64,000 bases of DNA from Deltaproteobacteria bacterium (GTDB lineage: Bacteria > Myxococcota_A > UBA796 > SXON01). Shown piece after piece: positions 1 to 64,000 of this stretch. A program made the position numbers and the translations under genes. The first letter of the stretch is position 1. The number at the start of each line of letters is the position of its first letter. The DNA is taken from contig BJHF01000001.1 of NCBI GenBank assembly GCA_014191855.1, positions 62,001-126,000 on the forward strand. Direction: 5' to 3'. The notes beneath the pieces are model-generated. The model had not been told where the DNA came from, made no database searches, and worked only from the letters and a program-made list of their open reading frames with translations.

Positions 1-56
1 CCTGAGCCCGATCGCGAACCGCGTCGGCCCGGACACCCGGGTTCTATTGGAAGACC

Positions 57-689
57 CTACGGAAACGTGAGCGTGGCGACGGCGGTGACCGGGTGGCAGC
101 CGTCGGCGTCCGAGGCGACGTCGTCGACCTGCGTCGTCACCTCATCCACGCCGTCTGCGTTCGCGAAAAGCGTGAAGCTACCGGATAGATCGTCTGGCGC
201 ACACGCCCAGCCGCTGGCGTCCTCTACGCACGCGGTTCGCGCCGTCGCGCCGGAGGCCAGCGCCTCCACCGTAACGCCGGTCAACTCCGCGCCGCTCGCG
301 CTCGTGACCGTCGCAAAAACCGCGGCGACCGGATCTCCCGAGCACACGACGGGCGCCATCACCAACGTGACGTTGTGCGCGACCACGTGGCATGGACCAT
401 CCGTGACGGTCACCGTTCCCACCGCGTCCTCGTAGCCGGCGTGCGTAGCGCGGATCTCAAACGTGCCCGACTCCTCGACGCCGCACCCAAAAGAGGTGAG
501 GTCGAAGGCTTCGCATTCGCCGGTTTCCCCGCCATCTACACTGTAGCTGACGCTCGCTCCCTGGAGCGCGTTCGCGTTCTGATCCACCATCTGTACGCGA
601 ACGGAGTAAACGGCCATCTCATCGCACACTTCAGCCTGGCTTCCGCAGCCCGTGAGGCCGAAGGCAAGGAGCAAACAGGATCGGTTCAT
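57..689 (-). CDS. Lipoprotein with two Ig-like/carboxypeptidase-regulatory-like repeats
   Basis: A 210-aa predicted lipoprotein. The N-terminus is a short hydrophobic signal ending in lipobox LTGC, with Cys15 as the lipidation site. The mature part has two similar beta-rich halves, about residues 20-110 and 112-210. Each holds paired cysteines and a 'tactile' pattern in which a Cys-containing sentence such as GECEAFD or GWACAPDD is followed by a hydrophobic-charged strand and a C-H-x-V motif near its end. This resembles carboxypeptidase-regulatory-like or bacterial Ig-like folds, but no enzymatic motif is visible. The next gene upstream (699-1322) is a clear paralogue on the same strand only 9 bp away, so the two probably form an operon of surface lipoproteins. 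The function is unknown. Confidence 0.75.
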   Translation of the reverse strand: MNRSCLLLAFGLTGCGSQAEVCDEMAVYSVRVQMVDQNANALQGASVSYSVDGGETGECEAFDLTSFGCGVEESGTFEIRATHAGYEDAVGTVTVTDGPCHVVAHNVTLVMAPVVCSGDPVAAVFATVTSASGAELTGVTVEALASGATARTACVEDASGWACAPDDLSGSFTLFANADGVDEVTTQVDDVASDADGCHPVTAVATLTFP

Positions 690-698
690 ACCCCCCCC

Positions 699-1322
699 TT
701 AGTCGGGAAGCCACTCCAACGCGAGGTCCACGGTCTCGGTGACCGCGTGGCATCCCGCTTCGTCGAGCTGTACGTCCACGGTGGTGGATCCGTCCTGATG
801 GCCGCTCGCACCTGCGGTAATCGTCATCGGGCCTGTCACGTCCTCCCCACAAGTCCATGCGTAGCCATCCGCGCTGGAGCAGTCGGCGACCTCTCCGCCA
901 TCTGGCTGGAACTTGACCCACGACTGCTCGAGGATCTCGTCGCCGGTGCCTGAGAGGTTCACCAGGGCCGACGCCACCACTTCCGCCGTGCAGGCGGTTT
1001 CTTCGAGCTCCAGGGACACCACCTCCTGGATCACGTGGCACTCATCGGCGGCCACGTCGGCCTCCACGGTGCCCGTCTCAAACCCCGTTGCCGAGGCGGT
1101 GACGACGAAGTGGCCCCGCTCCTCATAGCCGCAAGTATAGGAGCCCTCCTGGAAGCTGGTACATTCTCCGCGATCCACCCCGTCCACGGTGTAGGTGACC
1201 ACGGGGTCGACGAGCGCCGCTCCACCCGCGCCGGTGAGTGTGAGGGTGAGCGAAGCGGCGGCGAGCTCCGTGCAGGCCGTCTCGGTTTCGCAGGCGAACA
1301 GGGTGAGCAACAGGGCGATCAT
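699..1322 (-). CDS. Lipoprotein paralogous to the neighbouring 57-689 product
   Basis: A 207-aa lipoprotein with a very short signal: lipobox LFAC with Cys11. It shares its layout with the downstream gene: two repeats of about 95 residues, each with a YTVDGxxxGEC-type strand, a Y-x-CGYEERGHF or WTCGEDVTGP segment and a closing ECHVI or GCHAV motif. These shared positions suggest tandem duplication and then divergence. The ATG at 1322 gives the shortest product with a usable signal peptide. No catalytic residues are recognisable. Probably a periplasmic or surface lipoprotein of the many kinds found in Myxococcota-like genomes. Confidence 0.75.
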   Translation of the reverse strand: MIALLLTLFACETETACTELAAASLTLTLTGAGGAALVDPVVTYTVDGVDRGECTSFQEGSYTCGYEERGHFVVTASATGFETGTVEADVAADECHVIQEVVSLELEETACTAEVVASALVNLSGTGDEILEQSWVKFQPDGGEVADCSSADGYAWTCGEDVTGPMTITAGASGHQDGSTTVDVQLDEAGCHAVTETVDLALEWLPD

Positions 1323-1367
1323 GTGGGCTTCTCCGGCAGGAGGTGTAGCAAGCGCCGTGCCGGGGGA

Positions 1368-2141
1368 TCAGGGCGGGGTCGCGGTCGCGTCCGGCGCGGT
1401 CGCGAGCCCTGCGGGCGCAGGCTGTAGGCTCCCCAGCTCCGGCTCGGGCGGGGCCGGGAGCTTCCGCAAGGCCGTCACCGCCAGGCGCGTGAGCCGCTCT
1501 ACGCCGGCGAGATCGGGCGCCGCCGGCGGGTTGGTCGACGTCCATGCCGCCAGATCTTTGCGTGTTTCATCTCCCGTGATGGGCACCTGCCCCCCGCACA
1601 CCATCCGCCGCTGAAGCGGGTCGTAGAGCCACCCGTACACGTGCTCCACATCGCCGACGATCACCACCAGCTCGGGCTCGAGGTCGCGCTCGTGCAGCGC
1701 CTGCGCGGCGAGCAGCTTCTCCTCAAACTCCATGTCCTCCACACCCGGTGCCAGGTCGAAGTTCTTCAGGGCGAACGCCCGCGCCGCGTGGCTGGCGCTG
1801 CCCTGGGCGGCGGCGGTTCCGGGCGATCGCGCGATGGTTACCCGCCCCACCTGGAGGGGCAGCCACCGTGGCTTCGTGGTGCCGCGGCGCCCGACAACGT
1901 CTGGGTGGGTGGTCGGCCACGTCTCGACGTCGTACCGGCCCTTGTTCGCGTCGGACTCGAAGGCCACGTCGCACGCGGTGTCCTCGGCGGGCAGGTCGGG
2001 CAAGAGCGTCAGCGCGTCGGCGAAGTCCTCGCTTGAGCGCGGGAAGGGGTCCTTGGCGAGGATGCGCTCAAGGCCTGCCAGCTCTTGGCGCGAAGGGCCG
2101 CAGCCTGCGAGGAGCGGGAGCAGCAACAGGGGAGCGAACAC
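1368..2141 (-). CDS. Hypothetical lipoprotein
   Basis: A 257-aa product starting at GTG, with a hydrophobic N-terminus and lipobox LAGC (Cys14). The mature protein has no family that I recognise. It contains two lone cysteines (around DTACDVAF and MVCGG), a central amphipathic helical stretch (residues about 115-150) and a proline/alanine-rich low-complexity C-terminus that is probably disordered. It lies between the lipoprotein pair and clpB on the same strand, with 45 and 95 bp gaps, so operon membership is uncertain. The lipoprotein call rests on the signal and lipobox alone. Confidence 0.7.
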   Translation of the reverse strand: MFAPLLLLPLLAGCGPSRQELAGLERILAKDPFPRSSEDFADALTLLPDLPAEDTACDVAFESDANKGRYDVETWPTTHPDVVGRRGTTKPRWLPLQVGRVTIARSPGTAAAQGSASHAARAFALKNFDLAPGVEDMEFEEKLLAAQALHERDLEPELVVIVGDVEHVYGWLYDPLQRRMVCGGQVPITGDETRKDLAAWTSTNPPAAPDLAGVERLTRLAVTALRKLPAPPEPELGSLQPAPAGLATAPDATATPP

Positions 2142-2236
2142 GCGTGGAGTCTACAGGGTTTGCGGCGGAGCGTTCAGGGGACGAGGCGCGGCTGTTCCGC
2201 CGCGCGCCGCGGGGTGTACTCGGGGTGAGAGCGCCA

Positions 2237-4837
<2,601 letters not shown>

Positions 4838-4949
4838 GGTGCTCCTGTGCGGGCGCGCGCTGGCGGCCTTCTCTTAGCCTGACCGTACGCACCGAGCGCG
4901 CTCGCGGGAAGCGTACGCGATACGTTCTTCGTCCCTCCTGGTTCCCGCC

Positions 4950-5462
4950 GTGCCCCCGCTCCTCGCCTTGTTCCTCGGTTGTGAAAGCCCGCCGCCGCCC
5001 GTCGCCGCCCCGGAGGCCCACTCGTGGAAGGAGGAGGCCGAGCTCGTCGTGAGCGGGCTTGAAGAGGTGCAGGGGCTGTGGGAATCGGGGCAGCGCCCCG
5101 CGGCGAAAACGCTCGCGGAGCGCGTCTACACCGACCGCTTTGAGCCCCGCCTGGAGCCAGCGCTGCGAGAGATGCAGGGCCCAAAGGAGACGGCGAAGCT
5201 GGAGTACGCCTTCGGTCAGCTTTCGGGCGTGCTCGAGGGGAAGGATCGCACCAAAGTGGAGGCGCGCATCGACGATCTGGAGCGACAAGTGCGCTCCGTG
5301 GCGGAGGCGGCCGCCCGGGCCTTCCCGCCCCCCGGAGAGGCGGCCGCGCCCCCGGCGCCGCCGAAGGAGGTGCGCGCGATCGTGCCAGACGTGCCGCCGA
5401 ACTGGGAGATCGACGGTTCTTCCGGGCATGAGGCCCCCGAGGCGGCCCCGGCGGCGCCGTAG
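4950..5462 (+). CDS. Small hypothetical lipoprotein
   Basis: A 170-aa product with a short signal and lipobox LFLGC (Cys11), followed by a Pro-rich spacer. Residues about 25-115 are rich in Glu, Lys, Arg and Leu and look fully helical, possibly coiled coil. The C-terminus is Pro/Ala/Glu-rich and probably disordered. No family is recognised. It diverges from clpB with only 112 bp between starts, so the two promoters must share that gap. Confidence 0.65.
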   Translation: MPPLLALFLGCESPPPPVAAPEAHSWKEEAELVVSGLEEVQGLWESGQRPAAKTLAERVYTDRFEPRLEPALREMQGPKETAKLEYAFGQLSGVLEGKDRTKVEARIDDLERQVRSVAEAAARAFPPPGEAAAPPAPPKEVRAIVPDVPPNWEIDGSSGHEAPEAAPAAP

Positions 5463-5567
5463 GAGGGTGCCGGGGCGCCGCACGGGGTGCGATCCACGGT
5501 CGCACCTGGCGCGAACAACATTCCTTTACCGAAAGCGCTGGCGCCCGATGCGTGGCATGGTCATCCT

Positions 5568-6362
5568 GTGAGGGAGTACATGGTCCTCGCGCTCTACATC
5601 GCCTGCGCCGCTGACCCCGCCCCGCCCACATCGGCGCGATGGCCGGTTCCTGGCGAAGTGGCGATCGTCGAGGTGAGCGCGGCGCTCGATGGAAACGGGC
5701 ATGCCACCGCTTGGTCGGCGGAGGCGTGGACCACGAGTGCGGAGCTTGTAGCGGTGGAAGCGGGCGGATGCAGCGAGCTCTTGCCGCACGCCCACGGTTC
5801 GCTCGCCGCCGTGGATTTGTCGGCCCCCGCCGCGGCGCGGCTCACGCCGGAGGGGGAGGGCCCGTTGCGGTCGGCCGGCCCGCTCTCCGCTCGCGACGCG
5901 CGCTGGCAGGTCGGGAACGTTTCCATCCTCCGCGACGACGGCACGCGCGCCGACTTTGAGGGCGCGCTGCGCTTTGGCGACGCCCCGCAGGTGCTCGCGG
6001 TGCGCACCAGCTCCGACGGGGCGGTGACGCTCCGCGTAGGCACGCTCCCCGGCGAGCGCGTGGAGATCGACGCGGTGAACCCGGCCGGCAAGCGTGTGCG
6101 CTGCCTCGGCGGGGACGACGGTACGGTGGAGCTGCCCTGGTCGGCGGTGGATCCGTCTCGGCCGGTGGTGACGGTGCGCGCCGTCCGCGACACGCTCAGC
6201 CACGTTCGCAACGTCGCGGTGGTGCGGGTGCGCTCGGCCATCGAGGCCACGCTCTCGCTCGACGAACCGCTGTTCACCGAGCATTCAGCGCCGCGCCCTC
6301 CCGCCAAGCCGGCCACGTGGGAGCCGAGGAAGGTGCTACGGTATCGGGCTAGTTGGGGGTAG
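5568..6362 (+). CDS. Hypothetical exported protein, possible lipoprotein
   Basis: About 264 aa from a GTG start at 5568 (ATG at 5580 is the alternative). A further upstream ATG at 5487 would put 27 non-signal residues before the hydrophobic stretch, so it is less likely. The stretch MVLALYIAC followed by A-A-D looks like a minimal signal with a weak lipobox (Tyr at -3 is unusual). The remainder is beta-rich with no recognised domain; strands such as ALRFGDAPQVLAVRTSSDGA suggest a sandwich fold. Its stop overlaps the start of the REP-like hairpin at 6362. Confidence 0.6.
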   Translation: MREYMVLALYIACAADPAPPTSARWPVPGEVAIVEVSAALDGNGHATAWSAEAWTTSAELVAVEAGGCSELLPHAHGSLAAVDLSAPAAARLTPEGEGPLRSAGPLSARDARWQVGNVSILRDDGTRADFEGALRFGDAPQVLAVRTSSDGAVTLRVGTLPGERVEIDAVNPAGKRVRCLGGDDGTVELPWSAVDPSRPVVTVRAVRDTLSHVRNVAVVRVRSAIEATLSLDEPLFTEHSAPRPPAKPATWEPRKVLRYRASWG

Positions 6363-6419
6363 GGCGATGACGCAGGCCCGGTCCCGGGGCCGAGGTGGGT
6401 AGGGCGTCATCGCGGTGCC
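6362..6419 (+). repeat. REP-like hairpin, forward copy (left edge of island 1)
   Basis: GGGCGATGACGC pairs with GCGTCATCGC across a GC-rich loop containing GGTCCCGGGGCC and GTGGGTAGG. It is a member of the window-wide hairpin family with ends GGGCGAYGCC and GGCRTCGCGGCGCC. A reverse copy closes the same island at 7155-7215. Confidence 0.7.
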
Positions 6420-7154
6420 AGTCGGGCGCGGTCGCAAGCGGGACGCGCCCGCCGCGACGATACACGTGTCGCGACACCGCGGCGCCGTCGCGGATTCACG
6501 GCGTTCGTTCGTAGCGCGCCGGCGCCGCGCTCCCCACGCGAGCGGAAACGGCGCGTCGAGCTCTCCTTGTGCCTGGGGTGAGCGCTCACCCACCTCGCAA
6601 GGAGAGGAAACGGGCCGTCCGCGACGCGCCGGCGCCGCGCTCCCCACGCGAGCGGAAACGGCGCGTCGAGCTCTCCTTGGGCCGGGGGTGAGCGCTCACC
6701 CACCTCGCAAAGAGAGGAAACGGGTCGTGGTCGGCGTACTCGTGTCGCGACACGGCGACGCGGGCGCGGATTCGCGGCGTTCGTTCGTGGCGCGCCGGCG
6801 TCGCGCTGCCCTTACCGAGCGGAAACGGCGCGTCGAGCTCTCCTTGTGCCTGGGGTGAGCGCTCACCCACCTCGCAAAGAGAGGAAACGGGTCGTGGTCG
6901 GCGTACTCGTGTCGCGACACGGCGACACGCGCGCGGATTCGCGGCGTTCGTTCGTGGCGCGCCGGGGGCGCGCACCCCGCGCGTGCGGAAACGGCGCGTC
7001 GAGCTCTCCTTGTGCCTGGGGTGAGCGCTCACCCACCTCGCAAAGAGAGGAAACGGGTCGTGGTCGGCGTGTTGTTGTCGCGACACCTGGTCGCAACGTG
7101 CGCGATGTCGCCCTCCCCTTCGCGCCTTCGCGTGACCCTTCTCGACCTCCTCCT
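6420..7154. repeat. Non-coding island: about 3.5 tandem units of ~166 bp carrying a 46-nt hairpin
   Basis: This stretch holds no credible gene; frames through it translate the same Arg/Ala-rich repeat. A 46-nt hairpin with outer arms CTCTCCTTG and CAAGGAGAG (or CAAAGAGAG) and the core palindrome GTGAGCGCTCAC occurs at 6561-6606, 6671-6716, 6838-6883 and 7004-7049. Start-to-start spacings are 110, 167 and 166 bp, so the first unit has lost about 57 bp. Full units also carry TGTCGCGACA (6467, 6743, 6910, 7076) and the segment GCGGCGTTCGTTCGTGGCG. The hairpin is the same family as the array at 30105-30651, but no transposase is present here. Confidence 0.85.
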
Positions 7155-7215
7155 CCGACGCGATGCGCCTCCGAAGCCCGCCTGACGAAGGCGAAATATG
7201 CCGCGCGCATCGCCC
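7155..7215 (-). repeat. REP-like hairpin, reverse copy (right edge of island 1)
   Basis: CGCGATGCGCC at the left pairs with GCGCGCATCGCCC at the right, with CGCCTGACGAAGGCG inside. On the complementary strand it matches the family consensus, so it is inverted relative to the copy at 6362-6419. It ends 14 bp before the prepilin peptidase stop. Confidence 0.65.
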
Positions 7216-7229
7216 AAATTTCCCCGCGC

Positions 7230-8066
7230 CTAGAACGCCAGAAGCTTCGCCCACCGGAACCCCAGCTCCGTGCCGAAGAACATCCACAACAGCGCCCCTA
7301 GGCCCAGGAACGGCCCGAACGGCACCGCGAGCCGAAGCCCCGTCCGCAGCACGATCGCGAGGCCGACGCCCACGACGCTGCCCACGATGCTCCCGATCAT
7401 GATCACGCCAACCACCCCCGGAAAAGCCCCGAACCACGCCCCGAACGCGGCGAGCAGCTTCGCATCCCCCATGCCCATGCCCTCTTCGCGCCGCACCAGC
7501 CAGTACGCGCCCATGATCGCCGAAACCAGGCCGCCACCGACGAGCGCGCCCACCACGGACTGCTGCCACGTCGGCGCCCCGACGTACCCGAGATGCCCGA
7601 GCAGCGCGGCGCCGCCTACGCCAATTGGCACCATGTAGATGCTGAATTCGTCGGGGATGATCTTGTGGCGCAGGTCGATGAAGCTCATCGCGAGGATGGC
7701 AAACGCGAGCCAGCCGTACCAGACGAAGGCGACGAGGTGCCCGGCGTCGAGGAACGCGATGTCCTTGACGACGCTGCGGAACAAGAGGACGGCGAGCACG
7801 CCGAACGCAGCTTCGACGAGCGGGTAGAGTGGCGAAATATCCGCTTTACACGCCCGACAACGTCCGCGCAGCCAGAACCACGCCAAGACCGGCACGTTGT
7901 CGTACGGCTTGATGGCTGTGCCGCAGCTCGGGCAGGCCGACCCCGGGTGGACGACGGAGCGATCCTCCGGCATCCGGGCGATACACACGTTCATGAACGA
8001 GCCGAACAACAGGCCGAAGATGCCAGCGAAGACCTGGAACATCACCCATGCGCCGTCAACGGTCAT
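7230..8066 (-). CDS. pilD: Prepilin leader peptidase/N-methyltransferase (A24 family)
   Basis: A 278-aa polytopic membrane protein. This family cleaves the leader from type IV prepilins and pseudopilins on the cytoplasmic face of the inner membrane and N-methylates the new Phe. It has the N-terminal GSFMNVCIARMP motif, the two zinc-type CxxC pairs (Cys45/Cys48 and Cys70/Cys73) of the methylase domain, and the two catalytic aspartates: Asp131 in FIDLRHKIIPD and Asp201 in GMGDAKLL. About seven or eight hydrophobic segments follow the usual topology. Its ATG overlaps the stop of the aminotransferase gene (ATGA), so the two are probably co-translated. No pilin gene is nearby. Confidence 0.93.
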   Translation of the reverse strand: MTVDGAWVMFQVFAGIFGLLFGSFMNVCIARMPEDRSVVHPGSACPSCGTAIKPYDNVPVLAWFWLRGRCRACKADISPLYPLVEAAFGVLAVLLFRSVVKDIAFLDAGHLVAFVWYGWLAFAILAMSFIDLRHKIIPDEFSIYMVPIGVGGAALLGHLGYVGAPTWQQSVVGALVGGGLVSAIMGAYWLVRREEGMGMGDAKLLAAFGAWFGAFPGVVGVIMIGSIVGSVVGVGLAIVLRTGLRLAVPFGPFLGLGALLWMFFGTELGFRWAKLLAF

Positions 8067-9118
8067 GGCGCGAAGCTCGCGACGGCTGCGAGCACCTGAT
8101 CCACTTCAGTCGCGGACAAACATTCGTGCACCGGCAGCGCCAACGACTCGGCGCAGAACGCGTTTGCGTTGGGTGTCGGGGCGTGCGGGAATCCGGCGAG
8201 GGCGGGCTGGGTGGCGAGCGAGCCGGGGTAGTAGATAGCGGTTTCTACGCCGCTTTCCGCGAGCGAGGCGCGAAGCTCTTCCCGGCGGGGAACGCGCACC
8301 ACGTACTGGTGCAGGGCGTGGCTCGCGTGGCGCGGGAGGCGGCGCACCCAGCGGGGCAGCTCGGCGTCGTAGCGGGCGGCGATCGCGCGACGTACGGCGA
8401 TGCGGGCCGGGAGATCGTCGAGGTGGGCGAGCAGCACCGCGGCTTGAACGGCGTCCATGCGGCTGTTCGCGCCGATCGCGCCGTTCACCCGCTCATGCAC
8501 GTAGGGGGAGGCCATTCCGTGGTGGGTGAGTCGGAGCAGCGCGACTTCGGTGGCCGGGTCGTCCGTGAGCACGAGGCCCGCGTCTCCTGCAGCGCCGAGC
8601 GTTTTCGTGGGGTAGAAGCTGACGGCGCCGATGATCCCCGACCTCGGGGCGGGCGAGCCGCCGGCGCATTGGGCGAGGTCGTCGACCACCGGGACCGGGA
8701 GGGCCGGAAGCGGGCACGGCTCTCCGTAGAGGTGGACGGCGATGATGGCGCGCGTGCGCGGGCCTATGGGCAATACGGTTGGATCGAGGAGCGGAAGATC
8801 GTCACGCACGTCGGCCACAACCGGCGCCGCCCCGACCCGGGCCACGGCGCCGGCGGTGGCAAAGAAGGTGACGGCGGGCACGATCACCTCGTCGCCGGGG
8901 CCGACTCCGAGGGCCAGCAGGGCGTACACCAGCGCGTCGGTGCCGCTGTTCGTCGTGACGCCGAAGCGCCATCCAAACGAATCGGCAAGGCGTCTGCGCG
9001 CTTCGTCTACCACCGGGCCGCCGACATACCGACCGGAGCGGAGCACGGCGAGCACCCCCGACTCCACGGAGGCCGCGACCCGCGCGTGGCGAGCCGCGGG
9101 GTCTGCCATGCGGATCAC
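8063..9118 (-). CDS. DegT/DnrJ/EryC1/StrS-family PLP aminotransferase
   Basis: A 351-aa PLP-dependent enzyme. Members transaminate keto-sugars for lipopolysaccharide, capsule or antibiotic sugars. Diagnostic segments are NSGTDALVYAL (cofactor phosphate loop), GDEVIVPAVTFFATA, AVHLYGEPCPLPAL, the PLP aspartate in VVDDLAQCAGG, and Lys172 in SFYPTKTLG as the Schiff-base lysine. The stop codon overlaps the prepilin peptidase start by 4 bp, and the GTG start at 9118 overlaps the permease stop by 4 bp; ATG at 9109 is an alternative start. No other sugar-pathway gene is adjacent, so the substrate cannot be named. Confidence 0.88.
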   Translation of the reverse strand: MIRMADPAARHARVAASVESGVLAVLRSGRYVGGPVVDEARRRLADSFGWRFGVTTNSGTDALVYALLALGVGPGDEVIVPAVTFFATAGAVARVGAAPVVADVRDDLPLLDPTVLPIGPRTRAIIAVHLYGEPCPLPALPVPVVDDLAQCAGGSPAPRSGIIGAVSFYPTKTLGAAGDAGLVLTDDPATEVALLRLTHHGMASPYVHERVNGAIGANSRMDAVQAAVLLAHLDDLPARIAVRRAIAARYDAELPRWVRRLPRHASHALHQYVVRVPRREELRASLAESGVETAIYYPGSLATQPALAGFPHAPTPNANAFCAESLALPVHECLSATEVDQVLAAVASFAP

Positions 9119-9882
9119 TTGAAGTCCCGCCGTTCGAACACCAACATCGCCACACAGAGCACCGCGGCGGTATAGCCAAGTCCGTAGGCCGAGCTCCAGG
9201 CCACCTCGCTCCAGCGCACCGCCACACCGTGCACCGCTTCCGTGCGAAGGTTGAACACTTCCAGGTTGGGCATCACCCGGTACAGAACGCCGAGCAGGGT
9301 TTTGAACGGCCCAGGGTCGGCGCGCTCGCCGAAGAGCCGAAGGTCATCGGCGAAGTGGCCGATCAGGTAGATGCTCACGGTGTAGGCCGTGGCCGTAGTC
9401 GGCGCCGCGAACGTTGAGAACAGCGTGGCCCAGGCCGTGAGGAGTGAGAGCTCCACCATCAGCATCCCCATCGAAACGTACGTCGGCAGGCCGGGGAGCC
9501 CCTGCTGCGCGCCGACGACGACCGTGTAGAGCAACGTGAGCAGCGCCACCTCCGCTGCGAGCGTGATCCACAAGCCGAGGTACTTCCCGAACAAAAGCTG
9601 CCAGCGTGGGATCGGCTTGCTCGCGAGCGTGTAGATGGTCTTCTTCTCGATCTCCTTGTACACGAGCCCGATCCCCAGGAAGATCGCGATCACCGCGGCC
9701 AACAGGCTCACACCGCCCAGCGCCACGCCGCGCACCACCTTCTCTGTGTCGCCGATGGAGATCTCTCGCAGCGCGAGCGACAGGAACAGCAGGAGCACCG
9801 CGAAGAACAGGATGCTGTTGAGCACCTTGTCGCGCACCGCCTCGCGGAATGTGGCGGTGGCGATGGTCCAGATGCGGCTCAT
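9115..9882 (-). CDS. ABC-2 type transporter permease
   Basis: A 255-aa membrane protein with about six hydrophobic segments (residues about 20-40, 52-75, 105-130, 140-165, 170-190 and 230-250). It starts at 9882 with MSRIWTIATATFREAVRDK, typical of the NatB/ABC-2 group. The ATG overlaps the stop of the ATPase gene at 9879 (ATGA), so permease and ATPase are translationally coupled and very likely form one exporter. The substrate is unknown. An internal amphipathic stretch (EIEKKTIYTLASKPIPRWQ) is typical of ABC-2 permeases described as involved in multi-copper enzyme maturation. Confidence 0.88.
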   Translation of the reverse strand: MSRIWTIATATFREAVRDKVLNSILFFAVLLLFLSLALREISIGDTEKVVRGVALGGVSLLAAVIAIFLGIGLVYKEIEKKTIYTLASKPIPRWQLLFGKYLGLWITLAAEVALLTLLYTVVVGAQQGLPGLPTYVSMGMLMVELSLLTAWATLFSTFAAPTTATAYTVSIYLIGHFADDLRLFGERADPGPFKTLLGVLYRVMPNLEVFNLRTEAVHGVAVRWSEVAWSSAYGLGYTAAVLCVAMLVFERRDFK

Positions 9883-10820
9883 GCGAGCACCCCGAGGCGC
9901 TTTTCGTTGACGAGGCGGGCGCGCTCCACCTCGTCGAGCAGCACGTCTTCGAGGGTGCGGGTGTTTCGGTGCACCTCGACCAGCGTGCCGCCGCCGGCCA
10001 GGACGGCGCCGCAGACAGCGCCGACTTCGGCGCAGGGAACGCGAACCGTGCGTGAGTCTGCATCCTGACGGACGACCTCGGCGCCGGGCACCTCGACTGC
10101 GCCTCGGAACGTGATCTCCGAGGTGGTGGCGGCGTTTCCGATCAGCTCGGGCAGCGTGCCTTGACCGCGGAGCGCCCCCGCCACGACGATCGCCACGCGG
10201 TCGCAGATCGACTCGACGTCGCTGAGGATGTGACTGGAGAAAAACACCGTCTTCCCACGCTTCCGCTCCTCGAGGATGATGTCCCGCACCAGCACGCGCC
10301 CGAGCGGGTCGAGCCCGCTCATCGGCTCGTCGAGCACCACCAGCTCCGGATCGGCCACCAGCGCCTGGGCGATCCCCGCGCGTTGCAACATGCCCTTGCT
10401 GTACTTTCGTAGGGGCACGTTCCGGAACCGCTCCAGTCCCACGCGGCTGAGCAGTCCCTCGATGCGCGCGCTGCGTCCGGCGGCGGGAACCTCGGAGAGG
10501 CGCGCGTAGAAGTCCATGAACTCCCACGCGGTGAGGTGCTCGTAGAAGTAGGGGCGCTCCGGCATGAACCCGACGCTGCGGCGGCTCTCCGGGCGGTCGA
10601 TGGGCACCCCAAAGATCCACGCGTTTCCGGCCGTAGCGCGCTGGAGCCCCATCAGGATCTTGATCGTCGTCGTCTTCCCCGCCCCGTTCGGGCCCACAAA
10701 ACCGAAGCTCACGCCCGCGGGGACCTCCAACGTGAGGCCCTCCAGGCCGACAAACGGACGGCGCAGGAAGCCGGAGAGGTAGGTCTTACCCAGATTTTCG
10801 GTGCGGATTGCGGGCTGCAT
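9879..10820 (-). CDS. ABC transporter ATP-binding protein
   Basis: A 313-aa ATPase that should energise the permease at 9115-9882. Walker A GPNGAGKT is at 43-50, the signature is YSKGMLQRAG at 140-149, Walker B is LVVLDEP at 160-166, followed by SGLDPLGR and the switch His in FFSSHILSDVE. A C-terminal regulatory extension (about 225-313) has the betas common in ABC-2 exporters. The ATG at 10820 is chosen because MQPAIRTENLGKTY is the natural start of the domain; the longer frame upstream encodes the SPASM gene in another phase. The first 35 bp overlap the 3' end of that gene. Confidence 0.92.
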   Translation of the reverse strand: MQPAIRTENLGKTYLSGFLRRPFVGLEGLTLEVPAGVSFGFVGPNGAGKTTTIKILMGLQRATAGNAWIFGVPIDRPESRRSVGFMPERPYFYEHLTAWEFMDFYARLSEVPAAGRSARIEGLLSRVGLERFRNVPLRKYSKGMLQRAGIAQALVADPELVVLDEPMSGLDPLGRVLVRDIILEERKRGKTVFFSSHILSDVESICDRVAIVVAGALRGQGTLPELIGNAATTSEITFRGAVEVPGAEVVRQDADSRTVRVPCAEVGAVCGAVLAGGGTLVEVHRNTRTLEDVLLDEVERARLVNEKRLGVLA

Positions 10821-11247
10821 GGAGGGCGGAGCGTAGCCAGGAGTGGGGGGTGGATTCGCCGGTCTCTCTAAGGTACTTTTGCAGCCGCGCCTCGTCCACG
10901 GCCCCGGCGCTGCGCCAATTGCATCGCGTGCAAAGCGGCCCCGAGTCTTCGAACCGCCCCTCCGCGTGGGCGATGCGCCAGCGATGCACGGTTTCGCCGT
11001 TCCACAGCGTGGCCAACGGCGTTTCGTTGATGTTCCCAAGGCGATTTTCAAGGCGCTCGTCGAGGCAACACGTCGTAAGATCGCCGTTCACGGTCACCAT
11101 CGGGGTGTCCCACAGGCCGGCGCAGGCCGGGCGGCGGGGTTCGCTCGCCCCCCCGCTCGCGCCGAAGCGCTGCTTCATCGCGCCGAAGAGGCGCTGCATG
11201 CCCGCCCGGGCGCGGCTTACGACGCTCGTCGGGGCGTGCTCACTCAC
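10786..11247 (-). CDS. Stand-alone SPASM-domain iron-sulfur protein
   Basis: A 153-aa protein starting at GTG 11247, eight bases inside the 3' end of the bpt gene. It has the SPASM cysteine layout: Cys42 before GLWDTPMVTVNGDL, Cys60-Cys61 in TTCCLDERL, a GNINETPLATLWNG loop, then Cys106-x2-Cys109. SPASM domains bind auxiliary 4Fe-4S clusters and are normally fused to a radical-SAM core. No CxxxCxxC radical-SAM motif is present here, so this is either a detached SPASM or 'twitch' protein or the remnant of a larger enzyme. It overlaps genes on both sides, which implies co-translation in a bpt-SPASM-ABC transporter operon. Confidence 0.7.
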   Translation of the reverse strand: MSEHAPTSVVSRARAGMQRLFGAMKQRFGASGGASEPRRPACAGLWDTPMVTVNGDLTTCCLDERLENRLGNINETPLATLWNGETVHRWRIAHAEGRFEDSGPLCTRCNWRSAGAVDEARLQKYLRETGESTPHSWLRSALHAARNPHRKSG

Positions 11248-11938
11248 TACGCCGCCACGACCCGTCCACCAATCGCTCGTTGGGTCGGTAGTCGGCCTTG
11301 TACGAGAGATGCGAGCAGTCCGCCACAAAAAGGCCGAAGTAGTACCATTGTTTTCCCTGCTGGCGAAGCCACTCGATCTCGATGAGCGCGGAGAAGACAC
11401 CGAGGGAGCGCTTGGACGAATCCGGGTCGAAGAAGTGGTATACGCTCGACGCGGCGACGAGGCCCAGGTCCAGGATGCTCACCGCGATGAGCTTGTCGCC
11501 TTCAAAGTAGGCAACCTCCACGGTTTCCATGCACGTGTCCACCAGCCACTGTCGGTAGGCCAGGGCGGTCATCGGCTCCCCGCTGCGGGAGAGGCCACGC
11601 TCCATCTTGTGGCGATTGAATAGGATCAATCTCGCATCATCAATGATTGGCGGCCCCACGCGCACCGTCACCTCGTCGACGTTCTTGGCCCACACGCGCC
11701 GCTGCGACTTCGACTGTACGAACTCGGCAACTGGCACCCGCAGCGGCTCGCACGCTGCGCACGCAGGGCAGGTCGTCTTGTACAACATCCGGCCCGACCG
11801 CCGGTCTCCCGCCGCCAATTGCGCGTCCGTCTCTTCGGGGCGGAGCATCCGCTTCGGCACCCGCAAGGGGAGCCGCGCCGTCTGTCCGGGGAGGTAGGGG
11901 CACGGTTCAGGCTGATCCCAGACGATGCGGAAGTCCAC
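11240..11938 (-). CDS. bpt: Aspartate/glutamate leucyltransferase (Bpt/ATE family)
   Basis: A 232-aa aminoacyl-tRNA-protein transferase. These enzymes add Leu (bacterial Bpt) or Arg to N-terminal Asp or Glu of proteins, marking them for the ClpS/ClpAP N-degron pathway. The N-terminal domain has CPYLPGQTARLP and the paired-cysteine motif CPACAACEPLRVPV, and the C-terminal GNAT-like fold carries YFEGDKLIAVSILD, SSVYHFFDPD and YYFGLFVADCSHLSYK. The start is GTG at 11938. The gene is first in the coupled minus-strand run. Leucyl rather than arginyl transfer is inferred from the bacterial family. Confidence 0.88.
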   Translation of the reverse strand: MDFRIVWDQPEPCPYLPGQTARLPLRVPKRMLRPEETDAQLAAGDRRSGRMLYKTTCPACAACEPLRVPVAEFVQSKSQRRVWAKNVDEVTVRVGPPIIDDARLILFNRHKMERGLSRSGEPMTALAYRQWLVDTCMETVEVAYFEGDKLIAVSILDLGLVAASSVYHFFDPDSSKRSLGVFSALIEIEWLRQQGKQWYYFGLFVADCSHLSYKADYRPNERLVDGSWRRSE

Positions 11939-11990
11939 TCCGGAATTCTAACGCTGAGATCGCCATCCGGGGCCGGTTACGAACAAGCAC

Positions 11991-12611
11991 ATGAGCACGC
12001 CGGATCCCTTCGCGCCCATCTCCCTGTTCCCGCTCCCGATCTTCCCCACGGTGCTGGCTGGGTTCGAGCCGCGGCAGGCCAAGATGTTGGAGGAGATCCT
12101 GGAGCTTCGGGCGAAGTATCCGGGGGTTCGGCGTAGCAACCGCAACGCATGGCACTCGGGCGACGAGTTCCTGAACCATCCCAGCGAACACATCGCATGG
12201 ATGCTCCAGAAGGTGGTGAAGTTCGGGACGTTGGCCCTCGCGAAGTACTACGACAACTGGGCGACGACGGAGCTGGGCCTCGCCGGCGCCTGGGCGAACG
12301 TGCTGGGGAACGGCGGGTGGAACGCCCCGCACCACCACTTCCCGCTCCACTGGTCGGGGGTGTTCTACGTTTCCGTGGGGTCGATGGCGAACAATCCGCC
12401 GGGAGACCCCTCGGGCCACATTGAGTTCCTCAATCCCACGCCGTGGCTCAGCCCGATGGGCCAGGGCGGGAACTTCGTGTACCCGCCGAAGCCGGGGCTC
12501 GCGATCCTGTTCCCGTCGTCGTTGTACCACTTTGTGCACCCGCACTTCACGGATGAATTGCGGGTTTCGGTGGCGTACAACCTGCTGATTACGCCGAAGC
12601 GGCGTACGTAA
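11991..12611 (+). CDS. 2OG-Fe(II) oxygenase superfamily protein (TIGR02466-like)
   Basis: A 206-aa protein resembling the family of putative 2-oxoglutarate/Fe(II) oxygenases found in phage and marine bacteria. The opening ISLFPLPIFPTVLAGFE matches the family's start. The probable metal site is in the double-stranded beta helix: NAPHHHFPLHWSGVFYV supplies the first His pair, and HFVHPHFTDELRVSVAYN supplies the distal His and the Arg for 2-oxoglutarate. It diverges from bpt with 52 bp between starts. The substrate is unknown. Confidence 0.8.
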   Translation: MSTPDPFAPISLFPLPIFPTVLAGFEPRQAKMLEEILELRAKYPGVRRSNRNAWHSGDEFLNHPSEHIAWMLQKVVKFGTLALAKYYDNWATTELGLAGAWANVLGNGGWNAPHHHFPLHWSGVFYVSVGSMANNPPGDPSGHIEFLNPTPWLSPMGQGGNFVYPPKPGLAILFPSSLYHFVHPHFTDELRVSVAYNLLITPKRRT

Positions 12612-12732
12612 CCGGCCTGCGCGTTCCGAGACCGCCTTGCAGGACGCGGCGCCGTCGGGGCGGGAGGCTCGGGGTGGCGCGCCGGTACTCTGGAACGCAG
12701 GAGCAAGAACCAGGATCAGCGCCGGGTCCTGC

Positions 12733-12791
12733 CGCCCCCACTGGCCCGGCGGAGTCCCGCAGCGGGACGTCCGCCGGCTCCAGTGGGGGCG
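12733..12791. repeat. Long near-perfect palindrome (59 bp)
   Basis: CGCCCCCACTGG at the left pairs with CCAGTGGGGGCG at the right. Inside, CCGGCGGA pairs with TCCGCCGG and GTCCCGC with GCGGGAC, leaving a loop of only one or two bases. The arms differ by a two-base mismatch and one extra base. It may be a terminator shared by the converging transcripts at 12611 and 13024, or a single-copy remnant of a palindromic element. Confidence 0.75.
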
Positions 12792-12980
12792 TCACCCGCC
12801 CGTTCAGTGCACGGTACAACGGCCGGCAGTCCTCCGAAACCGGATGGCAGAACCCCGAACATCCCGCGGAGGCTTGCTGCGACGGCGGGGGTCAGTGAGC
12901 GACCGGAAACGCCGGCGCAAAGCCGAAGCGGCGCACGCAGAAACGGCCGCCACGGGGGGCGGCCGCTACTCGCGCGCACC

Positions 12981-13002
12981 GGTAGGGGCGGCACCCCCTA
13001 CC
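12981..13002 (-). terminator. Candidate terminator of the vWA lipoprotein gene
   Basis: GGTAGGGG and CCCCTACC form an 8-bp GC-rich stem 22 bp past the stop of the minus-strand gene ending at 13024. There is no downstream T-run, so termination activity is inferred from position and stem strength only. Confidence 0.4.
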
Positions 13003-13023
13003 CGCCTCTGGGCGCTCAGAGAA

Positions 13024-14613
13024 CTACTCGGAGCAGTTCCCGTAAAGGGCATACTGCACCTCGATCGTCGACCCACCCGCGGGGATGTGGTCGTCGTCGA
13101 AGTTCACCGAGTTGTCAACCGGGTCGTACTCCCAGCCGGTGGTCTGCACCACACCGTCTACCGTGACGACGATCGTGGAGGGCACCGGGAAGTCCGTCAG
13201 CTCGAAGCTCGACAAGTCCATCGTGGAGTTGTCGACCAGCGTCTGGAGGTGGCTCGCCCAGTCGGTGGCGCACACCGAGAGGTACAGGCCGCCCGTGGCG
13301 GCGGTCATCTCGTAGACGTTGTTCGTCGCCGAGGCATCGGCGCAGCCCATCGGCCAGTCGCCGGAGATGGCGTGGGCGACGAACATGTCCGCATCGGACT
13401 TGAGCGACTGCGCATAGGTGAGGTAGTTCACCCACGAATCGGGGCTGGAGTCGGGCTCGTCCGACACGTAGATGTACGCGAGCATCGCGTCGTCCCGAAG
13501 GAAGTCGCTGCCGGGGCCCGCGTCCGCGCCGGCCGCTGCCGCCTGGTAGGACATCTGCGTCGGCCGCTCGTCGCCGCTGCCGCCGGTGCCGGCGACCGCC
13601 TGCGCAACGAAGTCGGCCTCAAGGTCCACCGTGTCCTGCGTGAGCATGTCACCGCGGAAGTTCGGGTCGTCGGTCGTGATGACGCCGATCTGGAAGTCCA
13701 CCTCGAGCACCGCGAGCTCTTCGGCGAACGACGTGAAGTTGCTCGCGAGGTTCGACTGCTCGTTGCCCATGGAGCAGGAGTTGTCGATGATGAACAGGAT
13801 GTCTGTGGAGTTCTGGAGCGCCTGCTCGAACACGTCGAGGTTCTCGCCGTACAATTCGCCGGAGGCCGTCTGGTGCGCCTGTGCCTCGGGCTGGATGGGG
13901 TCGTTCGACTTCACGACGAGGTGCCCCTCATCCGGGTAGTCGTCCAGCGGGGCGTAGTCGACGAACACCTGCATCGAGGAGCCCGCCACGATGGTCCACG
14001 GCAAGGGGCCGTTCACGGCCGTGTTGTCGTCCACGTCCAGGTCATTGCTGGCGGTGATGTAGTCGAAGCCCGACACGATCAGGTCGGCGTTGCCCACGTT
14101 GTTGATCGTCACCGGCTGCGGCGACTCACAGCCGATGTAGATCGTGCCGAAGTCGTAGGTAGTCGGATCAAGCTCGATGATCGGCGCAACGCCCTGGCCG
14201 AGCAGCTTCACCTCGGAGGTGGCCTCGTCGGGGTCGTTGCTGTCGATCAAGACCGAGGTGTTGTACTCCTCGGCCGAGAGCGGCGTAAAGGTGACGGTGA
14301 AGGTGGTCGAGGCTTCGGGCGGCAGGAGGATCGAGCCGAGCGCGCTGATCTCATAGGGCATCGAGTCGTCGGCCAGCCGCAGATCGTCGATGTTGAGGGT
14401 GCCCGTGCCGATGTTGGAGATCGTCACGGTCTCCACCAGGGAGGCGTCCTCAAACACCGCGAGGTCCCCAAAGTTGATCTTCTCAGGATCAACCACGATG
14501 TCCGGGTCGCCATCGACGGGCTCGTCGGTGTTCACGTCGGTCGTCTTGGTGACCGAGTACTCGGAGCAGCCGAAGGCGGTGAGGGCGATCAAGAGGGAGA
14601 TGTGAAAGCGCAT
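13024..14613 (-). CDS. Lipoprotein with choice-of-anchor D repeats and a vWA domain
   Basis: A 529-aa surface lipoprotein; the lipobox is AFGC (Cys16). After an Asp/Thr-rich linker come two Hydin/ASPM-like choice-of-anchor D repeats (about 40-145 and 145-255), with signatures NFGDLAVFEDASLVETVTI and YDFGTIYIGCESPQPVTI. A von Willebrand A domain (about 265-460) has the MIDAS DxSxS in FIIDNSCSMGNE, a later Thr (VITTDDP) and Asp (VSDEPD). The C-terminal domain is beta-rich. Such proteins are common in Myxococcota and are thought to bind metal and ligands at the cell surface. It ends near a GC hairpin at 12981-13002. Confidence 0.88.
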   Translation of the reverse strand: MRFHISLLIALTAFGCSEYSVTKTTDVNTDEPVDGDPDIVVDPEKINFGDLAVFEDASLVETVTISNIGTGTLNIDDLRLADDSMPYEISALGSILLPPEASTTFTVTFTPLSAEEYNTSVLIDSNDPDEATSEVKLLGQGVAPIIELDPTTYDFGTIYIGCESPQPVTINNVGNADLIVSGFDYITASNDLDVDDNTAVNGPLPWTIVAGSSMQVFVDYAPLDDYPDEGHLVVKSNDPIQPEAQAHQTASGELYGENLDVFEQALQNSTDILFIIDNSCSMGNEQSNLASNFTSFAEELAVLEVDFQIGVITTDDPNFRGDMLTQDTVDLEADFVAQAVAGTGGSGDERPTQMSYQAAAAGADAGPGSDFLRDDAMLAYIYVSDEPDSSPDSWVNYLTYAQSLKSDADMFVAHAISGDWPMGCADASATNNVYEMTAATGGLYLSVCATDWASHLQTLVDNSTMDLSSFELTDFPVPSTIVVTVDGVVQTTGWEYDPVDNSVNFDDDHIPAGGSTIEVQYALYGNCSE

Positions 14614-14735
14614 GGCGAGACTCTTCCGGGGTCGGTCGCATTAACGACACAGAAGTGGGGAGTGTGACAAGAGGGGATGTGTAAAATCAGGAGGGGCGCC
14701 GATCCAGATTCGCCGCCGCCCCCCTGCCCGACCGA

Positions 14736-16742
14736 CTACTTCACGACGCTACCTGCCGGAACTTCGTGGATCGGCGTGAGCAACGAGGCGACATCGGAGC
14801 CGCCGGCGGCCAGCAGCATGCCCTGCGACTCAACGCCCCGAAGCTTGGCGGGCGCCAGGTTCACCACCACGACGATCCGCTTGCCTACGAGCGCCTCCGG
14901 CTCGTACACCTTGGCGATCCCGGCGACGATCTGCCGCGGCGTCTCCTCGCCGACGTCCACCTTCAGCACCAGCAGCCGGTCCGCGTTCGGGTGCTTCTCG
15001 GCGGAGACGATCACGCCGATGCGCAGGGCCACCTTGGCGAAGTCGTCGTAGCTGATCAGGGTCGAGCCCGGCGCGGGCGCGGCGGGAGCGGTCGTAGCTG
15101 GGGTCGGGTCGGACACGGGCTTTTCCTTGGTTTTGGGGGCGTTCTTGGGGGCAGCGGGCTTCGCGGGCGCGCCGCCCAGGGCTTCGATGGTGGCTTCGTT
15201 GTCGAGCCGCATGAACAGCGGATCGCCGGCGCGTGCGGTCGATCCGGTCGGGAGGACGTCGAATTCGGCCGAGAGATCCGGCGCGGAAAGGCCGAGGCGC
15301 GTCAGCACTTCTGCGGACGACGCGGGACAGAACGCGGCGAGGTGTGAGACCACGATCCGCTGCGTTTCGCGCAGCATCCGGAGCACTTCGGCGAGGCGCG
15401 CGGTGTCGCCCGACTTGGCCAGGGCCCAGGGCGCCACGGTGTCGACGTACTTGTTGCCGGCGCTCACCAGCTCCCAGAGCGCCTGGAGCGCATCGCGGAA
15501 CTCGAGGCCGTCCATGTGCGCGCGGAAGCTCTCCGTGGCGCGGCGCGCGGTGGCCTGGAGCTGAGCGTCCAGCTCGTTGAGCGGCGCCGGCTCCGCGAGC
15601 GGCGTGGAGGACCACTTCACGACGCGGTGCACGAGGTTCGAGAAGTCGTTCACCAAGTCGCTGTTGAAGCGGAGCAACGCCGATTCCGGCGAGTAGTCGC
15701 CGTCGTTTCCGAAGGGGATCTCGCGCAGCAGGAAGTACCGCGTTGCATCCACCCCGAACACCTCCACGAGCCGGTTCGGATCGATCACGTTCCCGATCGA
15801 CTTCGACATCTTCTCCTTCTTGATCGTCCACCATCCGTGGGCGAACACCTGCCGCGGCGGCTCCAGCCCGAGCGCGAACAGCATCGAGAACCAGTAGACG
15901 GTGTGGAAGGTCAGGATGTCCTTGCCTACGAGGTGTACGTCCGCCGGCCAGAAGCGCCGGTGCAACCCGCCTTCGGGCGGCCCGAGCGCGCTCACGTAGT
16001 TGCTCAGCGCATCGAACCACACGTAGGTGACGTAGTCCTCGTCGAACGGGAGCGGAATCCCCCACGACAACCTCGCCTTCGGGCGGCTGATGCAGAGGTC
16101 TTCGAGCGGCTTGCGCAAAAAGCCGAGCACCTCGTTCTTGCGGCTCTCCGGCGCGATGCACCGGGGATTCGCCTCGATCCAGGCGATCAACCGCTCCTGG
16201 TAGGCGCTCATCCGAAAGAAGTAGTTCTCCTCCGTCACCCACTCCACGGGCTGACCGGAGTCGGGGCACAGGCCAACGACCTTGCCGGCGCGAATGTCGG
16301 CGATGGGGGCGCCCGTCTTGGCTTCCACCTCTTCATCGCTCCAGAACCGCTCCGCGCTCGTCGAGTACCAACCGGCGTACTTCTTGCGGTAAAGCTCCCC
16401 TTTGTCGTGGAGTTGCTGCAAGAAGCCCTGCACGACCCGCTGGTGGCGGGGCTCCGTCGTCCGGATGAAGTCGTCCACCTGGATGTTCAGCTTCGCCCAC
16501 AGCGCCTCGAAGCGCTTCACGGTGATGTCCACGTGCTCTTGCGGCGTGCGACCTAGCTTTTCCGCCGCCCGCATCACCTTCTGACCGTGCTCATCGGTGC
16601 CGGTGAGGAAGCGCACGTCGTGCCCGTTGATCCGGTGCCAACGCGCGGCAACGTCGGCCGCGATGGTGGTGTAGGCGTGCCCGATGTGGGGCACATCGTT
16701 CACGTAGTAGATGGGCGTGGTGATGTAGAAACGCTCGGACAC
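14736..16742 (-). CDS. metG: Methionyl-tRNA synthetase
   Basis: A 668-aa class I aminoacyl-tRNA synthetase charging tRNA-Met in the cytoplasm. HIGH is at 19-22 (PHIGHAYTT) and KMSKS at 311-315. The connective peptide lacks the paired CxxC zinc knuckles (only Cys159 remains), as in Bacillus-type enzymes. An anticodon-binding helical domain (about 375-510) is followed by a Lys/Pro/Ala linker and a C-terminal EMAP-like tRNA-binding domain (about 565-668) with RIGVIVSAEKHPNADRLLVL. The start is ATG at 16742. It is flanked by 65 bp to the divergent gene at 16808. Confidence 0.97.
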   Translation of the reverse strand: MSERFYITTPIYYVNDVPHIGHAYTTIAADVAARWHRINGHDVRFLTGTDEHGQKVMRAAEKLGRTPQEHVDITVKRFEALWAKLNIQVDDFIRTTEPRHQRVVQGFLQQLHDKGELYRKKYAGWYSTSAERFWSDEEVEAKTGAPIADIRAGKVVGLCPDSGQPVEWVTEENYFFRMSAYQERLIAWIEANPRCIAPESRKNEVLGFLRKPLEDLCISRPKARLSWGIPLPFDEDYVTYVWFDALSNYVSALGPPEGGLHRRFWPADVHLVGKDILTFHTVYWFSMLFALGLEPPRQVFAHGWWTIKKEKMSKSIGNVIDPNRLVEVFGVDATRYFLLREIPFGNDGDYSPESALLRFNSDLVNDFSNLVHRVVKWSSTPLAEPAPLNELDAQLQATARRATESFRAHMDGLEFRDALQALWELVSAGNKYVDTVAPWALAKSGDTARLAEVLRMLRETQRIVVSHLAAFCPASSAEVLTRLGLSAPDLSAEFDVLPTGSTARAGDPLFMRLDNEATIEALGGAPAKPAAPKNAPKTKEKPVSDPTPATTAPAAPAPGSTLISYDDFAKVALRIGVIVSAEKHPNADRLLVLKVDVGEETPRQIVAGIAKVYEPEALVGKRIVVVVNLAPAKLRGVESQGMLLAAGGSDVASLLTPIHEVPAGSVVK

Positions 16743-16807
16743 GGCGGGCTCCGAAGGGCCGGCGCGCGTAACCCACGGAGCGCCTTCAGCGTGTTAGCCG
16801 CCGGGCC

Positions 16808-17752
16808 ATGGTCCGCGCCTTCGGCTACTGCAACGATGTCATTGAATCTGGTGCGCCGAGCCGCCTCTGCCGTGGGCGGGAGCGCTGGCTGGAGGGCTTG
16901 CCCGACGCGGAGAGCTGCGTTGTGTTCCGCAACGTCGTGAGCGGCGCGCAGTTCACCGACGACAGCGCGAGGGATGCCCTTCGTGGCTACCGTTTTGCGG
17001 GCGTGAGCGCGGGCACGCTGCTCGCGGAGCTCTTCCCCGGCGCCACGGTCTTCGCCTTCTGCCATACCGGCGATCCCATCGCCCTCCCCGACGACCTGGT
17101 GCTCGAAGAAGACTGGGTGGAGCCGATGCATGGCGGCATCCGGAGCCGCTCGGCCGTGCGCTGGGTGTGCAAGGCGGCGGGACCGGTGGTGGACGAGCTG
17201 CTCAACGGCGAGATTGAGGGTGAGCCTGGCCCGCGAGCCGAGGGCTTCGTCGTCGTAAAGGGCACCCAAGTGTCCGCCGAGCTGCTCGATGCGATCTACC
17301 ACCTGAGCGGTTTCTCCGACGCAACGCAGACTCCGCAGGAGCTGTACGCCGCGTCCGCGCTGCCCGAGGTGCTGGAGCACTCGCTGGCCGTCGTGCTGCT
17401 GCACCTCGATAAGCACGGGCCCGCCGTCGCGATCTACACGGCAGAGCCGCTCCAAGCCGAAGAGACGATCCGTCGGGTTGCGCGGGATTCTGGTGCTTTC
17501 GCGGTACCTTTCGCCATCCCGCCGATGCTCGCCCGCTGGGACCGGGCGCTGTACGAGCTGCGCCTCGACTGGGATGCGGAAACCTACGGCGAGTTCCCCG
17601 TCCCCCCAGCAGACGACGCCGGCGGCCGTTGGTCCGCCCGGTCCCGTCGCATCGGCGCCATGCGCGACGATGGTTCGGAAGGCGAGGGCGAGGGCGGCCC
17701 CGAGGGCGGCGAGAACGGTGGCGAGGGCGGCGAGGGCGAGGAAGAAGAGTAG
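16808..17752 (+). CDS. Hypothetical protein with an acidic Gly/Glu tail
   Basis: A 314-aa protein of no family that I recognise. The N-terminal 260 residues look globular (alternating helix and strand, with cysteines in GYCNDVIES, SRLCRGRE, SCVVFRN, FAFCHTGD and RWVCKAA). From about residue 285 the chain becomes a strongly acidic run of Gly and Glu ending in EGEEEE. Codon use follows the surroundings. Such tails often bind basic partners or act as spacers, but that is inference. It diverges from metG, and its stop is followed within about 10 bp by a REP-like hairpin. Confidence 0.65.
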   Translation: MVRAFGYCNDVIESGAPSRLCRGRERWLEGLPDAESCVVFRNVVSGAQFTDDSARDALRGYRFAGVSAGTLLAELFPGATVFAFCHTGDPIALPDDLVLEEDWVEPMHGGIRSRSAVRWVCKAAGPVVDELLNGEIEGEPGPRAEGFVVVKGTQVSAELLDAIYHLSGFSDATQTPQELYAASALPEVLEHSLAVVLLHLDKHGPAVAIYTAEPLQAEETIRRVARDSGAFAVPFAIPPMLARWDRALYELRLDWDAETYGEFPVPPADDAGGRWSARSRRIGAMRDDGSEGEGEGGPEGGENGGEGGEGEEEE

Positions 17753-17762
17753 GGCTGGTCTC

Positions 17763-17822
17763 GGCGATTCGCCAGGCCCGGTTGCCTTTTCTGGGCGAAG
17801 GTGGCGGCGAATCGCGGCGGCG
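17763..17822 (+). repeat. REP-like hairpin between converging genes
   Basis: GCGATTCGCC (17764-17773) and GGCGAATCGC (17806-17815) are perfect inverted 10-mers. The loop has AGGCCCGGTTGCC and GAAGGTGGCG, matching the window-wide family. It lies between the converging ends of the genes at 17752 and 17832 and could act as a bidirectional terminator. Confidence 0.65.
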
Positions 17823-17831
17823 GTCGGCGGC

Positions 17832-18560
17832 TCAACCGCGTAGCCGCGCTGTTGCCACCGCTACCGCCGTGCCAGCCGCCCGCGACACCGGACCGTCGCA
17901 ACCGGCCGCCCGCAGGTGCCGCCGCTCCTCGTTCGTCGCTGTCGTCACGTCCTCCAGGATCCGACGCGCCGCCCCCGGCTTGATGCCCGTGCGCGAAGCA
18001 AGCTCCAGGAAATGCACCCGCGTGATCTCCCGGCCCACGTCGCAAACCGTCGTCCAGCGACCGCCCACGGCCAGTGGCGAATACGTCAGGTCAAAGGCGG
18101 GTGCGAGCCGCCAGCGGCCGGTGGCATCCAATAGAAACGCGAAGTTCTTGAGGTGGTCGTCTTCGTTCACGGAGGCGACGTTGAACGCCGCGAGCCGAAA
18201 CATCGCGTGGACCTGGGCCTGGTCTCCGCCGCATACCGCCAGAGTGGCGCGGAGCAGGTGCTCATAGTCGGCCCGCGCCGTGCGGAGGTCGCAGCTCAGC
18301 GCCCCTGCGGCGGAGCGCATGTGAACGCGCTCGCCGCCGGGCCGGCGATCAAAACGCCGCACAGCGAAGGCGTCGCCAATCCCCGCGAGGGGGAGTATCC
18401 GGCACTTCGGAACCTCAACCCCGGCCGCGGCCGCCATCCACGCGTGCTCGCGCCGCCCCACGTCGGCGTCGTCCTTGACCGTTGGGAATTTCACGAGCCA
18501 GGCCGACCAGCCCGCCGGAAGATCCCCAGCTCCCTCACGCGGACCGGCGCCGAAGCTCAT
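17832..18560 (-). CDS. HipA-like kinase, short form
   Basis: A 242-aa protein matching the C-terminal catalytic part of HipA, the Ser/Thr kinase toxin that phosphorylates translation factors such as GltX. Visible motifs are WLVKFPTVKDD (ATP-loop region), the catalytic loop N132-E-D-D135-HLKNF and the metal aspartate D157 in APAFDLTYS. The usual N-terminal subdomain (about 100 residues) is missing, so this is a short HipA, reminiscent of the split HipT arrangement, although no HipS gene was found. The start ATG at 18560 overlaps the end of the upstream HTH frame by 26 bp, as in hipBA pairs. A longer upstream frame reads only shadow sequence. Confidence 0.75.
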   Translation of the reverse strand: MSFGAGPREGAGDLPAGWSAWLVKFPTVKDDADVGRREHAWMAAAAGVEVPKCRILPLAGIGDAFAVRRFDRRPGGERVHMRSAAGALSCDLRTARADYEHLLRATLAVCGGDQAQVHAMFRLAAFNVASVNEDDHLKNFAFLLDATGRWRLAPAFDLTYSPLAVGGRWTTVCDVGREITRVHFLELASRTGIKPGAARRILEDVTTATNEERRHLRAAGCDGPVSRAAGTAVAVATARLRG

Positions 18561-18768
18561 CCAGGGTGGTGGGCGGGGCCGGCTTGAGGACCCCTTCGAA
18601 GTCCGGCAGGCGGTCGAGCGCGGCGCACAGCCGCGTGAGCGAGGAGCTCTGCCCCTGCCCTGAGCGCTCGAGCCTCGCGACGGTGGCGAGCGAAAGCCCG
18701 CTCCGACGGGCGATCTCCGCCTGGGTCCAGCCGCGGGCCCGGCGGGCGGCACGGAGGCGCTTGGCCAG
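18535..18768 (-). CDS. HipB-like XRE-family antitoxin; start codon uncertain
   Basis: A frame of about 77 residues upstream of and overlapping the HipA-like gene encodes a clear XRE helix-turn-helix: residues ELAKRLRAARRARGWTQAEI are followed by ARRSGLSLATVARLE. It then runs into LTRLCAALDRLPDFEGVLKP and stops at 18535. The position matches HipB, which binds DNA and neutralises HipA. No ATG, GTG or TTG is in frame for at least 35 codons upstream of the motif, and no stop either, so initiation would need CTG (18768) or a sequence change. It may be a real gene with a rare start, a decayed gene or an assembly error. Confidence 0.55.
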   Translation of the reverse strand: MAKRLRAARRARGWTQAEIARRSGLSLATVARLERSGQGQSSSLTRLCAALDRLPDFEGVLKPAPPTTLDELRRRSA

Positions 18769-18830
18769 CTCGCGCCCCCCGGAAGCCGGCTGGTTTCTCG
18801 GCCGTCGCCGTCGCGCTACGCTCCCGCACC

Positions 18831-19553
18831 ATGACCGACGACACCATCTACGCCACGCGCCCCGAGCTATATGACGCGATCTACGCCTGGAAGGACTACC
18901 GGGGGGAGGTGATCCGCCTCGCCGAGCTGCTGGGCGCGCTCGGGGTGCGCCCCGGCTCCAGCGTTCTGGAAGCGGCCTGCGGCACCGGGAACCATCTCCA
19001 ACACCTCCGCCATATCTACGCGGTGTCGGGCTTCGATCTCAACGCCGGAATGGTCGCGTTTGCCCGTGCGAAGGCGCCGGGCGCACACCTGTTCGCCGCC
19101 GACATGACGCGGTTCGCGGTGGCCGAACCGCTCGACGCGCTGCTCTGCCTCTTCTCGAGCATCGGCTACCTTCTCGACGAGGGCTCTCTCCGCGCCTGCG
19201 CCCACGCCTTCGCCGCCGCCGTACGCCCCGGCGGCGCGCTCATCGTAGAGCCGTGGCTTGAGCCCGAATCCTGGGCCGTGGACCGCCCGTTCATGACGCT
19301 GCACGACAAGCCAGAGCTCCGGATCGCGCGCGTGAACACCACCGGCCGCGAAGGCGACATCGCCGTGATGGACATGCACTGGTTGGTTGGGCGAAAGGGG
19401 TTCCCGGTCGAGCACTTCGTCGAGCATCACCGCATGTGGTTGTGCCCGCGGGAGACCATGCGCGCCGCCTTCGAGGAGGCGGGCTTCACCACGCGCTTCG
19501 AGCCGGATGGGCTCATGAAAGACCGCGGGTTGTTCCTGGGTGTGCGGCGGTAG
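18831..19553 (+). CDS. Class I SAM-dependent methyltransferase
   Basis: A 240-aa enzyme with a Rossmann-like methyltransferase fold. Motif I is VLEAACGTGNHLQHL (about 45-59), with FDLNAGMV as the post-I acidic loop, DALLCLFSSIGYL as motif IV and VRPGGALIVEPW as the later strand. The pattern resembles methyltransferases acting on small molecules such as amines or glycine, but the substrate cannot be deduced. The start is ATG at 18831, divergent from the hipB-like frame and overlapping its upstream region. Confidence 0.85.
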   Translation: MTDDTIYATRPELYDAIYAWKDYRGEVIRLAELLGALGVRPGSSVLEAACGTGNHLQHLRHIYAVSGFDLNAGMVAFARAKAPGAHLFAADMTRFAVAEPLDALLCLFSSIGYLLDEGSLRACAHAFAAAVRPGGALIVEPWLEPESWAVDRPFMTLHDKPELRIARVNTTGREGDIAVMDMHWLVGRKGFPVEHFVEHHRMWLCPRETMRAAFEEAGFTTRFEPDGLMKDRGLFLGVRR

Positions 19554-19554
19554 C

Positions 19555-19606
19555 GCGATCCCGGGCGACGCCCCCTGGCCCCGCTACGTGGCCTACGGGA
19601 TCGCCC
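19555..19606 (-). repeat. REP-like hairpin, reverse copy
   Basis: GCGATCCCG (from 19555) pairs with CGGGATCGC (ending near 19604), and GGGCGACGCC is nested inside. On the complementary strand it reads as a family member starting GGGCGATCCCG. It fills the gap between the methyltransferase stop and the converging gene ending at 19623. Confidence 0.6.
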
Positions 19607-19622
19607 AAACCACCCCCATCTC

Positions 19623-20531
19623 CTACGCCACCCGCACCCCGCACACCGCGCACTTCCCCTTGTCTCCCCGGTAGGTGCTCGCTTTTGCGCGTTGGCAGCC
19701 GGCGTGGAACACCTTGCCGCAGCCGTGCGCGCAGTCGTGCCGCACCGTCGGGTCGATCGCTTGCGAGCAGATCGCGCACGCGATGGCCACGACCTGCTGC
19801 GCCTGCTGCTCCACGACCTGCACCGCGCGCGGGGGCAGCACCTCCACCCCGCCCCACCACGCGAGCCAGCCCACGAAAACGCCGCCAAAACCAAGCACGA
19901 AGCCTGGGATTGCGCTCGCGTATACGTCGAGGAAGCTCGCGTCGTTCACGATGACGGGGGTGAGGAAGGCGACGAAGGTGATCAGGATGACGAGGAATAG
20001 CGCCGTCGCCGGCACGCGCACCCGGTTGGCGGCCCCGCCCCAGGCGTGTCGGGCGAGGGAGGCGCAGAGAAGTCCAAGCGCAAGGCCCGGAATCGTGGTG
20101 ATGAGCCAGCCGCGCGAGGCCGTGAGCGCCACGCCCCAGGCCACCGCCCAGGCCACCACGCCAGAGAGGCTGCCGAACAGCATGAGCCAGCCTGCACCGG
20201 CATAATCGTGCGTCTCCGGATAGTCCGGCGGCTGCTCCACCACGCCGCTGCCGGCCGGCGGCTCGGGGAGCAGGTACACCAATTCGCCGTTCACGACGCC
20301 GAGATCCTGCAGGCTCTCGCCCTCGTTCACGAGCCGACCCCGGGCCCGCAGGTAGTAGAGGCGCCGCTTGCCGTCCGCCCAGTGGGCTTCGAGGCCCGCG
20401 TCCCGCGCGATGCGCTGCGTGAGGTCGCGCGCCGGAAGGTAGGTAGGAACCTGAAGATCGAGCGTGAACGACTTCAGGTCGATGACCTGTACGCGCACGT
20501 TTACGACGGTCGACGTGTCCACGGCTGGCAC
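19623..20531 (-). CDS. Ubiquitin-like (YukD-type) domain, four TM helices and RING-like zinc finger
   Basis: A 302-aa protein from GTG 20531 (GTG 20522 is the alternative). Residues about 10-90 have the beta-grasp pattern of the YukD/EsaB ubiquitin-like family (VRVQVIDLKSFTLDLQVP, a GKRRLYYLRARGRLV hairpin, and LVYLLPE). Four hydrophobic segments follow (about 113-140, 143-160, 174-195, 205-228). The C-terminus carries nine potential ligands: C252-x2-C255, C267, H269, C271, H276-x2-C279 and C294-x2-C297, a RING or Prok-RING spacing that could bind two zincs. A ubiquitin-like fold, membrane anchor and RING-like finger in one chain is unusual. The TPR-protein gene just upstream (stop at 20542) is probably co-transcribed. 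The activity is unknown. Confidence 0.75.
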   Translation of the reverse strand: MPAVDTSTVVNVRVQVIDLKSFTLDLQVPTYLPARDLTQRIARDAGLEAHWADGKRRLYYLRARGRLVNEGESLQDLGVVNGELVYLLPEPPAGSGVVEQPPDYPETHDYAGAGWLMLFGSLSGVVAWAVAWGVALTASRGWLITTIPGLALGLLCASLARHAWGGAANRVRVPATALFLVILITFVAFLTPVIVNDASFLDVYASAIPGFVLGFGGVFVGWLAWWGGVEVLPPRAVQVVEQQAQQVVAIACAICSQAIDPTVRHDCAHGCGKVFHAGCQRAKASTYRGDKGKCAVCGVRVA

Positions 20532-20541
20532 GTAACGCGGC

Positions 20542-21618
20542 TCAGGCCTCAAACCCCCCGCGCGCCCGCTCTGCCCGCGCCCGCCACGGCACGTCGAACG
20601 CCAGCTCGGCGAGCGCCAACTCCGGCTGAAACGGGCCGCCAAGCTCCGCGGCCACGACACGAGCGCGCCCTCTCGCGAGCGGCGCTTGTTTCGCCAGTTC
20701 CACGGCGTGCAGCGCGTCGAGCGGGCTTCGCCGCACGATCGCGCGCGCCACCCGCATCTCCGCCGCCATCCCCACCAACCCGCGTTCGTCGGCGTAGCCA
20801 ACTGCGGTGTCCACCGTGGCCGCGAAGGCCGGCGCGGGCCCCGGCTCCGACGCCATTCTGAGCCGTGAACGCCACGCTTCCGCCCGGAGGTATCCCGCGC
20901 GTCGTCCGGCGCGCGCCCACGCCGCCGAAGCCTGCGCGAAACACGCCTCCGCCTCGGCTTCGTCGACCTCCGGGGCATCGCTCTCGGGGTACCAGGCGAT
21001 TCCGCGGAGGGCGACGCGGAGAACGGCCGTTTCGCCGAGGTCCATCCACGTCGCGGCGAGCGCGCCCGCCGCCGCCGGGTGGGGCCTGAGCTGCGCCGCG
21101 AGGGCGCGCCACTGGGCCTCGGCCGCACGGAGGTCTCCGTCCAGGCGCGCGAGCTGGGCCTGGCGAAACGCTGCCGCCATCCGGGATGAAGCGCTCGCGC
21201 CCCGCGCCAGCTCGTCGACCGGCGCTCGCGCCTCCTTGACGCGACCGGAGGCGAGCAACGAACCGGCGTACACGTCCAGCGCGAGTGCGCGCGCCGAGTC
21301 GTCGGGTGCGCCGTCAGCGGCGGCGCCGGCGATCTGCACGGCGGCATCGATCTCGCCGGTATCGAGGAGGGCGCCGGCGAGCAGCACCGCGTCCTTGACC
21401 GTCGCCTGCCGCCGCTCCAGGGAGAACCGTAACATTCGCGCGCTGGCGGCTGGGCGGTCGTCGCGTCGGAACGCATCCGCCGCGCGTGTCGCCGCCTCGG
21501 CTGCCTCCCCGCGCCGCCCTGCCGCGCCGTGCTCCTCGGCCAGCGAACGCCACGCTTCGCCGGCCTCGGCCCAGCGCCCCGCAGTCTCGAAGGCTTCGGC
21601 GTCGTCGCGGCGGCTCAT
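20542..21618 (-). CDS. TPR-like helical repeat protein
   Basis: A 358-aa protein made almost wholly of Ala/Arg/Glu-rich helix pairs. Repeats such as RWAEAGEAWRSLAEEHGAAG and RRGEAAEAATRAADAFRRDD carry the small-residue spacing of TPRs. No signal peptide or membrane segment is seen, so it is probably a cytoplasmic scaffold. It ends 11 bp before the start of the ubiquitin-like/RING-like gene on the same strand and is probably its partner. Its ATG at 21618 lies only 15 bp from the divergent start at 21634, so the promoters must overlap the coding regions. Confidence 0.75.
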   Translation of the reverse strand: MSRRDDAEAFETAGRWAEAGEAWRSLAEEHGAAGRRGEAAEAATRAADAFRRDDRPAASARMLRFSLERRQATVKDAVLLAGALLDTGEIDAAVQIAGAAADGAPDDSARALALDVYAGSLLASGRVKEARAPVDELARGASASSRMAAAFRQAQLARLDGDLRAAEAQWRALAAQLRPHPAAAGALAATWMDLGETAVLRVALRGIAWYPESDAPEVDEAEAEACFAQASAAWARAGRRAGYLRAEAWRSRLRMASEPGPAPAFAATVDTAVGYADERGLVGMAAEMRVARAIVRRSPLDALHAVELAKQAPLARGRARVVAAELGGPFQPELALAELAFDVPWRARAERARGGFEA

Positions 21619-21633
21619 GATACGAGTCTATCG

Positions 21634-22194
21634 ATGAACGTGCGTCTGTGCGCTGCGGTGGCCGAGGAGCTCGGCGAGCTTCCGGGCGTGGCGCTGGGCG
21701 TCGGGCCCATCGCGGCGGCGGTGGCCGCCGGCCGGCTTCTCGCCGTTGAACGCCCCGACGTACTCGTACTGATCGGCACCGCCGGCGCCTACCCAGGCGG
21801 GCCGGCCGTCGGGGAGGTGGTGGTGGCCTCGGACCTCGGCCTCGCGTCCACCGCGCGCGCCCTTGGGCTCGGCTATGTGCCGCTCGCACCTGGCGATCTG
21901 CGCGGCGATCCAGAGCTGTCGGCCCGGGTGGGCGTCCGTGATGCGCGAGTCCTCACCGCGATCGCGATCACCACCGATCCCGGGCTTGCCGCGAAACACG
22001 GGGAGCGATGGGAGGTCGAGCACATGGAGGCGTTCTCCGTGGCCTATGCGTGCGCGGCGGCGGGGGTGCGGTTCGTCGCGATCCTTGGCATTACCAATCA
22101 GGTCGGCCCCGAAGCGCACGCCGAGTGGCTGCGAAATCGGGCTGAGGTGCAGCGCGCCGTACAGCGCGTCGCCGCCCGCCTCCTTCCGGCGTAG
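21634..22194 (+). CDS. mqnB: Futalosine hydrolase-like nucleosidase (MqnB family)
   Basis: A 186-aa member of the nucleoside phosphorylase/hydrolase fold. Futalosine hydrolase cleaves futalosine to hypoxanthine and dehypoxanthine futalosine in the menaquinone pathway that bypasses MenFDHCEBA. Signature stretches are VLIGTAGAYPG (base loop), GEVVVASDLGLAS, the VEHMEAFSVAYA helix with its substrate-sensing Met-Glu, and AILGITNQVG with the catalytic Asn-type residue. The ATG at 21634 is chosen as the domain begins at MNVRLCAAVAEELGELPG. No other mqn gene is in the window, so MTA/SAH nucleosidase remains possible. Confidence 0.7.
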   Translation: MNVRLCAAVAEELGELPGVALGVGPIAAAVAAGRLLAVERPDVLVLIGTAGAYPGGPAVGEVVVASDLGLASTARALGLGYVPLAPGDLRGDPELSARVGVRDARVLTAIAITTDPGLAAKHGERWEVEHMEAFSVAYACAAAGVRFVAILGITNQVGPEAHAEWLRNRAEVQRAVQRVAARLLPA

Positions 22195-22241
22195 GCGCGC
22201 TGGCCGTAGGCACGCCGCGTACCGCGCGTTAGCCCGGGCCC

Positions 22242-22763
22242 ATGAACCCCCAGCTCCCTCGCGATGTCGTCCACCGGTGGTCCGAAGAGTGCGCGGCACA
22301 GGGGCTCGCCTTCCAGTCCATCGCGCGGCGCCTCGTCGAGGATCAGTCGCGCCTCGGCCGCTTTTTCAAGGCGAACATCCCGCAGATGCCGGGCCAATCC
22401 GGCGAGGTGGCGCTCTACCTGCTCGCGGTGGTGATTCGCCTGTTCGAGAAGGGCGGCGGGCGTCTGGGCCGCGTCGGTGCGAAGGAGATCGACGCGGCCA
22501 CCGCCAAGATCCAGTCGCACGCGAAGGCGCTGCGTCCCGGTCAGGAGGGCTTCGCCGACCGGGTGCGGGAGATCGCCGACCGTGCGCAGCCCCACATCCT
22601 TGACGAGGCGCTGCACGCGCTCATCGAGAACCAGGAGAAGAAGGCCGAGGAAGTGGAGATGTCGCCCGAGGATGGCGCGCTGGTGTTCCTGATGCTGTGG
22701 GCGGCCACCGAGGCGCTCGAGCTGGCGTGGAAGGCGCCGGCGAACCCGGAGTGGGCTGCATAG
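22242..22763 (+). CDS. Hypothetical helical protein, first gene of the Rieske operon
   Basis: A 173-aa, mostly helical, cytoplasmic protein with no recognised family. It contains FQSIARRLVEDQSRLGRFFKAN near the N-terminus and a Lys/Glu-rich central segment around IENQEKKAEEVEM. Its stop is immediately followed by the Rieske gene start (TAG then ATG), and the third gene is coupled to that by a 4-bp overlap, so the three form an operon. A role as accessory or client of the Rieske protein is inference. Confidence 0.65.
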   Translation: MNPQLPRDVVHRWSEECAAQGLAFQSIARRLVEDQSRLGRFFKANIPQMPGQSGEVALYLLAVVIRLFEKGGGRLGRVGAKEIDAATAKIQSHAKALRPGQEGFADRVREIADRAQPHILDEALHALIENQEKKAEEVEMSPEDGALVFLMLWAATEALELAWKAPANPEWAA

Positions 22764-23372
22764 ATGGGCCTGAGGGATGCGCTCAAAGCCAAGGTGAAAG
22801 CTGCGTTGGGGATGGGTGTGCCTGTCCCGACGGCCGCATCGCCCACCGCGATGGCGCCGGGCCCTTCCGCGGCCAAGCCGGTCGCGGCCAGCCCCGCAGT
22901 CGCCGCAGCCCGGCCCGCGGCCGGTACCCCCGCGAGCGCTGGCCCCGCCGTCGCGGCGTCGCCCGCGTCACCGCCAGTCAGCCCCCCGCTCGCCGCCCCG
23001 GTCTCGGACTTCCGCCGTGTCGCCGACTCCGCCGCCGTCCGCGATGACAAGCCGGGAACCTACGTTCACGCGGGACTGAACGTCGCGGTGTTTCGCAAGG
23101 GCGGGAAGCTCTACGCGCTCGACAACGCCTGTGCGCACGAAGATGGCCCCATCGGCGAAGGCGCCATCGACGGCTGCACCGTGCGTTGCCCCTATCACGA
23201 CTGGCAATACGACTTCACGACGGGCGCCTGCCTCACCGATCCCGAGCGCCAACGCGCGACGTTCGCCGTGAAGGAGGCGGAGGGCGGCATCTGGCTCGGC
23301 CCGCAGCTTACGGCGGGCAGCGAGAGCCGCGGCGGTGAACATGATGATGGAATGGAGGTTATTCGCAAATGA
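22764..23372 (+). CDS. Rieske [2Fe-2S] ferredoxin-like protein with a long Ala/Pro linker
   Basis: A 202-aa soluble protein. Residues about 15-80 are an Ala/Pro-rich, probably disordered segment. The C-terminal half is a Rieske domain with Cys123-x-His125 (CAHEDGP) and Cys142-x2-His145 (CPYHDWQYD), the residues that ligate the 2Fe-2S cluster, with the expected ALDNACAH and GIWLGP context strands. Such small Rieske proteins pass electrons to oxygenases or other redox enzymes. Its end overlaps the next start by ATGA. It is the only visible redox gene here, so the partner enzyme is unknown. Confidence 0.88.
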   Translation: MGLRDALKAKVKAALGMGVPVPTAASPTAMAPGPSAAKPVAASPAVAAARPAAGTPASAGPAVAASPASPPVSPPLAAPVSDFRRVADSAAVRDDKPGTYVHAGLNVAVFRKGGKLYALDNACAHEDGPIGEGAIDGCTVRCPYHDWQYDFTTGACLTDPERQRATFAVKEAEGGIWLGPQLTAGSESRGGEHDDGMEVIRK

Positions 23373-23716
23373 GTGAAGCGCTCGGCACGGCCCTGGTCAA
23401 GGGCGTCACGTTCACGCAGCTCCTCGGGAAGTTGGGCGCGGCGTCGGAGGGCGGCAGGCCCTTCGTGCTGCGCGTGGAGGAGCGTGCCAAGGCCTACGTC
23501 GATCACATCGTCGAGTCGTGGACCGACGGTCCGCCCAGCTCCGACGTTGCTTTTGTGCTCTCGGGGCGCGATCGCGACGATCAGCTCTGGCGCCGGTTCA
23601 CGTTGAGCCAAGTCGGCCCATGGACGTATGAGCTCGGCGTCTTTCCGACGCCCTTCCCGAACGCGCAGGATCCGCTCGCGCCGGGCGTGCCGCCGAGCAG
23701 CTCGCGGCGGCGGTAG
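23369..23716 (+). CDS. Hypothetical protein, third gene of the Rieske operon
   Basis: A 115-aa protein coupled to the Rieske gene by a 4-bp ATGA overlap. It has a helical N-terminus and a central segment VAFVLSGRDRDDQLWRRFTLSQ that looks like a small mixed alpha/beta domain; the C-terminus is Pro/Ser/Arg-rich. No family is recognised. Its reading frame ends 4 bp before the converging gp25-like gene. Confidence 0.6.
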   Translation: MSEALGTALVKGVTFTQLLGKLGAASEGGRPFVLRVEERAKAYVDHIVESWTDGPPSSDVAFVLSGRDRDDQLWRRFTLSQVGPWTYELGVFPTPFPNAQDPLAPGVPPSSSRRR

Positions 23717-23719
23717 GGC

Positions 23720-24109
23720 CTACCCCCCCATCGCCAAAACCAGGTTCTGCACGGCATCCGTCGCCAGGATCTTGTACTCGACCTCCACGCGGATGCTCCC
23801 CGTCTGGTCTGGCTCGGCCTCCACTTTCAACACCTGGATGCGCCGCTCCCAGCGAGTGAGCGCCTCTTCCACGTGGTGGGCAACGATCGCGCTCGTGGCC
23901 CGGGTGTTCGGCGCGAACATCAGCTCGTGGATGCGGCAGCCGAAAGCCGGCAGCATCTGACGCTCCCCCGGCTTGGTACCGAGGATGATCGTGATGTTCT
24001 GCCGGATGTTCTCCTCGAACTCCGACCACTCCACGCTGCCGGTGGCCGAGTCGAACCCGAAGGGGAAGGCCCACCCGCGGCCGAGGATCTCGCGTGGATT
24101 GGTACGCAT
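23720..24109 (-). CDS. GPW/gp25-family baseplate-like protein (orphan)
   Basis: A 129-aa protein with the T4 gp25/TssE-type signature: GRGWAFPFGFDSATGSVEWSEFEENIRQNITIILGTKPGERQMLPAFGCRIHELMFAPN contains the family's opening FPF and the ERQMLPAFG stretch with the RxHELMF helix, here quoted only as family features. These proteins form the baseplate wedge of contractile phage tails, type VI secretion systems and extracellular contractile injection systems. No tail, sheath or VgrG gene is in the window, so this copy is isolated. It faces away from the TRAP operon and converges with the Rieske operon. Confidence 0.8.
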   Translation of the reverse strand: MRTNPREILGRGWAFPFGFDSATGSVEWSEFEENIRQNITIILGTKPGERQMLPAFGCRIHELMFAPNTRATSAIVAHHVEEALTRWERRIQVLKVEAEPDQTGSIRVEVEYKILATDAVQNLVLAMGG

Positions 24110-24207
24110 GGCCCGCAGCTTAGCGCACTTGGGACGTTCCCGGGCGAGCGGGGAGTTGTCGCGCGCCCGTTCCGTGGTAGAACGCGGCCGCCTTCCCCGA
24201 GGGAACC

Positions 24208-25230
24208 ATGCGTCGGATCTTGCTCGCTGTCTTCTCGTTGTGTGCTTGCTTCTTCCTCCTCCCCCGCGCGTCGGCCGACGATGTGCTCACCCTGAAGATC
24301 GCCACGGTGGCGCCGGAAGGCACCCCCTGGTCCGACGGTCTCGCGCAATTCAAGGCGATGGTCGAGAAGAATTCGGGCGGGAAGATCAAGGTCAAGGTGT
24401 TCTTCGGCGGCATGCTCGGCGATGAGAACGAAACGGTGCAGCAAACGCAGCGTGGCCAGATTCAGGGCGTCGCCGCTTCGTCCGGCGCCATCGCGAGCCT
24501 CGTGCCCGAGCTGAACGTGCTTGAGCTGCCGTACTTGTTCAAAACCGCGACGGAAGCCGATCATATCCTCGACGGTGTTTCCTCCGCCCCGCTCGAAAAG
24601 GCGTTCCGCTCCAAGGGGTTGGTGCTGGGGTTCTGGTCGGAGAACGGCTACCGCTGCTTCGGGTCGAGCTTCGGGTTCATCAAAAGCCCGGCCGACCTCA
24701 AGGGCCGCAAGATGCGCAGCCAGGAGAACCCGGTCCACCTTGAGATGTACAAGGCGTTCGGCGCTTCCCCCGTGCCGATCCCCACGACCGAGGTGCTCAC
24801 CTCGCTCCAGACCGGCGTGATTCAGGGCTACGACAACACGGCGCTCTATGCTTCGGCGGCGCAGTGGCTGTCGGCGACCAAGTACTTCACCATCACCAAC
24901 CACATCTATCAGCCGGCCGCGATCGTCTTCAACAAGACCTTCTTCGATGCCTTGCCGGCCGACCAGCAGACCGTGCTCCTGTCCGCCCGCGCCGACCTCG
25001 TTCCGAAGATGCGCAAGGAGATCCGGGCGCTCAACCCGATCCTTTTGGAGAACTTCCCGGCGATGAAAGTTCAGGTCTACACGCCGACCGCGACCGAGCT
25101 CGCGAGCTTCGACGCGCCGGCCAAGGTGGCGCGGGATGCCTACATGAAGAAGGCCAGCTCTGGCGAAGCGGCGCTTTACAAGCTGGTAACGGACGAGCTG
25201 GTGAAGTACCGCAAGGCGGGCGGGAAGTAG
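24208..25230 (+). CDS. dctP: TRAP transporter solute-binding protein (DctP family)
   Basis: A 340-aa periplasmic binding protein. The signal peptide is about residues 1-23 (cut after RASA), and the mature part begins with LTLKIATVAPEGTPW. TRAP P-subunits capture organic anions such as dicarboxylates or sialic acid and deliver them to the Q/M membrane complex. The conserved Arg-bearing segment KGRKMRSQENPVH and the TEVLTSLQTGVIQGYDN region are typical. The permease genes follow on the same strand at 26117 and 26905, with one extra membrane gene between. The ligand is not predictable from sequence alone. Confidence 0.93.
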   Translation: MRRILLAVFSLCACFFLLPRASADDVLTLKIATVAPEGTPWSDGLAQFKAMVEKNSGGKIKVKVFFGGMLGDENETVQQTQRGQIQGVAASSGAIASLVPELNVLELPYLFKTATEADHILDGVSSAPLEKAFRSKGLVLGFWSENGYRCFGSSFGFIKSPADLKGRKMRSQENPVHLEMYKAFGASPVPIPTTEVLTSLQTGVIQGYDNTALYASAAQWLSATKYFTITNHIYQPAAIVFNKTFFDALPADQQTVLLSARADLVPKMRKEIRALNPILLENFPAMKVQVYTPTATELASFDAPAKVARDAYMKKASSGEAALYKLVTDELVKYRKAGGK

Positions 25231-25257
25231 GCTGGAGGCGGAGGGCGAGCCCTCGGC

Positions 25258-25315
25258 GGGCGAGCCGGGCCGCCCGGTCCCTTCGTCAGGCGCGGTCGCC
25301 TCGGCTCGCGGCGCG
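25258..25315 (+). repeat. REP-like hairpin after dctP
   Basis: GGGCGAGCCG at the left and CGGCTCGCGGCGCGG at the right enclose CCCGGTCCCTTCGTCAGGCG, which matches the window-wide hairpin family. It lies in the 121-bp gap between dctP and the next operon gene, where it could attenuate transcription or stabilise the dctP message. Confidence 0.65.
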
Positions 25316-25351
25316 GTATCAAGGGCGCTCGCCCTGGTTCAGGTTTCGGCG

Positions 25352-26095
25352 ATGGTCGTGGCGCTTCTGGCGCTGCCGCTGCCGATGGTCACCCTGCACA
25401 GTTGCCAGGGGAAGGAGACCTCCTACACCGGGCTGCAATGGGTATTCGCGGGCGGTGTCCCGCTCTCCCTGGTGCCGCTCGGCGTGATCGGGCTCCTTGC
25501 GTGGTGGGGCTTGCGCCGGCAGCCCGACGCACCCGACCTGCGCGTGCTGGGAGCCGCGTTCTGCTACATCGGCGCGACGATCGGGATGTTTTTCTCGTTC
25601 GTGCTCCCGGTTCTGGAGGGCCTGTTCGGCCGGGTGGAGTGGCACCTCGGCGGCTGGGTGCACCTCGGGGGCTGGGTGCTGACGACCCTGATCGCGGCCG
25701 CGTTCGCCTTGGAGCCGCTCCCCGTCCTGGGGCCCGACGTCGCACCGCGCCTCCGGCGGCACAGCCGGGTGCTGCGCTGGGTCGTGCTCGTCGGGGTGCC
25801 CGTGCTGTTTCTGGTTGCGTTGCCGTTCGCGTTGGTGCCGGTGCCGGAGGGAGGCCAGAGCCCATCGCGGGAGATCGCAGGCGGGCTCGGCGCGGCGTGG
25901 ATCCTCGTCGTATTCCCGAGCTTTACCCTGCTTCGAGCGTTGGAGGCACGCCTGCTCGCGGGGCGGGCCGGCGCGAAGGCGATGGCGTGGATCGGGCTTG
26001 TCCTGGCCTGGGCCGGCGTGGCGTTTGGCGTGGCGGGCGGCGTCGTCAACCTGCTCGACGCGCTGGCTTCCCCCGCCGACGAACAAACAAGGTAG
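25352..26095 (+). CDS. Polytopic membrane protein in the TRAP operon
   Basis: A 247-aa protein with about six hydrophobic segments (residues about 1-15, 28-50, 65-90, 105-125, 145-165 and 215-240). No family is recognised. It has a Cys in TLHSCQGKE and charged loops RRQPDAPDLR and RLRRHSR. It sits between the TRAP binding-protein and small-permease genes, is transcribed the same way and ends 21 bp before the dctQ start, so it is likely part of the same operon. Whether it contributes to the transporter or was inserted later is not known. Confidence 0.7.
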   Translation: MVVALLALPLPMVTLHSCQGKETSYTGLQWVFAGGVPLSLVPLGVIGLLAWWGLRRQPDAPDLRVLGAAFCYIGATIGMFFSFVLPVLEGLFGRVEWHLGGWVHLGGWVLTTLIAAAFALEPLPVLGPDVAPRLRRHSRVLRWVVLVGVPVLFLVALPFALVPVPEGGQSPSREIAGGLGAAWILVVFPSFTLLRALEARLLAGRAGAKAMAWIGLVLAWAGVAFGVAGGVVNLLDALASPADEQTR

Positions 26096-26116
26096 ACTCG
26101 GCCGCCCGGAGGCCGC

Positions 26117-26908
26117 TTGATCGAGACGCTCGACCGCTTCGACGCCTGGATGTACCGTCAGGAGCAACGCGCCGTCGGCGCCATGCTCGCCGTGATGGGA
26201 CTCGTCGTGTTCCTCGACGTTGTGTACCGCGTAAGCGCCACAAACGACAGTCCGCTGGTGCCGAATGCGCTGGAGTCCGCGCTGGGCGCGGCCGCGGTAC
26301 CGGTGTGGGCGGCGCTCGTGGGCAGCGTGCTGGGCGTGCTCGCGTTCCGCACCCGGGGGGACAAGGGCGCGGAGGCCAAGGGCATCGGCGTGGGCGTGGG
26401 CTTCGGCGCCTTCATCGGGGCGTATGTCTGGTTGCTGCCGAGCGGGCTCGTGTGGTCGCAAACGCTCGCGCTCGCGCTCACGCTCTGGATGGGCATGGCC
26501 GGCGCCTGCCTCGCCGCGTACCAGCGTCGCCACCTCGCGCTGGACGTTGGCAGCAAGGTGTGGCCGGAGAGGCTGCAGCCCAAGGTCGCGGCGCTCGGAC
26601 ACTGGGTAACGGCCGTGTTCTGCATCCTGCTCGTGGTGCTGGGCATCCGGTCGATCATCGGGGTTGGCTCAGGCGAACTGCACATCCCGGGCCACCTCGA
26701 CACCTGGCTCGACTCCGAGCACGCCGCCGGCACGATGACCGGCACCCCGATCCCCAAGTGGTTGGTGATGGCGTCGATCCCCTTCGGGAGCCTGGTCCTG
26801 GCGTATCGCTTCGCGCTCCAGGGCCTCAAGGTGTGGGTCGGGGCCGAGAAGTTGGGCGGGGATGACACGCTGAAGATCCTCGGCCTCGAAGAAGAGGTGG
26901 CCTCGTGA
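26117..26908 (+). CDS. dctQ: TRAP transporter small permease (DctQ family)
   Basis: A 263-aa inner-membrane protein. It starts at TTG 26117, preceded by GGAGG. About six hydrophobic segments are visible, more than the four usual for DctQ, with the family's WMYRQEQRAVGAML opening and the LAAYQRRHLALDVGSKVWP segment in the middle. It pairs with the large M subunit, whose GTG start at 26905 overlaps its TGA stop. The extra length is in the loops and may reflect a non-standard subfamily. Confidence 0.85.
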   Translation: MIETLDRFDAWMYRQEQRAVGAMLAVMGLVVFLDVVYRVSATNDSPLVPNALESALGAAAVPVWAALVGSVLGVLAFRTRGDKGAEAKGIGVGVGFGAFIGAYVWLLPSGLVWSQTLALALTLWMGMAGACLAAYQRRHLALDVGSKVWPERLQPKVAALGHWVTAVFCILLVVLGIRSIIGVGSGELHIPGHLDTWLDSEHAAGTMTGTPIPKWLVMASIPFGSLVLAYRFALQGLKVWVGAEKLGGDDTLKILGLEEEVAS

Positions 26909-28584
26909 ACGGCCTCATCCTCATCTTCACCATCGTCGCGCTCGCGTTGATGGGCAGCCGCCTGTTCGTGGTGGTCGGCATTGCCACCGCGATGTGCTTC
27001 CTGCTGTGGGTCGATTCCACGGGCACCACGCTCGATCAACTCGGGCGCATGGTCACCAAGATGGAGTCGTTGACCACGAAGAACGTGTTTTTGTCCATCC
27101 CGTTCTTCATCGCGGCGGGCACGATCATGACCAAGGGCGGCATCGCCCACCGGCTCACCGATCTGGCGCGGGCGATGGTGGGCTGGATGCCCGGCGGGTT
27201 GGCCGTCGCGAGCATCCTCGCGTGCATCGTCTTCGCCGCCATCTCGGGCAGCTCGCCCGTCACGCTCGTGGCCGTCGGCGCCGTCATGTTCCCGGCGTTG
27301 GTCGATAGTGGTTACCCGAAGCGCTTCTCGATCGGGATCCTCACCTCGGCCGGCTCGCTGGGCTGCATGATCCCGCCCGCGATCTCGATGCTGATCTACG
27401 CGATCAGCGTGCAGGGGTCGGCGTCGGTCGTCCCGGCAGACTTGTTCTTTGCCGGCCTCGTACCGGCGTTGTTCATCGCCGGGCTCCTCGCTCTGTACGC
27501 GATCTGGGTGGGGCTCAAGATCCCAGGGTCGCGACAGCCGTTCAGCGCGCCGGCGCTCTGGTCGGCGATCAAGGGTGCGGCGTGGGCGCTCACGCTGCCG
27601 GTCATCGTGCTGGGCGGCATCTACGGTGGCGTGTTCACGCCCACGGAGGCGGGCGCCGTCGCGTTCGCGGCGGCGGTCGTGATCTCCACGCTCGTGCATC
27701 GCGACGTGCCATTCAAGAAGTTGCCGTCGATCATGGTGGAAGCGTCCACGCTGATGGGCAGCCTGATCCTCATCGTGATCCTGGCGTTCGGCCTCAACGA
27801 CTTCCTCGCCGAGATGGAGGCGCCCGAGGTGATCCGGGGCTGGGTGGAGGCCGCAGACATGCCGGCCTGGCAGTTCATGTTGTTCACCAACGTGATCCTC
27901 ATCGTGCTCGGCGCGCTGATGGACAGCATCTCGGCCACGCTCGTGTTCGCGCCGATCCTCGCGCCGGTGGCGATCAATCACTACGGGATCGACCCCATCC
28001 ACTTCGGCATCGTGTTCGTGGTGAACATGGAGATTGGCTACCTTGCCCCTCCAGTTGCGACCAACCTCTTTGTGGCTGCGGCGATCTTCCGTCAGCCGTT
28101 CGTGGAGGTGGCGAAGGCCGTCATGCCCACGCTCGGCATCATCTGCGCGGCGTTGGTCGTGCTGATCTATGTCCCGACGATCTCGCTGGCACCGCTCGCG
28201 CTTCGGGATGGCGGCGAGGTCTACAGCGAGTTTCCCTGGGATGGGAAAGCGGCAGCGGGCGAGGCTCCGGAGGGTGGCGAGGCGGGGCCTGCCGATGGAG
28301 CGACGACGCCCGGGGGCGACACCCCCGCGGACCTCGGGCGGCCGCTCACCATCGAGGAGATGATGAAGAAGGCCAAGGAGAAGGCGGCGGCGGACGAGGC
28401 GGCGGCGCTCGGTGGTGCGGTGCCTGCGGGTGGCGACACCCCCGCAGACCTGGGGCGCCCCCTCACCATCGAAGAGATGATGAAGAAGGCGAAGGAGAAG
28501 GTTGCGGCGGACGAAGCGGCGGGGGCTGCAGCGCCGACCCCCGCCCCGGCGGGCGAGCCGGGAGCCGCGCCGGCGCCTCCGTAG
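26905..28584 (+). CDS. dctM: TRAP transporter large permease (DctM family) with repeated C-terminal tail
   Basis: A 559-aa protein, against about 430 for a typical DctM. Residues about 1-435 form the 10- to 12-helix transport domain with family landmarks such as VFAAISGSSPVTLVAVGA and GCMIPPAISMLIYA, GVFTPTEAGAVA, MEIGYLAPPVATNLFVAA. The extra tail (about 440-559) is hydrophilic and contains two copies of GDTPADLGRPLTIEEMMKKA at residues about 471 and 510, 39 residues apart. GTG at 26905 overlaps the dctQ stop; the last base of its stop is the first base of the deacetylase GTG start (TAGTG). Confidence 0.9.
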   Translation: MNGLILIFTIVALALMGSRLFVVVGIATAMCFLLWVDSTGTTLDQLGRMVTKMESLTTKNVFLSIPFFIAAGTIMTKGGIAHRLTDLARAMVGWMPGGLAVASILACIVFAAISGSSPVTLVAVGAVMFPALVDSGYPKRFSIGILTSAGSLGCMIPPAISMLIYAISVQGSASVVPADLFFAGLVPALFIAGLLALYAIWVGLKIPGSRQPFSAPALWSAIKGAAWALTLPVIVLGGIYGGVFTPTEAGAVAFAAAVVISTLVHRDVPFKKLPSIMVEASTLMGSLILIVILAFGLNDFLAEMEAPEVIRGWVEAADMPAWQFMLFTNVILIVLGALMDSISATLVFAPILAPVAINHYGIDPIHFGIVFVVNMEIGYLAPPVATNLFVAAAIFRQPFVEVAKAVMPTLGIICAALVVLIYVPTISLAPLALRDGGEVYSEFPWDGKAAAGEAPEGGEAGPADGATTPGGDTPADLGRPLTIEEMMKKAKEKAAADEAAALGGAVPAGGDTPADLGRPLTIEEMMKKAKEKVAADEAAGAAAPTPAPAGEPGAAPAPP

Positions 28585-29408
28585 TGGCCGAGCCGATGGA
28601 GATGGCCGTCACGATCGACGACCTGCCTTGGAACGGCGGCCACCCCGACGGCTACGACACGCTCGACGCGACACGGCGGTTGGTGGCGGCGCTCAAGCAG
28701 CGCTCGATCCCGGCGACGGCGTTCGTGAACTGCGACCGCGTCTACGGCCAGGCGCCGCTCAAGGTCTGGACAGACGCTGACGTTGAGCTGGGCAACCACT
28801 CGGCCAGCCACATGGACCTCTCGCGCAGCTCCCTCGCCGCGTGGACCGAAGACGTTCGCCGCTGCGACTCGAAGCTGGAGGAGTGGACGGGCGCGGTGCG
28901 GTGGTTTCGATTCCCGTACTTGCACCAAGGCGAAACCGTCGAGAAGCGGGATGGCGCCTACGCGAACGTGGCGGCGCTCGGCGAGCGCGTGGCCCAGGTG
29001 AGCATCGACAACGAGGAGTGGAGGCTGGCCGCGGGCTACGCGAGGGCGGACGCGGCGTTGCAGGGGAAGATCGCGGCTGCCTACCCGGCCCACCTCCGCG
29101 AAGCGAGCGCCCACTTTCGCGAGCTCGCGGTTCAGAAAACGGGTCGCGACATCCAGCACGTCCTGCTCGTCCATGTGAACATGCTCGCCGCGGACCACCT
29201 CGGCGCCGCGCTTGACGCCCTGCGCGCCGACGGCTGGAGCTTCGTCACCTTGGACGCCGCGATGTCGGATCCCGTCTACGCCCTTCCCGACGTGTACACC
29301 AGCACCTTCGGCCCGTCGTGGCTGCACCGAATCGCGCCGACGCTGCCGGACGAGTTTGCCTGGGAGAAGGCGAAGGAGGCCGAGGTTCGGGCGCTCGTGG
29401 GCGGGTAG
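28584..29408 (+). CDS. Polysaccharide deacetylase-like protein (NodB homology)
   Basis: About 274 aa from GTG 28584 or 270 from ATG 28596; the GTG shares one base with the dctM stop, implying coupling. NodB-type metal-dependent deacetylases remove N- or O-acetyl groups from polysaccharides. Motif 1 is TIDDLPW (Asp12/Asp13), motif 2 is GNHSASHMDL (His72, His76) and motif 3 is RFPYLHQGE. No signal peptide is present, so it may act in the cytoplasm or on small substrates. Operon context suggests that the TRAP transporter imports the acetylated substrate, which is inference. Confidence 0.82.
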   Translation: MAEPMEMAVTIDDLPWNGGHPDGYDTLDATRRLVAALKQRSIPATAFVNCDRVYGQAPLKVWTDADVELGNHSASHMDLSRSSLAAWTEDVRRCDSKLEEWTGAVRWFRFPYLHQGETVEKRDGAYANVAALGERVAQVSIDNEEWRLAAGYARADAALQGKIAAAYPAHLREASAHFRELAVQKTGRDIQHVLLVHVNMLAADHLGAALDALRADGWSFVTLDAAMSDPVYALPDVYTSTFGPSWLHRIAPTLPDEFAWEKAKEAEVRALVGG

Positions 29409-29484
29409 GGCGATTGCGGAGCTTGCCGCACTTCGCGGCCCGGTCCCCTTCGCCGAAGGGGCGTGGCCCGCCATCGCGGCGCGG
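29408..29484 (+). repeat. REP-like hairpin, extended copy
   Basis: GGGCGATTGCGG leads into a loop holding a second hairpin (CCCCTTCGCCGAAGGGG) and closes with CCATCGCGGCGCGG. The segment GCTTGCCGCACTTCGCGGCC is shared with the copy at 50725-50796. It separates converging genes ending at 29408 and 29494. Confidence 0.65.
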
Positions 29485-29493
29485 CGGGCGACG

Positions 29494-30000
29494 CTACGGC
29501 GTGGCCGCGGGGCATGACTCCGGCACGTGAACCTCCACCTTGCCGAGCACCTGCACGCCGCCGCGGCGCTCGGTGCCACCGAGCACCTCCACCGAGCCGT
29601 GAGAGTCGGCCAGTCGAGCGCCACAACCGAGGTTCACCACACCTTTCGCGGCGACGGTCACGCTGGTATCGAAGCAGTACCACCCGTTCGGGTTGAGCAA
29701 CGACCACGTGGTGCGGGTCATGACGCTGACGTTGGGGCGAATGACCACGATCTGCGGGTAGCTCGTCGCCACGTCGTCCACGATTTCGTCCGAACCGAAG
29801 CCCATTACGCGCACGGAGCTCGCGACCGTGCGGTAGCGTTGCGCCTCCGCCGTGCCGAACGGGTGCGCGCCCCACGCGGCGAGGCACGCCTGCACCTGGG
29901 GCCAGTCGTGGCCGCTCGCGCCCTCCAACGGGTAGCGCGCCGAGTAGGCGGCGAGGTCGAGGGGATCGGCGGCGAACGCGGGGATCAGGAGCCAGAGCAT
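29494..30000 (-). CDS. Hypothetical secreted protein
   Basis: A 168-aa protein starting at ATG 30000 with a short signal peptide (MLWLLIPAFA, cut before ADPLDLAAY). The mature part has Cys residues in VQACLAAWG, WYCFDTSV, NLGCGARL and ESCPAATP, suggesting two disulfides, and beta-rich segments near the C-terminus (VNLGCGARLADSHGSVEVLGG). No family is recognised. Its start lies close to the left side of the tandem hairpin array. Confidence 0.6.
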   Translation of the reverse strand: MLWLLIPAFAADPLDLAAYSARYPLEGASGHDWPQVQACLAAWGAHPFGTAEAQRYRTVASSVRVMGFGSDEIVDDVATSYPQIVVIRPNVSVMTRTTWSLLNPNGWYCFDTSVTVAAKGVVNLGCGARLADSHGSVEVLGGTERRGGVQVLGKVEVHVPESCPAATP

Positions 30001-30718
30001 GGGTGGGGGACTAACTCGGGGAGGGTGGCGGAGCGGGCGCAACGCGAGCCGGACGCGGCTGGCGGCGGTGGGCGGTGCGGCGGCGGGCGGCTCGCGTTGC
30101 GCAGCTCCCGTTGCCGGGCGGCTGAGGCGCCACCCCTGCCGCAAGGAGAGCGAGCGGGGCCGTTTTCGCCCCGACCAACGCCGCGCCGCTCTCCTTGCGC
30201 GGGGGGTGAGCCGTCACCCATGGCGCAAGGAGAGCCGGCGGGGCCGTTTTCGCCCCGACCAACGCCGCGCCGCTCTCCTTGCGCGGGGGGTGAGCCGTCA
30301 CCCTTGGGGCAAGGAGAGCGAGCGGGGCGGTTCACCAGGCTCGGCGGCAGGTTTTCTCTCTTTGGGCGGGGGGTGAGGCGTCACCCATGGCGCAAGGAGA
30401 GCGCCCGGGGCGGTTCACCAGGCTCGGCGGCAGGTTTTCTCTCTTTGGGCGGGGGGTGAGGCGTCACCCATGGCGCAAGGAGAGCCGGCGGGGCCGTTTT
30501 CGCCCCGACCAACGCCGCGCCGCTCTCCTTTCGCGGGGGGTGAGGCGTCACCCTTGGGGCAAGGAGAGCGGGCGGGGCCGTTTGCGTCGCTCGGCGGCGG
30601 GGTTTCTCTCTTTGGGCGGGGGGTGAGCCGCCACCCCCGCCGCAAGGAGAGCGCCCCGGGGGGCTCCTCCGTCCCGCCGGGCCCGTCGCCCTGCCTTTCC
30701 GCCCCTTCGCGCCGCCGC
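30001..30718. repeat. Tandem array of seven 46-nt hairpins, period 83-84 bp, next to a RAYT gene
   Basis: No credible gene lies here. The 46-nt hairpin has arms CTCTCCTTG(CGC) and (GCG)CAAGGAGAG around GGGTGAGC-GTCACCC. Copies are at 30105-30150 (degenerate), 30189-30234, 30273-30318, 30356-30401, 30439-30484, 30523-30568 and 30606-30651. The anchor GCAAGGAGAG recurs at 30141, 30225, 30309, 30392, 30475, 30559 and 30642. Spacers of about 37 bp are of few types: one with GGGGCCGTTTTCGCCCC (three copies), one with GGTTCACCAGGCTCGGCGG (two copies) and one hybrid. The array ends 67 bp before the RAYT stop. Hairpin repeats beside a RAYT are the signature of REP/BIME clusters. Confidence 0.9.
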
Positions 30719-31549
30719 TCACCGAGGCAGCACCTTTTTCCGCTCAGACCACGGCGTCCGAGCGGGCTCGTCTCCGAACGGGAGGGCGTCGAGCAGCGGG
30801 CGGGCGACGCGCACCTGGAGCTGGAGGCGCAGCGCCGCGACGCACAGCGCGTTCGCGGGCTCCACGACGCGCTTTCGGAACACCGTGCTGGGACCGATCT
30901 CCAGGATCGCGGCCGTTTCCTCGGCGCCCAGGCCGACATCGGCCGCGAGCTGACACGCCGCAGTGATCACCCTTCGCACGTCCCCGTGTCGCGACCGAAG
31001 ATCCGGACGCGCGACCGCGGCCGCTGCGGCGTCGAGGAGGTGGGCGCGCACGATCTCCGGCGTCGCGGCCACGAGCGGAAGGTCGATCCAGCCCGCGAGC
31101 TTGCGAAGGTGGGTGCCGGCCACGCGCGGCAAATGATCTCGGACCGCGCCGACCGTCGTGACGGCGACCCGGCGGGCGCCCAGCAGGTCGGGCAGGTTGC
31201 TGTTCTCGCGCCAGGGGTCGGGTACAACGCCGTGCTTCTCGTCGTTGCAGACGACGTACTCGAACGCGGCGCGCAGGTGGTCGGCGTCCTGGATCGGGGT
31301 GATGGCGGCGGGCGGGAGCGCGCCCGCCGTCGCAGCCGCGAGCGCCAGACCGAGCGCCTGCGCCAGTCGCCCCGCGCGATCGCGGTCGGCGAGCACGAGC
31401 ACGTGCACATGGGTGTCGGAGATGTGGAAGGCGAGCAATGTGCCGCCGACCACCCGGACGATCACCCGCACGAGCCGCCGGACCGTGTAGCGATCGCGCG
31501 GGAACGGACTGCGACGGGGGCTATGAAACACGAGCTGCCAGGCATCCAT
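30719..31549 (-). CDS. REP-associated tyrosine transposase (RAYT) 1
   Basis: A 276-aa single-strand DNA transposase of the IS200/IS605 Y1 type. The HUH motif is D-T-H47-V-H49 in FHISDTHVHVLVLAD; the usual form is PNHVH. The catalytic tyrosine is Tyr98 in FEYVVCNDEKHG, the position of the Y-x-x-x-NPVKHG motif in RAYTs. The C-terminal region (about 190-245) looks like an HTH, with AADVGLGAEETAAILEIGPS. RAYTs recognise and cut REP hairpins. The gene lies directly beside the 46-nt hairpin array, presumably its substrate. Three TCCGTCACCT motifs lie upstream (31618-31660). The second H is retained, so it may be active. Confidence 0.78.
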   Translation of the reverse strand: MDAWQLVFHSPRRSPFPRDRYTVRRLVRVIVRVVGGTLLAFHISDTHVHVLVLADRDRAGRLAQALGLALAAATAGALPPAAITPIQDADHLRAAFEYVVCNDEKHGVVPDPWRENSNLPDLLGARRVAVTTVGAVRDHLPRVAGTHLRKLAGWIDLPLVAATPEIVRAHLLDAAAAAVARPDLRSRHGDVRRVITAACQLAADVGLGAEETAAILEIGPSTVFRKRVVEPANALCVAALRLQLQVRVARPLLDALPFGDEPARTPWSERKKVLPR

Positions 31550-31610
31550 CGCCCGGAAGACTGCAATCGCCGTGCCAACGGATAAACCTTGGTTTTGTGC
31601 GGGCCGGGCG

Positions 31611-31669
31611 TCGGATGTCCGTCACCTCCGGCGCGACATCCGTCACCTGTTCCGTCACCTGTCGCGACA
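31611..31669 (-). promoter_or_regulatory. Repeated motif upstream of RAYT 1
   Basis: Read on the plus strand, TCCGTCACCT occurs at 31618-31627, 31639-31648 and 31651-31660, followed by TGTCGCGACA at 31660-31669. They lie 69-120 bp upstream of the RAYT start. The same TCCGTCACCT occurs in a palindrome upstream of the second RAYT (48695-48729), which suggests shared recognition, either regulatory or by the transposase itself. Confidence 0.55.
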
Positions 31670-31824
31670 CATGGCTGCTTTCCGGCACCAGGCGAGGGCG
31701 TGCCCCACGACGCCGCCCGGCCGACCGCACCCCTCCCTCGGCCTGCAGACGCCCCTCTCCCACCGCACTCGCGATTCGGCGCTACCCCGGCCCCATTCCT
31801 GCCTGGCCTAACGAATCGCCCCAA

Positions 31825-33300
31825 TCAGTCCTTCTTCCCGCCCTTCCCACCCTTCGCCGCCCCATCTTCCCCGAAGTTGCCGCGCAATTGCAGGCCGATC
31901 CGGTCGATGCTGCCGTTGTAGACGCCGTTGCCGTGCGGGTAGCGGTACCGGTCGTCGGCGCCGGTGATCTCGAGGGTGTTGGCGAACTGGGAGTTGTTGA
32001 CGTCGCGCTCGCCTACGAAGTGGTGGGTGTAGCTCAGGCCGATCTGGAGGAACTTCACCGGGCGATAGGCCAACAATCCGGAGACGATATGCTCGTCTGC
32101 GTCCCAGTTGTTGGTGGACAGCGCTTCGTCGGGCACCGCCGCCTTGTCGAACCAATAGCGGGCGCCGAAGGTCCAGCGTTTGCCAACCTGCACCTTGCCG
32201 TCGAGCGCCACCCAGAAGCTGTCCTGGTTGGCGCGGGCCCAGTCGCGCGTCTGCTCCACGAGCGCCTTCGCTTCTTCGGTCGCGGCGTCGGTGCCGCCCA
32301 CGACGTCGGTATTGCTCACCTTGATGTGGAAGTCTTCATATTCGCTCCACTGCACCCAGCCGCCCATGGCCTCCAGACGCAGGTTCTCGACCGGCTTCAC
32401 CATCACGCCGAAGTTGACGCGCCGGGGGAGCGTGTACCCCACGTATCCATCGCCCGAAACGGTCGTATCGCACACCCCGTGCGAGCTGGCGATCTGGCGC
32501 CCGAGCACGTCGGTGTCCGGCGGGCACTTGAAATCGATGGTCACGGGCCCCGTGTTTTCGATGACCGCATCGTGAACGTACGTGACGCCCACCGCGAAGC
32601 GATCGTTCGGATGAACCAGGATTCCAGCGGCGAAGGAGAAGGTGTCGTCCGACAGTTCCCCGTTTCCGCCCAGGCCACCGCTCTCGCCCCCGAAGTCGAG
32701 GTGCGCGGAGTAGTCGGGGTTCTCCAGGTCCTCATCGGTGTACGCCTGCATGAACGGCTCGCCGCCCTGCTCGATGATCGCCGCTCGCAGATCCGGCAGC
32801 GTGTCCTGATCGACGACGGCGGCCCAGGTGCTATGAACCAGGGCCCCGGTAACGCCAAAGCTCACGATGTTCTGCACGTCGTACGCCACGCCTGCGCCGA
32901 TCCACATGGCTTTGCTGTCGCCATCGATCATGTGGTAGTGGCCCGACCCCGGCGGGGTGACCTCCGTGCCGCCGCGGATGAACGGCAACGCGAACACCAG
33001 CCCCACGCCGAGCTTGCCCGGGCCCACCTTCCCGACCTCGCTCGCAAGGCCAAAGTAGGGCGGCAGGCCGCTGAGCGTGTACGTGTCGGCACCGCCCTTG
33101 GGGTCGTCGCGGTCGAAGGTGATCGTCGCATCCTCGTATGCAAACTCGAGGTCCACGCGCGTGCCTTTTCCTACGGCGAAGCCGGCAGGTTGCCACCAGC
33201 CCGCGGTGCCGTCGGTCGAAGTGGGCGAGCCCCAGGGCCCGCCGATCTCCAGGTTGTCGAGGGACGCAGCGAAGGAGGTAGCGGCGAGGAGGAGCAGCAT
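31825..33300 (-). CDS. FadL-like outer-membrane transport protein (OmpP1/FadL/TodX)
   Basis: A 491-aa outer-membrane protein with a short signal (cut near SFAAS). The alternating hydrophobic-polar strands of a 14-strand barrel are visible throughout, and the hatch-like N-terminus (WWQPAGFAVGKGTRVDLEFAYED) and FALPFIRGG segment match the hydrocarbon and fatty-acid transporter family. The C-terminus ends in a Gly/Lys tail (AAKGGKGGKKD) rather than the usual Phe, which is odd for BAM substrates. It lies downstream of the regulatory gap of RAYT 1 but has no evident functional link. Confidence 0.85.
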   Translation of the reverse strand: MLLLLAATSFAASLDNLEIGGPWGSPTSTDGTAGWWQPAGFAVGKGTRVDLEFAYEDATITFDRDDPKGGADTYTLSGLPPYFGLASEVGKVGPGKLGVGLVFALPFIRGGTEVTPPGSGHYHMIDGDSKAMWIGAGVAYDVQNIVSFGVTGALVHSTWAAVVDQDTLPDLRAAIIEQGGEPFMQAYTDEDLENPDYSAHLDFGGESGGLGGNGELSDDTFSFAAGILVHPNDRFAVGVTYVHDAVIENTGPVTIDFKCPPDTDVLGRQIASSHGVCDTTVSGDGYVGYTLPRRVNFGVMVKPVENLRLEAMGGWVQWSEYEDFHIKVSNTDVVGGTDAATEEAKALVEQTRDWARANQDSFWVALDGKVQVGKRWTFGARYWFDKAAVPDEALSTNNWDADEHIVSGLLAYRPVKFLQIGLSYTHHFVGERDVNNSQFANTLEITGADDRYRYPHGNGVYNGSIDRIGLQLRGNFGEDGAAKGGKGGKKD

Positions 33301-33341
33301 CCTCGGGTGCTAACCTGTCGTCCAGAGAATACAGGAGCCGC

Positions 33342-33755
33342 ATGCGCCCGAAACCCCGCGAATCGATTGAGCTGGTGGAGCGCTTCGCAACGCCGCCCGC
33401 GAAGCTCTATGCCATGTGGCTTCACCCCGTGTGGCACGGCAAGTTCACGGGCGGCGCCGAAGCCGTCATGGAGCCAAAAGTCGGCGAGCTTTACAGCGCC
33501 TGGGATGGCTACATCGAAGGCGCAGTTCTCGTGCTGGAGGAGCCGCACCGCATCGTGCAGAGCTGGCGCACTGCGGACTTTGCAGCGACGGACAAAGATA
33601 GTCGTCTGGAGTTGCTCCTGGAGGCGGACGGGGAAGGTACGCGACTCACGCTGCGGCACACGGAGCTGCCCCCGGGCACCTCCGCCACCTACACGGCCGG
33701 GTGGGAAGACCACTACTTCGTGCACATGCGCGAGGTTCTGGGGGTTCTAGGCTGA
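33342..33755 (+). CDS. SRPBCC (AHSA1-like) domain protein
   Basis: A 137-aa protein with the START/Bet v1-like fold. Typical points are [30 protein letters not shown], a [21 protein letters not shown] strand pair, [11 protein letters not shown] and the C-terminal helix [24 protein letters not shown]1-like proteins bind hydrophobic ligands or stimulate Hsp90; the role here is unknown. Start ATG at 33342 is 42 bp from the divergent FadL start. Confidence 0.82.
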
Positions 33756-33759
33756 GTAT

Positions 33760-33816
33760 GGGCGAGGCGTGCGGCCCGGCCTCTCCGCAGGCCCCATCGC
33801 GGCGCCTCGCAGCGCC
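33760..33816 (+). repeat. REP-like hairpin
   Basis: GGGCGAGGCG pairs with CGCCTCGC (33803-33810) across a loop with GCGGCCCGGCCTCTCCGCAGG, and a further GGCGCC follows. It fills the gap between converging genes ending at 33755 and 33840 and matches the window-wide family. Confidence 0.55.
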
Positions 33817-33839
33817 ACCGGGCGGGCCGCTTCCTCGCT

Positions 33840-34829
33840 TCAGGCCCGCGGGCTGCCGTCGGGGAGGTTCTGCGCATCCGCCACCGCCGCGGAGATGCGC
33901 CCAAGCACGTCGGGCGTGAGCTTCGGGATCACCTCCAGCGCGGCTAGGTTCTCCCGCACCTGCTCCGGACGCGACGCGCCCGTGATCACCGAGCTGACGT
34001 TCGGGTTCGCGGCGCACCACGCGAGGGCGAGCTGCCCCGCCGTACACCCCAGCTCCAGCGCGATCGCCGTGACCCGCCGCACCGCGTGAATTCGCGTGAC
34101 GCTCACTCCCCGCTGAAGCCACGCCATCCGCTCCATCGCGAGGCGCGACCCAACCGGGATGCTCTCATTGTATTTTCCGGTGAGCACACCGGAGGCCAGC
34201 GGGCTCCAGATGGTGGTGCCCATGCCGTAGGCCGCGTACAGGGGTTTGTACTCCGTTTCTACGCGGTGCCGCGCGAACAGGTTGTATTGCGGCTGCTCCA
34301 CGGAGGGCGGAGTGGCGCCGATCGCCTTCGCGATCTGGTACGCCTGCTCGATCTCCGCGTAGCTCCACTCGCTCGTGCCCCAATACAACACCTTGCCCTG
34401 CCGGATGAGCACATCCATCGCCCGCACTGTCTCTTCGATGGGCGTTTCGGGGTCGGGGCGGTGGCAATAATACAGGTCGAGGTAGTCGGTTTGCAGGCGA
34501 CGGAGCGCCGCGTGGCAGGCCTCCGTGACGTGCTTGCGGGAGAGCCCCTTGTCGTTTGGCCCGTTTCCACCCCAGAATACCTTCGAGCTGAGCACAAGGG
34601 ATTCCCGGCGCAGCTCCTTGACCACCCGCCCGACCGACTCCTCCGCGGCCCCATCGGCGTAGGCCTCGGCGCTGTCAATGAAGTTGACTCCCCCCTCATA
34701 GGCTGCGATCAGGCAAGCCCGGGTCACGTCGTCGTTGACTTGCGAGCCGAACGTTACCCACGAGCCAATCGAGAAGGTGGAGAGCCGGAGCCCGGCTTTT
34801 CCCATACGCCGATAGGTCATCTCGCTCAT
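33840..34829 (-). CDS. Aldo/keto reductase family oxidoreductase
   Basis: A 329-aa NADPH-dependent (beta/alpha)8 enzyme. The catalytic tetrad is present: Asp in [12 protein letters not shown], with Tyr of that segment, Lys in [10 protein letters not shown], and His in LYYCHRPDP. The opening [20 protein letters not shown] and [26 protein letters not shown] are typical of the Kv-channel beta-subunit/YghZ-like group. The start ATG at 34829 overlaps the stop of the upstream lipoprotein gene (ATGA). The substrate is not predicted. Confidence 0.92.
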
Positions 34830-36076
34830 TTCCAGGCCTCCCAGTCAGCCGGCATCCAGCCGCGCCCGGCGTACACCAGGTTGCGGTCGATGGAGGAGCC
34901 GGTGGAGCCAAAAGACTCCGTGTTGTACGAGATGCCATCGGTACTCGACTGGGTGGACCAGTATTCCACGCCAACAATCTCGCCGCCGTCCTTCACCCAG
35001 TCGATGAACACCACGTTGTGGCCGCTGCCGCTGTGGCGCCAGAACTGGAGGAAGTCCCCGGGGACGAGCTTGCTTACGTCGGTGATCTCCTCGCCCACGC
35101 CGTAATTCTCCATTGCGACGCTTGGCCCCGCGCCGTCCAGCTCCCGCACGAACCAGTCCACGCGGAACGTGTAGAGATCATCGACGCTCAGGCCGTTAAT
35201 CGAGCCATCTCCGCCCGTGCTTTTGTCCACCTCCTCCCAGGCGCGCATATACACTTCCCACGTGAGCCCCACGCAGAAGCAGCGCCCCTGCGGATCGCCC
35301 TCGGCCACCAAAACATCCTGGTACCAGATGTCGCGGGTGGTGCCATCCCAGTCGGAGCCTGAGGGCCAATAGTAGCCGTTGGATCCGTCTGTCGGGTACG
35401 TTTCCAGGTACTTCATCACGACGCTGTTGAAGTCAGACGCGACGGGGTTCTCCTCGGGCTCCACCGTGAGGCTGATCGCGTCGCTCGCGGTGCCGTTCGC
35501 GCCCTCGGCGGAGATCTCGCGGGCGTACCCCGTTCCGGAGAACGAATAGGTGAGCTGCCCCTCGCCGTCCCCCTCGGTGTCCACCGTGCCGATCGGCCAG
35601 CCGTCGGCCAACAGCTCCACGCTCGTGACGTCGCTCGACGACGACACGGTGAACGTGACCGGGTTGGCGACGTTCGCCCCATCTGAAGGGCTGGTGATGG
35701 TGACCCACGGCCCGGAATCCGACACCCGTACCGTGAGCTCGTCGTGGCTGAGCTCAGCGCCCTGGCCGTCGAAGCCGATGAGGCGCAGGGTGGGCTTGCC
35801 TTCTTCGAGGGTAACGGCGAGATCGCCCTCGGCATCGAGGTTTCCCGACACCTCGCTCACCGTCACCCCGTCGGCGAGCAGCGCCAGCGACTTTACGTCG
35901 GCGCCGGCGTGGTAGTGCAGGGTGAACGCCGTGGGCACGGTTTCGCCGTTGCTGGGGGACTCCACGCGCACGGCGCTGGCGCCGCCAAACTGGTCGGCGG
36001 CGGTGTCGCCTTCAGCCCCTCCGTTCCCTGCGGGCTCCGGGATCTCGGTGGCGCATGCGAGCAGGAGGAACAGCAT
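34826..36076 (-). CDS. Lipoprotein with Ig-like repeats and a CHAP/NlpC-like C-terminal domain
   Basis: A 416-aa lipoprotein (lipobox LLAC, Cys8). Two Ig-like or cadherin-like repeats (about 38-115 and 122-210) have SPSNGETVPTAFTLHY and TSPSDGANVANPVTF signatures. The C-terminal part (about 225-416) resembles a CHAP or NlpC/P60 peptidase: the possible nucleophile is one of the cysteines in GRCFCVGLTWEVY, with His in GSGHNVVFIDWV. Such domains cut peptidoglycan cross-links. Its stop overlaps the AKR start by 4 bp. Confidence 0.72.
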   Translation of the reverse strand: MLFLLLACATEIPEPAGNGGAEGDTAADQFGGASAVRVESPSNGETVPTAFTLHYHAGADVKSLALLADGVTVSEVSGNLDAEGDLAVTLEEGKPTLRLIGFDGQGAELSHDELTVRVSDSGPWVTITSPSDGANVANPVTFTVSSSSDVTSVELLADGWPIGTVDTEGDGEGQLTYSFSGTGYAREISAEGANGTASDAISLTVEPEENPVASDFNSVVMKYLETYPTDGSNGYYWPSGSDWDGTTRDIWYQDVLVAEGDPQGRCFCVGLTWEVYMRAWEEVDKSTGGDGSINGLSVDDLYTFRVDWFVRELDGAGPSVAMENYGVGEEITDVSKLVPGDFLQFWRHSGSGHNVVFIDWVKDGGEIVGVEYWSTQSSTDGISYNTESFGSTGSSIDRNLVYAGRGWMPADWEAWK

Positions 36077-36085
36077 GGCGAAGGG

Positions 36086-37987
36086 CTAACCACGCCCCCC
36101 GGCTACGCCCACGGTGCGTCGCCGGAGAAGTGCGAGGGTGGCCACGGCGAGCGTCGCGATCGCGCTGGGTCCGGCGCCTCCCCCGCCGGCTCCCCCGCTC
36201 CCCGCCGCGCAGCCGCACGGAAGCTCGGCGGTCATGTCCCCGGGAGGGCACTGCAGGTCTACAACAGGGTAGGCATTCAACGCGAGCGCGACCTCTGTCG
36301 CCCGGGGCGCATCGCCCAGAACCACGAGGTATTCGCCGGTCCGGGCGTCGGCCGAGCCAGTTTCATCCTGGAATTGGATGGTGCTGTCCGCCTTGGAGTA
36401 CACGCCAGCGAGGTGGGTGGTGTCCGTCTTCTTGATGCCCCACACGCCATCGGAGATCCGAAAAACGCCGAGCGGAAGCGGGAGCCCGATCGGATCGAGC
36501 GTTACCTCCGCGGCCGGGATCTCACGCATCGTCTCCGTGAGCGCGGGGATCGTGGCATATTCGATGCCGTCCCAGGGGAACTGCACAATCGCGGGGTCCT
36601 CGCCTGCGTCCAAGTGCACGCTCACGGCCAAAACATCGGCCTCGCCGGTGGTCGTCCACGTCGCGGTGCCCGTGCGCCCGGGGAACACGATGGCCACGGG
36701 TGCGGTCGCCGGGTCCCCGCCCGAAACCGCCACGCGCCCATTCGGCGTCACCACGTGGGTTGCGAGATCCACGCTCAGCCAGTCCGCGCCACGCTCCGCG
36801 CAGGCGTCGGCCACGGACGCCGCGGCCAGCTCGTACGCCGCCGCACCGTGGTCGATCCCGTAGCTCACCTCCACCTCCAGCGGGTTCCACCCGGTCGCGT
36901 CGCTCACCTGGCCGAGCAGTGCCTCCCGCCAGCCCTCCGCCAGCAAGTCCGCGTTCGCATCCTCCACCAGCTCGGCCGCCGCGAGCCGGTGCCTCGCGCG
37001 CACGTTCCCAACCAGCACCTGCTCGTCCTTGTCCGCCCCCCAGATGCCCATTCCGCCCATCCACCGCAGGAGATTCCCGGTGTCATCGGGCTGCCAGGTG
37101 CCGTCCACCACGCTGGGGAGCTCGGTGTCGGTGTCGTTTCCGTGCGCGCTCATGAAGGACCCGATGGAGGCGATCTTGGCGCCCGCGTCCTCCTGCGCCT
37201 GCAGCTCCGCTTCGCGCTGGGCCATGTCCTCCGGGTCGTACACAAACGCAGGCCCCAGGTAGCAGTTCAGGTCGTTCGTCGCGTACAGTTCGCCGTCGTT
37301 GAGGAAGTGCCAGCTCACCGAGTAGTCCTCCGTGGCGAAGCCGGACCCGCCCACGATCACCCGCACATCGTCGCCGTACCGGTACGTTGCCTGGCTCCCG
37401 TTCGACCCCCACGCCGCCTCGGCGAGGTTGTGCGGCAGCACCGCCGTGGCGTACCCGTACTCCGGCATGCGCTGCAGCATGCCCTCGCCGAACTGACCCT
37501 CCTGGGTGAATACGACGTTGGACAAAGGAAGATCGGCGTCCGCGAACACCTCCGCCGTCAGCTCCAGCGACTTCTGCTGGTCGCGCCAGGGATAAGCGAG
37601 GAACAACTGGTCGGAGTAGTGGAAGCTCACCAGCTCAACCTGCCCGCTGTCAGCCAACGCGCGCAGCCGCGTGAGCGATTCGGGGTGCCGATCCTTGAGG
37701 ATCTCCACCATGTACGCCTGCAGTTCGATGTCCATCTGCCAGGTCGGGTGGGCTTCGAGCATCGTGAGGATCGGGTCGAAGGACTCGATGATCGTTTGAT
37801 CCTGCACGCTCGCATCGTCGTTCGCGTACCCGGCAACCTCGATGAGACCCGCCGTTCCTCCGGCACAATACTGAATGTTGAAGTGCAGGAGGCTGAGGAC
37901 GTAGGCTTCCAAGGTGGCACCGGGGGTCAGGTTGTTACTATTACTATGCCCGCCGTTTCGCACCGGCAGAGGCGGGATTATGCGCAT
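36086..37987 (-). CDS. Glycoside hydrolase 57-like protein with MYXO-CTERM-type tail
   Basis: A 633-aa protein. Residues about 30-350 resemble glycoside hydrolase family 57 or related polysaccharide-acting enzymes: LHFNIQYCAGG, FDPILTMLEAHPTWQMDIE, GQVELVSFHYSDQLFLAYPW, VVFTQEGQFGEGML. The final 45 residues form a sorting-signal pattern: PCGCAAGSGG, a hydrophobic stretch AIATLAVATLALL, and RRRTVG, typical of MYXO-CTERM proteins anchored at the cell surface. The N-terminus from ATG 37987 shows no signal peptide, odd for an exported protein, so the true start may differ. Only 35 bp separate it from the divergent start at 38023. Confidence 0.7.
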   Translation of the reverse strand: MRIIPPLPVRNGGHSNSNNLTPGATLEAYVLSLLHFNIQYCAGGTAGLIEVAGYANDDASVQDQTIIESFDPILTMLEAHPTWQMDIELQAYMVEILKDRHPESLTRLRALADSGQVELVSFHYSDQLFLAYPWRDQQKSLELTAEVFADADLPLSNVVFTQEGQFGEGMLQRMPEYGYATAVLPHNLAEAAWGSNGSQATYRYGDDVRVIVGGSGFATEDYSVSWHFLNDGELYATNDLNCYLGPAFVYDPEDMAQREAELQAQEDAGAKIASIGSFMSAHGNDTDTELPSVVDGTWQPDDTGNLLRWMGGMGIWGADKDEQVLVGNVRARHRLAAAELVEDANADLLAEGWREALLGQVSDATGWNPLEVEVSYGIDHGAAAYELAAASVADACAERGADWLSVDLATHVVTPNGRVAVSGGDPATAPVAIVFPGRTGTATWTTTGEADVLAVSVHLDAGEDPAIVQFPWDGIEYATIPALTETMREIPAAEVTLDPIGLPLPLGVFRISDGVWGIKKTDTTHLAGVYSKADSTIQFQDETGSADARTGEYLVVLGDAPRATEVALALNAYPVVDLQCPPGDMTAELPCGCAAGSGGAGGGGAGPSAIATLAVATLALLRRRTVGVAGGRG

Positions 37988-38022
37988 CTCGCCGCCGATG
38001 GTGGCGCGCGTGCCCCAGCCAC

Positions 38023-39807
38023 GTGAAGCTGCGCCCCATGCTCGCCCTGGTGCTGCTCATGGCCACTCGCCCTGCCTTCGCTGCCAGCCCCGCGTCCGCC
38101 GGGGTGAACGACGCGCGCCTCGCCGCCCTGCTTGAGGATCACTGGGAGTTCACCCTTGAGAGCTCACCCACCTGGGCAACCCAGCTCGGTGATCACCGCT
38201 TCGATGCAAAGCTGGACGATAATTCGGCGTCCGCCCGCGACCGCCGCATCAAGAAATCCGAGGCGTTCCTGGCCCGCGCGCGCCGCGTCACCGCGCTGAA
38301 CGAGCCGGACGCGCTCACCCGCGACGTGCTCGTGCGGCAGCTTGAGGATGGCCTCGCGGTGGACGCGTGCCGGTTCAGCGATTGGTCGTTTTCCGCCCGC
38401 TCGAACGCCTTCACCTTCGCGGCGGATCTCGGGCGAGAGCACCCGATCCCCGACAAAGCCGCCGCCGACGCCCTGGTTTCCCGGTACCGCGGCCTCCCTC
38501 GGTACATCGACACCGAGATCCGCAACCTGCAATCGGGCCTGGACGACAAGCTCGTCGCAAACCGGGTTTCCGTGGAGAAGGTGATCGCGATGATCGATGG
38601 GGAGCTGAACCTCCCCGAGGCCGAACAGGCCCTGCTCGCGCCCACCCGCGAGCCGCTCCCCCACCTCTCAGAGTCCGACGCGGCGACGTTTCGCAGTCAG
38701 CTCGCCTCGGAGGTTCGAGGCCCCGTTCGGGTGGCGCTCCAGCGATACCGTGCCTTTTTGAGCGGGGATATCCTGCCGAAAGCGCGCGGCGAGGGGAAGG
38801 AGGGGCTGTTCGCGCTGCCGAATGGGCTCGCCTGTTATGCGGCAAGGGCGCGTCAGGAAACCACGACTTCACGCACGGCCGACGACATCCATCAGACGGG
38901 CCTCGACGAGCTCGACCGCATCCACGCGGAGATGCTCGTCCTTGGCGAGCGGACCCTCGGCACAACCGATCTCCCTGGCCTGCTCGCCCGCCTCCGCGAC
39001 GACCCAACGCTCCGGTTCACCACCCGCGAGGAGGTGGAAGCGAAGGCCGAATCGGCGCTTGCGAAGGCACGTGCAGCCATCCCCGGGTATTTTGGCGTGC
39101 TCCCAAAGGGCGAGTGTGTGGTAAAGGCGATCCCGGACCACGAAGCGCCGTTTACAACGATCGCGTATTACTGGCCGGTGGCGCCCGATGGCAGCGCGCC
39201 GGGCGTGTACTACGTCAACTCCTACCAACCCGAAACACGCACGCGGTTCGATGCGGAGGTGCTGGCGTTCCACGAGTCGATCCCCGGGCACCACTTGCAG
39301 ATCGCGCTCGCCGAGGAGGCGCCGGCCCTTCCGTCGTTCCGGAAGAACGCGGGGTTCACCGCCTACGTCGAGGGCTGGGCGCTGTATACCGAGCGACTCG
39401 CCGACGAGATGGGCTTGTATTCGGGCGACCTCGACCGGCTCGGCATGTTGGGGTTTGACACCTGGCGCGCCTCTCGCCTCGTGGTGGACACCGGCATTCA
39501 CACGATGGGCTGGTCCCGGGAGGAAGCCATCGGGTTCATGATGGAAAACACCCCACTCGCCCGCAACAACATCGAAAATGAGGTGGACCGGTACATCACC
39601 TGGCCTGGGCAGGCGCTCGGATACAAGGTGGGGCAGCTTGAGATCTCTCGAATGCGGCGGGAGGCCGAAGCCGCTCTTGGCGCTCGCTTCGACCTCAAGG
39701 GCTTTCACGACGTGGTGCTCGGTGGCGGCGCTCTCCCGCTCGACCTCGTAGAAGCTCGGGTTCGCCGTTGGGCCGCTACCCGTGGCGCAGGATCATCACG
39801 ACCATAG
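38023..39807 (+). CDS. DUF885-family metallopeptidase-like protein
   Basis: A 594-aa exported protein from GTG 38023. The signal peptide is MKLRPMLALVLLMATRPAFA, cut before ASP. The DUF885 family has the zinc-peptidase motif HExxH, seen as FHESIPGHHLQ (HESIPGHH), with a downstream Glu in FTAYVEGWALYTERL. The N-terminal part is a long helical region. Family members are secreted or periplasmic and their substrates are unknown. Its 3' end overlaps the converging MAPEG gene by 32 bp. Confidence 0.85.
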   Translation: MKLRPMLALVLLMATRPAFAASPASAGVNDARLAALLEDHWEFTLESSPTWATQLGDHRFDAKLDDNSASARDRRIKKSEAFLARARRVTALNEPDALTRDVLVRQLEDGLAVDACRFSDWSFSARSNAFTFAADLGREHPIPDKAAADALVSRYRGLPRYIDTEIRNLQSGLDDKLVANRVSVEKVIAMIDGELNLPEAEQALLAPTREPLPHLSESDAATFRSQLASEVRGPVRVALQRYRAFLSGDILPKARGEGKEGLFALPNGLACYAARARQETTTSRTADDIHQTGLDELDRIHAEMLVLGERTLGTTDLPGLLARLRDDPTLRFTTREEVEAKAESALAKARAAIPGYFGVLPKGECVVKAIPDHEAPFTTIAYYWPVAPDGSAPGVYYVNSYQPETRTRFDAEVLAFHESIPGHHLQIALAEEAPALPSFRKNAGFTAYVEGWALYTERLADEMGLYSGDLDRLGMLGFDTWRASRLVVDTGIHTMGWSREEAIGFMMENTPLARNNIENEVDRYITWPGQALGYKVGQLEISRMRREAEAALGARFDLKGFHDVVLGGGALPLDLVEARVRRWAATRGAGSSRP

Positions 39808-40195
39808 CGCCCAGGCACACGAGCTGGGTGATAAAGAAGGTAAACCGGATGTTGATCACGAGGCTGCGCCCGGATGCGATGTGGGCGATCGTTTGTGCCA
39901 CACGGGCGGCGACATAGGCGAGCGCGAGGTTGGCGAATGAACCGTCCGTCAGGCCCACGAGATGGCCGACCAACACGACGGCGCCGAAGGGCCCGAGGTT
40001 CTCTACGCAGTTGGCGTGCGCCCTCGCCACGCGGCGGTACCAGTCGGGGCCATGCGGCGTGTCCGCTGGGAAGGAGTTCGGCTTCGCTCGACCCAAAAGC
40101 ACGTTGCCGACACGGAACACGCCGATGCCGAAGAACACGACGAGGAGGGTCCACATCGCGAAGAACAGCAGGCAGTACAGGGGAACGGTCATCAT
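39776..40195 (-). CDS. MAPEG-family membrane protein
   Basis: A 139-aa protein with four hydrophobic segments starting at MMTVPLYCLLFFAMWTLLVVFF. The loop after TM1 has RVARAHANCVENLGPFGAVVL, with the Asn/Glu of the family's ENxP-type motif, and TM2-TM4 follow the MAPEG pattern (ARVAQTIAHIASG, FFITQLVCLGAMVV). MAPEG proteins are small membrane-bound glutathione transferases or related. ATG 40195 overlaps the stop of the gene at 40192 (ATGA). Confidence 0.8.
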   Translation of the reverse strand: MMTVPLYCLLFFAMWTLLVVFFGIGVFRVGNVLLGRAKPNSFPADTPHGPDWYRRVARAHANCVENLGPFGAVVLVGHLVGLTDGSFANLALAYVAARVAQTIAHIASGRSLVINIRFTFFITQLVCLGAMVVMILRHG

Positions 40196-40665
40196 GGCGC
40201 GGGCGTAACCGGTGCGGGGCAGGCACCGGGCGTGTCGGACTCGCTGCCGGCGATCACGCGCTGGCCGCTGAGCACGGTGTTGGTGGCGCTCAACGTGAGG
40301 TTGAACCGCTCCATCTCGGCGTGGTGGCACTTCACCTCGCCGGCGAGGCCGGTGGTGACGGCGAGCGAGACCGGACCGGAGGTAAGGGAGGCGATCAGCG
40401 GCTCACCCGAGGCGAGGAGCCCCGCGTAAACCCGGGCGTCGGCGGCGGGGATCGAAGCGCGAAGCTCGTCCACACCGGTGAGCTTGAGTGCCGCGCCGGG
40501 GAGGGTGAGGAACAGGCTCCCGCTCAGCGCCGGCGTCTGATCGCCGCCCGGCGTGCTCGCGGCGTCCACGCCGGGGAGGCGCAGGATTCGGAGCTGACCC
40601 GGATCGACGAAGATCGACTCGGGGCTGCCGGCGAGGGCGGTGTTGAGGAGGGGGAGGAGGAGCAT
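40192..40665 (-). CDS. Hypothetical exported protein
   Basis: A 157-aa protein starting at ATG 40665 with a short signal peptide (MLLLPLLNTALA, cut before GSPES). The frame stays open far upstream through the palindromic repeats, but that extension has repetitive low-GC sequence and would hide the signal, so it is rejected. The mature part is beta-rich with cysteines near the end (GEVKCHHAE, GACPAPV). No family is recognised. It is coupled to the MAPEG gene. Confidence 0.6.
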   Translation of the reverse strand: MLLLPLLNTALAGSPESIFVDPGQLRILRLPGVDAASTPGGDQTPALSGSLFLTLPGAALKLTGVDELRASIPAADARVYAGLLASGEPLIASLTSGPVSLAVTTGLAGEVKCHHAEMERFNLTLSATNTVLSGQRVIAGSESDTPGACPAPVTPAP

Positions 40666-40701
40666 ACGGCCCAGTCTACCGCGGGCGCGGGGCGGGTGCG
40701 G

Positions 40702-40744
40702 CGGGAGCGAGCGCCTCGCGGCTCCGCCCGCCGGGGGCTCGCCC
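40702..40744 (-). repeat. Possible REP-like hairpin, weak copy
   Basis: GCGAGCGCC at the left faces GGGCTCGCCC at the right, and on the complementary strand the end reads GGGCGAGCCCCC as in other family members. The centre is diverged. It lies 37 bp upstream of the exported-protein start. Confidence 0.35.
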
Positions 40745-40770
40745 CAACCGATCTCGATGTGCACGATTGT

Positions 40771-40895
40771 GAACACCGACTTCGGTTTCGATATGAAACT
40801 GAACTCGGTGTTCATCGCTATCAACATCGACTTCGATTGCGTGGCGAAACCGAACTCACGGTTCAACTTCGTCAACACCGACTTCGGTTGCGCCG
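40771..40895. repeat. 51-bp tandem palindromic repeat, lower GC
   Basis: Two and a half units start at 40772, 40823 and 40874, exactly 51 bp apart. The anchor AACACCGACTTCGGTT recurs (AACATCGACTTCGATT in unit 2). The first unit is itself a palindrome of 43 bp (40771-40813): GAACACCGA at the left and TCGGTGTTC at the right, with GTTTC-GATAT-GAAAC in the centre. GC content is visibly lower than the surroundings. The spacing keeps frame (17 codons), but I see no coding support. Confidence 0.8.
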
Positions 40896-40907
40896 GCGGG
40901 GACCGAC

Positions 40908-40934
40908 GCGCCCGCGCCCGCGCCCGCGCCCGTC
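40908..40934. repeat. CCCGCG hexamer microsatellite
   Basis: Four or so direct repeats of CCCGCG follow the palindromic repeat. No function can be assigned; it may be a slippage site. The whole interval 40666-40992 has no credible gene. Confidence 0.7.
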
Positions 40935-40992
40935 CCCAGCCCGCATTCCGCTCTCGACCCGCACCGCGATGCGGGGTGAACCTGCCTGTTTC

Positions 40993-42039
40993 CTACCTGG
41001 CCGCCCGCATCGCCGCCAACATGCCACACGCCGAGTTCTCGTCGCGCCCTACGCTGTATCGGCGGATCAGCGGCACCCCGAGCACCTGCAAGCGCGCGAG
41101 GAAGTCGGTCAATTCGTCGGCCGAGAGCCGCGTGTAACCGTCGGGGCGATTGTCGTTCACGTCGATGAGGTTGAGCTGGTAGGGCAGGTCGCCCATCCCT
41201 TCCCGCAACGCCGCGATCTCGTCGTCCCCGGTGTTCACGCCGCGCATCAGCACCCAGGCCAACGTCAGGCGGCCCTTGGACACCGCGGCGTAGTCTCGCA
41301 GCGCGGACACCAGCTCCGGCATGGAGGTGCGTCCCGCCACTGGCAACAACTGAAGGCGACGCGCCGGCACCGCCGAGGAGAGCGAAACGATGAGTCGGAA
41401 CGGCTGCCGTTCGAGCGTGTACCGCCGGATCTGGGGAACCAGCCCGACGGTGGAGATGGTGATCGCCTCCGTGGCGATCCTCCCGCCCGCGGGGTTGCAC
41501 AACACCTGCGCGGCCTGGATCACGGCTTCGTAGTTGTGGAAGGGCTCGCCTTGCCCCATGAACACCGCCCCCGTGATCCGCCCCGGCGCTTCGTCGCGCA
41601 CCGTCAGAAAACACCCGATGATCTCCCCTGCGGACAGGTTTCGCGTCAGCCCCAGCCGACCCGTCGCGCAGAAGTCGCACGCCATGGCGCAGCCGACCTG
41701 CGACGACAGGCACACCGTAAAACAGTCAGCTTTCAACAAGCCGATCCGCACCGCCTCCACGAGTTCCCCGTCGTGCAGTCGAAACAGGTATCGCAGGCTT
41801 TTTCCCTCGCTGTCGGGCACCCGCTCCACCACCTCCGGCCTGGCCCATTCGGCGTGCTCGTGCAGCGCACCCACGAGCGCTTTTCGGGGAGACACGCGGG
41901 GAGTCGGATCGGCGGAGCCGTCGGAGATCACGCGGGAGAGGACCTGCCTTGCTTCGCGGAGGGAGCAGAGCACTCCGCGTTCGGCCAGCGCTGCCACGAG
42001 GGTTTCGGGGCGGTGGGCGAGGAGGGGGATGGGGGTCAC
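40993..42039 (-). CDS. rlmN: Dual-specificity RNA methyltransferase RlmN
   Basis: A 348-aa radical-SAM enzyme that methylates C2 of A2503 in 23S rRNA and A37 of some tRNAs. The CxxxCxxC motif is CAMACDFC in SSQVGCAMACDFCATGRLG. Other landmarks are GAVFMGQGEPFHNYEAVIQA (the GEPLxN-like loop), the methylated cysteine region near the C-terminus (SACGMLAA) and TVGLVPQIRRY. Length fits the family. An ATG at 42039 is used. The gene ends in the repeat-rich gap before 40992. Confidence 0.93.
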   Translation of the reverse strand: MTPIPLLAHRPETLVAALAERGVLCSLREARQVLSRVISDGSADPTPRVSPRKALVGALHEHAEWARPEVVERVPDSEGKSLRYLFRLHDGELVEAVRIGLLKADCFTVCLSSQVGCAMACDFCATGRLGLTRNLSAGEIIGCFLTVRDEAPGRITGAVFMGQGEPFHNYEAVIQAAQVLCNPAGGRIATEAITISTVGLVPQIRRYTLERQPFRLIVSLSSAVPARRLQLLPVAGRTSMPELVSALRDYAAVSKGRLTLAWVLMRGVNTGDDEIAALREGMGDLPYQLNLIDVNDNRPDGYTRLSADELTDFLARLQVLGVPLIRRYSVGRDENSACGMLAAMRAAR

Positions 42040-42042
42040 GGC

Positions 42043-42681
42043 CTACCTCGTGAATTCAATAAACAGCGCCGCTTCCGTGCTGATCAACATCGAAAAGTCC
42101 GTCTGCGTCTCTTCGACGTCCAACCCTCCGAAGCCGCGCACCACCCAGCGCGCCCCGAGCGCAACCGCGGGCGTTCCTTCCCCATCCGCGAACAAGTATT
42201 CCGCCGCCACGCCGCCTTGCGCACCCAACCCGCCGATCTGGGCCCGCCGGTCTGAGCTGTCCTTGTCCGACTCCTGCTGCTCGGCCACCGTCCACCCGCT
42301 GTCGGCCTCCGCCGAGTTGGGCACGATCCCGAACACCCCCGCCGTACCCCACACATTCACCTTCCCCGGCGTTCGTGCCCACAGATAATGGCGCCAGTCG
42401 CCACCGAGGCGGATTCCGCCCACATTGAAGGTGTGCACCTCGTCGCTGGCGCTCTCAGAGATGATCTCCACCACGGCTACATTTCCCAGAAGCGCTGTCT
42501 GTCCACCAACCCAACCCGCGCTCGCGGTGAGCGGCGGACGCATCCATCCATCCCACTCGCTCGACAGCGTGCCCGAAAACCCCCCGCTCTCCGAGAACGA
42601 CAGCGCCCCGATCCCGGCCGGCACCCAAGCGACGCCCCCGAGGAACCCGGCCTGAGCGGTGGTGGCGAGGAGCAAGAGCAC
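42043..42681 (-). CDS. Hypothetical outer-membrane-like protein
   Basis: A 212-aa exported protein from GTG 42681 with a short signal (MLLLLATTAQA, cut before GFLGG). The mature part alternates hydrophobic and polar residues with many Gly and aromatics, as in small beta barrels, and ends in Phe-Thr-Arg. A polar insert ADSGWTVAEQQESDKDSSDRR may be an extracellular loop. It lies 3 bp from rlmN's start and is probably co-transcribed with it. Confidence 0.65.
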   Translation of the reverse strand: MLLLLATTAQAGFLGGVAWVPAGIGALSFSESGGFSGTLSSEWDGWMRPPLTASAGWVGGQTALLGNVAVVEIISESASDEVHTFNVGGIRLGGDWRHYLWARTPGKVNVWGTAGVFGIVPNSAEADSGWTVAEQQESDKDSSDRRAQIGGLGAQGGVAAEYLFADGEGTPAVALGARWVVRGFGGLDVEETQTDFSMLISTEAALFIEFTR

Positions 42682-42699
42682 AAGCGGGGCTAACCTGCT

Positions 42700-42757
42700 G
42701 GGCGAGGGGCGGATCCCGGTCCCTTGTTCAGGCTCGGCTCGCGGCCCCTCGCGGCGC
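42700..42757 (+). repeat. REP-like hairpin
   Basis: GGGCGAGGGGC pairs with GCCCCTCGC (42743-42751). The loop has CCCGGTCCCTTGTTCAGGCTC, closely matching the copy at 25258, and GGCGCC follows. It lies between two minus-strand outer-membrane-like genes. Confidence 0.65.
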
Positions 42758-42780
42758 CGCCGGGAGATCGTTCCGTTGCC

Positions 42781-43746
42781 CTACCCCTTCTTCTTCAGCG
42801 GCTGCGTCTTCGTCACCGCAGGCCCCGTTGGCGGCGTCGGACGGCCGTGCCGGTCGTCATCGATCGGCGCCTTGGAGAACACCGCCACCTCCAGGTAGAT
42901 CCCTGGGTTCCCGGCCTGATAGCTGGCCTCCCCCTTGAGGCGGAGGATGTCGAACAGCGTGGATGCGACGTTCACGCCCACGCCGAAGCCGCGCGCCGAG
43001 TCCAACTCCACCCTCGCCCCTGGCGACACGACGCCGCTCGGGAACAGGTCCGCTCCCAGGAAGCCCGCGTGCCCGTCTTGAAGGTCTGTCACCAGCTCGG
43101 CATACGGGCTTACGACGCCGAGATCGACGTTCCCGCCCAGCTCCATCCCGCCGAAGCCCAGCGCCGCGAAGTCGCCGCCGAACCAGGCGCCGCCCCCGAA
43201 GTGCACGACCTGGATGTCAAAGCGCCCACGGGCGCCGGCGATGAAGGGGAGGCTGCCGAGCCCGACATCGTCGAGACGGAACACGTCAACGGTCGCCGGT
43301 CGGGCGCCCACGAGCAGGTCGAGCCACGCGGTGGGACCGCCGAATTCCACGCCACCACCGAGGATCGCGCCCGGCACCCGCGCCGAGGCCAACGAGCCCG
43401 TCACCATCTGGTTCCGCCACGGGTCTACCGACTCCATCCGAAAGAACGCCGGGAAGATGCCGCCCCACGCCTTCCAGGAGGGGCCGCCGCCCTCGATGAG
43501 CAGGCGTTCTGGCGCGAGGGAGTACAGAAACAGGCCGTCCCCGGAGAGCGTGGCGGCGACATCGAGCTGGGTCACGAACGCGAAGTCCTGACCGCCAACC
43601 TTGATATCCCCCTCGGCCTGGCGCAGCCCGAGCGCCGCGGCGCCGCCGTCCTCGCCCACGGTTACGCCAGCGATGAAGTCAACCGCGCCGCCGAGCTGCG
43701 CGTCGGCGGCGAAGGAGGGGGCAGCGAGCAGGAGCAACATGTTCAC
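42781..43746 (-). CDS. Outer-membrane barrel-like protein
   Basis: A 321-aa exported protein from GTG 43746 or ATG 43740; the signal MLLLLAAPSFA is cut before ADAQL. The mature part has about 14-16 amphipathic strands typical of a porin-like barrel (for example FAFVTQLDVAATLSGDGLFLYS and SYQAGNPGIYLEVAVF). The C-terminus has a hydrophilic Pro/Lys tail (TKTQPLKKKG) after the last strand. No specific family is recognised. Confidence 0.7.
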   Translation of the reverse strand: MNMLLLLAAPSFAADAQLGGAVDFIAGVTVGEDGGAAALGLRQAEGDIKVGGQDFAFVTQLDVAATLSGDGLFLYSLAPERLLIEGGGPSWKAWGGIFPAFFRMESVDPWRNQMVTGSLASARVPGAILGGGVEFGGPTAWLDLLVGARPATVDVFRLDDVGLGSLPFIAGARGRFDIQVVHFGGGAWFGGDFAALGFGGMELGGNVDLGVVSPYAELVTDLQDGHAGFLGADLFPSGVVSPGARVELDSARGFGVGVNVASTLFDILRLKGEASYQAGNPGIYLEVAVFSKAPIDDDRHGRPTPPTGPAVTKTQPLKKKG

Positions 43747-43870
43747 ATAGGTAGCATCTCAGGGCTTCCTTTGACACGTCAAGAGCGATACACTCTTTCT
43801 CCTCACCGCCTCCCGCTCCTCCTGCCCCCTGTCCGTCGCGTGCGGTTCTCCCCCGCACCCGGAGCGCCCC

Positions 43871-46741
43871 ATGGAACCAGCCGTCGATCCCTTCCACCCG
43901 GTTTTGCGTGTTTTGGAGCGCTATCGCTCCGATGTGCATCACCTGCGCGCCCCGGCTCCCGACGGCACCACGCTCGCGGTGCAGCAGCACCTCGGTCGCG
44001 AGCTCCCGACCTCCCTCAAGGGTTTTCTCGCACGGTGGAACGGCGCAACGCTGTTCCGTGGCGCCCTGCGGGTGCGCGGCGTGGCCGATCTTGCGCCTCC
44101 CGACGCCGAGCATCCCGACGTGATCCTGTTCGCCGACGGTCCGCGCGACGAAGATCGCTGGGCGTTCGCCGAAACCGAGTTCGGCCACCACTTCGGCCGC
44201 TGGAATGGCGAGCGCCTCGTCCCGCTCCACGAACACTTTAGCCGCTGGCTCATCGCGCAAACGCGCATCCTCGACGAGAACGTGCGCGAAGAGGCTGACC
44301 AGCTCGCCGTTCGCCTCGAGGTCGATCCGAACTGCGGACTGTTGTGGTTCCTCCAGGGCGAAGCGTTGCTTGAAGCGGGCAACGCCGTGGAGGCCACCGC
44401 CGCCTATCGCCGCGCATCGGCGCTCCATCCGGAGCACACCGGTGCCTGGCAGCGCCTCGGGGAATCGCTGCTCGGGTCTGATGAAAGCCAGGCCCGCGGC
44501 GCGTTCCTCATGGCCTGGCGCTCCACGCGCTTGCCCCTCGCCTACCCCGGTGCTCCGGCAGCGTCGTCCGACCTCGTACGCCTGCTCGAAGCCCAGTTCC
44601 CCGTCGGCGACGTGGGCTGGGAGCGTGAGCTGGCCGACTTCCTCGCCGAGCGGGTGCCGAACATCCGGCACCCCGGGGGCGACATCGCGATCGCGGCGGT
44701 GCTGGCCTTGGTTCGCGTGCGCCTCCACCACGGCGACCGCGCCGGCGCGCGCGACGCGCTCGCCTCCCTCCGCGACCGCGCCACGGGTTGGGCGGTGCCT
44801 CCAGACCTCTCCCCTGTGCTGTTCGCGCTGGCCGGGCTGCACACCGATCTGGGTGACCACGATGCCGCCGAGGACGTGATCCGCCGCATTCGTCGAAGTG
44901 AAGATCCGATGATCCGTGCGCGTGCCGAGCTCGCTCTCGCGCGGGTCGCGCTGTACCGTGAGGAGCCCTGGGTGGACGAGATGGTCCGGGGTGCGCTTGC
45001 GGTGCTCAAGAACCCCGCCGACCGGTGCGAGGGGTATCTCCTGCTCGCCGAGCATAGCCGCGGTCAGGATGGTGTATCAGTAGAAGCTGCAGCCAAGCTG
45101 GCAGCACAGGTCGGTGACACATCGCTGGACGCCCGCGTTGCGTTGGTGCGGGGCGATCTCTGCCGCGCGCGCGGCGACCTCGCCGGCGCCCACCACGCCT
45201 GGCTCGCCTGCAAAGGTGACCCTGAGACGGAGCTCCGCGCGGAAGTGCGCATCGGCGACCTGATGGAGGATCCCATCGACGCCCTGCCTCATTACACCGA
45301 GGCAATCAACGGCTACAAACGCCTCCAGTTGCCGATCCGCGAGGCCTGGGCCCGCCTGAGGCTGGTTCGGTGCGGGGATGCGTCGCAGGCCGTCGAAGCC
45401 GCCCACGAGTTCAAGGCCGCCGGCCTCGCCGCCGGTGTCGCGACCGCAGATGCACTCGCCGGGCGCCCCGGCCACAGCCTCGAATGGCACCTCAACCTGA
45501 GCGCGGAGGCCGCGCGCGAACGCTACGACGCCCAACGCATGCGCCCGCCCTGGACGCGCGCCGACGCGGATCGCCCCGAGCGCCGGTTGCTCGCCCATCG
45601 TTCCGCGGTCGCTAACGCCGACGAGCGCGTGGTCTCGGTGCTCGCCGCCGACATCGCGAACGAATTGCAGCGCCTCCAGGCCAGCGACGGGCGCGCGCGC
45701 GACCCGTCCACCATGCGCTTCATCGCCGGCGTCGACCTCCTCGCCGGCCACCCCTCCTGGGCCGCGGCCCAGGTATTCCTCGCGTTGCTCATGGAAGGAG
45801 TGCGCCAGCCCAATGCGGAGCGCGGCCTCGTCGGCGCCCTCGCCCGCTCGCCGAACATGACGCTGGTCGATGCGTTGGTCCGCTCCCTCAACACCGACAC
45901 GGAGCCGACCCGGGTCGCGCTCATCGCCGAAACCCTCGGTTGGCGGCGCCAGACGGAGGCAATCCCGCGGCTCCGGGTGTTGGCCGAGTCGGGCTCCACG
46001 CCGGTGCGTCGCGCGGCGATCACGGCGCTCGGCCGCATCGGCGACGCCGAGTCCATCGAGATCATCTTCCCTGCGTTGGAAGTGCCGGAGCTGGCGGAGA
46101 CGGCCTCCACCGCGCTGCTGCTCCTCGGCGAGTGGCAAGGCGTGGACTTCTTCGCCCAGGCCCTCGCCCGCGGCGAACGTTGGCTCACCCAGTCGCCAGG
46201 CGAGATCGTCGGCCGCTACGGCGGACCGGCGTACTTCCTGCTGCTCATGCGCACGTGTGAGATGGAGGGTCCGAGCGGCATCGGCAGCCTCGCCGGGCTC
46301 GGCCTGCTCGGCAACCTGCGCGCGGTTCCCCGCCTCATCGAGAGTGTAGGCAGTCGCGACCCGCAGCGCCAGGCCGTCGCAAACGCGGCGTTGGAGGTTA
46401 TTACTGGCCGTCGCGAAGACGTCGAGGACGCCCACCCCAAGCAGAAGTGGGCCGACTGGTGGGCCGAGCACGGTCCCGACTTCGACGAGCGAATTCGCCA
46501 CCGCGAAGGCCGGCCCCTCACGATCCGCTCGCTCATCGAGCGCCTCGCACACGACGACTTCGGCACGCGCCAGGGCGCCTATGACGAGCTCGTCATCGCC
46601 ACCGGCGAGCGCCTCCCCTTCGACGCCGACGGCCCGTGGCGGGTGCAATTGGCCCACCGCGCCGCCTGGGAGCGCTGGTGGGCCGACAACGCCCACGAGC
46701 TTCCGAACACCGGCTGGTGTTTCCATGGCTCACCGACTTAG
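43871..46741 (+). CDS. SUKH-like N-terminus with TPR and HEAT repeats
   Basis: A 956-aa cytoplasmic protein with no signal. Residues about 20-130 resemble the SMI1/KNR4 (SUKH) fold: VQQHLGRELPTSLKGFLARWNGATLF, FADGPRDEDRWAFAE and HFGRWNGERLVPLHEHFSRWL. Residues about 140-560 are TPR-like helix pairs (for example LLWFLQGEALLEAGNAVEATAAYRRASALHP). From about 620 to 920 are HEAT-like repeats (AIPRLRVLAESGSTPVRRAAITALGRIGD, RAVPRLIESVGSRDPQRQAVANAALEVITG). SUKH domains often belong to immunity proteins against polymorphic toxins. No toxin gene is adjacent, so immunity is speculative. Confidence 0.75.
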   Translation: MEPAVDPFHPVLRVLERYRSDVHHLRAPAPDGTTLAVQQHLGRELPTSLKGFLARWNGATLFRGALRVRGVADLAPPDAEHPDVILFADGPRDEDRWAFAETEFGHHFGRWNGERLVPLHEHFSRWLIAQTRILDENVREEADQLAVRLEVDPNCGLLWFLQGEALLEAGNAVEATAAYRRASALHPEHTGAWQRLGESLLGSDESQARGAFLMAWRSTRLPLAYPGAPAASSDLVRLLEAQFPVGDVGWERELADFLAERVPNIRHPGGDIAIAAVLALVRVRLHHGDRAGARDALASLRDRATGWAVPPDLSPVLFALAGLHTDLGDHDAAEDVIRRIRRSEDPMIRARAELALARVALYREEPWVDEMVRGALAVLKNPADRCEGYLLLAEHSRGQDGVSVEAAAKLAAQVGDTSLDARVALVRGDLCRARGDLAGAHHAWLACKGDPETELRAEVRIGDLMEDPIDALPHYTEAINGYKRLQLPIREAWARLRLVRCGDASQAVEAAHEFKAAGLAAGVATADALAGRPGHSLEWHLNLSAEAARERYDAQRMRPPWTRADADRPERRLLAHRSAVANADERVVSVLAADIANELQRLQASDGRARDPSTMRFIAGVDLLAGHPSWAAAQVFLALLMEGVRQPNAERGLVGALARSPNMTLVDALVRSLNTDTEPTRVALIAETLGWRRQTEAIPRLRVLAESGSTPVRRAAITALGRIGDAESIEIIFPALEVPELAETASTALLLLGEWQGVDFFAQALARGERWLTQSPGEIVGRYGGPAYFLLLMRTCEMEGPSGIGSLAGLGLLGNLRAVPRLIESVGSRDPQRQAVANAALEVITGRREDVEDAHPKQKWADWWAEHGPDFDERIRHREGRPLTIRSLIERLAHDDFGTRQGAYDELVIATGERLPFDADGPWRVQLAHRAAWERWWADNAHELPNTGWCFHGSPT

Positions 46742-46755
46742 GCGTTGAAGGTCGT

Positions 46756-47211
46756 TTAGTCTTCTCCGGGATGGCGGGCGATACATCGCCATGTATCACC
46801 ACGCTTCTCCATCACGTACACCATCGCGTTCTGCTTCCGCGGCGTCGGTTCGAGGTCGAAGGCGTTTTCCAGAAACTCCTGTGTCGTGTGATGGGCGACG
46901 ATGGCGGCGCGTGTACCTTGGTTCTCAGCGAGGAATTCCAGACGGGCCAGCGAGGCAGGGCCGCTCTCGATCCGCAGGATCGGCGGCTTGGTGTCGGCAC
47001 ACTGGCCTTGAATGATGGCGGCCGTCTCCCGAGTACGATGCCAGGGCGTGCTCAGCAACACGCTTGGTGAAAAGCCGTTGTTTCGCAGCCACGCCCCCGT
47101 ACGCTGGGCCATGGCCACGCCGTGGTCAGACAGGTGCTCGTCGCGATCGGCCTTGTTGCGAATGCGCTTTCCGTGGCGGATGAAGATGAGGATGTGGCCG
47201 TCGGGGATCAT
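46756..47211 (-). CDS. SixA-like histidine phosphatase 1
   Basis: A 151-aa member of the histidine phosphatase superfamily, starting at ATG 47211. The catalytic RHG is in LIFIRHGKR (His13), a downstream Arg is in STPWHRTRETAA, and the second catalytic His is in AAIVAHHTTQEF (His107 or His108). Length is like SixA, which dephosphorylates phosphohistidine on phosphotransfer proteins. It is a close paralogue of the gene at 47701-48162 and shares the C-terminus GDTWRCIARHPGE. A repeat island separates the two. Confidence 0.85.
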   Translation of the reverse strand: MIPDGHILIFIRHGKRIRNKADRDEHLSDHGVAMAQRTGAWLRNNGFSPSVLLSTPWHRTRETAAIIQGQCADTKPPILRIESGPASLARLEFLAENQGTRAAIVAHHTTQEFLENAFDLEPTPRKQNAMVYVMEKRGDTWRCIARHPGED

Positions 47212-47297
47212 GGCGGGCTCCAGGCTGGGGGACGAGGGTACTACGGACCGCGTGGGCGGATGTGGACCGCGCGGGTGGAAAGTGGTGAGGCGGGCGG

Positions 47298-47352
47298 GGG
47301 CGACGCCGGGGCCAGGTGGCGGGGCCAAGGTGGGTAGGACGGCGTCGCGGGG
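47298..47352 (+). repeat. REP-like hairpin, forward copy
   Basis: GGGCGACGCC pairs with GGCGTCGCGGGG, and the loop has GGGGCCAAGGTGGGTAGGAC, identical in style to the copies at 48209 and 50725. Confidence 0.7.
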
Positions 47353-47424
47353 GAGTCGCGGTGGGCGACGCGTGTTCGCGGCGCAGAAATGTGTCGCGAC
47401 ATGCGACACGCCGGCGCCCGGCGG

Positions 47425-47662
47425 AGTCGAGTCGGCCTGCTTGGCCGCGAGGAAGAGTCGAGCCGGGCTGTTTGGCGCTGTGGGCGCCCCGGCGCAGTCC
47501 GACGGCCAAAAAACGTAGCTTCGCCGGGTGGCGAGGGTGCGTCGTGGACGGGTGTGGCGGACCCACGGGCTCTGGCGCGCTCGAAACGGGGGTCCGCGCG
47601 CCTCCGTAGGTCAAACAGTTCGACTCGACTCCGCGCGTCGGCCAGCGCGGGGGACTCGACTT
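47425..47662. repeat. 239-bp inverted-repeat element, copy A
   Basis: Arms of about 50 bp (47425-47474 and 47612-47662) each hold two GTCGAGT boxes about 30 bp apart and CTGTTTG innermost; by hand alignment they agree at about 35 of 50 positions. The core has AAAAAACGTAGCTTCGCC. Copy B (48381) is nearly identical over about 220 bp. Orientation matches copies B, C and D. Confidence 0.8.
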
Positions 47663-47700
47663 TGGGGACGCCGCGGCGCCGAAGGTGCGCGGGGAGGGGC

Positions 47701-48162
47701 TCAGCTTTCGCCGGCGTGGCGGGCGACACATTGCCATGTATCACCGCCCTTCTGGAGCACGAACCCCGCGCCGTTGTCGTCGAGGTACTTGTCTGGTTTG
47801 CAGAAGGTCTTCACGATGAACTCGTGGCTCGTGTGGTGAGCGACAATCGCGGCGCCGCTCCCGTGTTTCTCTGCGAACGCCTCAAGCGTGTCTGCGGTGG
47901 GGCCGGCGGAGACCCTCGCCATCGGCAGAAGGCGGTGCTCGGGGCCGAGCCGCTCGCGGATGATCTCGGCCGTTTCCTGGGTGCGGCGTTTCTTCGTGTA
48001 GAGCAGCTTCGTGGGGATGTGGCCCCCCGCGCGGAGCCAGTCGCCGGCGCGTTCCGCCTGGGCGATCCCTCGTGGAATGAGTGGATCGAGGTCGTCGTCG
48101 GGGTGAACGCGGCCGCGCTTGCCGTGGCGGATGAAGATGAGAATGTGACCGTCGGGGACCAT
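47701..48162 (-). CDS. SixA-like histidine phosphatase 2
   Basis: A 153-aa paralogue of the gene at 46756-47211, starting at ATG 48162. It retains LIFIRHGKRGR (His13), the Arg-rich KKRRTQETAEII segment and AAIVAHHTSHEF (His109 or His110). The end GDTWQCVARHAGES matches the paralogue. It probably acts as a phosphohistidine or phosphoester phosphatase. Its placement between two copies of the same repeat unit suggests that the duplication of the phosphatase and the repeat may be linked, which is inference. Confidence 0.85.
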   Translation of the reverse strand: MVPDGHILIFIRHGKRGRVHPDDDLDPLIPRGIAQAERAGDWLRAGGHIPTKLLYTKKRRTQETAEIIRERLGPEHRLLPMARVSAGPTADTLEAFAEKHGSGAAIVAHHTSHEFIVKTFCKPDKYLDDNGAGFVLQKGGDTWQCVARHAGES

Positions 48163-48208
48163 GCGCGCTCCGTGGGGGTGCATTGTACTACGGGAGGGCG
48201 GGTGGATT

Positions 48209-48267
48209 GTGGACGACGCCTCATGCCTGATCCGCGGCGCCGGGGTGGGTAGGACGGCGTCGCGGGG
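48209..48267 (+). repeat. REP-like hairpin, forward copy (left end of RAYT 2 unit)
   Basis: GACGACGCC pairs with GGCGTCGCGGGG, and the loop has CGGGGTGGGTAGGAC. It matches the other forward copies and opens the unit whose reverse copy is at 49638-49698. Confidence 0.65.
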
Positions 48268-48380
48268 TCCGTTTCGGTCGGCGACGCGCCTTCGGGGTGG
48301 GCGACGCGGTTTCGCGGTGGGTGACTCGGCCGCAGTCGCGTGAAGTGATGTCGCGACAGTCGGCGCGACTCTTAACGGAG

Positions 48381-48619
48381 AGTCGAGTGCCCCTGCCTGG
48401 CCGCGAGGAGGAGTCGAGCCGGGCTGTTTGGCGCGGTCGGCGCCCCGGCGCAGTCCGACGGCCAAAAAACGTAGCTTCGCCGGTGTGGCGAGGGTGCGTC
48501 GTGGACGGGTGTGGCGGACCCACGGGCTCTGGCGCGCTCGAAACGGGGGTCCGCGCGCCTCCGTAGGTCAAACAGTTCGACTCGACTCCGCGCGTCGGCC
48601 AGCGCGGGGGACTCGACTT
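48381..48619. repeat. 239-bp inverted-repeat element, copy B
   Basis: The arms are 48381-48430 and 48569-48619. It is nearly identical to copy A over about 220 bp, including CCAAAAAACGTAGCTTCGCC and TAGGTCAAACAGTTCGACTC. TGTCGCGACA lies 32 bp upstream of the left arm, as in copies A and C. Confidence 0.8.
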
Positions 48620-48694
48620 CGGCGACGGGCGGCCCTCGCGGTCGGCGGCGAGCGCGCCCGCGCCTCCGCGCTCTCCCGCGATCGACGGAGCCCT

Positions 48695-48729
48695 GTCGGA
48701 CATCCGTCACCTACTGACGGACGTCCGAC
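48695..48729 (+). promoter_or_regulatory. 35-bp palindrome upstream of RAYT 2
   Basis: GTCGGACATCCGTCA at the left and TGACGGACGTCCGAC at the right are inverted 15-mers with one mismatch, separated by CCTAC. The palindrome contains GACATCCGTCACCT, the motif that also precedes RAYT 1. It lies 61 bp before the RAYT start and could be an operator for autoregulation or a transposase binding site. Confidence 0.65.
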
Positions 48730-48789
48730 ACCCCTCACGCGAAAAACATAGGTTGTATCGTTGGCGCGGCGCTTGCAGAGCCGGCACGC

Positions 48790-49629
48790 ATGCTCCACCT
48801 CATCGCCTGGGCCGCGCCCGGAACCCTGCTCTTTCGAACCTGGGCCGAGGGCGTCGCCTGCCTGGAGGTGTTCGCGGCTGCGTTCCCCGACCTCGACGCG
48901 CTCCTCGTGATGCCGGACCACGTTCATATCAAGGGCGACTGGCCCAAGGCCGAGGTGCGCTTGGCTCGCGCGGAGACGGCGTTCGCGCGACGGCGCTTCG
49001 CGATGCGGGGGAAGGAGGGTCCTCGCGGCGCGTTCGCGCGTCACCCGGAGCCCACCCGCATCGTGAACAAGGATCATGAGCGCCGAACACGGCGTTACAT
49101 CTACCTCAACCCGGTTCGCGACGAGATCGTGGAGTGCCCGCTCGCGTGGCCGCTCTCCACGTACCGCGACCGCCTTGGCCTCGCCGCGTTCCCGCTCGTG
49201 CCGAAGGCGAACGACCCCGAGCGTTTGCATCGATACGTATCGACGGATGCCGACTCCCAGCTTGGGGGGACGCCGTTCCCGCAGCTTCGAGCGAGGGAGA
49301 GCTCGATCGACGACGTGATCGACGCCGTGAGCGCGATCACGCGTGTCGGCCCAGAAGCGCTCACCCGTGGCGGACGCGCACGAACGCTCGCGGTGGAGAC
49401 GGCGTGGATGGCGGGGATTCGCGACACTGGCTTGCTTGCGAAGGTATTCCAGTTGAGCCCGCGCGCCGTGCGAACCGCCGTTTCGGAGCTGCCCGACTCT
49501 GTGTACGACCCTGTGCCCGCCGCGGTCGAGGCCTGCCTCCGCGTGTTGGGAGATCCCCGCTTCGAACGCCTTGACGCCGGCGGCCTGCTCCGGCGCGCGG
49601 ACTGGGCGAAGTTGCGCCATCTACGCTGA
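48790..49629 (+). CDS. REP-associated tyrosine transposase (RAYT) 2
   Basis: A 279-aa Y1-type transposase. The HUH motif is MPDHVHIKGD with His44 and His46, and the catalytic tyrosine is Tyr103 or Tyr105 in RRYIYLNPVRDEIVE, the classic RAYT YIHLNPVR motif. This is followed by WPLSTYRDRLG and a C-terminal HTH-like region (AWMAGIRDTGLLAKVFQLSP). All catalytic positions look intact. The gene lies inside a unit bounded by inverted REP-like hairpins. It is only weakly similar to RAYT 1, indicating a second lineage. Confidence 0.9.
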   Translation: MLHLIAWAAPGTLLFRTWAEGVACLEVFAAAFPDLDALLVMPDHVHIKGDWPKAEVRLARAETAFARRRFAMRGKEGPRGAFARHPEPTRIVNKDHERRTRRYIYLNPVRDEIVECPLAWPLSTYRDRLGLAAFPLVPKANDPERLHRYVSTDADSQLGGTPFPQLRARESSIDDVIDAVSAITRVGPEALTRGGRARTLAVETAWMAGIRDTGLLAKVFQLSPRAVRTAVSELPDSVYDPVPAAVEACLRVLGDPRFERLDAGGLLRRADWAKLRHLR

Positions 49630-49637
49630 AGTCTGGA

Positions 49638-49698
49638 GGCGCCGCGATGCGCCGCGACGCTCGCCTGACCCGGGCGAACGGGCCCCTGCGCATCGCCC
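49638..49698 (-). repeat. REP-like hairpin, reverse copy (right end of RAYT 2 unit)
   Basis: GGCGCCGCGATGCGCC at the left pairs with GCGCATCGCCC at the right, with CGCCTGACCCGGGCGAACG inside. On the complement it matches the forward copies. It begins 8 bp after the RAYT stop. Confidence 0.7.
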
Positions 49699-49768
49699 GA
49701 ATGAACTTTCTTTCGATTTCCGGTACAGTTCGGCGCGCCTCCTGCGTAGGGGGCTTCGAGGTGAGCTC

Positions 49769-50710
49769 ATGCGCGTGGTCGTCGTCCGTTATTGTCTGCC
49801 GTCTGATGAAGCGATTGGCGCCCTGGTCGAGGCGGGGAGGTGGCTGTGTGCGCAGGGCGTGAAACCCGGGCTTGTGACTCGCGAATCGTTGCCACTGGTC
49901 GCCGACATGGAGTCGCGCGTCCTCGCGTGGTCCGACAAGTGGACCCCGCGCATGGGGGGGCTTCCCGTGCTGGAGAACGCCGCCGCTTTCCTGCCTTTGA
50001 TCAAGAAGCTCCGACGCCGGTACGAACGGGAGCTGGCGAAGGGGAAGGTGCCGGCGGGTGCGGGGGAGGACATCGTGTGCTTCGTGTCGGCCGCCACGGT
50101 GGATGCGCTCGCGCCGGTGCTGGGCGACGGCGTTCCGCGGGAGAACCTCGCGCCGATCTGGGTTTTGGAGGCCACGGACGGGCGATGGCGAGTAAGCACG
50201 GTGTGGCCGGGGCGCGCCCCTGGCGATCTCGCGCCGATGACCGTGCCAACGGCACGAACTCCGAGGGACGCCTCGGCCGGGAAGGCCAAGGGACGGCCGG
50301 CCCCGGACCGCCCGTGGGAGGAATACCTGGCGTCCGCCGAGGAGGCGCTCGTCGTCAGCGACGCACCTTTGCTCGATGCGCAGGGGCACCGACTGCCCGG
50401 GCGGCCGATCGTGGGCTTGCAAATCGACGTTCAGTGGGGCGAGCACGTTTGCTTGTTCACGCGCCTGGAGATCTTGAAGGTAGAAGAGGGACAGTTCTGG
50501 GTTGAGCGCATCGCCGGCGGGGAATACCGGTTCGGCGTGGAACAGTGGGATTCGTGGCTGCGACGCCGCTTACTGGAGGGAATTGTGACCGTTCACCTTC
50601 CCGAGTGCGACATCGGGTGGTGCGCGGGGTGTGACGGCGGCGTGATTGGCAAGGAGCCGTATTTGGGGGAGGACGAGGCGATTGTGGCGGCGCGCGGGCG
50701 CCGGCGGTGA
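49769..50710 (+). CDS. Hypothetical protein with C-terminal cysteine cluster
   Basis: A 313-aa protein from ATG 49769, with GAGG upstream at good spacing. No family is recognised. The N-terminal half is alpha/beta (MRVVVVRYCLPSDEAIGALV, IVCFVSAATVDAL); a Lys/Pro/Ala linker follows, and the C-terminal part is beta-rich with a Cys cluster (CDIGWCAGC). The gene lies between two RAYT-related repeat units and could be cargo or a bystander; codon use is like the surroundings. Confidence 0.65.
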   Translation: MRVVVVRYCLPSDEAIGALVEAGRWLCAQGVKPGLVTRESLPLVADMESRVLAWSDKWTPRMGGLPVLENAAAFLPLIKKLRRRYERELAKGKVPAGAGEDIVCFVSAATVDALAPVLGDGVPRENLAPIWVLEATDGRWRVSTVWPGRAPGDLAPMTVPTARTPRDASAGKAKGRPAPDRPWEEYLASAEEALVVSDAPLLDAQGHRLPGRPIVGLQIDVQWGEHVCLFTRLEILKVEEGQFWVERIAGGEYRFGVEQWDSWLRRRLLEGIVTVHLPECDIGWCAGCDGGVIGKEPYLGEDEAIVAARGRRR

Positions 50711-50724
50711 GCGTGGCGAGATCG

Positions 50725-50796
50725 GGGCGACGCCTCAGCTTGCCGCACTTCGCGGCCCAGTCCCGGGGCCAGCGTGGGTAGGACGGCGTCGCGAGG
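50725..50796 (+). repeat. REP-like hairpin, forward copy
   Basis: GGGCGACGCC pairs with GGCGTCGCGAGG. The loop contains GCTTGCCGCACTTCGCGGCC, shared with the copy at 29408, and GGGGCCAGCGTGGGTAGGAC. Confidence 0.7.
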
Positions 50797-50891
50797 GCTG
50801 TCGCGGCCGGAGACGTGCGGTTCGCGGCCGGCGACAGGGTCGCTGCGGCGCGAAATACGGTCGCGACAGGCGGCGCGGCGACGCGCGGCGG

Positions 50892-51130
50892 AGTCGAGTC
50901 CGCCTGCTTGGCCGCGAGGAAGAGTCGAGTCAGGCTGTTTGGCGTACCGGCCGGGACCGAGCGCGGCGGCGGCGGAAAAACGAAGCTTTGCTCGTTCGCG
51001 AGGCGGCGTCGCCGACCGGGGTGCCGGCCCGGCGCGCGCCGGCGCACCCCTGAGGGCACCCGCGCGCGCCGGCTTCGGCTGAACAGCGCGACTCGACTCG
51101 GCGCGTCGGCCAACGAGCTGGACTCGACGT
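50892..51130. repeat. 239-bp inverted-repeat element, copy C
   Basis: The same architecture as copies A and B with a diverged centre: left arm from 50892 with two GTCGAGT boxes and CAGGCTGTTTGG, AAAAACGAAGCTTTGC in the core, and right arm (51081-51130) with GACTCGACTCGG and GGACTCGAC. Confidence 0.75.
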
Positions 51131-51153
51131 TTGCGGCGAGCGGTTCGCGGTCG

Positions 51154-51213
51154 GGCGCCGCGATGCTGAGCGACGCCTGCCTGACCTGGGCGAACGGGCT
51201 CGGAGCATCGCCC
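51154..51213 (-). repeat. REP-like hairpin, reverse copy
   Basis: GGCGCCGCGATGC at the left and GCATCGCCC at the right enclose GCCTGACCTGGGCGAACGGG, which closely matches the reverse copy at 49638-49698. Confidence 0.7.
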
Positions 51214-51252
51214 TGATCGTGCCTCCTCTGAGGGGGGGCGGAGTGTGGTAGC

Positions 51253-52173
51253 GTGCGCGCTCCGGGAGACGACGTGTTCAAGCCCACCTACACCCTCACG
51301 CCCCGCTTCCTCCGCCAGATGATCCAGATCGAGCGCGGATGCGGCTTTCTCGAAGCCATCCAGCTCGACCCGTCGCGAGCGGCGGCGCTCCAGAAGATGT
51401 TCCGCGTGGACGACGCGCTCTCCAGCGTCCAGATCGAGGGATCGTCGCTCACCCGGATCCGCGCGGCGCAGCTCGCGGACGATGCGCTGGAGGTTGCCAA
51501 CGAGAGCGAGCAGGAATTCTTGAATTACTACTCGGCGTTCAACGCGATCGACGACCTGCGCGGGCAGCGCGACTACGCGTTTTCGGCGCGGGACCTACTC
51601 AACTTGCATGGCATCCTCGTGCAGGGCGTGCGCGGCGAACACTACGCCGGGCGGTTTCGCGACGGGTCAGTGGAAGTCGGCGATCAGCAGGGCGCCAAGC
51701 GTGTTGTGCATCACCTCCCGCCGGAGGCGGAGGAGGTGCGCGGACTTGTGGACGAGCTGATGGACTGGGTGGAGGGGGCGAAGGACAAAGGGAAAAAGAA
51801 GGGGCATGCGGATGTGTGGGAGCACCCGGTCGCGGTTGCAGCGATCGCCCAGCACCGCTTCGTTTGGATTCATCCCTTCTTCGATGGGAACGGGCGTACG
51901 GCCCGTATGTTCACGACCGCGCTTTTGTTCCAGCGCAGGTACGACTTCAAGTACCTGTTCGATTTGTCGTCGTATTACAATCGCGATCGGGACAAATACT
52001 ATGCGGCGCTGCGGACGGCGGATGCGACCGGGGATTACACGGCGTGGATCGAGTATTTTGCGGGTGGGCTGGCGTTGCAGATCAGGGCGGCGGTGGAGCG
52101 GGGTAGGGGGGTGGCTATGGGGGTGGATATGAGTGCGGTTGGCGCGGCCGAGGCGGGCGCCGACGCGGAGTGA
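51253..52173 (+). CDS. Fic/DOC-family protein (AMPylator-like)
   Basis: A 306-aa protein from GTG 51253 (GTG 51274 is an alternative). The Fic catalytic motif is complete: HPFFDGNGRTAR at 207-218, with His207 as the base and the anion loop intact. An N-terminal inhibitory-type helix is present (SSVQIEGSSLT, about 58-68, with the Glu of the S/T-x3-E-G/N class II motif), so activity is probably autoinhibited. Fic proteins transfer AMP or related groups to Tyr, Ser or Thr of target proteins. The gene is the first after the repeat-rich gap and lies upstream of the helicase-nuclease pair with 221 bp between. Confidence 0.92.
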   Translation: MRAPGDDVFKPTYTLTPRFLRQMIQIERGCGFLEAIQLDPSRAAALQKMFRVDDALSSVQIEGSSLTRIRAAQLADDALEVANESEQEFLNYYSAFNAIDDLRGQRDYAFSARDLLNLHGILVQGVRGEHYAGRFRDGSVEVGDQQGAKRVVHHLPPEAEEVRGLVDELMDWVEGAKDKGKKKGHADVWEHPVAVAAIAQHRFVWIHPFFDGNGRTARMFTTALLFQRRYDFKYLFDLSSYYNRDRDKYYAALRTADATGDYTAWIEYFAGGLALQIRAAVERGRGVAMGVDMSAVGAAEAGADAE

Positions 52174-52394
52174 GCCCATCGCCCGGGTGCAACGGTCCGA
52201 CCGCACGGGCGCGCGCCGTGGGCCGCGCGCACGAGGAGCCCGGGGCCAGCTCGGCACAGTGCCCCTTTTGTGAATCGGGGCCGACGTCAGGTTTCATGGT
52301 TTGCGGCGCAGGTTTCGCTCGACTGCCGTTCGGGGTATGACTCGGCCATCGGATCCGTGGCTCTCGGCATGTACAGTCGGCACAGGGTGAGCGG

Positions 52395-55300
52395 ATGAGC
52401 CTTCGCGAATCAGTGATCGACGCTCGGAATCGAGCGGGCGAGGCGATCGTGGTCTGTCGGACCGGCGCCTCGCGGCGCGCGGCGCTGGCCGAACTCCTGA
52501 CGGGCGAGGGAGGGTTGGAGAACGTGCGGGTCGTGACGCTGCCGGCGCTCGTGCATGAGGGCGCAGCGACTCCACTCACGGCGCGTGTTCGGGCGTTGGA
52601 GGGGCTGCCGCCGGCTCACCCTTGGGCTGCGCGCCTCGGGGATCGGCGACAGCTGAGGCAGCGCCTGCGGGAGCATGTCGCGGAGGCCCACCGAGTGAAG
52701 GCGTTGGGAGGCGATATATCGGGCCTGCCCGCTGAGCTACTCCAGCTCGTGAACGCGATGTGGGGCGTGCCGGATGACCTCCCGGGTTGGCCGGCAGCAT
52801 CGCTGTTGAGTCCTGGATCCATCGTGCCCTTCGGCTTTGAGGGGCCGGAGGGAACGACGTTCGCGGGCACGCTTACAGGGGCGGGGCGCGTCCTCGCGGA
52901 ACGACTCGGCTTGCTTAGGATGTTCGCCGTGCCTGCGCCGGTTGTCGGGCTTCCTGCGGTCTTGGTGTCTGACGTCGGTGCGGAGGCCCGACGAGCCGCC
53001 TTGGAGGTGGAGAAGGCGGCGTCGGCGCTGATCCTCGTGACCGACGCTGCCACGGAGGATCGCATGCGTTCGTCGTTGCGTCGGAACGGCATCCAAGTCG
53101 CCGACCCACCCGGGGCGAACCTTCGGCACCACGCCCTCGCCGCGGTCCTACGGTTGCTTCTTCCCGTTTTCGAGGCCAGAGGCGAGGACACGCTCACACA
53201 GCCGGATGTGTACACGCTCCTCACACACCCGGTCCTTTCGCGCGCGCCGAGGAAGGCCAGCCTCGGCGCGGTCAAGGCGCTCGGCGGGGATCGCACCTCC
53301 CGCTTGTCTACTCGTCGATTCCGGAAGCTGCTTCGCGGAACGCGGCGGTTTCGAGATTCGCCGGCTGGGTGGGTGAAGCTGTTCTGCGAGGCGATTGAAG
53401 GGTTCGACCGGAAGAAGGTCGCCGGACCCGGTGAGGGCGAGGAGCCTCCCGAAACCTCGGCCGAGGTGCGCATCACGGCGCAGATCGCGTTGGGGAAGCT
53501 GGAGGCCATCGCCTCGGCGGCCATGAAAGGGACGTTTGCTGCGCTTGCGGAGGTCCTTGGTGCGTTGGGCCTCTCGAAGCCCGACGATCCGGTGGGCAAC
53601 GCCATCCGAGGGGCCCTGCGGTCTTTGGGGGAGTCGCCCGTCACCGACGAGCTGTTCGACTCGGCGCTGGACGGCAGCGTGGATGGTGGGCGCCTGCCGG
53701 AGGGCGTCGCGATCCTGCGTTACGACGAGTACGATGGACGGGGGGCAGATGTGCTGGTGCTTGCGGATGTCCATCACAAGGGGCTGGGTGCTGCACCAGG
53801 GGCCGATCCGTTTCTAGGCTCGGCGGCGCTCGCCGCCTTGCGGTGTTCGACTCCCGCGGACGTCGTTCGCGAACGGTTGGAGCTGGCGCGCTGGGCGGCT
53901 TCGCGCGCGACACGGTGCGTGGCGGTGGTGGCCACCCATGACGCGGGTGCTCGCGCGGTCGTCCCTCCCGTGGAGTTGGACCTTCGCTTTGCGGAGCCGG
54001 AGCCGCCGCCAGACAGTTACGGTCTGGCGCTGCCGCTGCCGGAGAACGCTGCCCGCGCTGAGCTGCCCGCAGGGCCGAGGGTCGCGCGTGTTGCCGAACA
54101 GGTGGATGCCGAGTGGGTGCGGGCGGGGTTCCGACTCGTTGGTGCCAGGCCACCGGGCGCCGTTCCAGAGGAGGAGTTGAAGCCGACGCTCGCGCTCTCG
54201 TTGTCCCGTGACGACGCGCGGCCAGACGATCTTCGCCGCTGGCTGGGGTTCGCGGGTGATGCCCCGGAGTCGGTGGACGGCCTGCCCAAGGACTACGTGT
54301 TGTCTGCCACTCGGCTCGAGCGATTCACAACCTGCATGTACAAGGCCTACGCCGCCGAGGTGTTGCGACTCCGTGAGCCGGAAGAAATGGAGGAAGACGC
54401 CGGCGCCCGTGACGTGGGAACGGCCGCGCACAAGGTGTTGGAGCTTGCTGGGAAAGAGCGAAACCTGCGGTGGGTGGTCGCCGATGCGGAGCTTGGAGAA
54501 GCGCGAAAGCGCCTGCTCGAGGCGACGTCCGGGGCGATGGACGCCCAGATTCAGATTGTTCGCGACAAGGAGGGAAGGCACGAGGAGACTCCAGCCTTGG
54601 CCGGCGCGCGTCACGGGCTGACAAGGCGCTGGGGGAATCACTGGCGGAAGTACGTGACGACCCGGCTGACGTCTGTGAGTGATGAACTGCTTCGTGAGGC
54701 GCCTTCGCGGCGCGCGGCGCTCCTTCCGGCGGCCGTCGAAGCGGCCAGCGCCCTGATTCCGGGGGTCGCCAAGAGTACAGGCGAAGCGCTGGCCGGCGTG
54801 ATTGCTCGGACACTCGCCGCCGACCCATCCGCTGGCGCGCTCCGCGTCGCGTTGCGACGCCCGTTGGCGAAGGCGTCCAAGCCCGATGCCGCGACTTTGG
54901 CGGCAGCCGCGGAGGCTGAGTTCCCCGCTGTCGTCGGCGCGTTGATCGGGCAGGCCACCGCCTTGCGCTCGGCTGCCTCCCATTACGCCTCTGGCGACGG
55001 ATTGATCATCGCGGCCGAGGATGGCGCCGCCTTCGGGGGAGCCTCTGATCCCGCCGCCATGACGCTCGGGCGGGGCGGAATTGCCGTGACTGGCACGATA
55101 GACGCCATCGTGGAGTGGTTGGCGCCGGCCGCGGAAGCGGGACTCGAGATCGTGGATTTCAAGACTGGGAAGGCGCCGCCAGGCAATGCCGCGAAGGTGC
55201 TGGAGAGCTTCGCCGCCCCGCAGCTCACATTCTACGCGCTGGCCGCTCGACATGAACTCGTCGCGGCCGCTCGGGGCAAGCCGGTACGCCGCGTGGCCTA

Positions 55301-55547
55301 CGATATGGTCGTCAGCCTGAAAAACATGCGCCACGACCTCGTCGGCGACGTTCTGGATCGGGCGGAGGCGACGTATGGTGCCCTCCTTGATCGTGCCCGG
55401 GACGGCGACTACCCACTTGCGCCGCTGCACGACTCCTGCCCCCTCACCGGCAAGGGGTACTGCGATTTCAAGGAGGCCTGCCGCTTGCGTGCGCTCCCGG
55501 GTCCAGAAGACGACGACGTGACCGCCCAGGGGGGAGTGTCAAAATGA
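52395..55547 (+). CDS. addB: AddB-like PD-(D/E)XK nuclease/inactive helicase
   Basis: A 1050-aa protein. The C-terminal nuclease (about 635-1040) has His679 in GTAAHKVLE, Asp921 and Lys923 in VDFKTGK, and the iron-sulfur cysteines Cys647, Cys1015, Cys1023 and Cys1029 spaced as in AddB and Cas4. The N-terminal part has a helicase-like fold without a usable Walker A, also typical of AddB. AddAB processes double-strand breaks for RecA loading and degrades foreign linear DNA. Its ATG opens 221 bp after the fic gene, and its stop overlaps the AddA-like start (ATGA), so the two subunits are coupled. Confidence 0.85.
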   Translation: MSLRESVIDARNRAGEAIVVCRTGASRRAALAELLTGEGGLENVRVVTLPALVHEGAATPLTARVRALEGLPPAHPWAARLGDRRQLRQRLREHVAEAHRVKALGGDISGLPAELLQLVNAMWGVPDDLPGWPAASLLSPGSIVPFGFEGPEGTTFAGTLTGAGRVLAERLGLLRMFAVPAPVVGLPAVLVSDVGAEARRAALEVEKAASALILVTDAATEDRMRSSLRRNGIQVADPPGANLRHHALAAVLRLLLPVFEARGEDTLTQPDVYTLLTHPVLSRAPRKASLGAVKALGGDRTSRLSTRRFRKLLRGTRRFRDSPAGWVKLFCEAIEGFDRKKVAGPGEGEEPPETSAEVRITAQIALGKLEAIASAAMKGTFAALAEVLGALGLSKPDDPVGNAIRGALRSLGESPVTDELFDSALDGSVDGGRLPEGVAILRYDEYDGRGADVLVLADVHHKGLGAAPGADPFLGSAALAALRCSTPADVVRERLELARWAASRATRCVAVVATHDAGARAVVPPVELDLRFAEPEPPPDSYGLALPLPENAARAELPAGPRVARVAEQVDAEWVRAGFRLVGARPPGAVPEEELKPTLALSLSRDDARPDDLRRWLGFAGDAPESVDGLPKDYVLSATRLERFTTCMYKAYAAEVLRLREPEEMEEDAGARDVGTAAHKVLELAGKERNLRWVVADAELGEARKRLLEATSGAMDAQIQIVRDKEGRHEETPALAGARHGLTRRWGNHWRKYVTTRLTSVSDELLREAPSRRAALLPAAVEAASALIPGVAKSTGEALAGVIARTLAADPSAGALRVALRRPLAKASKPDAATLAAAAEAEFPAVVGALIGQATALRSAASHYASGDGLIIAAEDGAAFGGASDPAAMTLGRGGIAVTGTIDAIVEWLAPAAEAGLEIVDFKTGKAPPGNAAKVLESFAAPQLTFYALAARHELVAAARGKPVRRVAYDMVVSLKNMRHDLVGDVLDRAEATYGALLDRARDGDYPLAPLHDSCPLTGKGYCDFKEACRLRALPGPEDDDVTAQGGVSK

Positions 55548-58500
55548 GCACCTCGATTCACACGCTTGACCTAGTATCGGCACCCGCCGGATCCGGAAAA
55601 ACAGTACAATTGGTCCGCCGGTACCTCCACGAGCTCAGCCAAGGCGCTCGCGCCGAACAGATTGTCGCGATCACGTTCACCCGCAAGGCGGCGGCCGAGA
55701 TGATCGACCGGCTCAGCGGCGTCCTGCGATGTGCGGCGGGCCTCCCTAACAATCTCAAGCAAGCCGACCTGTACCTGCCGTTCGCGCCGGACGCTGACAC
55801 TTGCAGACGAGCGTTGGCGGCACTGCCGAACGCGCCGGTTACGACGGTGGACAGCTTTGTGTTCGCCCTCGTTCAGGAGTTCCTGTTCGACGCCCACTAC
55901 ACCGATGCGAGCGGGGAGCCAATCTGGTTGGATGGTCCCCTTTCGCCTAGCGGGAGCGCGGGTCAGGCGTTCGAGACTGCGGCCCGCGACGCCATGGAAG
56001 CGGGCTCGGGCACGGGGCTCGACGACGACGCTGTGCGCTTGCTTGGGCACCTTCCGCTGGCGAATTGCCTGGAGGTTGTTGGCCGCCTCGCGCGCCACCG
56101 CTCGGTGGCGAATGTCACCAACGCCGCGCTGCGAACCGCGCTCGCCGTCGCCGCCCCGATCGGCGACGCCAACTTCACCGACGCCGCACGCAAGAGCCTG
56201 GCCGGCTTTCCAGATCTGTTGGCCGAATTCGAGGCCTGGGACAGGGTTCCCGCCTCGGCCCCCCCGGCCCTGCTCTGGGCGCTCCGCGTGACAGCCAAGG
56301 ACAAGGCGCTGACCTCGCGGATGGAGGTGGCCCGGGCGGCCGCGCTCGGGCTCGGCGCGAAGCCCGACACCCCGCTGTTCAATCCATATGACCGGTGGGA
56401 CCCCAAGGATGGCTGCCTGAATATCACGGTGATGAACGAGGCCGATGCGCTGCGAACCGCGGCGTGGAGGCTGTCCCGCACGGCGCGCGACCTGGCGCTG
56501 CGCGCCCTGGCATCGTCCGCTGCCGCCGACAACGGTGAACTACTTCGTGTCGCGACGACCCTGTGCGAGGAGGCCGCTGGCGCTCTCCCAGGTACATCGC
56601 TCGCCCGGCTCCGGGATCGTTACGCTGCATTGCTGGTGGACGAGGTGCAAGACACGAACCCGGACCAGGTTGCGCTTTACCGTGCGTTCGTCGCGATGAA
56701 GCCGGGGCTCTCCCGTTTCTTCGTGGGCGACATGCGGCAGTCCATCTACCGCTTCCGGGATGGCGATCCGCACGGCTGGGCCGGACTGGTCGCGGATACG
56801 CCGGAGGCGCGTCGAGGTACTCTGGATGTCAACTTCCGATCCAGTGAGCGGCTGATCCAGTTTCAGCGGGGGGTGATCGGTGCGCTCCTCGCCGCCGGAG
56901 AGCTGGGCCTGGATGGCACGGAGACCGTGACTCATTTCAAGAAGAATGCCGGCGGAGATCGAGTCGGCGAGATCGCCACCGAGCCCGTGCTCATCGCCAA
57001 CGTCCTCGATGGGGAGGTGGTGACCTCCGCGATCGCGCTGTTTGCCCGGCGCCTTGGCGGGGCCTGGCAAACGCTCCCCGAACGAGACCCTGAGCATGTG
57101 CTCGGGGCTGGCGTCTCCGCCACGGACTCTGCTGCGGTGCTCACTCGGAGTTGGAAGACGGCAGCGCTTGCCGCTGCCGAGCTCCAGAAACATGGGATCG
57201 CGGCGCGAGTCACCGGAGACCGAACCCTGCTTTCCCGGCGTATGGCCACGGATCTGCGCATAGTCCTCCGCGCGCTGCTCGACACCACCGACGAGATCGC
57301 TTGGATGGGAATGCTCAAGCATCCGTCTATCGGTGTCAGCGACGGTGGCCTGGCACGCGTTCGCCCCTTCGGCCGCCTGTTCGTGCCTGGTGCGAAGAAG
57401 GTGGTCCCGGATCCAGCCTGGCAGGGCGCGTTGGACGCGGCGGATTTGGCCCGCCTCGCGGACGCCGTTCCAGTGCTAGCGCGCGCTCGCGGTCGCTTGG
57501 GGCGGGAGCCCACGGCCGGGATCCTCGATGAAGTGACCGCGACTCTCGGCTGGCGCCCGCTTGCGGCCGTGGGTCCGGAAGGCGTGTCCGCCGAGGTTGA
57601 GCTTGATCTCCTATTGGATGTTGTTCGCGCTGCGGAGGCGGAGCAAGTGGATCCGGACGCGGTCGTGGACGCGCTGACACCGGGAGAAAACGGTGACGCC
57701 GACCTCCCGCGCCTGCGCTTCGAGAGCGCAGGCCCGGTGGTGGAGGTCACGACGCTATTTTCGGCGAAGGGACTGGAGTTCGATCATGTGTGCCTGCTGC
57801 AGGTCGGCATCGGGGGCAGCGACGGCAAGGCGTACAACGGGAAGGACATCAGCACCTGCCGGGCCGGTGGGCAAGCGTGGTTGACGGTGCAGCTCGATCC
57901 TTCGGGAGCGTTGGCCCCCGTCGCCGATCCTGTGACCGTCTTTGCCTGGGGGATGGCGAATGCCGAGGCGCGTCATGAGTCCTTGAGGCTGTTCTACGTC
58001 GGCGTCACGCGCGCGGTGGCGACGCTCACCCTCGGGGTCGAGGCCGGAACCAAAGACGGTCAGAGCCTGCTCTCCGCCATTCGGAAGGCGATGGGTCTCG
58101 ACGCGCCGCCGAGCGACGAGGGCGCGCCGCAGGCTGGATCGGACGCCGATCTGCGTGTCTCGCGGGTGTTCGTGGCGGATGGCGACGTCGTGGCCCCGGA
58201 GCTCACACCTCCCCCTCCGCGGGCCAGCTTGCGTCCGCGCTCGCAGGCTGGGGCGTTGGTTCCCCTGTGGAAAACCTCCCCAGGGAGCGAGCTTCACAGC
58301 CCATCCTCGTGGGCAGACTCTCGCGAGGTCGCGGCCCGCGATGCGCTCATCGAACGTTATCGAGAGTCCGTGGCCATCAGCAAGGGCGCGTCGCCAACGT
58401 CGCCGCTGATCTGGCCTGCCGGTGCGACCACGGATCCGCGAACCCGCGGAGACGTCGTTCACGGGTGGCTTGAATGGTGGAAGTTCAAGGGAGCTCCCGA

Positions 58501-58978
58501 GCCGGCGGCTGCCGTGGAGTACCTGCGTCGGAAGTGGGCGTGCGACGATGCGTTGCTTGCGGCAGGGCTGTGTGAGGTCGGCGCCAATCTACTTCGCTCG
58601 CTCCCGGAGTTCGACGCGATGCAGCGCGAGGCGAAAGCGCTGCGCTTCGAGGCACCGATCCTCGCGAACGTGGGTGGCGACGCGATCGTTGGCCGGGCCG
58701 ATCTGCTCATCGATCACCAAGATGGCTCCGTTACGGTCATCGACTTCAAGGCGGGAACGCGGTTCGCCACCGAGGAGGCGAGCACCGGAGCGGATGATGA
58801 GAAAGAGGCCGAGGAAACGGTGAAGGACGTGAAGGCGAAGGTGCCGGGGCTCAGCAAGTACGCCTGGCAGCTTGAGGCGTACCGCGTGGCGCTCACCGCG
58901 GCAGGCCGAACGGTTCGCGAGGTGGGGCTGTTGTACGTGATGGGGCCGAGCTGGGCGCGGTGGGGCAAGTTGGAGTGA
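55544..58978 (+). CDS. addA: AddA-like UvrD-family helicase-nuclease
   Basis: A 1144-aa SF1 helicase. Walker A is SAPAGSGKT at 12-20, motif Ia is ITFTRKAAAEMIDRL, Walker B is LLVDEVQDTN with Asp366-Glu367, motif III FVGDMRQSIYRFRDGDP, and motifs V/VI are near VTTLFSAKGLEFDHV and LFYVGVTRAV. The C-terminal PD-(D/E)XK nuclease has GRADLLID (Asp1053) and VIDFKAGT (Asp1067, Lys1069). It pairs with the AddB-like product and could be the cell's main recombination nuclease or part of a defence island. Confidence 0.88.
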   Translation: MSTSIHTLDLVSAPAGSGKTVQLVRRYLHELSQGARAEQIVAITFTRKAAAEMIDRLSGVLRCAAGLPNNLKQADLYLPFAPDADTCRRALAALPNAPVTTVDSFVFALVQEFLFDAHYTDASGEPIWLDGPLSPSGSAGQAFETAARDAMEAGSGTGLDDDAVRLLGHLPLANCLEVVGRLARHRSVANVTNAALRTALAVAAPIGDANFTDAARKSLAGFPDLLAEFEAWDRVPASAPPALLWALRVTAKDKALTSRMEVARAAALGLGAKPDTPLFNPYDRWDPKDGCLNITVMNEADALRTAAWRLSRTARDLALRALASSAAADNGELLRVATTLCEEAAGALPGTSLARLRDRYAALLVDEVQDTNPDQVALYRAFVAMKPGLSRFFVGDMRQSIYRFRDGDPHGWAGLVADTPEARRGTLDVNFRSSERLIQFQRGVIGALLAAGELGLDGTETVTHFKKNAGGDRVGEIATEPVLIANVLDGEVVTSAIALFARRLGGAWQTLPERDPEHVLGAGVSATDSAAVLTRSWKTAALAAAELQKHGIAARVTGDRTLLSRRMATDLRIVLRALLDTTDEIAWMGMLKHPSIGVSDGGLARVRPFGRLFVPGAKKVVPDPAWQGALDAADLARLADAVPVLARARGRLGREPTAGILDEVTATLGWRPLAAVGPEGVSAEVELDLLLDVVRAAEAEQVDPDAVVDALTPGENGDADLPRLRFESAGPVVEVTTLFSAKGLEFDHVCLLQVGIGGSDGKAYNGKDISTCRAGGQAWLTVQLDPSGALAPVADPVTVFAWGMANAEARHESLRLFYVGVTRAVATLTLGVEAGTKDGQSLLSAIRKAMGLDAPPSDEGAPQAGSDADLRVSRVFVADGDVVAPELTPPPPRASLRPRSQAGALVPLWKTSPGSELHSPSSWADSREVAARDALIERYRESVAISKGASPTSPLIWPAGATTDPRTRGDVVHGWLEWWKFKGAPEPAAAVEYLRRKWACDDALLAAGLCEVGANLLRSLPEFDAMQREAKALRFEAPILANVGGDAIVGRADLLIDHQDGSVTVIDFKAGTRFATEEASTGADDEKEAEETVKDVKAKVPGLSKYAWQLEAYRVALTAAGRTVREVGLLYVMGPSWARWGKLE

Positions 58979-59105
58979 GCGCCGATCGGCCATGACGCGG
59001 AGGTGCCCCGAGGCGCGGCGCAGCCGAGTGGCGGCTGCAGGCGCTCGTCGTTGGAGTCGATGACTGGGATGGCGTAGCAGTCGTCGTCGCGCCGCTCCCG
59101 ACAGT

Positions 59106-61094
59106 CTACGCTCGCTGGCGCTGGTATTGGAATGCGAGGCGTTCCTCGACGTAGGCGCGTGTCTCGTCGTCGAGAACCGTGAGGAAGGTTCCCTTCATGC
59201 CACGCGTGAGGAGAACGCGGTAGACGTTCAGCAGCATTTGCACCGCGTCGCTCCCTTTGGAGTTGCGGATTTCCTTTTTGAACGCACCATCCTTGTTCTT
59301 GTCGGGCTGGAATACCCACTTCCCGTTGCGCCGGACGAGATCCTCGCCCCAGATCACCCCGACGTAGTCGAACTCGAAGCCCTGTACGGAGTAGATGCTC
59401 CCGACCTGCCCGCGCTTTGATTCGTCCGTGGCCCAGAGGTAGTACTGGTTCAACTCCGGGGCCAGGCCTTGGCCAGTTTTCTCGATCCACGGCGCGCTCC
59501 ACCCGCCGAAGCGTGCATCGATGAGGTCGTGCGGCTGCTCGCCGGTGAGCGGATCAGGCTTGGACCACTTCCAGCAGTAGCCAGCAACGATCCGGCATCG
59601 CCTCCCCGCGGAGGTTTCCATGGACAATCGATCGGACATTTCCTTCGGCGTCGCGGCCAGCCGAAGTGTGTACTCCCGATCTTGCCGCCAGGCGAGGTCG
59701 TTTCCGGGCCTGAGATCGAACAGGCCCTCTACCCAGCGTAGGTAGCTGTCAGATCCTGCGCAACGGAACTGCTCGTCAAGTTCGAAGCGCTCCACCTCTA
59801 TGCCCATCGCCTTCGCGTGGTCTTCGATCAACTGCGAGCGCCCGATCTCCCCGGCGCGAACCGACTGGTTGTCGTCGAGGAAAAAGGCGGACACCTTCGA
59901 TGCGGAGATCACCTCACGCACCATCGGGGCGTCTGTCAACCACTTCACCATTCCGTTGGGATATTTGATCCGGCGATGTTCCCATAGTCGATGCGCCTCG
60001 TCCGCGACCATGAGGTCGATCTCGCCGGGGTGGGCGACACCGGCGCGCGCGACTTCGACGAAGGTGGTGAAGATGTCTGCGACCGGCATGTCCTTCTTCT
60101 TACGTTTTCCGAAAGAGCTCTCGAGGAGCGATCCGGCCTGTTTGAGCGTGCGCCCGCGTAGCACTGTCTGAAAGGCCTTGCTTCCGGTCGCGTGAACGAC
60201 GACCCAGTGCTGCCGGGCCGCCTCGGCAAGGAGCTGAATCGCCAGGACGCTTTTACCAGTGCCAGGACCGCCCCGAACGATGATGACGCGCGGCACCCCA
60301 CTATGCTTCGCGACTTGAACCGCGTGTCGAATCGCCCAGTAGACCGTGAGTTGAGTGTCGAGCAGGTTCCATTCGTGCTGGTGCGTTATCGTTTGCACCA
60401 CCAAGTCGAGGAGCTTGTGAGATGGGGCGGTGGGCGCGGTCTCGACCCGGTCCGCCACGTCTGCGGAGGGCCCGGGGAGAAGGCGGGAGCGCAAGTACGC
60501 CGCGAGCTTCGGGGCATCATCCTTACCGAATATCGGGTAGGCATCCAGTAGCGGGTAGTCGGGTGCGCTTCGTAGCAGGTCGAGCGACGGGCCGGGCTCC
60601 ATGTTGTGCAGCCACGCTACGCCTTCGAGCTGCACCTGATCGGGGGAGTCCGCGTGGAAGGCGGTGTGGAAGTGCCGCATGTGCGTGACGTAGCCGCGCA
60701 GCTGAGCCCCCGGGTGCGGTCGCGCGTGGTCCCCTCCCTTGCCGGAAACGACGACATGCTCGGGGTAGGGGCCGCGCCGTGCCCATCCCCACTGCTTCAA
60801 CTCGATCAACACCGCAGTCGCTTCGCCGAATGCGTTGCGGCCGGTGAGCAGTGCGTCGCACCGCTGCGGGCCTATCGGCATCGCTAGTTCGATGAAGATT
60901 TCGCTTGCGGTCAGTTCCGGGGTATCGAGCACGGTCGCCAGCGCGGAAAGGCTGTTGCGCCAAGATGTGATCTCAGCCGCGCCCGCCTCAGAGTGGGCTG
61001 TAGCGGCAGCCTTCTCCAGCTCCGCGTGGAGCACATCCAAGCGGGCATCGTCTACGAAGCGGCGGACGGGGGCGCGGTAGAAGGAGCGGGGCAT
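59106..61094 (-). CDS. Nuclease-helicase of the DUF2075 type
   Basis: A 662-aa protein starting at ATG 61094 with GAGG just upstream; a longer frame to 61187 is less likely. The N-terminal part (about 50-110) has a PD-(D/E)XK-like pattern: Asp80 in RCDALLTG and Glu98-x-Lys100 in VLIELKQW. The rest is a DUF2075/Schlafen-like SF1 helicase: Walker A GGPGTGKS at 275-282, Walker B LMVADEAHRLWEHRR, the DEQFRCAGSDSYLRW motif, GSIYSVQGFEFDYVGV and VYRVLLTRGMKGT. The stop converges with the AddA-like gene. A GTCGCGACAG site lies 13 bp upstream of the start. Such proteins are known in defence contexts. Confidence 0.8.
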   Translation of the reverse strand: MPRSFYRAPVRRFVDDARLDVLHAELEKAAATAHSEAGAAEITSWRNSLSALATVLDTPELTASEIFIELAMPIGPQRCDALLTGRNAFGEATAVLIELKQWGWARRGPYPEHVVVSGKGGDHARPHPGAQLRGYVTHMRHFHTAFHADSPDQVQLEGVAWLHNMEPGPSLDLLRSAPDYPLLDAYPIFGKDDAPKLAAYLRSRLLPGPSADVADRVETAPTAPSHKLLDLVVQTITHQHEWNLLDTQLTVYWAIRHAVQVAKHSGVPRVIIVRGGPGTGKSVLAIQLLAEAARQHWVVVHATGSKAFQTVLRGRTLKQAGSLLESSFGKRKKKDMPVADIFTTFVEVARAGVAHPGEIDLMVADEAHRLWEHRRIKYPNGMVKWLTDAPMVREVISASKVSAFFLDDNQSVRAGEIGRSQLIEDHAKAMGIEVERFELDEQFRCAGSDSYLRWVEGLFDLRPGNDLAWRQDREYTLRLAATPKEMSDRLSMETSAGRRCRIVAGYCWKWSKPDPLTGEQPHDLIDARFGGWSAPWIEKTGQGLAPELNQYYLWATDESKRGQVGSIYSVQGFEFDYVGVIWGEDLVRRNGKWVFQPDKNKDGAFKKEIRNSKGSDAVQMLLNVYRVLLTRGMKGTFLTVLDDETRAYVEERLAFQYQRQRA

Positions 61095-61176
61095 CGGAGC
61101 CTCAAGGTCGCGACAGCGTATCCCCCCCGCCACGCGCAATGGCGACCAGTCGAGATCCGGCCCCCAATTCCACAAG

Positions 61177-62190
61177 TCACCCCCCATCCGCCGGCGATCT
61201 CGTCAAATGCACCACGCCCGCTTTGACCGCGCCACTCCCCTCCTTCTCCCTCTCTTCCCCACTCCCGCCCCGCAAAACCGACCCCGTCTTATAAGGCACC
61301 CTCCCCGAAGGTACCAACCCCGACGCTCGCGAAACATGCACGTCCTGATCATCAAAGAAAATATGCGGCCGGAACGCGGCCAGAACCTGGTCTTTGGCGA
61401 GGCCGCCCAAAAAGAACGCCTCATCCACATACACGCCCCACGCGCGGAACGTAGTAATCACCCGCGCCTCCGCGGGAGCGTTGCGCGCCGTGACCACCGC
61501 GATCCGAATTGGCGAGTACTCGACGCCCTGCGGTAGTGTCTCCTTCAGTCGCGCCAACTTGACCAGAAACCGCGCAAACGGCCCCTCGGGCAGCGGCACA
61601 TCCCGCGCCTCGTCTTCGGAGGCGTGGAAAGCGCCCAATCCGCCAGACTTGTAGACGATTTCGGCGTCCTCCGAAAACAGCACCGCGTCCCCATCGAAGG
61701 CGAAGCGCACTTGGTGTTCGGCGGGTTGGTAGCCTTCGGGCGGCGGGGACAATACGGCGGCCGCGCACACGGCGGAGTCCACCACGGTTTGCACGTCGCC
61801 GACGCTGTTGGACAGGAACAAGTCCACGCCAAAAGCGCGGGCGTACGCGGAGAGCGGCTCGCCGCCCGTGAACACGTAGCGCGAAATCGCGAGCCCGCGC
61901 TCCCGCACCGCGCGCATCACCCGCACCCCGGTTTCAGGGCTGTTGCGCGACATGATCACCACTTCGACCAGCGCCGGCGCCCCCTTGGGTCCGTGCACGT
62001 TGAGCGAAAGCAGCGCGGCCACGAGCGCGAAGCCGGTGCCCGTCGCCAGCGGAGCGCCTTCCAACGCCAACATATGCTCGCGATAGGCGCGGATTCCCTG
62101 CGACTGAAACACCGCGTCGGCCTCGCGAAGGTCGAAGAGCGCGCTCGCGGATATGCCGATGACGAGGGTGTGCGTGAGGTCGAGGGCCAT
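61177..62190 (-). CDS. 5'-nucleotidase-like HAD-type protein
   Basis: A 337-aa protein starting at ATG 62190 (MALDLTHTLVIGISASALFDL). It resembles the cytosolic 5'-nucleotidase family PF06189: ISASALFDLREADAVF, VVIMSRNSPETGVRVMRAV, FTGGEPLSAYARAFGVDLFLSN, VRFAFDGDAVLFSEDAE and FFDDQDVHVSRAS. These enzymes hydrolyse nucleoside 5'-monophosphates. It lies upstream of the nuclease-helicase gene on the same strand; the gap of 82 bp suggests possible co-transcription. Confidence 0.8.
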   Translation of the reverse strand: MALDLTHTLVIGISASALFDLREADAVFQSQGIRAYREHMLALEGAPLATGTGFALVAALLSLNVHGPKGAPALVEVVIMSRNSPETGVRVMRAVRERGLAISRYVFTGGEPLSAYARAFGVDLFLSNSVGDVQTVVDSAVCAAAVLSPPPEGYQPAEHQVRFAFDGDAVLFSEDAEIVYKSGGLGAFHASEDEARDVPLPEGPFARFLVKLARLKETLPQGVEYSPIRIAVVTARNAPAEARVITTFRAWGVYVDEAFFLGGLAKDQVLAAFRPHIFFDDQDVHVSRASGLVPSGRVPYKTGSVLRGGSGEEREKEGSGAVKAGVVHLTRSPADGG

Positions 62191-62240
62191 GCGGGTCCGG
62201 TTGCGACAGTTTAGCGCTCCGAGGGACGAGAGCAAGCGGG

Positions 62241-62298
62241 GGGCGACGCCGTAGGCCCGGTCCCGAGTTCAACGTGGGAAGGACGGCGTCGCGGCGCG
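62241..62298 (+). repeat. REP-like hairpin, forward copy
   Basis: GGGCGACGCC pairs with GGCGTCGCGGCGCG, and the loop contains GTAGGCCCGGTCCCGAG and GTGGGAAGGAC. Confidence 0.7.
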
Positions 62299-62368
62299 AT
62301 CGATCCCGGCGTCGCCGTGCCGGCTTCGGTCGCGCGGGGTCCCATCGCGCCGAGTGTCCGCTCCGCGA

Positions 62369-62606
62369 AGTCGAGTCGGGCTGCCTGGCCGCGGGGGGAA
62401 GTCGAGTCGGTCTGTTTGCCGCGACGGGCGGTCGGGCGCCGCGGTGGCCGCGAAAAAGGCAGCTTGGTCCGTGCGCCGGGCGCGTTCCCGATGGCGGCAC
62501 TCCCCGAAGGCAGCCCCGCGACGGCGCCTCGACCCCGTTCAGGCGTTCAAACGGTCAAACAGCCCGACTCGACTTGGGGCGCCGGCCAACGCGGTCGACT
62601 CGACTC
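62369..62606. repeat. 238-bp inverted-repeat element, copy D
   Basis: The left arm from 62369 has AGTCGAGTCGGGCTGCCTGG and a second GTCGAGTCGG box with CTGTTTG; the core has CGAAAAAGGCAGCTTGG; the right arm (62556-62606) has CAAACAGCCCGACTCGAC and GACTCGACTC. It is the most diverged copy and keeps the common orientation. Confidence 0.75.
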
Positions 62607-62810
62607 CCGCGGCGCCCTTTCTGGCGGGCGCGGCGCCCTCGCGTCACCCGCCGCGCCCTCGCGCCGGCCAACGCGGTCGACTCGACTCCCGCGGCGCCCT
62701 CCCTGGCCGGCACCGCGCCCTCGCGCCGGCCAACGCGGTCGACTCGACTCCGGCGGCCGGGATCTCGCGCGGTGGGCGCCCGCGCGTCGGCCAACGCGAA
62801 CGACTCGACC
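62581..62810. repeat. Tandem copies of the element right end
   Basis: GCCGGCCAACGCGGTCGACT recurs at 62581, 62663 and 62725, and a variant (GTCGGCCAACGCGAACGACT) at 62786. Spacings are 82, 62 and 61 bp. This looks like repeated duplication of the right arm of copy D. Confidence 0.75.
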
Positions 62811-62863
62811 CCGCCGCCGCCCCCACCGCGCCTACGCCCCATTGTCGCGACAGCCGTGCCGGT

Positions 62864-62923
62864 GGCGCCGCGATGGCCCCCAATCCCCGCCTGAGGAAGA
62901 CGAATGGGCCGCGGCCATCGCCC
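62864..62923 (-). repeat. REP-like hairpin, reverse copy
   Basis: GGCGCCGCGATGGCC at the left and GGCCATCGCCC at the right enclose CGCCTGAGGAAGACG. It closes the island opened by the forward copy at 62241. Confidence 0.65.
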
Positions 62924-63018
62924 GAAAGGGGCCTGGCTGCCGCCGCGCCCTCGCCCCGGGGCTTCCCTCGGCTCTGCGACCTCTCCGGCCAACCGGCGCG
63001 GGTGTTGCGCCCCCCACC

Positions 63019-64000
63019 CTACCGCAAATAAATCTCCATCACATTGATCCCCTCGTACCCGCCCCCATTCTCGTTGGGCAGCGCCGCGCCGCTTGGGCAC
63101 ACATCGGAGGCGAGTTGGCCGTAGAGATCGGCGTTCGAGTCGGTGTAGCTCGCCATGGGGTGCGCCTCGTCGGACCAGTAGTCGCTCTTGAAGGAGGGGC
63201 AGGTGGTGCAGCACGTGCTGTAGAACCAAGGCACGCCGTCGTAATCGTTGACACAGGCTGTGGAGGGGCCCGAGTCGGTGGTCGAGAGTTCGTCTACGTT
63301 GGTGAGCGAGACGGTGCCGGCGAGGGAGGTGAACGAGGCTGTGCTGCTGCTCACTGTGAGCGTGCCGCCGCTCGCGGTGTAATAGAGCGGATCACAGTCG
63401 GCGAGCGAGGTGCTGTCGCGATTTGCGTGCATCGCCAACATTTCTCCCCCCGCGCCCACGGTGCTCCAGTTGGCCCCGGCGAGGCGGAAGGCCTGAGCGG
63501 GCGCGGCGCTGCCGACGTCCGCGGTGTACCAGTCGCCGTAGCCGGTGAGCAGGAGCGAGGTTTCGGTCCAGTCCCACACGGTACGCTGGATCAGCGTCCA
63601 GCCGCCGCCGTCGGTGGATTGATCGCACCACACCTCCACATCGGTGAGCGCGCCACCGCTGCCATCGACGTCGATGGTGTACAGGCCATCGGTGGTGTAG
63701 CCGTCGGCGAGCGCGTCGGCGCAGGAGGTGCAGAGCTCTGGATCGGCACCGTCGCAGTCCAGGTCGAGGCCCCCGCACACTTCGAGAGCGCCCGGGTTCA
63801 CGGCCGAGTCTGTGTCGTCACAGTCCGTGTCGTCGCTGACATAGTCGGCGGGCGCATCGCAAGCGGTCGTGGTTGATGTGGCGTCGCCGTAGCCGTCGGA
63901 GTCGTTGTCGGCGTACCAGGTTGAGAGGTCGGCGGCGTCGGTGTCGACGGTGCCGTTGCAGTCGTCATCGAGGCCATTACACACCTCGGTCGCCGCGGGG
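63019..64000 (-). CDS. MopE-type repeat and fibrinogen-like protein, 5' end beyond window
   Basis: The frame is open to the window edge, so the N-terminus (and any signal peptide) is missing; at least 326 aa are visible. The visible start has a MopE-like putative metal-binding repeat: EVCNGLDDDCNG, DNDSDGYGD and DDTDCDDTDSAVNPG, then LEVCGGLDLDCDG. The C-terminal part (about 90-321) resembles a fibrinogen C-terminal domain, with CSCADAL-like start replaced by CTSCADALADGYTTDGLYTI, then DGGGWTLIQRTVWDW and SFKSDYWSDEAHP. Such proteins are common surface or exported proteins in Myxococcota-like genomes. Confidence 0.85.
   Translation of the reverse strand, partial: PAATEVCNGLDDDCNGTVDTDAADLSTWYADNDSDGYGDATSTTTACDAPADYVSDDTDCDDTDSAVNPGALEVCGGLDLDCDGADPELCTSCADALADGYTTDGLYTIDVDGSGGALTDVEVWCDQSTDGGGWTLIQRTVWDWTETSLLLTGYGDWYTADVGSAAPAQAFRLAGANWSTVGAGGEMLAMHANRDSTSLADCDPLYYTASGGTLTVSSSTASFTSLAGTVSLTNVDELSTTDSGPSTACVNDYDGVPWFYSTCCTTCPSFKSDYWSDEAHPMASYTDSNADLYGQLASDVCPSGAALPNENGGGYEGINVMEIYLR

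Follow-up and report, generated by a model that had tools for sequence, protein, structure and literature searches.

A RAYT gene amid dispersed palindromic repeats, and a putative sigma54-type promoter module that it has in common with comEC, ssb and radC

Results

An intact RAYT gene and its surroundings

The stretch of DNA analyzed here (64,000 nucleotides, hereafter the window) comes from contig 1 of a draft genome of 6.95 Mb in 329 contigs. Its features, compiled in Table 1, comprise a gene for a REP-associated tyrosine transposase (RAYT), copies of two repeats that we term elements A and B, a proposed promoter module, and a second HUH gene (HUH2) some distance upstream.

Table 1. Features of the window (positions are counted from its first nucleotide)
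Feature	Position	Strand	Remarks
Array after the HUH2 gene	30099-30666	.	About six 84-bp units; long hairpin (CTCTCCTTGCGC...GCGCAAGGAGAG)
HUH2-family gene	30719-31549	-	276 aa; motifs HISDTHVHVLVL...YVVCNDEKHG; same promoter module
-24/-12 box of HUH2, TTGGCACGGCGATTGC	31563-31578	-	Perfect box
Promoter palindrome of HUH2, CGGACATCCG	31612-31621	-	Precedes the box by 33 bp, like that of the RAYT gene
Element A, second copy	47425-47661	.	96% identical; in tandem duplication with phosphatase gene
Forward hairpin of the earlier note	48209-48267	+	Partly inside a block occurring three times locally
TGTCGCGACA	48349-48358	+	About 20 bp before element A; exact in five of the nine near-full A copies
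Element A	48381-48618	.	238 bp; AGTCGAGTC-type units as a doublet, then a core containing AAAACGTAGCTT, then the doublet inverted; member of a dispersed family
Twin palindrome, proposed activator site	48694-48730	+	CGGACATCCG (48697-48706) and CGGACGTCCG (48718-48727), 21 bp apart
Sigma54-type -24/-12 box, TTGGCGCGGCGCTTGC	48761-48776	+	ATG 13 nt further on
RAYT gene	48790-49629	+	Intact ORF; 279 aa; HUH-Y1 protein
Element B	49638-49698	+	Hairpin with covarying stem; dispersed family; 8 bp past the RAYT stop
Gene next downstream of RAYT	49769-50710		313 aa; no Pfam match
Element A, third copy	50892-51129	.	73% identical; element B shortly after
Element B, second copy	51154-51213	+	Follows the third A copy

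An earlier note on this DNA had recognized an intact RAYT gene with HUH and tyrosine motifs, and this is borne out by the open reading frame and by the conservation of the motif residues. We aligned the protein with 28 homologues from 23 genomes, its own included, leaving out a 477-aa frame (L044) and a cut sequence (L063). In these 29 sequences H44, H46 and P108 are invariant, and Y103 and N107 are conserved in at least 90%; the near-invariant Y103 is the first tyrosine of the YIYLNP motif. The protein matched the NCBIfam model NF047646 (REP_Tyr_transpos) with an E-value of 8.3e-9, but its score of 35.5 bits lies below the curated cut-off of 80. No Pfam family matched it, and a search of the genome with the Pfam family Y1_Tnp gave matches on contigs 23, 90 and 86 and none at this gene. 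Using Foldseek with an AlphaFold2 model of the protein (pLDDT 94.7), we found as best match 4er8, a RAYT bound to a REP hairpin (E 5e-4), which was the sole PDB chain matched at E ≤ 0.001. The C-terminal extension gave a weak match to the DnaA-DBD structure 3pvp (rank 22, E 0.7, probability 0.95). By its motifs and its modeled structure, the gene is a real RAYT (TnpA-REP), a class 2 HUH-Y1 enzyme. Two more clear homologues, 39-40% identical, are encoded in the same genome, where a third match is a fragment; diverged homologues are present in 22 of 57 relatives.

In a search for an empty site, the gene next downstream found no match in 20 other genomes and was seen in its own genome only. On the other side, His_Phos_1 (SixA-like) genes are tandemly duplicated (46759-47214 and 47704-48165, minus strand), with element A upstream of each.

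Elements A and B are dispersed repeats

Scoring 40 of 119 candidates in the genome, we found nine near-full copies of element A and at least 32 matches of any length. When aligned, the nine copies end sharply (AGTCGAGTC...GACTCGACT) and agree in their core (GCGaAAAACGtAGCTT), with each arm made of a doublet of units; their flanks differ. Element A is thus a dispersed element made of inversely oriented repeats, as a REPIN is, and three of the nine near-full copies lie within one 3.7-kb stretch around the RAYT gene. Its arms fold like shuffled sequences (z -0.6 and -0.8). The tetranucleotide GT(A/G)G is present inside two of the three window copies and absent from the third; GGGGWSAS is present in none of the three. 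The inverted-repeat core reported in the earlier note is this complete dispersed 238-bp element and not an end of something larger.

Element B was matched at least 40 times in the genome on scoring 40 of 176 candidates; 27 of these matches were used to assess covariation. In these 27 dispersed copies, 97.5% of the cells of the 9-bp outer stem are paired and six of its nine pairs exhibit compensatory changes; over the whole structure 95.2% of the cells pair, compared to 87.0% in shuffles, and none of 500 shuffles reached the observed value. The hairpin noticed earlier 8 bp past the RAYT stop hence belongs to a real covarying family, although this single copy folds no better than chance (z -0.84). 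No GT(A/G)G was seen at the foot of element B, a search of positions 46000-52000 against Rfam gave no match, and judged by crude ORF calls the position of element B relative to genes reveals no clear preference. The hairpin, of about 60 nt, is also found in the window at 7156-7219 and 62861-62926.

Both elements stand side by side without a RAYT gene at 50892-51213, on contig 134 (with a partial A) and, judged by eye, on contig 64. We also inspected 31 RAYT loci for composite inverted repeats, calling one where its score was 2 or more above the highest of 12 shuffles. Such a repeat, 155-243 bp in length, lies beside the gene at 15 of these loci, and by eye its sequence differs between genomes; the remaining 16, which include four where the sequence on one side was of insufficient length, showed no strong one. 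The 650 bp downstream of the RAYT gene in the window contain no significant composite repeat. The paralogues on contigs 72 and 11 have a common repeat type by eye, with the contig 11 copy not being significant alone.

The ten-base palindrome TGTCGCGACA is over-represented in the window, with eight occurrences versus 0.15 expected. These lie at 6467, 6743, 6910, 7076, 31660, 47392, 48349 and 62843, each near repeats or the HUH2 gene, and the first four are part of a tandem array of related palindromes (6461-7086). The same palindrome was present in 29 of 241 loci examined, many of them from the same genome.

The RAYT gene and its neighboring repeats probably do not form a mobile unit

According to the earlier note, the 1.49 kb from a forward hairpin through the RAYT gene to the hairpin behind it represented a transposase and its REP ends that may have moved as one unit. 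This claim is unsupported. Searches of the genome with element A and element B (40 of 119 and 40 of 176 candidates scored), the palindrome and the protein found no second copy, so that the several near-identical copies with the same ends typical of IS200/IS605 elements were not seen; the ends are unrelated; and A and B also occur without a RAYT. Neither is the gene flanked by two inverted REPs of one family: with A on the left and the unrelated B on the right, it has no matching ends. The best inverted pair bracketing it measures 16 nt at 81% identity, and long terminal inverted repeats were thus not found. The proposed forward hairpin folds no better than chance (z -1.0; 29 of 200 shuffles at least equal), and among the loci of the genome that were compared its sequence recurs only in two adjacent blocks.

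The earlier note had named one conserved RAYT locus in relatives as the finding that would speak against its unit. Comparing about 1.4 kb on either side of the gene at 31 RAYT loci, we found such conservation in two pairs of genomes but not elsewhere. G007 and G010 are 85.5% identical over 1298 bp upstream (the G010 contig stops within the gene), and G008 and G010 are 95.9% identical over 1310 bp upstream and 85.5% over 559 bp downstream; in these pairs the RAYT consequently behaves like a resident gene. What had been seen, then, was a real RAYT among real dispersed palindromic repeats, which is a known arrangement of the REPtron/TIRtron type, but joint movement as a mobile unit is not supported.

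A putative sigma54-type promoter precedes the RAYT and HUH2 genes

Ahead of the RAYT gene, twin CGGACRTCCG sites are followed by 33 bp, a -24/-12 box and the ATG. The twin palindrome, another feature of the earlier note, folds far from chance (z -7.6; 0 of 200 shuffles). Many RAYT homologues display a similar order, with one or two GACGGACGTCCG-like palindromes, then a GTTGGCACG-N4-TTGC-like box and the ATG about 13 nt on. Since the box resembles that of sigma54 (RpoN) promoters (TGGCACG-N4-TTGC) and the genome contains one rpoN gene, we propose that the module is a sigma54-type promoter; it would differ from known ones in its proposed activator site, which is unusually close to the box, usually 33 bp away. 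At sigma54 promoters the transcript begins some 12 nt past the GC of the box, and the RAYT mRNA would accordingly be almost leaderless. At three ssb genes with the module described below, about 45 nt separate box and start, unlike at the RAYT gene.

A search of the genome with the palindrome gave 16 matches, and the genes downstream are not all RAYTs; they include comEC, radC, the second HUH-like family and several secreted or uncharacterized proteins. The combined pattern of palindrome and box with 26-38 free bases, drawn like the pattern used for the family below from sites of this genome already seen, matched eight times, always over 61 bp, and its reversed control did not match at all. The spacing is not universal: the radC site of this genome spans 71 bp and was found only with a wider gap. 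We had also considered the palindrome as a REP end and set this aside. The same palindrome precedes ssb, radC and comEC, which makes it more likely to be a part of a promoter than the end of a transposon.

Within the window, neither boxes (six with at most two mismatches; 6.3 expected) nor palindromes (seven with at most one mismatch; 12.3 expected) are enriched; it is the pairing of the two, rather than either alone, that stands out. The second such pairing belongs to the HUH2 gene, whose product is 54-76% identical to three other HUH2 members. Its structural model is weak (pLDDT 59.8) and gave no match at E ≤ 0.001, with an unrelated regulator ranking first and 4er8 second (E 9e-3); that HUH2 is a Y1 enzyme is likely on this modeling, not proven. 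The hairpin of the 84-bp-unit array behind the gene is strong (z -7.2), and the array contains GGGGGTGAG, which fits the TIR motif GGGGWSAS. In G009, too, the HUH2 gene is followed by a related hairpin, which is absent after the HUH2 genes of contigs 55 and 186. With HUH2 and RAYT both behind the module and beside palindromic repeats, two kinds of HUH enzymes appear to share a promoter.

Genes that share the module

We searched 22 genomes of the family with the module pattern, allowing a gap of 24-54, and obtained 48 matches, from which manual merging left 42 distinct sites spread over 14 genomes; the reversed control pattern matched once. Behind these sites lie genes for SSB (6), RAYT (6), RadC (4), ComEC (2) and HUH2 (2), for small secreted (7), TPR-like (5) and Ser/Thr/Ala-rich (5) proteins, for alpha-amylase-like lipoproteins (2), and for one other secreted and one membrane protein; no gene fits the last site (G009:C1:553860), a probable chance match. 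Pfam matches confirmed all six SSB, four RadC, two ComEC and two alpha-amylase-like assignments, and the six RAYT sites coincide with matches of the RAYT homologue search in relatives. The other families were grouped by eye. Where the ORF chosen first was doubtful (seven cases), other frames were examined, which changed the assignment of four. Genes for DNA uptake and for single-stranded DNA (comEC, ssb, radC) thus appear under one putative module, as would be expected of a competence regulon. For ssb and radC the link comes from a single family; only two of the 22 genomes gave comEC with the pattern, and no comEA, comF or pilus genes were recognized behind the 42 sites. The secreted, TPR-like and alpha-amylase-like families have no known part in transformation.

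The promoter viewed from the genes

We scored the 5-50 nt before start codons with a fixed weighted -24/-12 score against 200 dinucleotide shuffles per locus. For RAYTs, 31 of 51 matches in relatives were used (the fragment L037 was excluded), and 24 of the 31 have a box at p ≤ 0.01 (27 at 0.05); these 24 span the families f1 to f5. Because the box had first been recognized on RAYT loci, this score is a count and not a blind test, and only comEC, dprA and the other genes of the relatives are independent. For comEC, a match was available in 51 genomes and yielded 39 loci, 38 of them testable (for L129 no candidate start was obtained); the starts of some may be misplaced because these loci sit at contig ends. 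A box was found before 15 of 38 at p ≤ 0.01 and before 23 at 0.05, in families f1, f3, f4 and f5; the comEC gene of the genome studied here reached p 0.015. At the 0.01 level, RAYTs of five families in one order have the box, as do comEC genes of four of these families; 7 of 31 RAYTs and 23 of 38 comEC genes fall short of that level. The dprA gene, scored for comparison, lies outside the putative regulon, with 0 of 24 loci significant at 0.01 and 2 at 0.05 (24 of 52 genomes).

Genomes differ in their version of the palindrome. Were RAYT and comEC under one regulator, the upstream region of a RAYT should best match that of the comEC gene of its own genome. This was the trend observed: for 20 RAYTs the mean rank of the own comEC was 8.2 of 38 (19.5 expected), and none of 20,000 permutations gave as low a value. 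The own comEC ranked first for eight and among the top three for 12 of the 20 RAYTs; it ranked fourth or worse for eight, and 12th or worse for seven of them (L040, L043, L044, L053, L054, L056, L059). Restricting the test to one RAYT per genome (15) gave p 2e-4. In a first run with 31 of the 39 comEC loci (p 5e-5; 1e-4 with one per genome), eight loci without a clear box or start had been omitted; as this could favor a shared promoter, we repeated the analysis with all 38, and the result holds. The dprA control (28 of 29 loci; TTG starts disallowed, unlike for comEC) gave a mean rank of 14.6 of 28 for 24 RAYTs (14.5 expected; p 0.53).

Discussion

The module, its usual spacing, the set of genes behind it and the resemblance of RAYT and comEC upstream regions within a genome can be read directly from the DNA. 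On this basis we consider it probable that the gene is a resident RAYT with a sigma54-type promoter common to genes for DNA uptake and single-stranded DNA, made when the cell takes up single strands. RpoN would read the -24/-12 box, and one candidate activator would bind the twin palindrome 33 bp upstream; the module, with a site that varies between genomes, precedes comEC, ssb, radC, HUH2 and other RAYTs as well. Enzymes behind such a promoter would be made together with the uptake machinery. The inducing state would be competence or DNA uptake because ComEC imports DNA as single strands, SSB coats these, and radC belongs to the late competence genes of pneumococcus. RAYTs act on single-stranded DNA, the form in which transformation delivers DNA to the cell; a RAYT made at that time would find its substrate there and may act in trans on small dispersed REP-type repeats, most likely element A.

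A wider proposal, which we put forward only tentatively and would not ourselves bet on, is that both HUH lineages, RAYT and HUH2, process incoming or recombining single-stranded DNA during transformation in this order, and that REP-type elements multiply or exchange then. If true, natural transformation would be what keeps RAYTs and REPs alive.

The shared promoter might instead serve a general starvation, stress or DNA-repair program, with ComEC working for nutrition and not for transformation. Such a program would accommodate the absence of dprA and the presence of the alpha-amylase-like, secreted and TPR-like proteins, and RadC and SSB would also fit repair; we nevertheless think it rather unlikely, since comEC, ssb and radC together are a typical late competence set and all occur, as does dprA, in the pneumococcal ComX list as far as the available part of that source goes (PMC6560143).

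We are about equally doubtful that A and B are ordinary intergenic repeats without functional connection to this RAYT. Element B is abundant enough for a chance adjacency to a gene, and about half of the RAYT loci showed no strong composite inverted repeat. Against this stand the clustering of near-full A copies around the RAYT gene, the loci that do have such a repeat beside the gene, and the repeat type common to the contig 72 and contig 11 paralogues, the last judged by eye. A RAYT together with its REPs or REPINs is termed a REPtron (Nunvar 2010, PMC2817692; Bertels and Rainey 2011, PMC3116915; Quentin 2018, PMC6006769), and the locus resembles one in its class 2 HUH-Y1 enzyme with the Y---NP motif, the diverged paralogues in one genome, and the dispersed repeats beside the gene with no sign of movement as a unit. 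It differs in the unlike repeats on the two sides of the RAYT, in that we saw no REP hairpin of the classic small kind, with GT(A/G)G at its foot, and in the sigma54-type promoter it would have in common with comEC, ssb and radC, which the available text of the REPtron literature does not mention.

With TIRtrons (TIRYTs; RAYT group 1, or subclass 2.1; PMC3733652; PMC6006769), as described in the available parts of these papers, the RAYT has in common a long C-terminal extension that may be DnaA-DBD-like, to judge from the weak match, and long inverted-repeat elements in place of small REPs; the motif in the HUH2 array fits as well. Element A, however, does not bracket the RAYT gene, and its window copies are without GGGGWSAS. 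It could be argued that the palindrome is itself a TIR of a RAYT/TIRYT element and that the sites at other genes are landed fragments of it. The palindrome folds strongly, the distance from module to ATG is fixed in many RAYTs, and TIRYT genes, according to the accessible part of PMC3733652, have long terminal repeats on both sides, some at a similar distance from the gene. We hold this to be very unlikely: the same few gene families follow the sites in different genomes, comEC has the box when tested from the side of the gene, and RAYT and comEC upstream sequences change together within a genome. That hairpin, A, RAYT and B are a single insertion element moving whole is hardly credible given its unrelated ends, the lack of a second copy, homologues in the genome of just 39-40% identity and flanks shared in two pairs of relatives, even though hairpin-A blocks and one RAYT-less hairpin-A-B block lie within about 3 kb, as though the RAYT had been inserted into or lost from one of them.

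RAYTs among repeats are a known arrangement; the putative promoter shared by the resident RAYT with comEC, ssb and radC is the new point. In Quentin 2018 (PMC6006769) the terms 'competence', 'natural transformation' and 'promoter' are absent, and 'transformation' appears once, as a route of gene transfer. Among the literature matches listed, a scope outside which fall most subscription journals and all preprints, none concerned a RAYT driven by a sigma54 or competence promoter. The finding bears on why bacteria keep RAYTs and when these act; the shared promoter offers a concrete condition under which REP movement can be sought and suggests a possible role of RAYTs in transformation. A palindrome near a RAYT that would otherwise be filed as a REP or TIR may be better read as the site of a regulator.

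The late competence regulon of pneumococcus (PMC6560143), in the available part of that account, likewise unites comEC, ssb and radC. It differs in using a ComX site where a sigma54-type box is proposed here, in including dprA, and in that the putative regulon described here contains REP-associated HUH enzymes, each with its own copy of the promoter. Genes of IS transposases (such as IS1167) are also raised in the accessible portion of the pneumococcal list, some of them marked as secondary.
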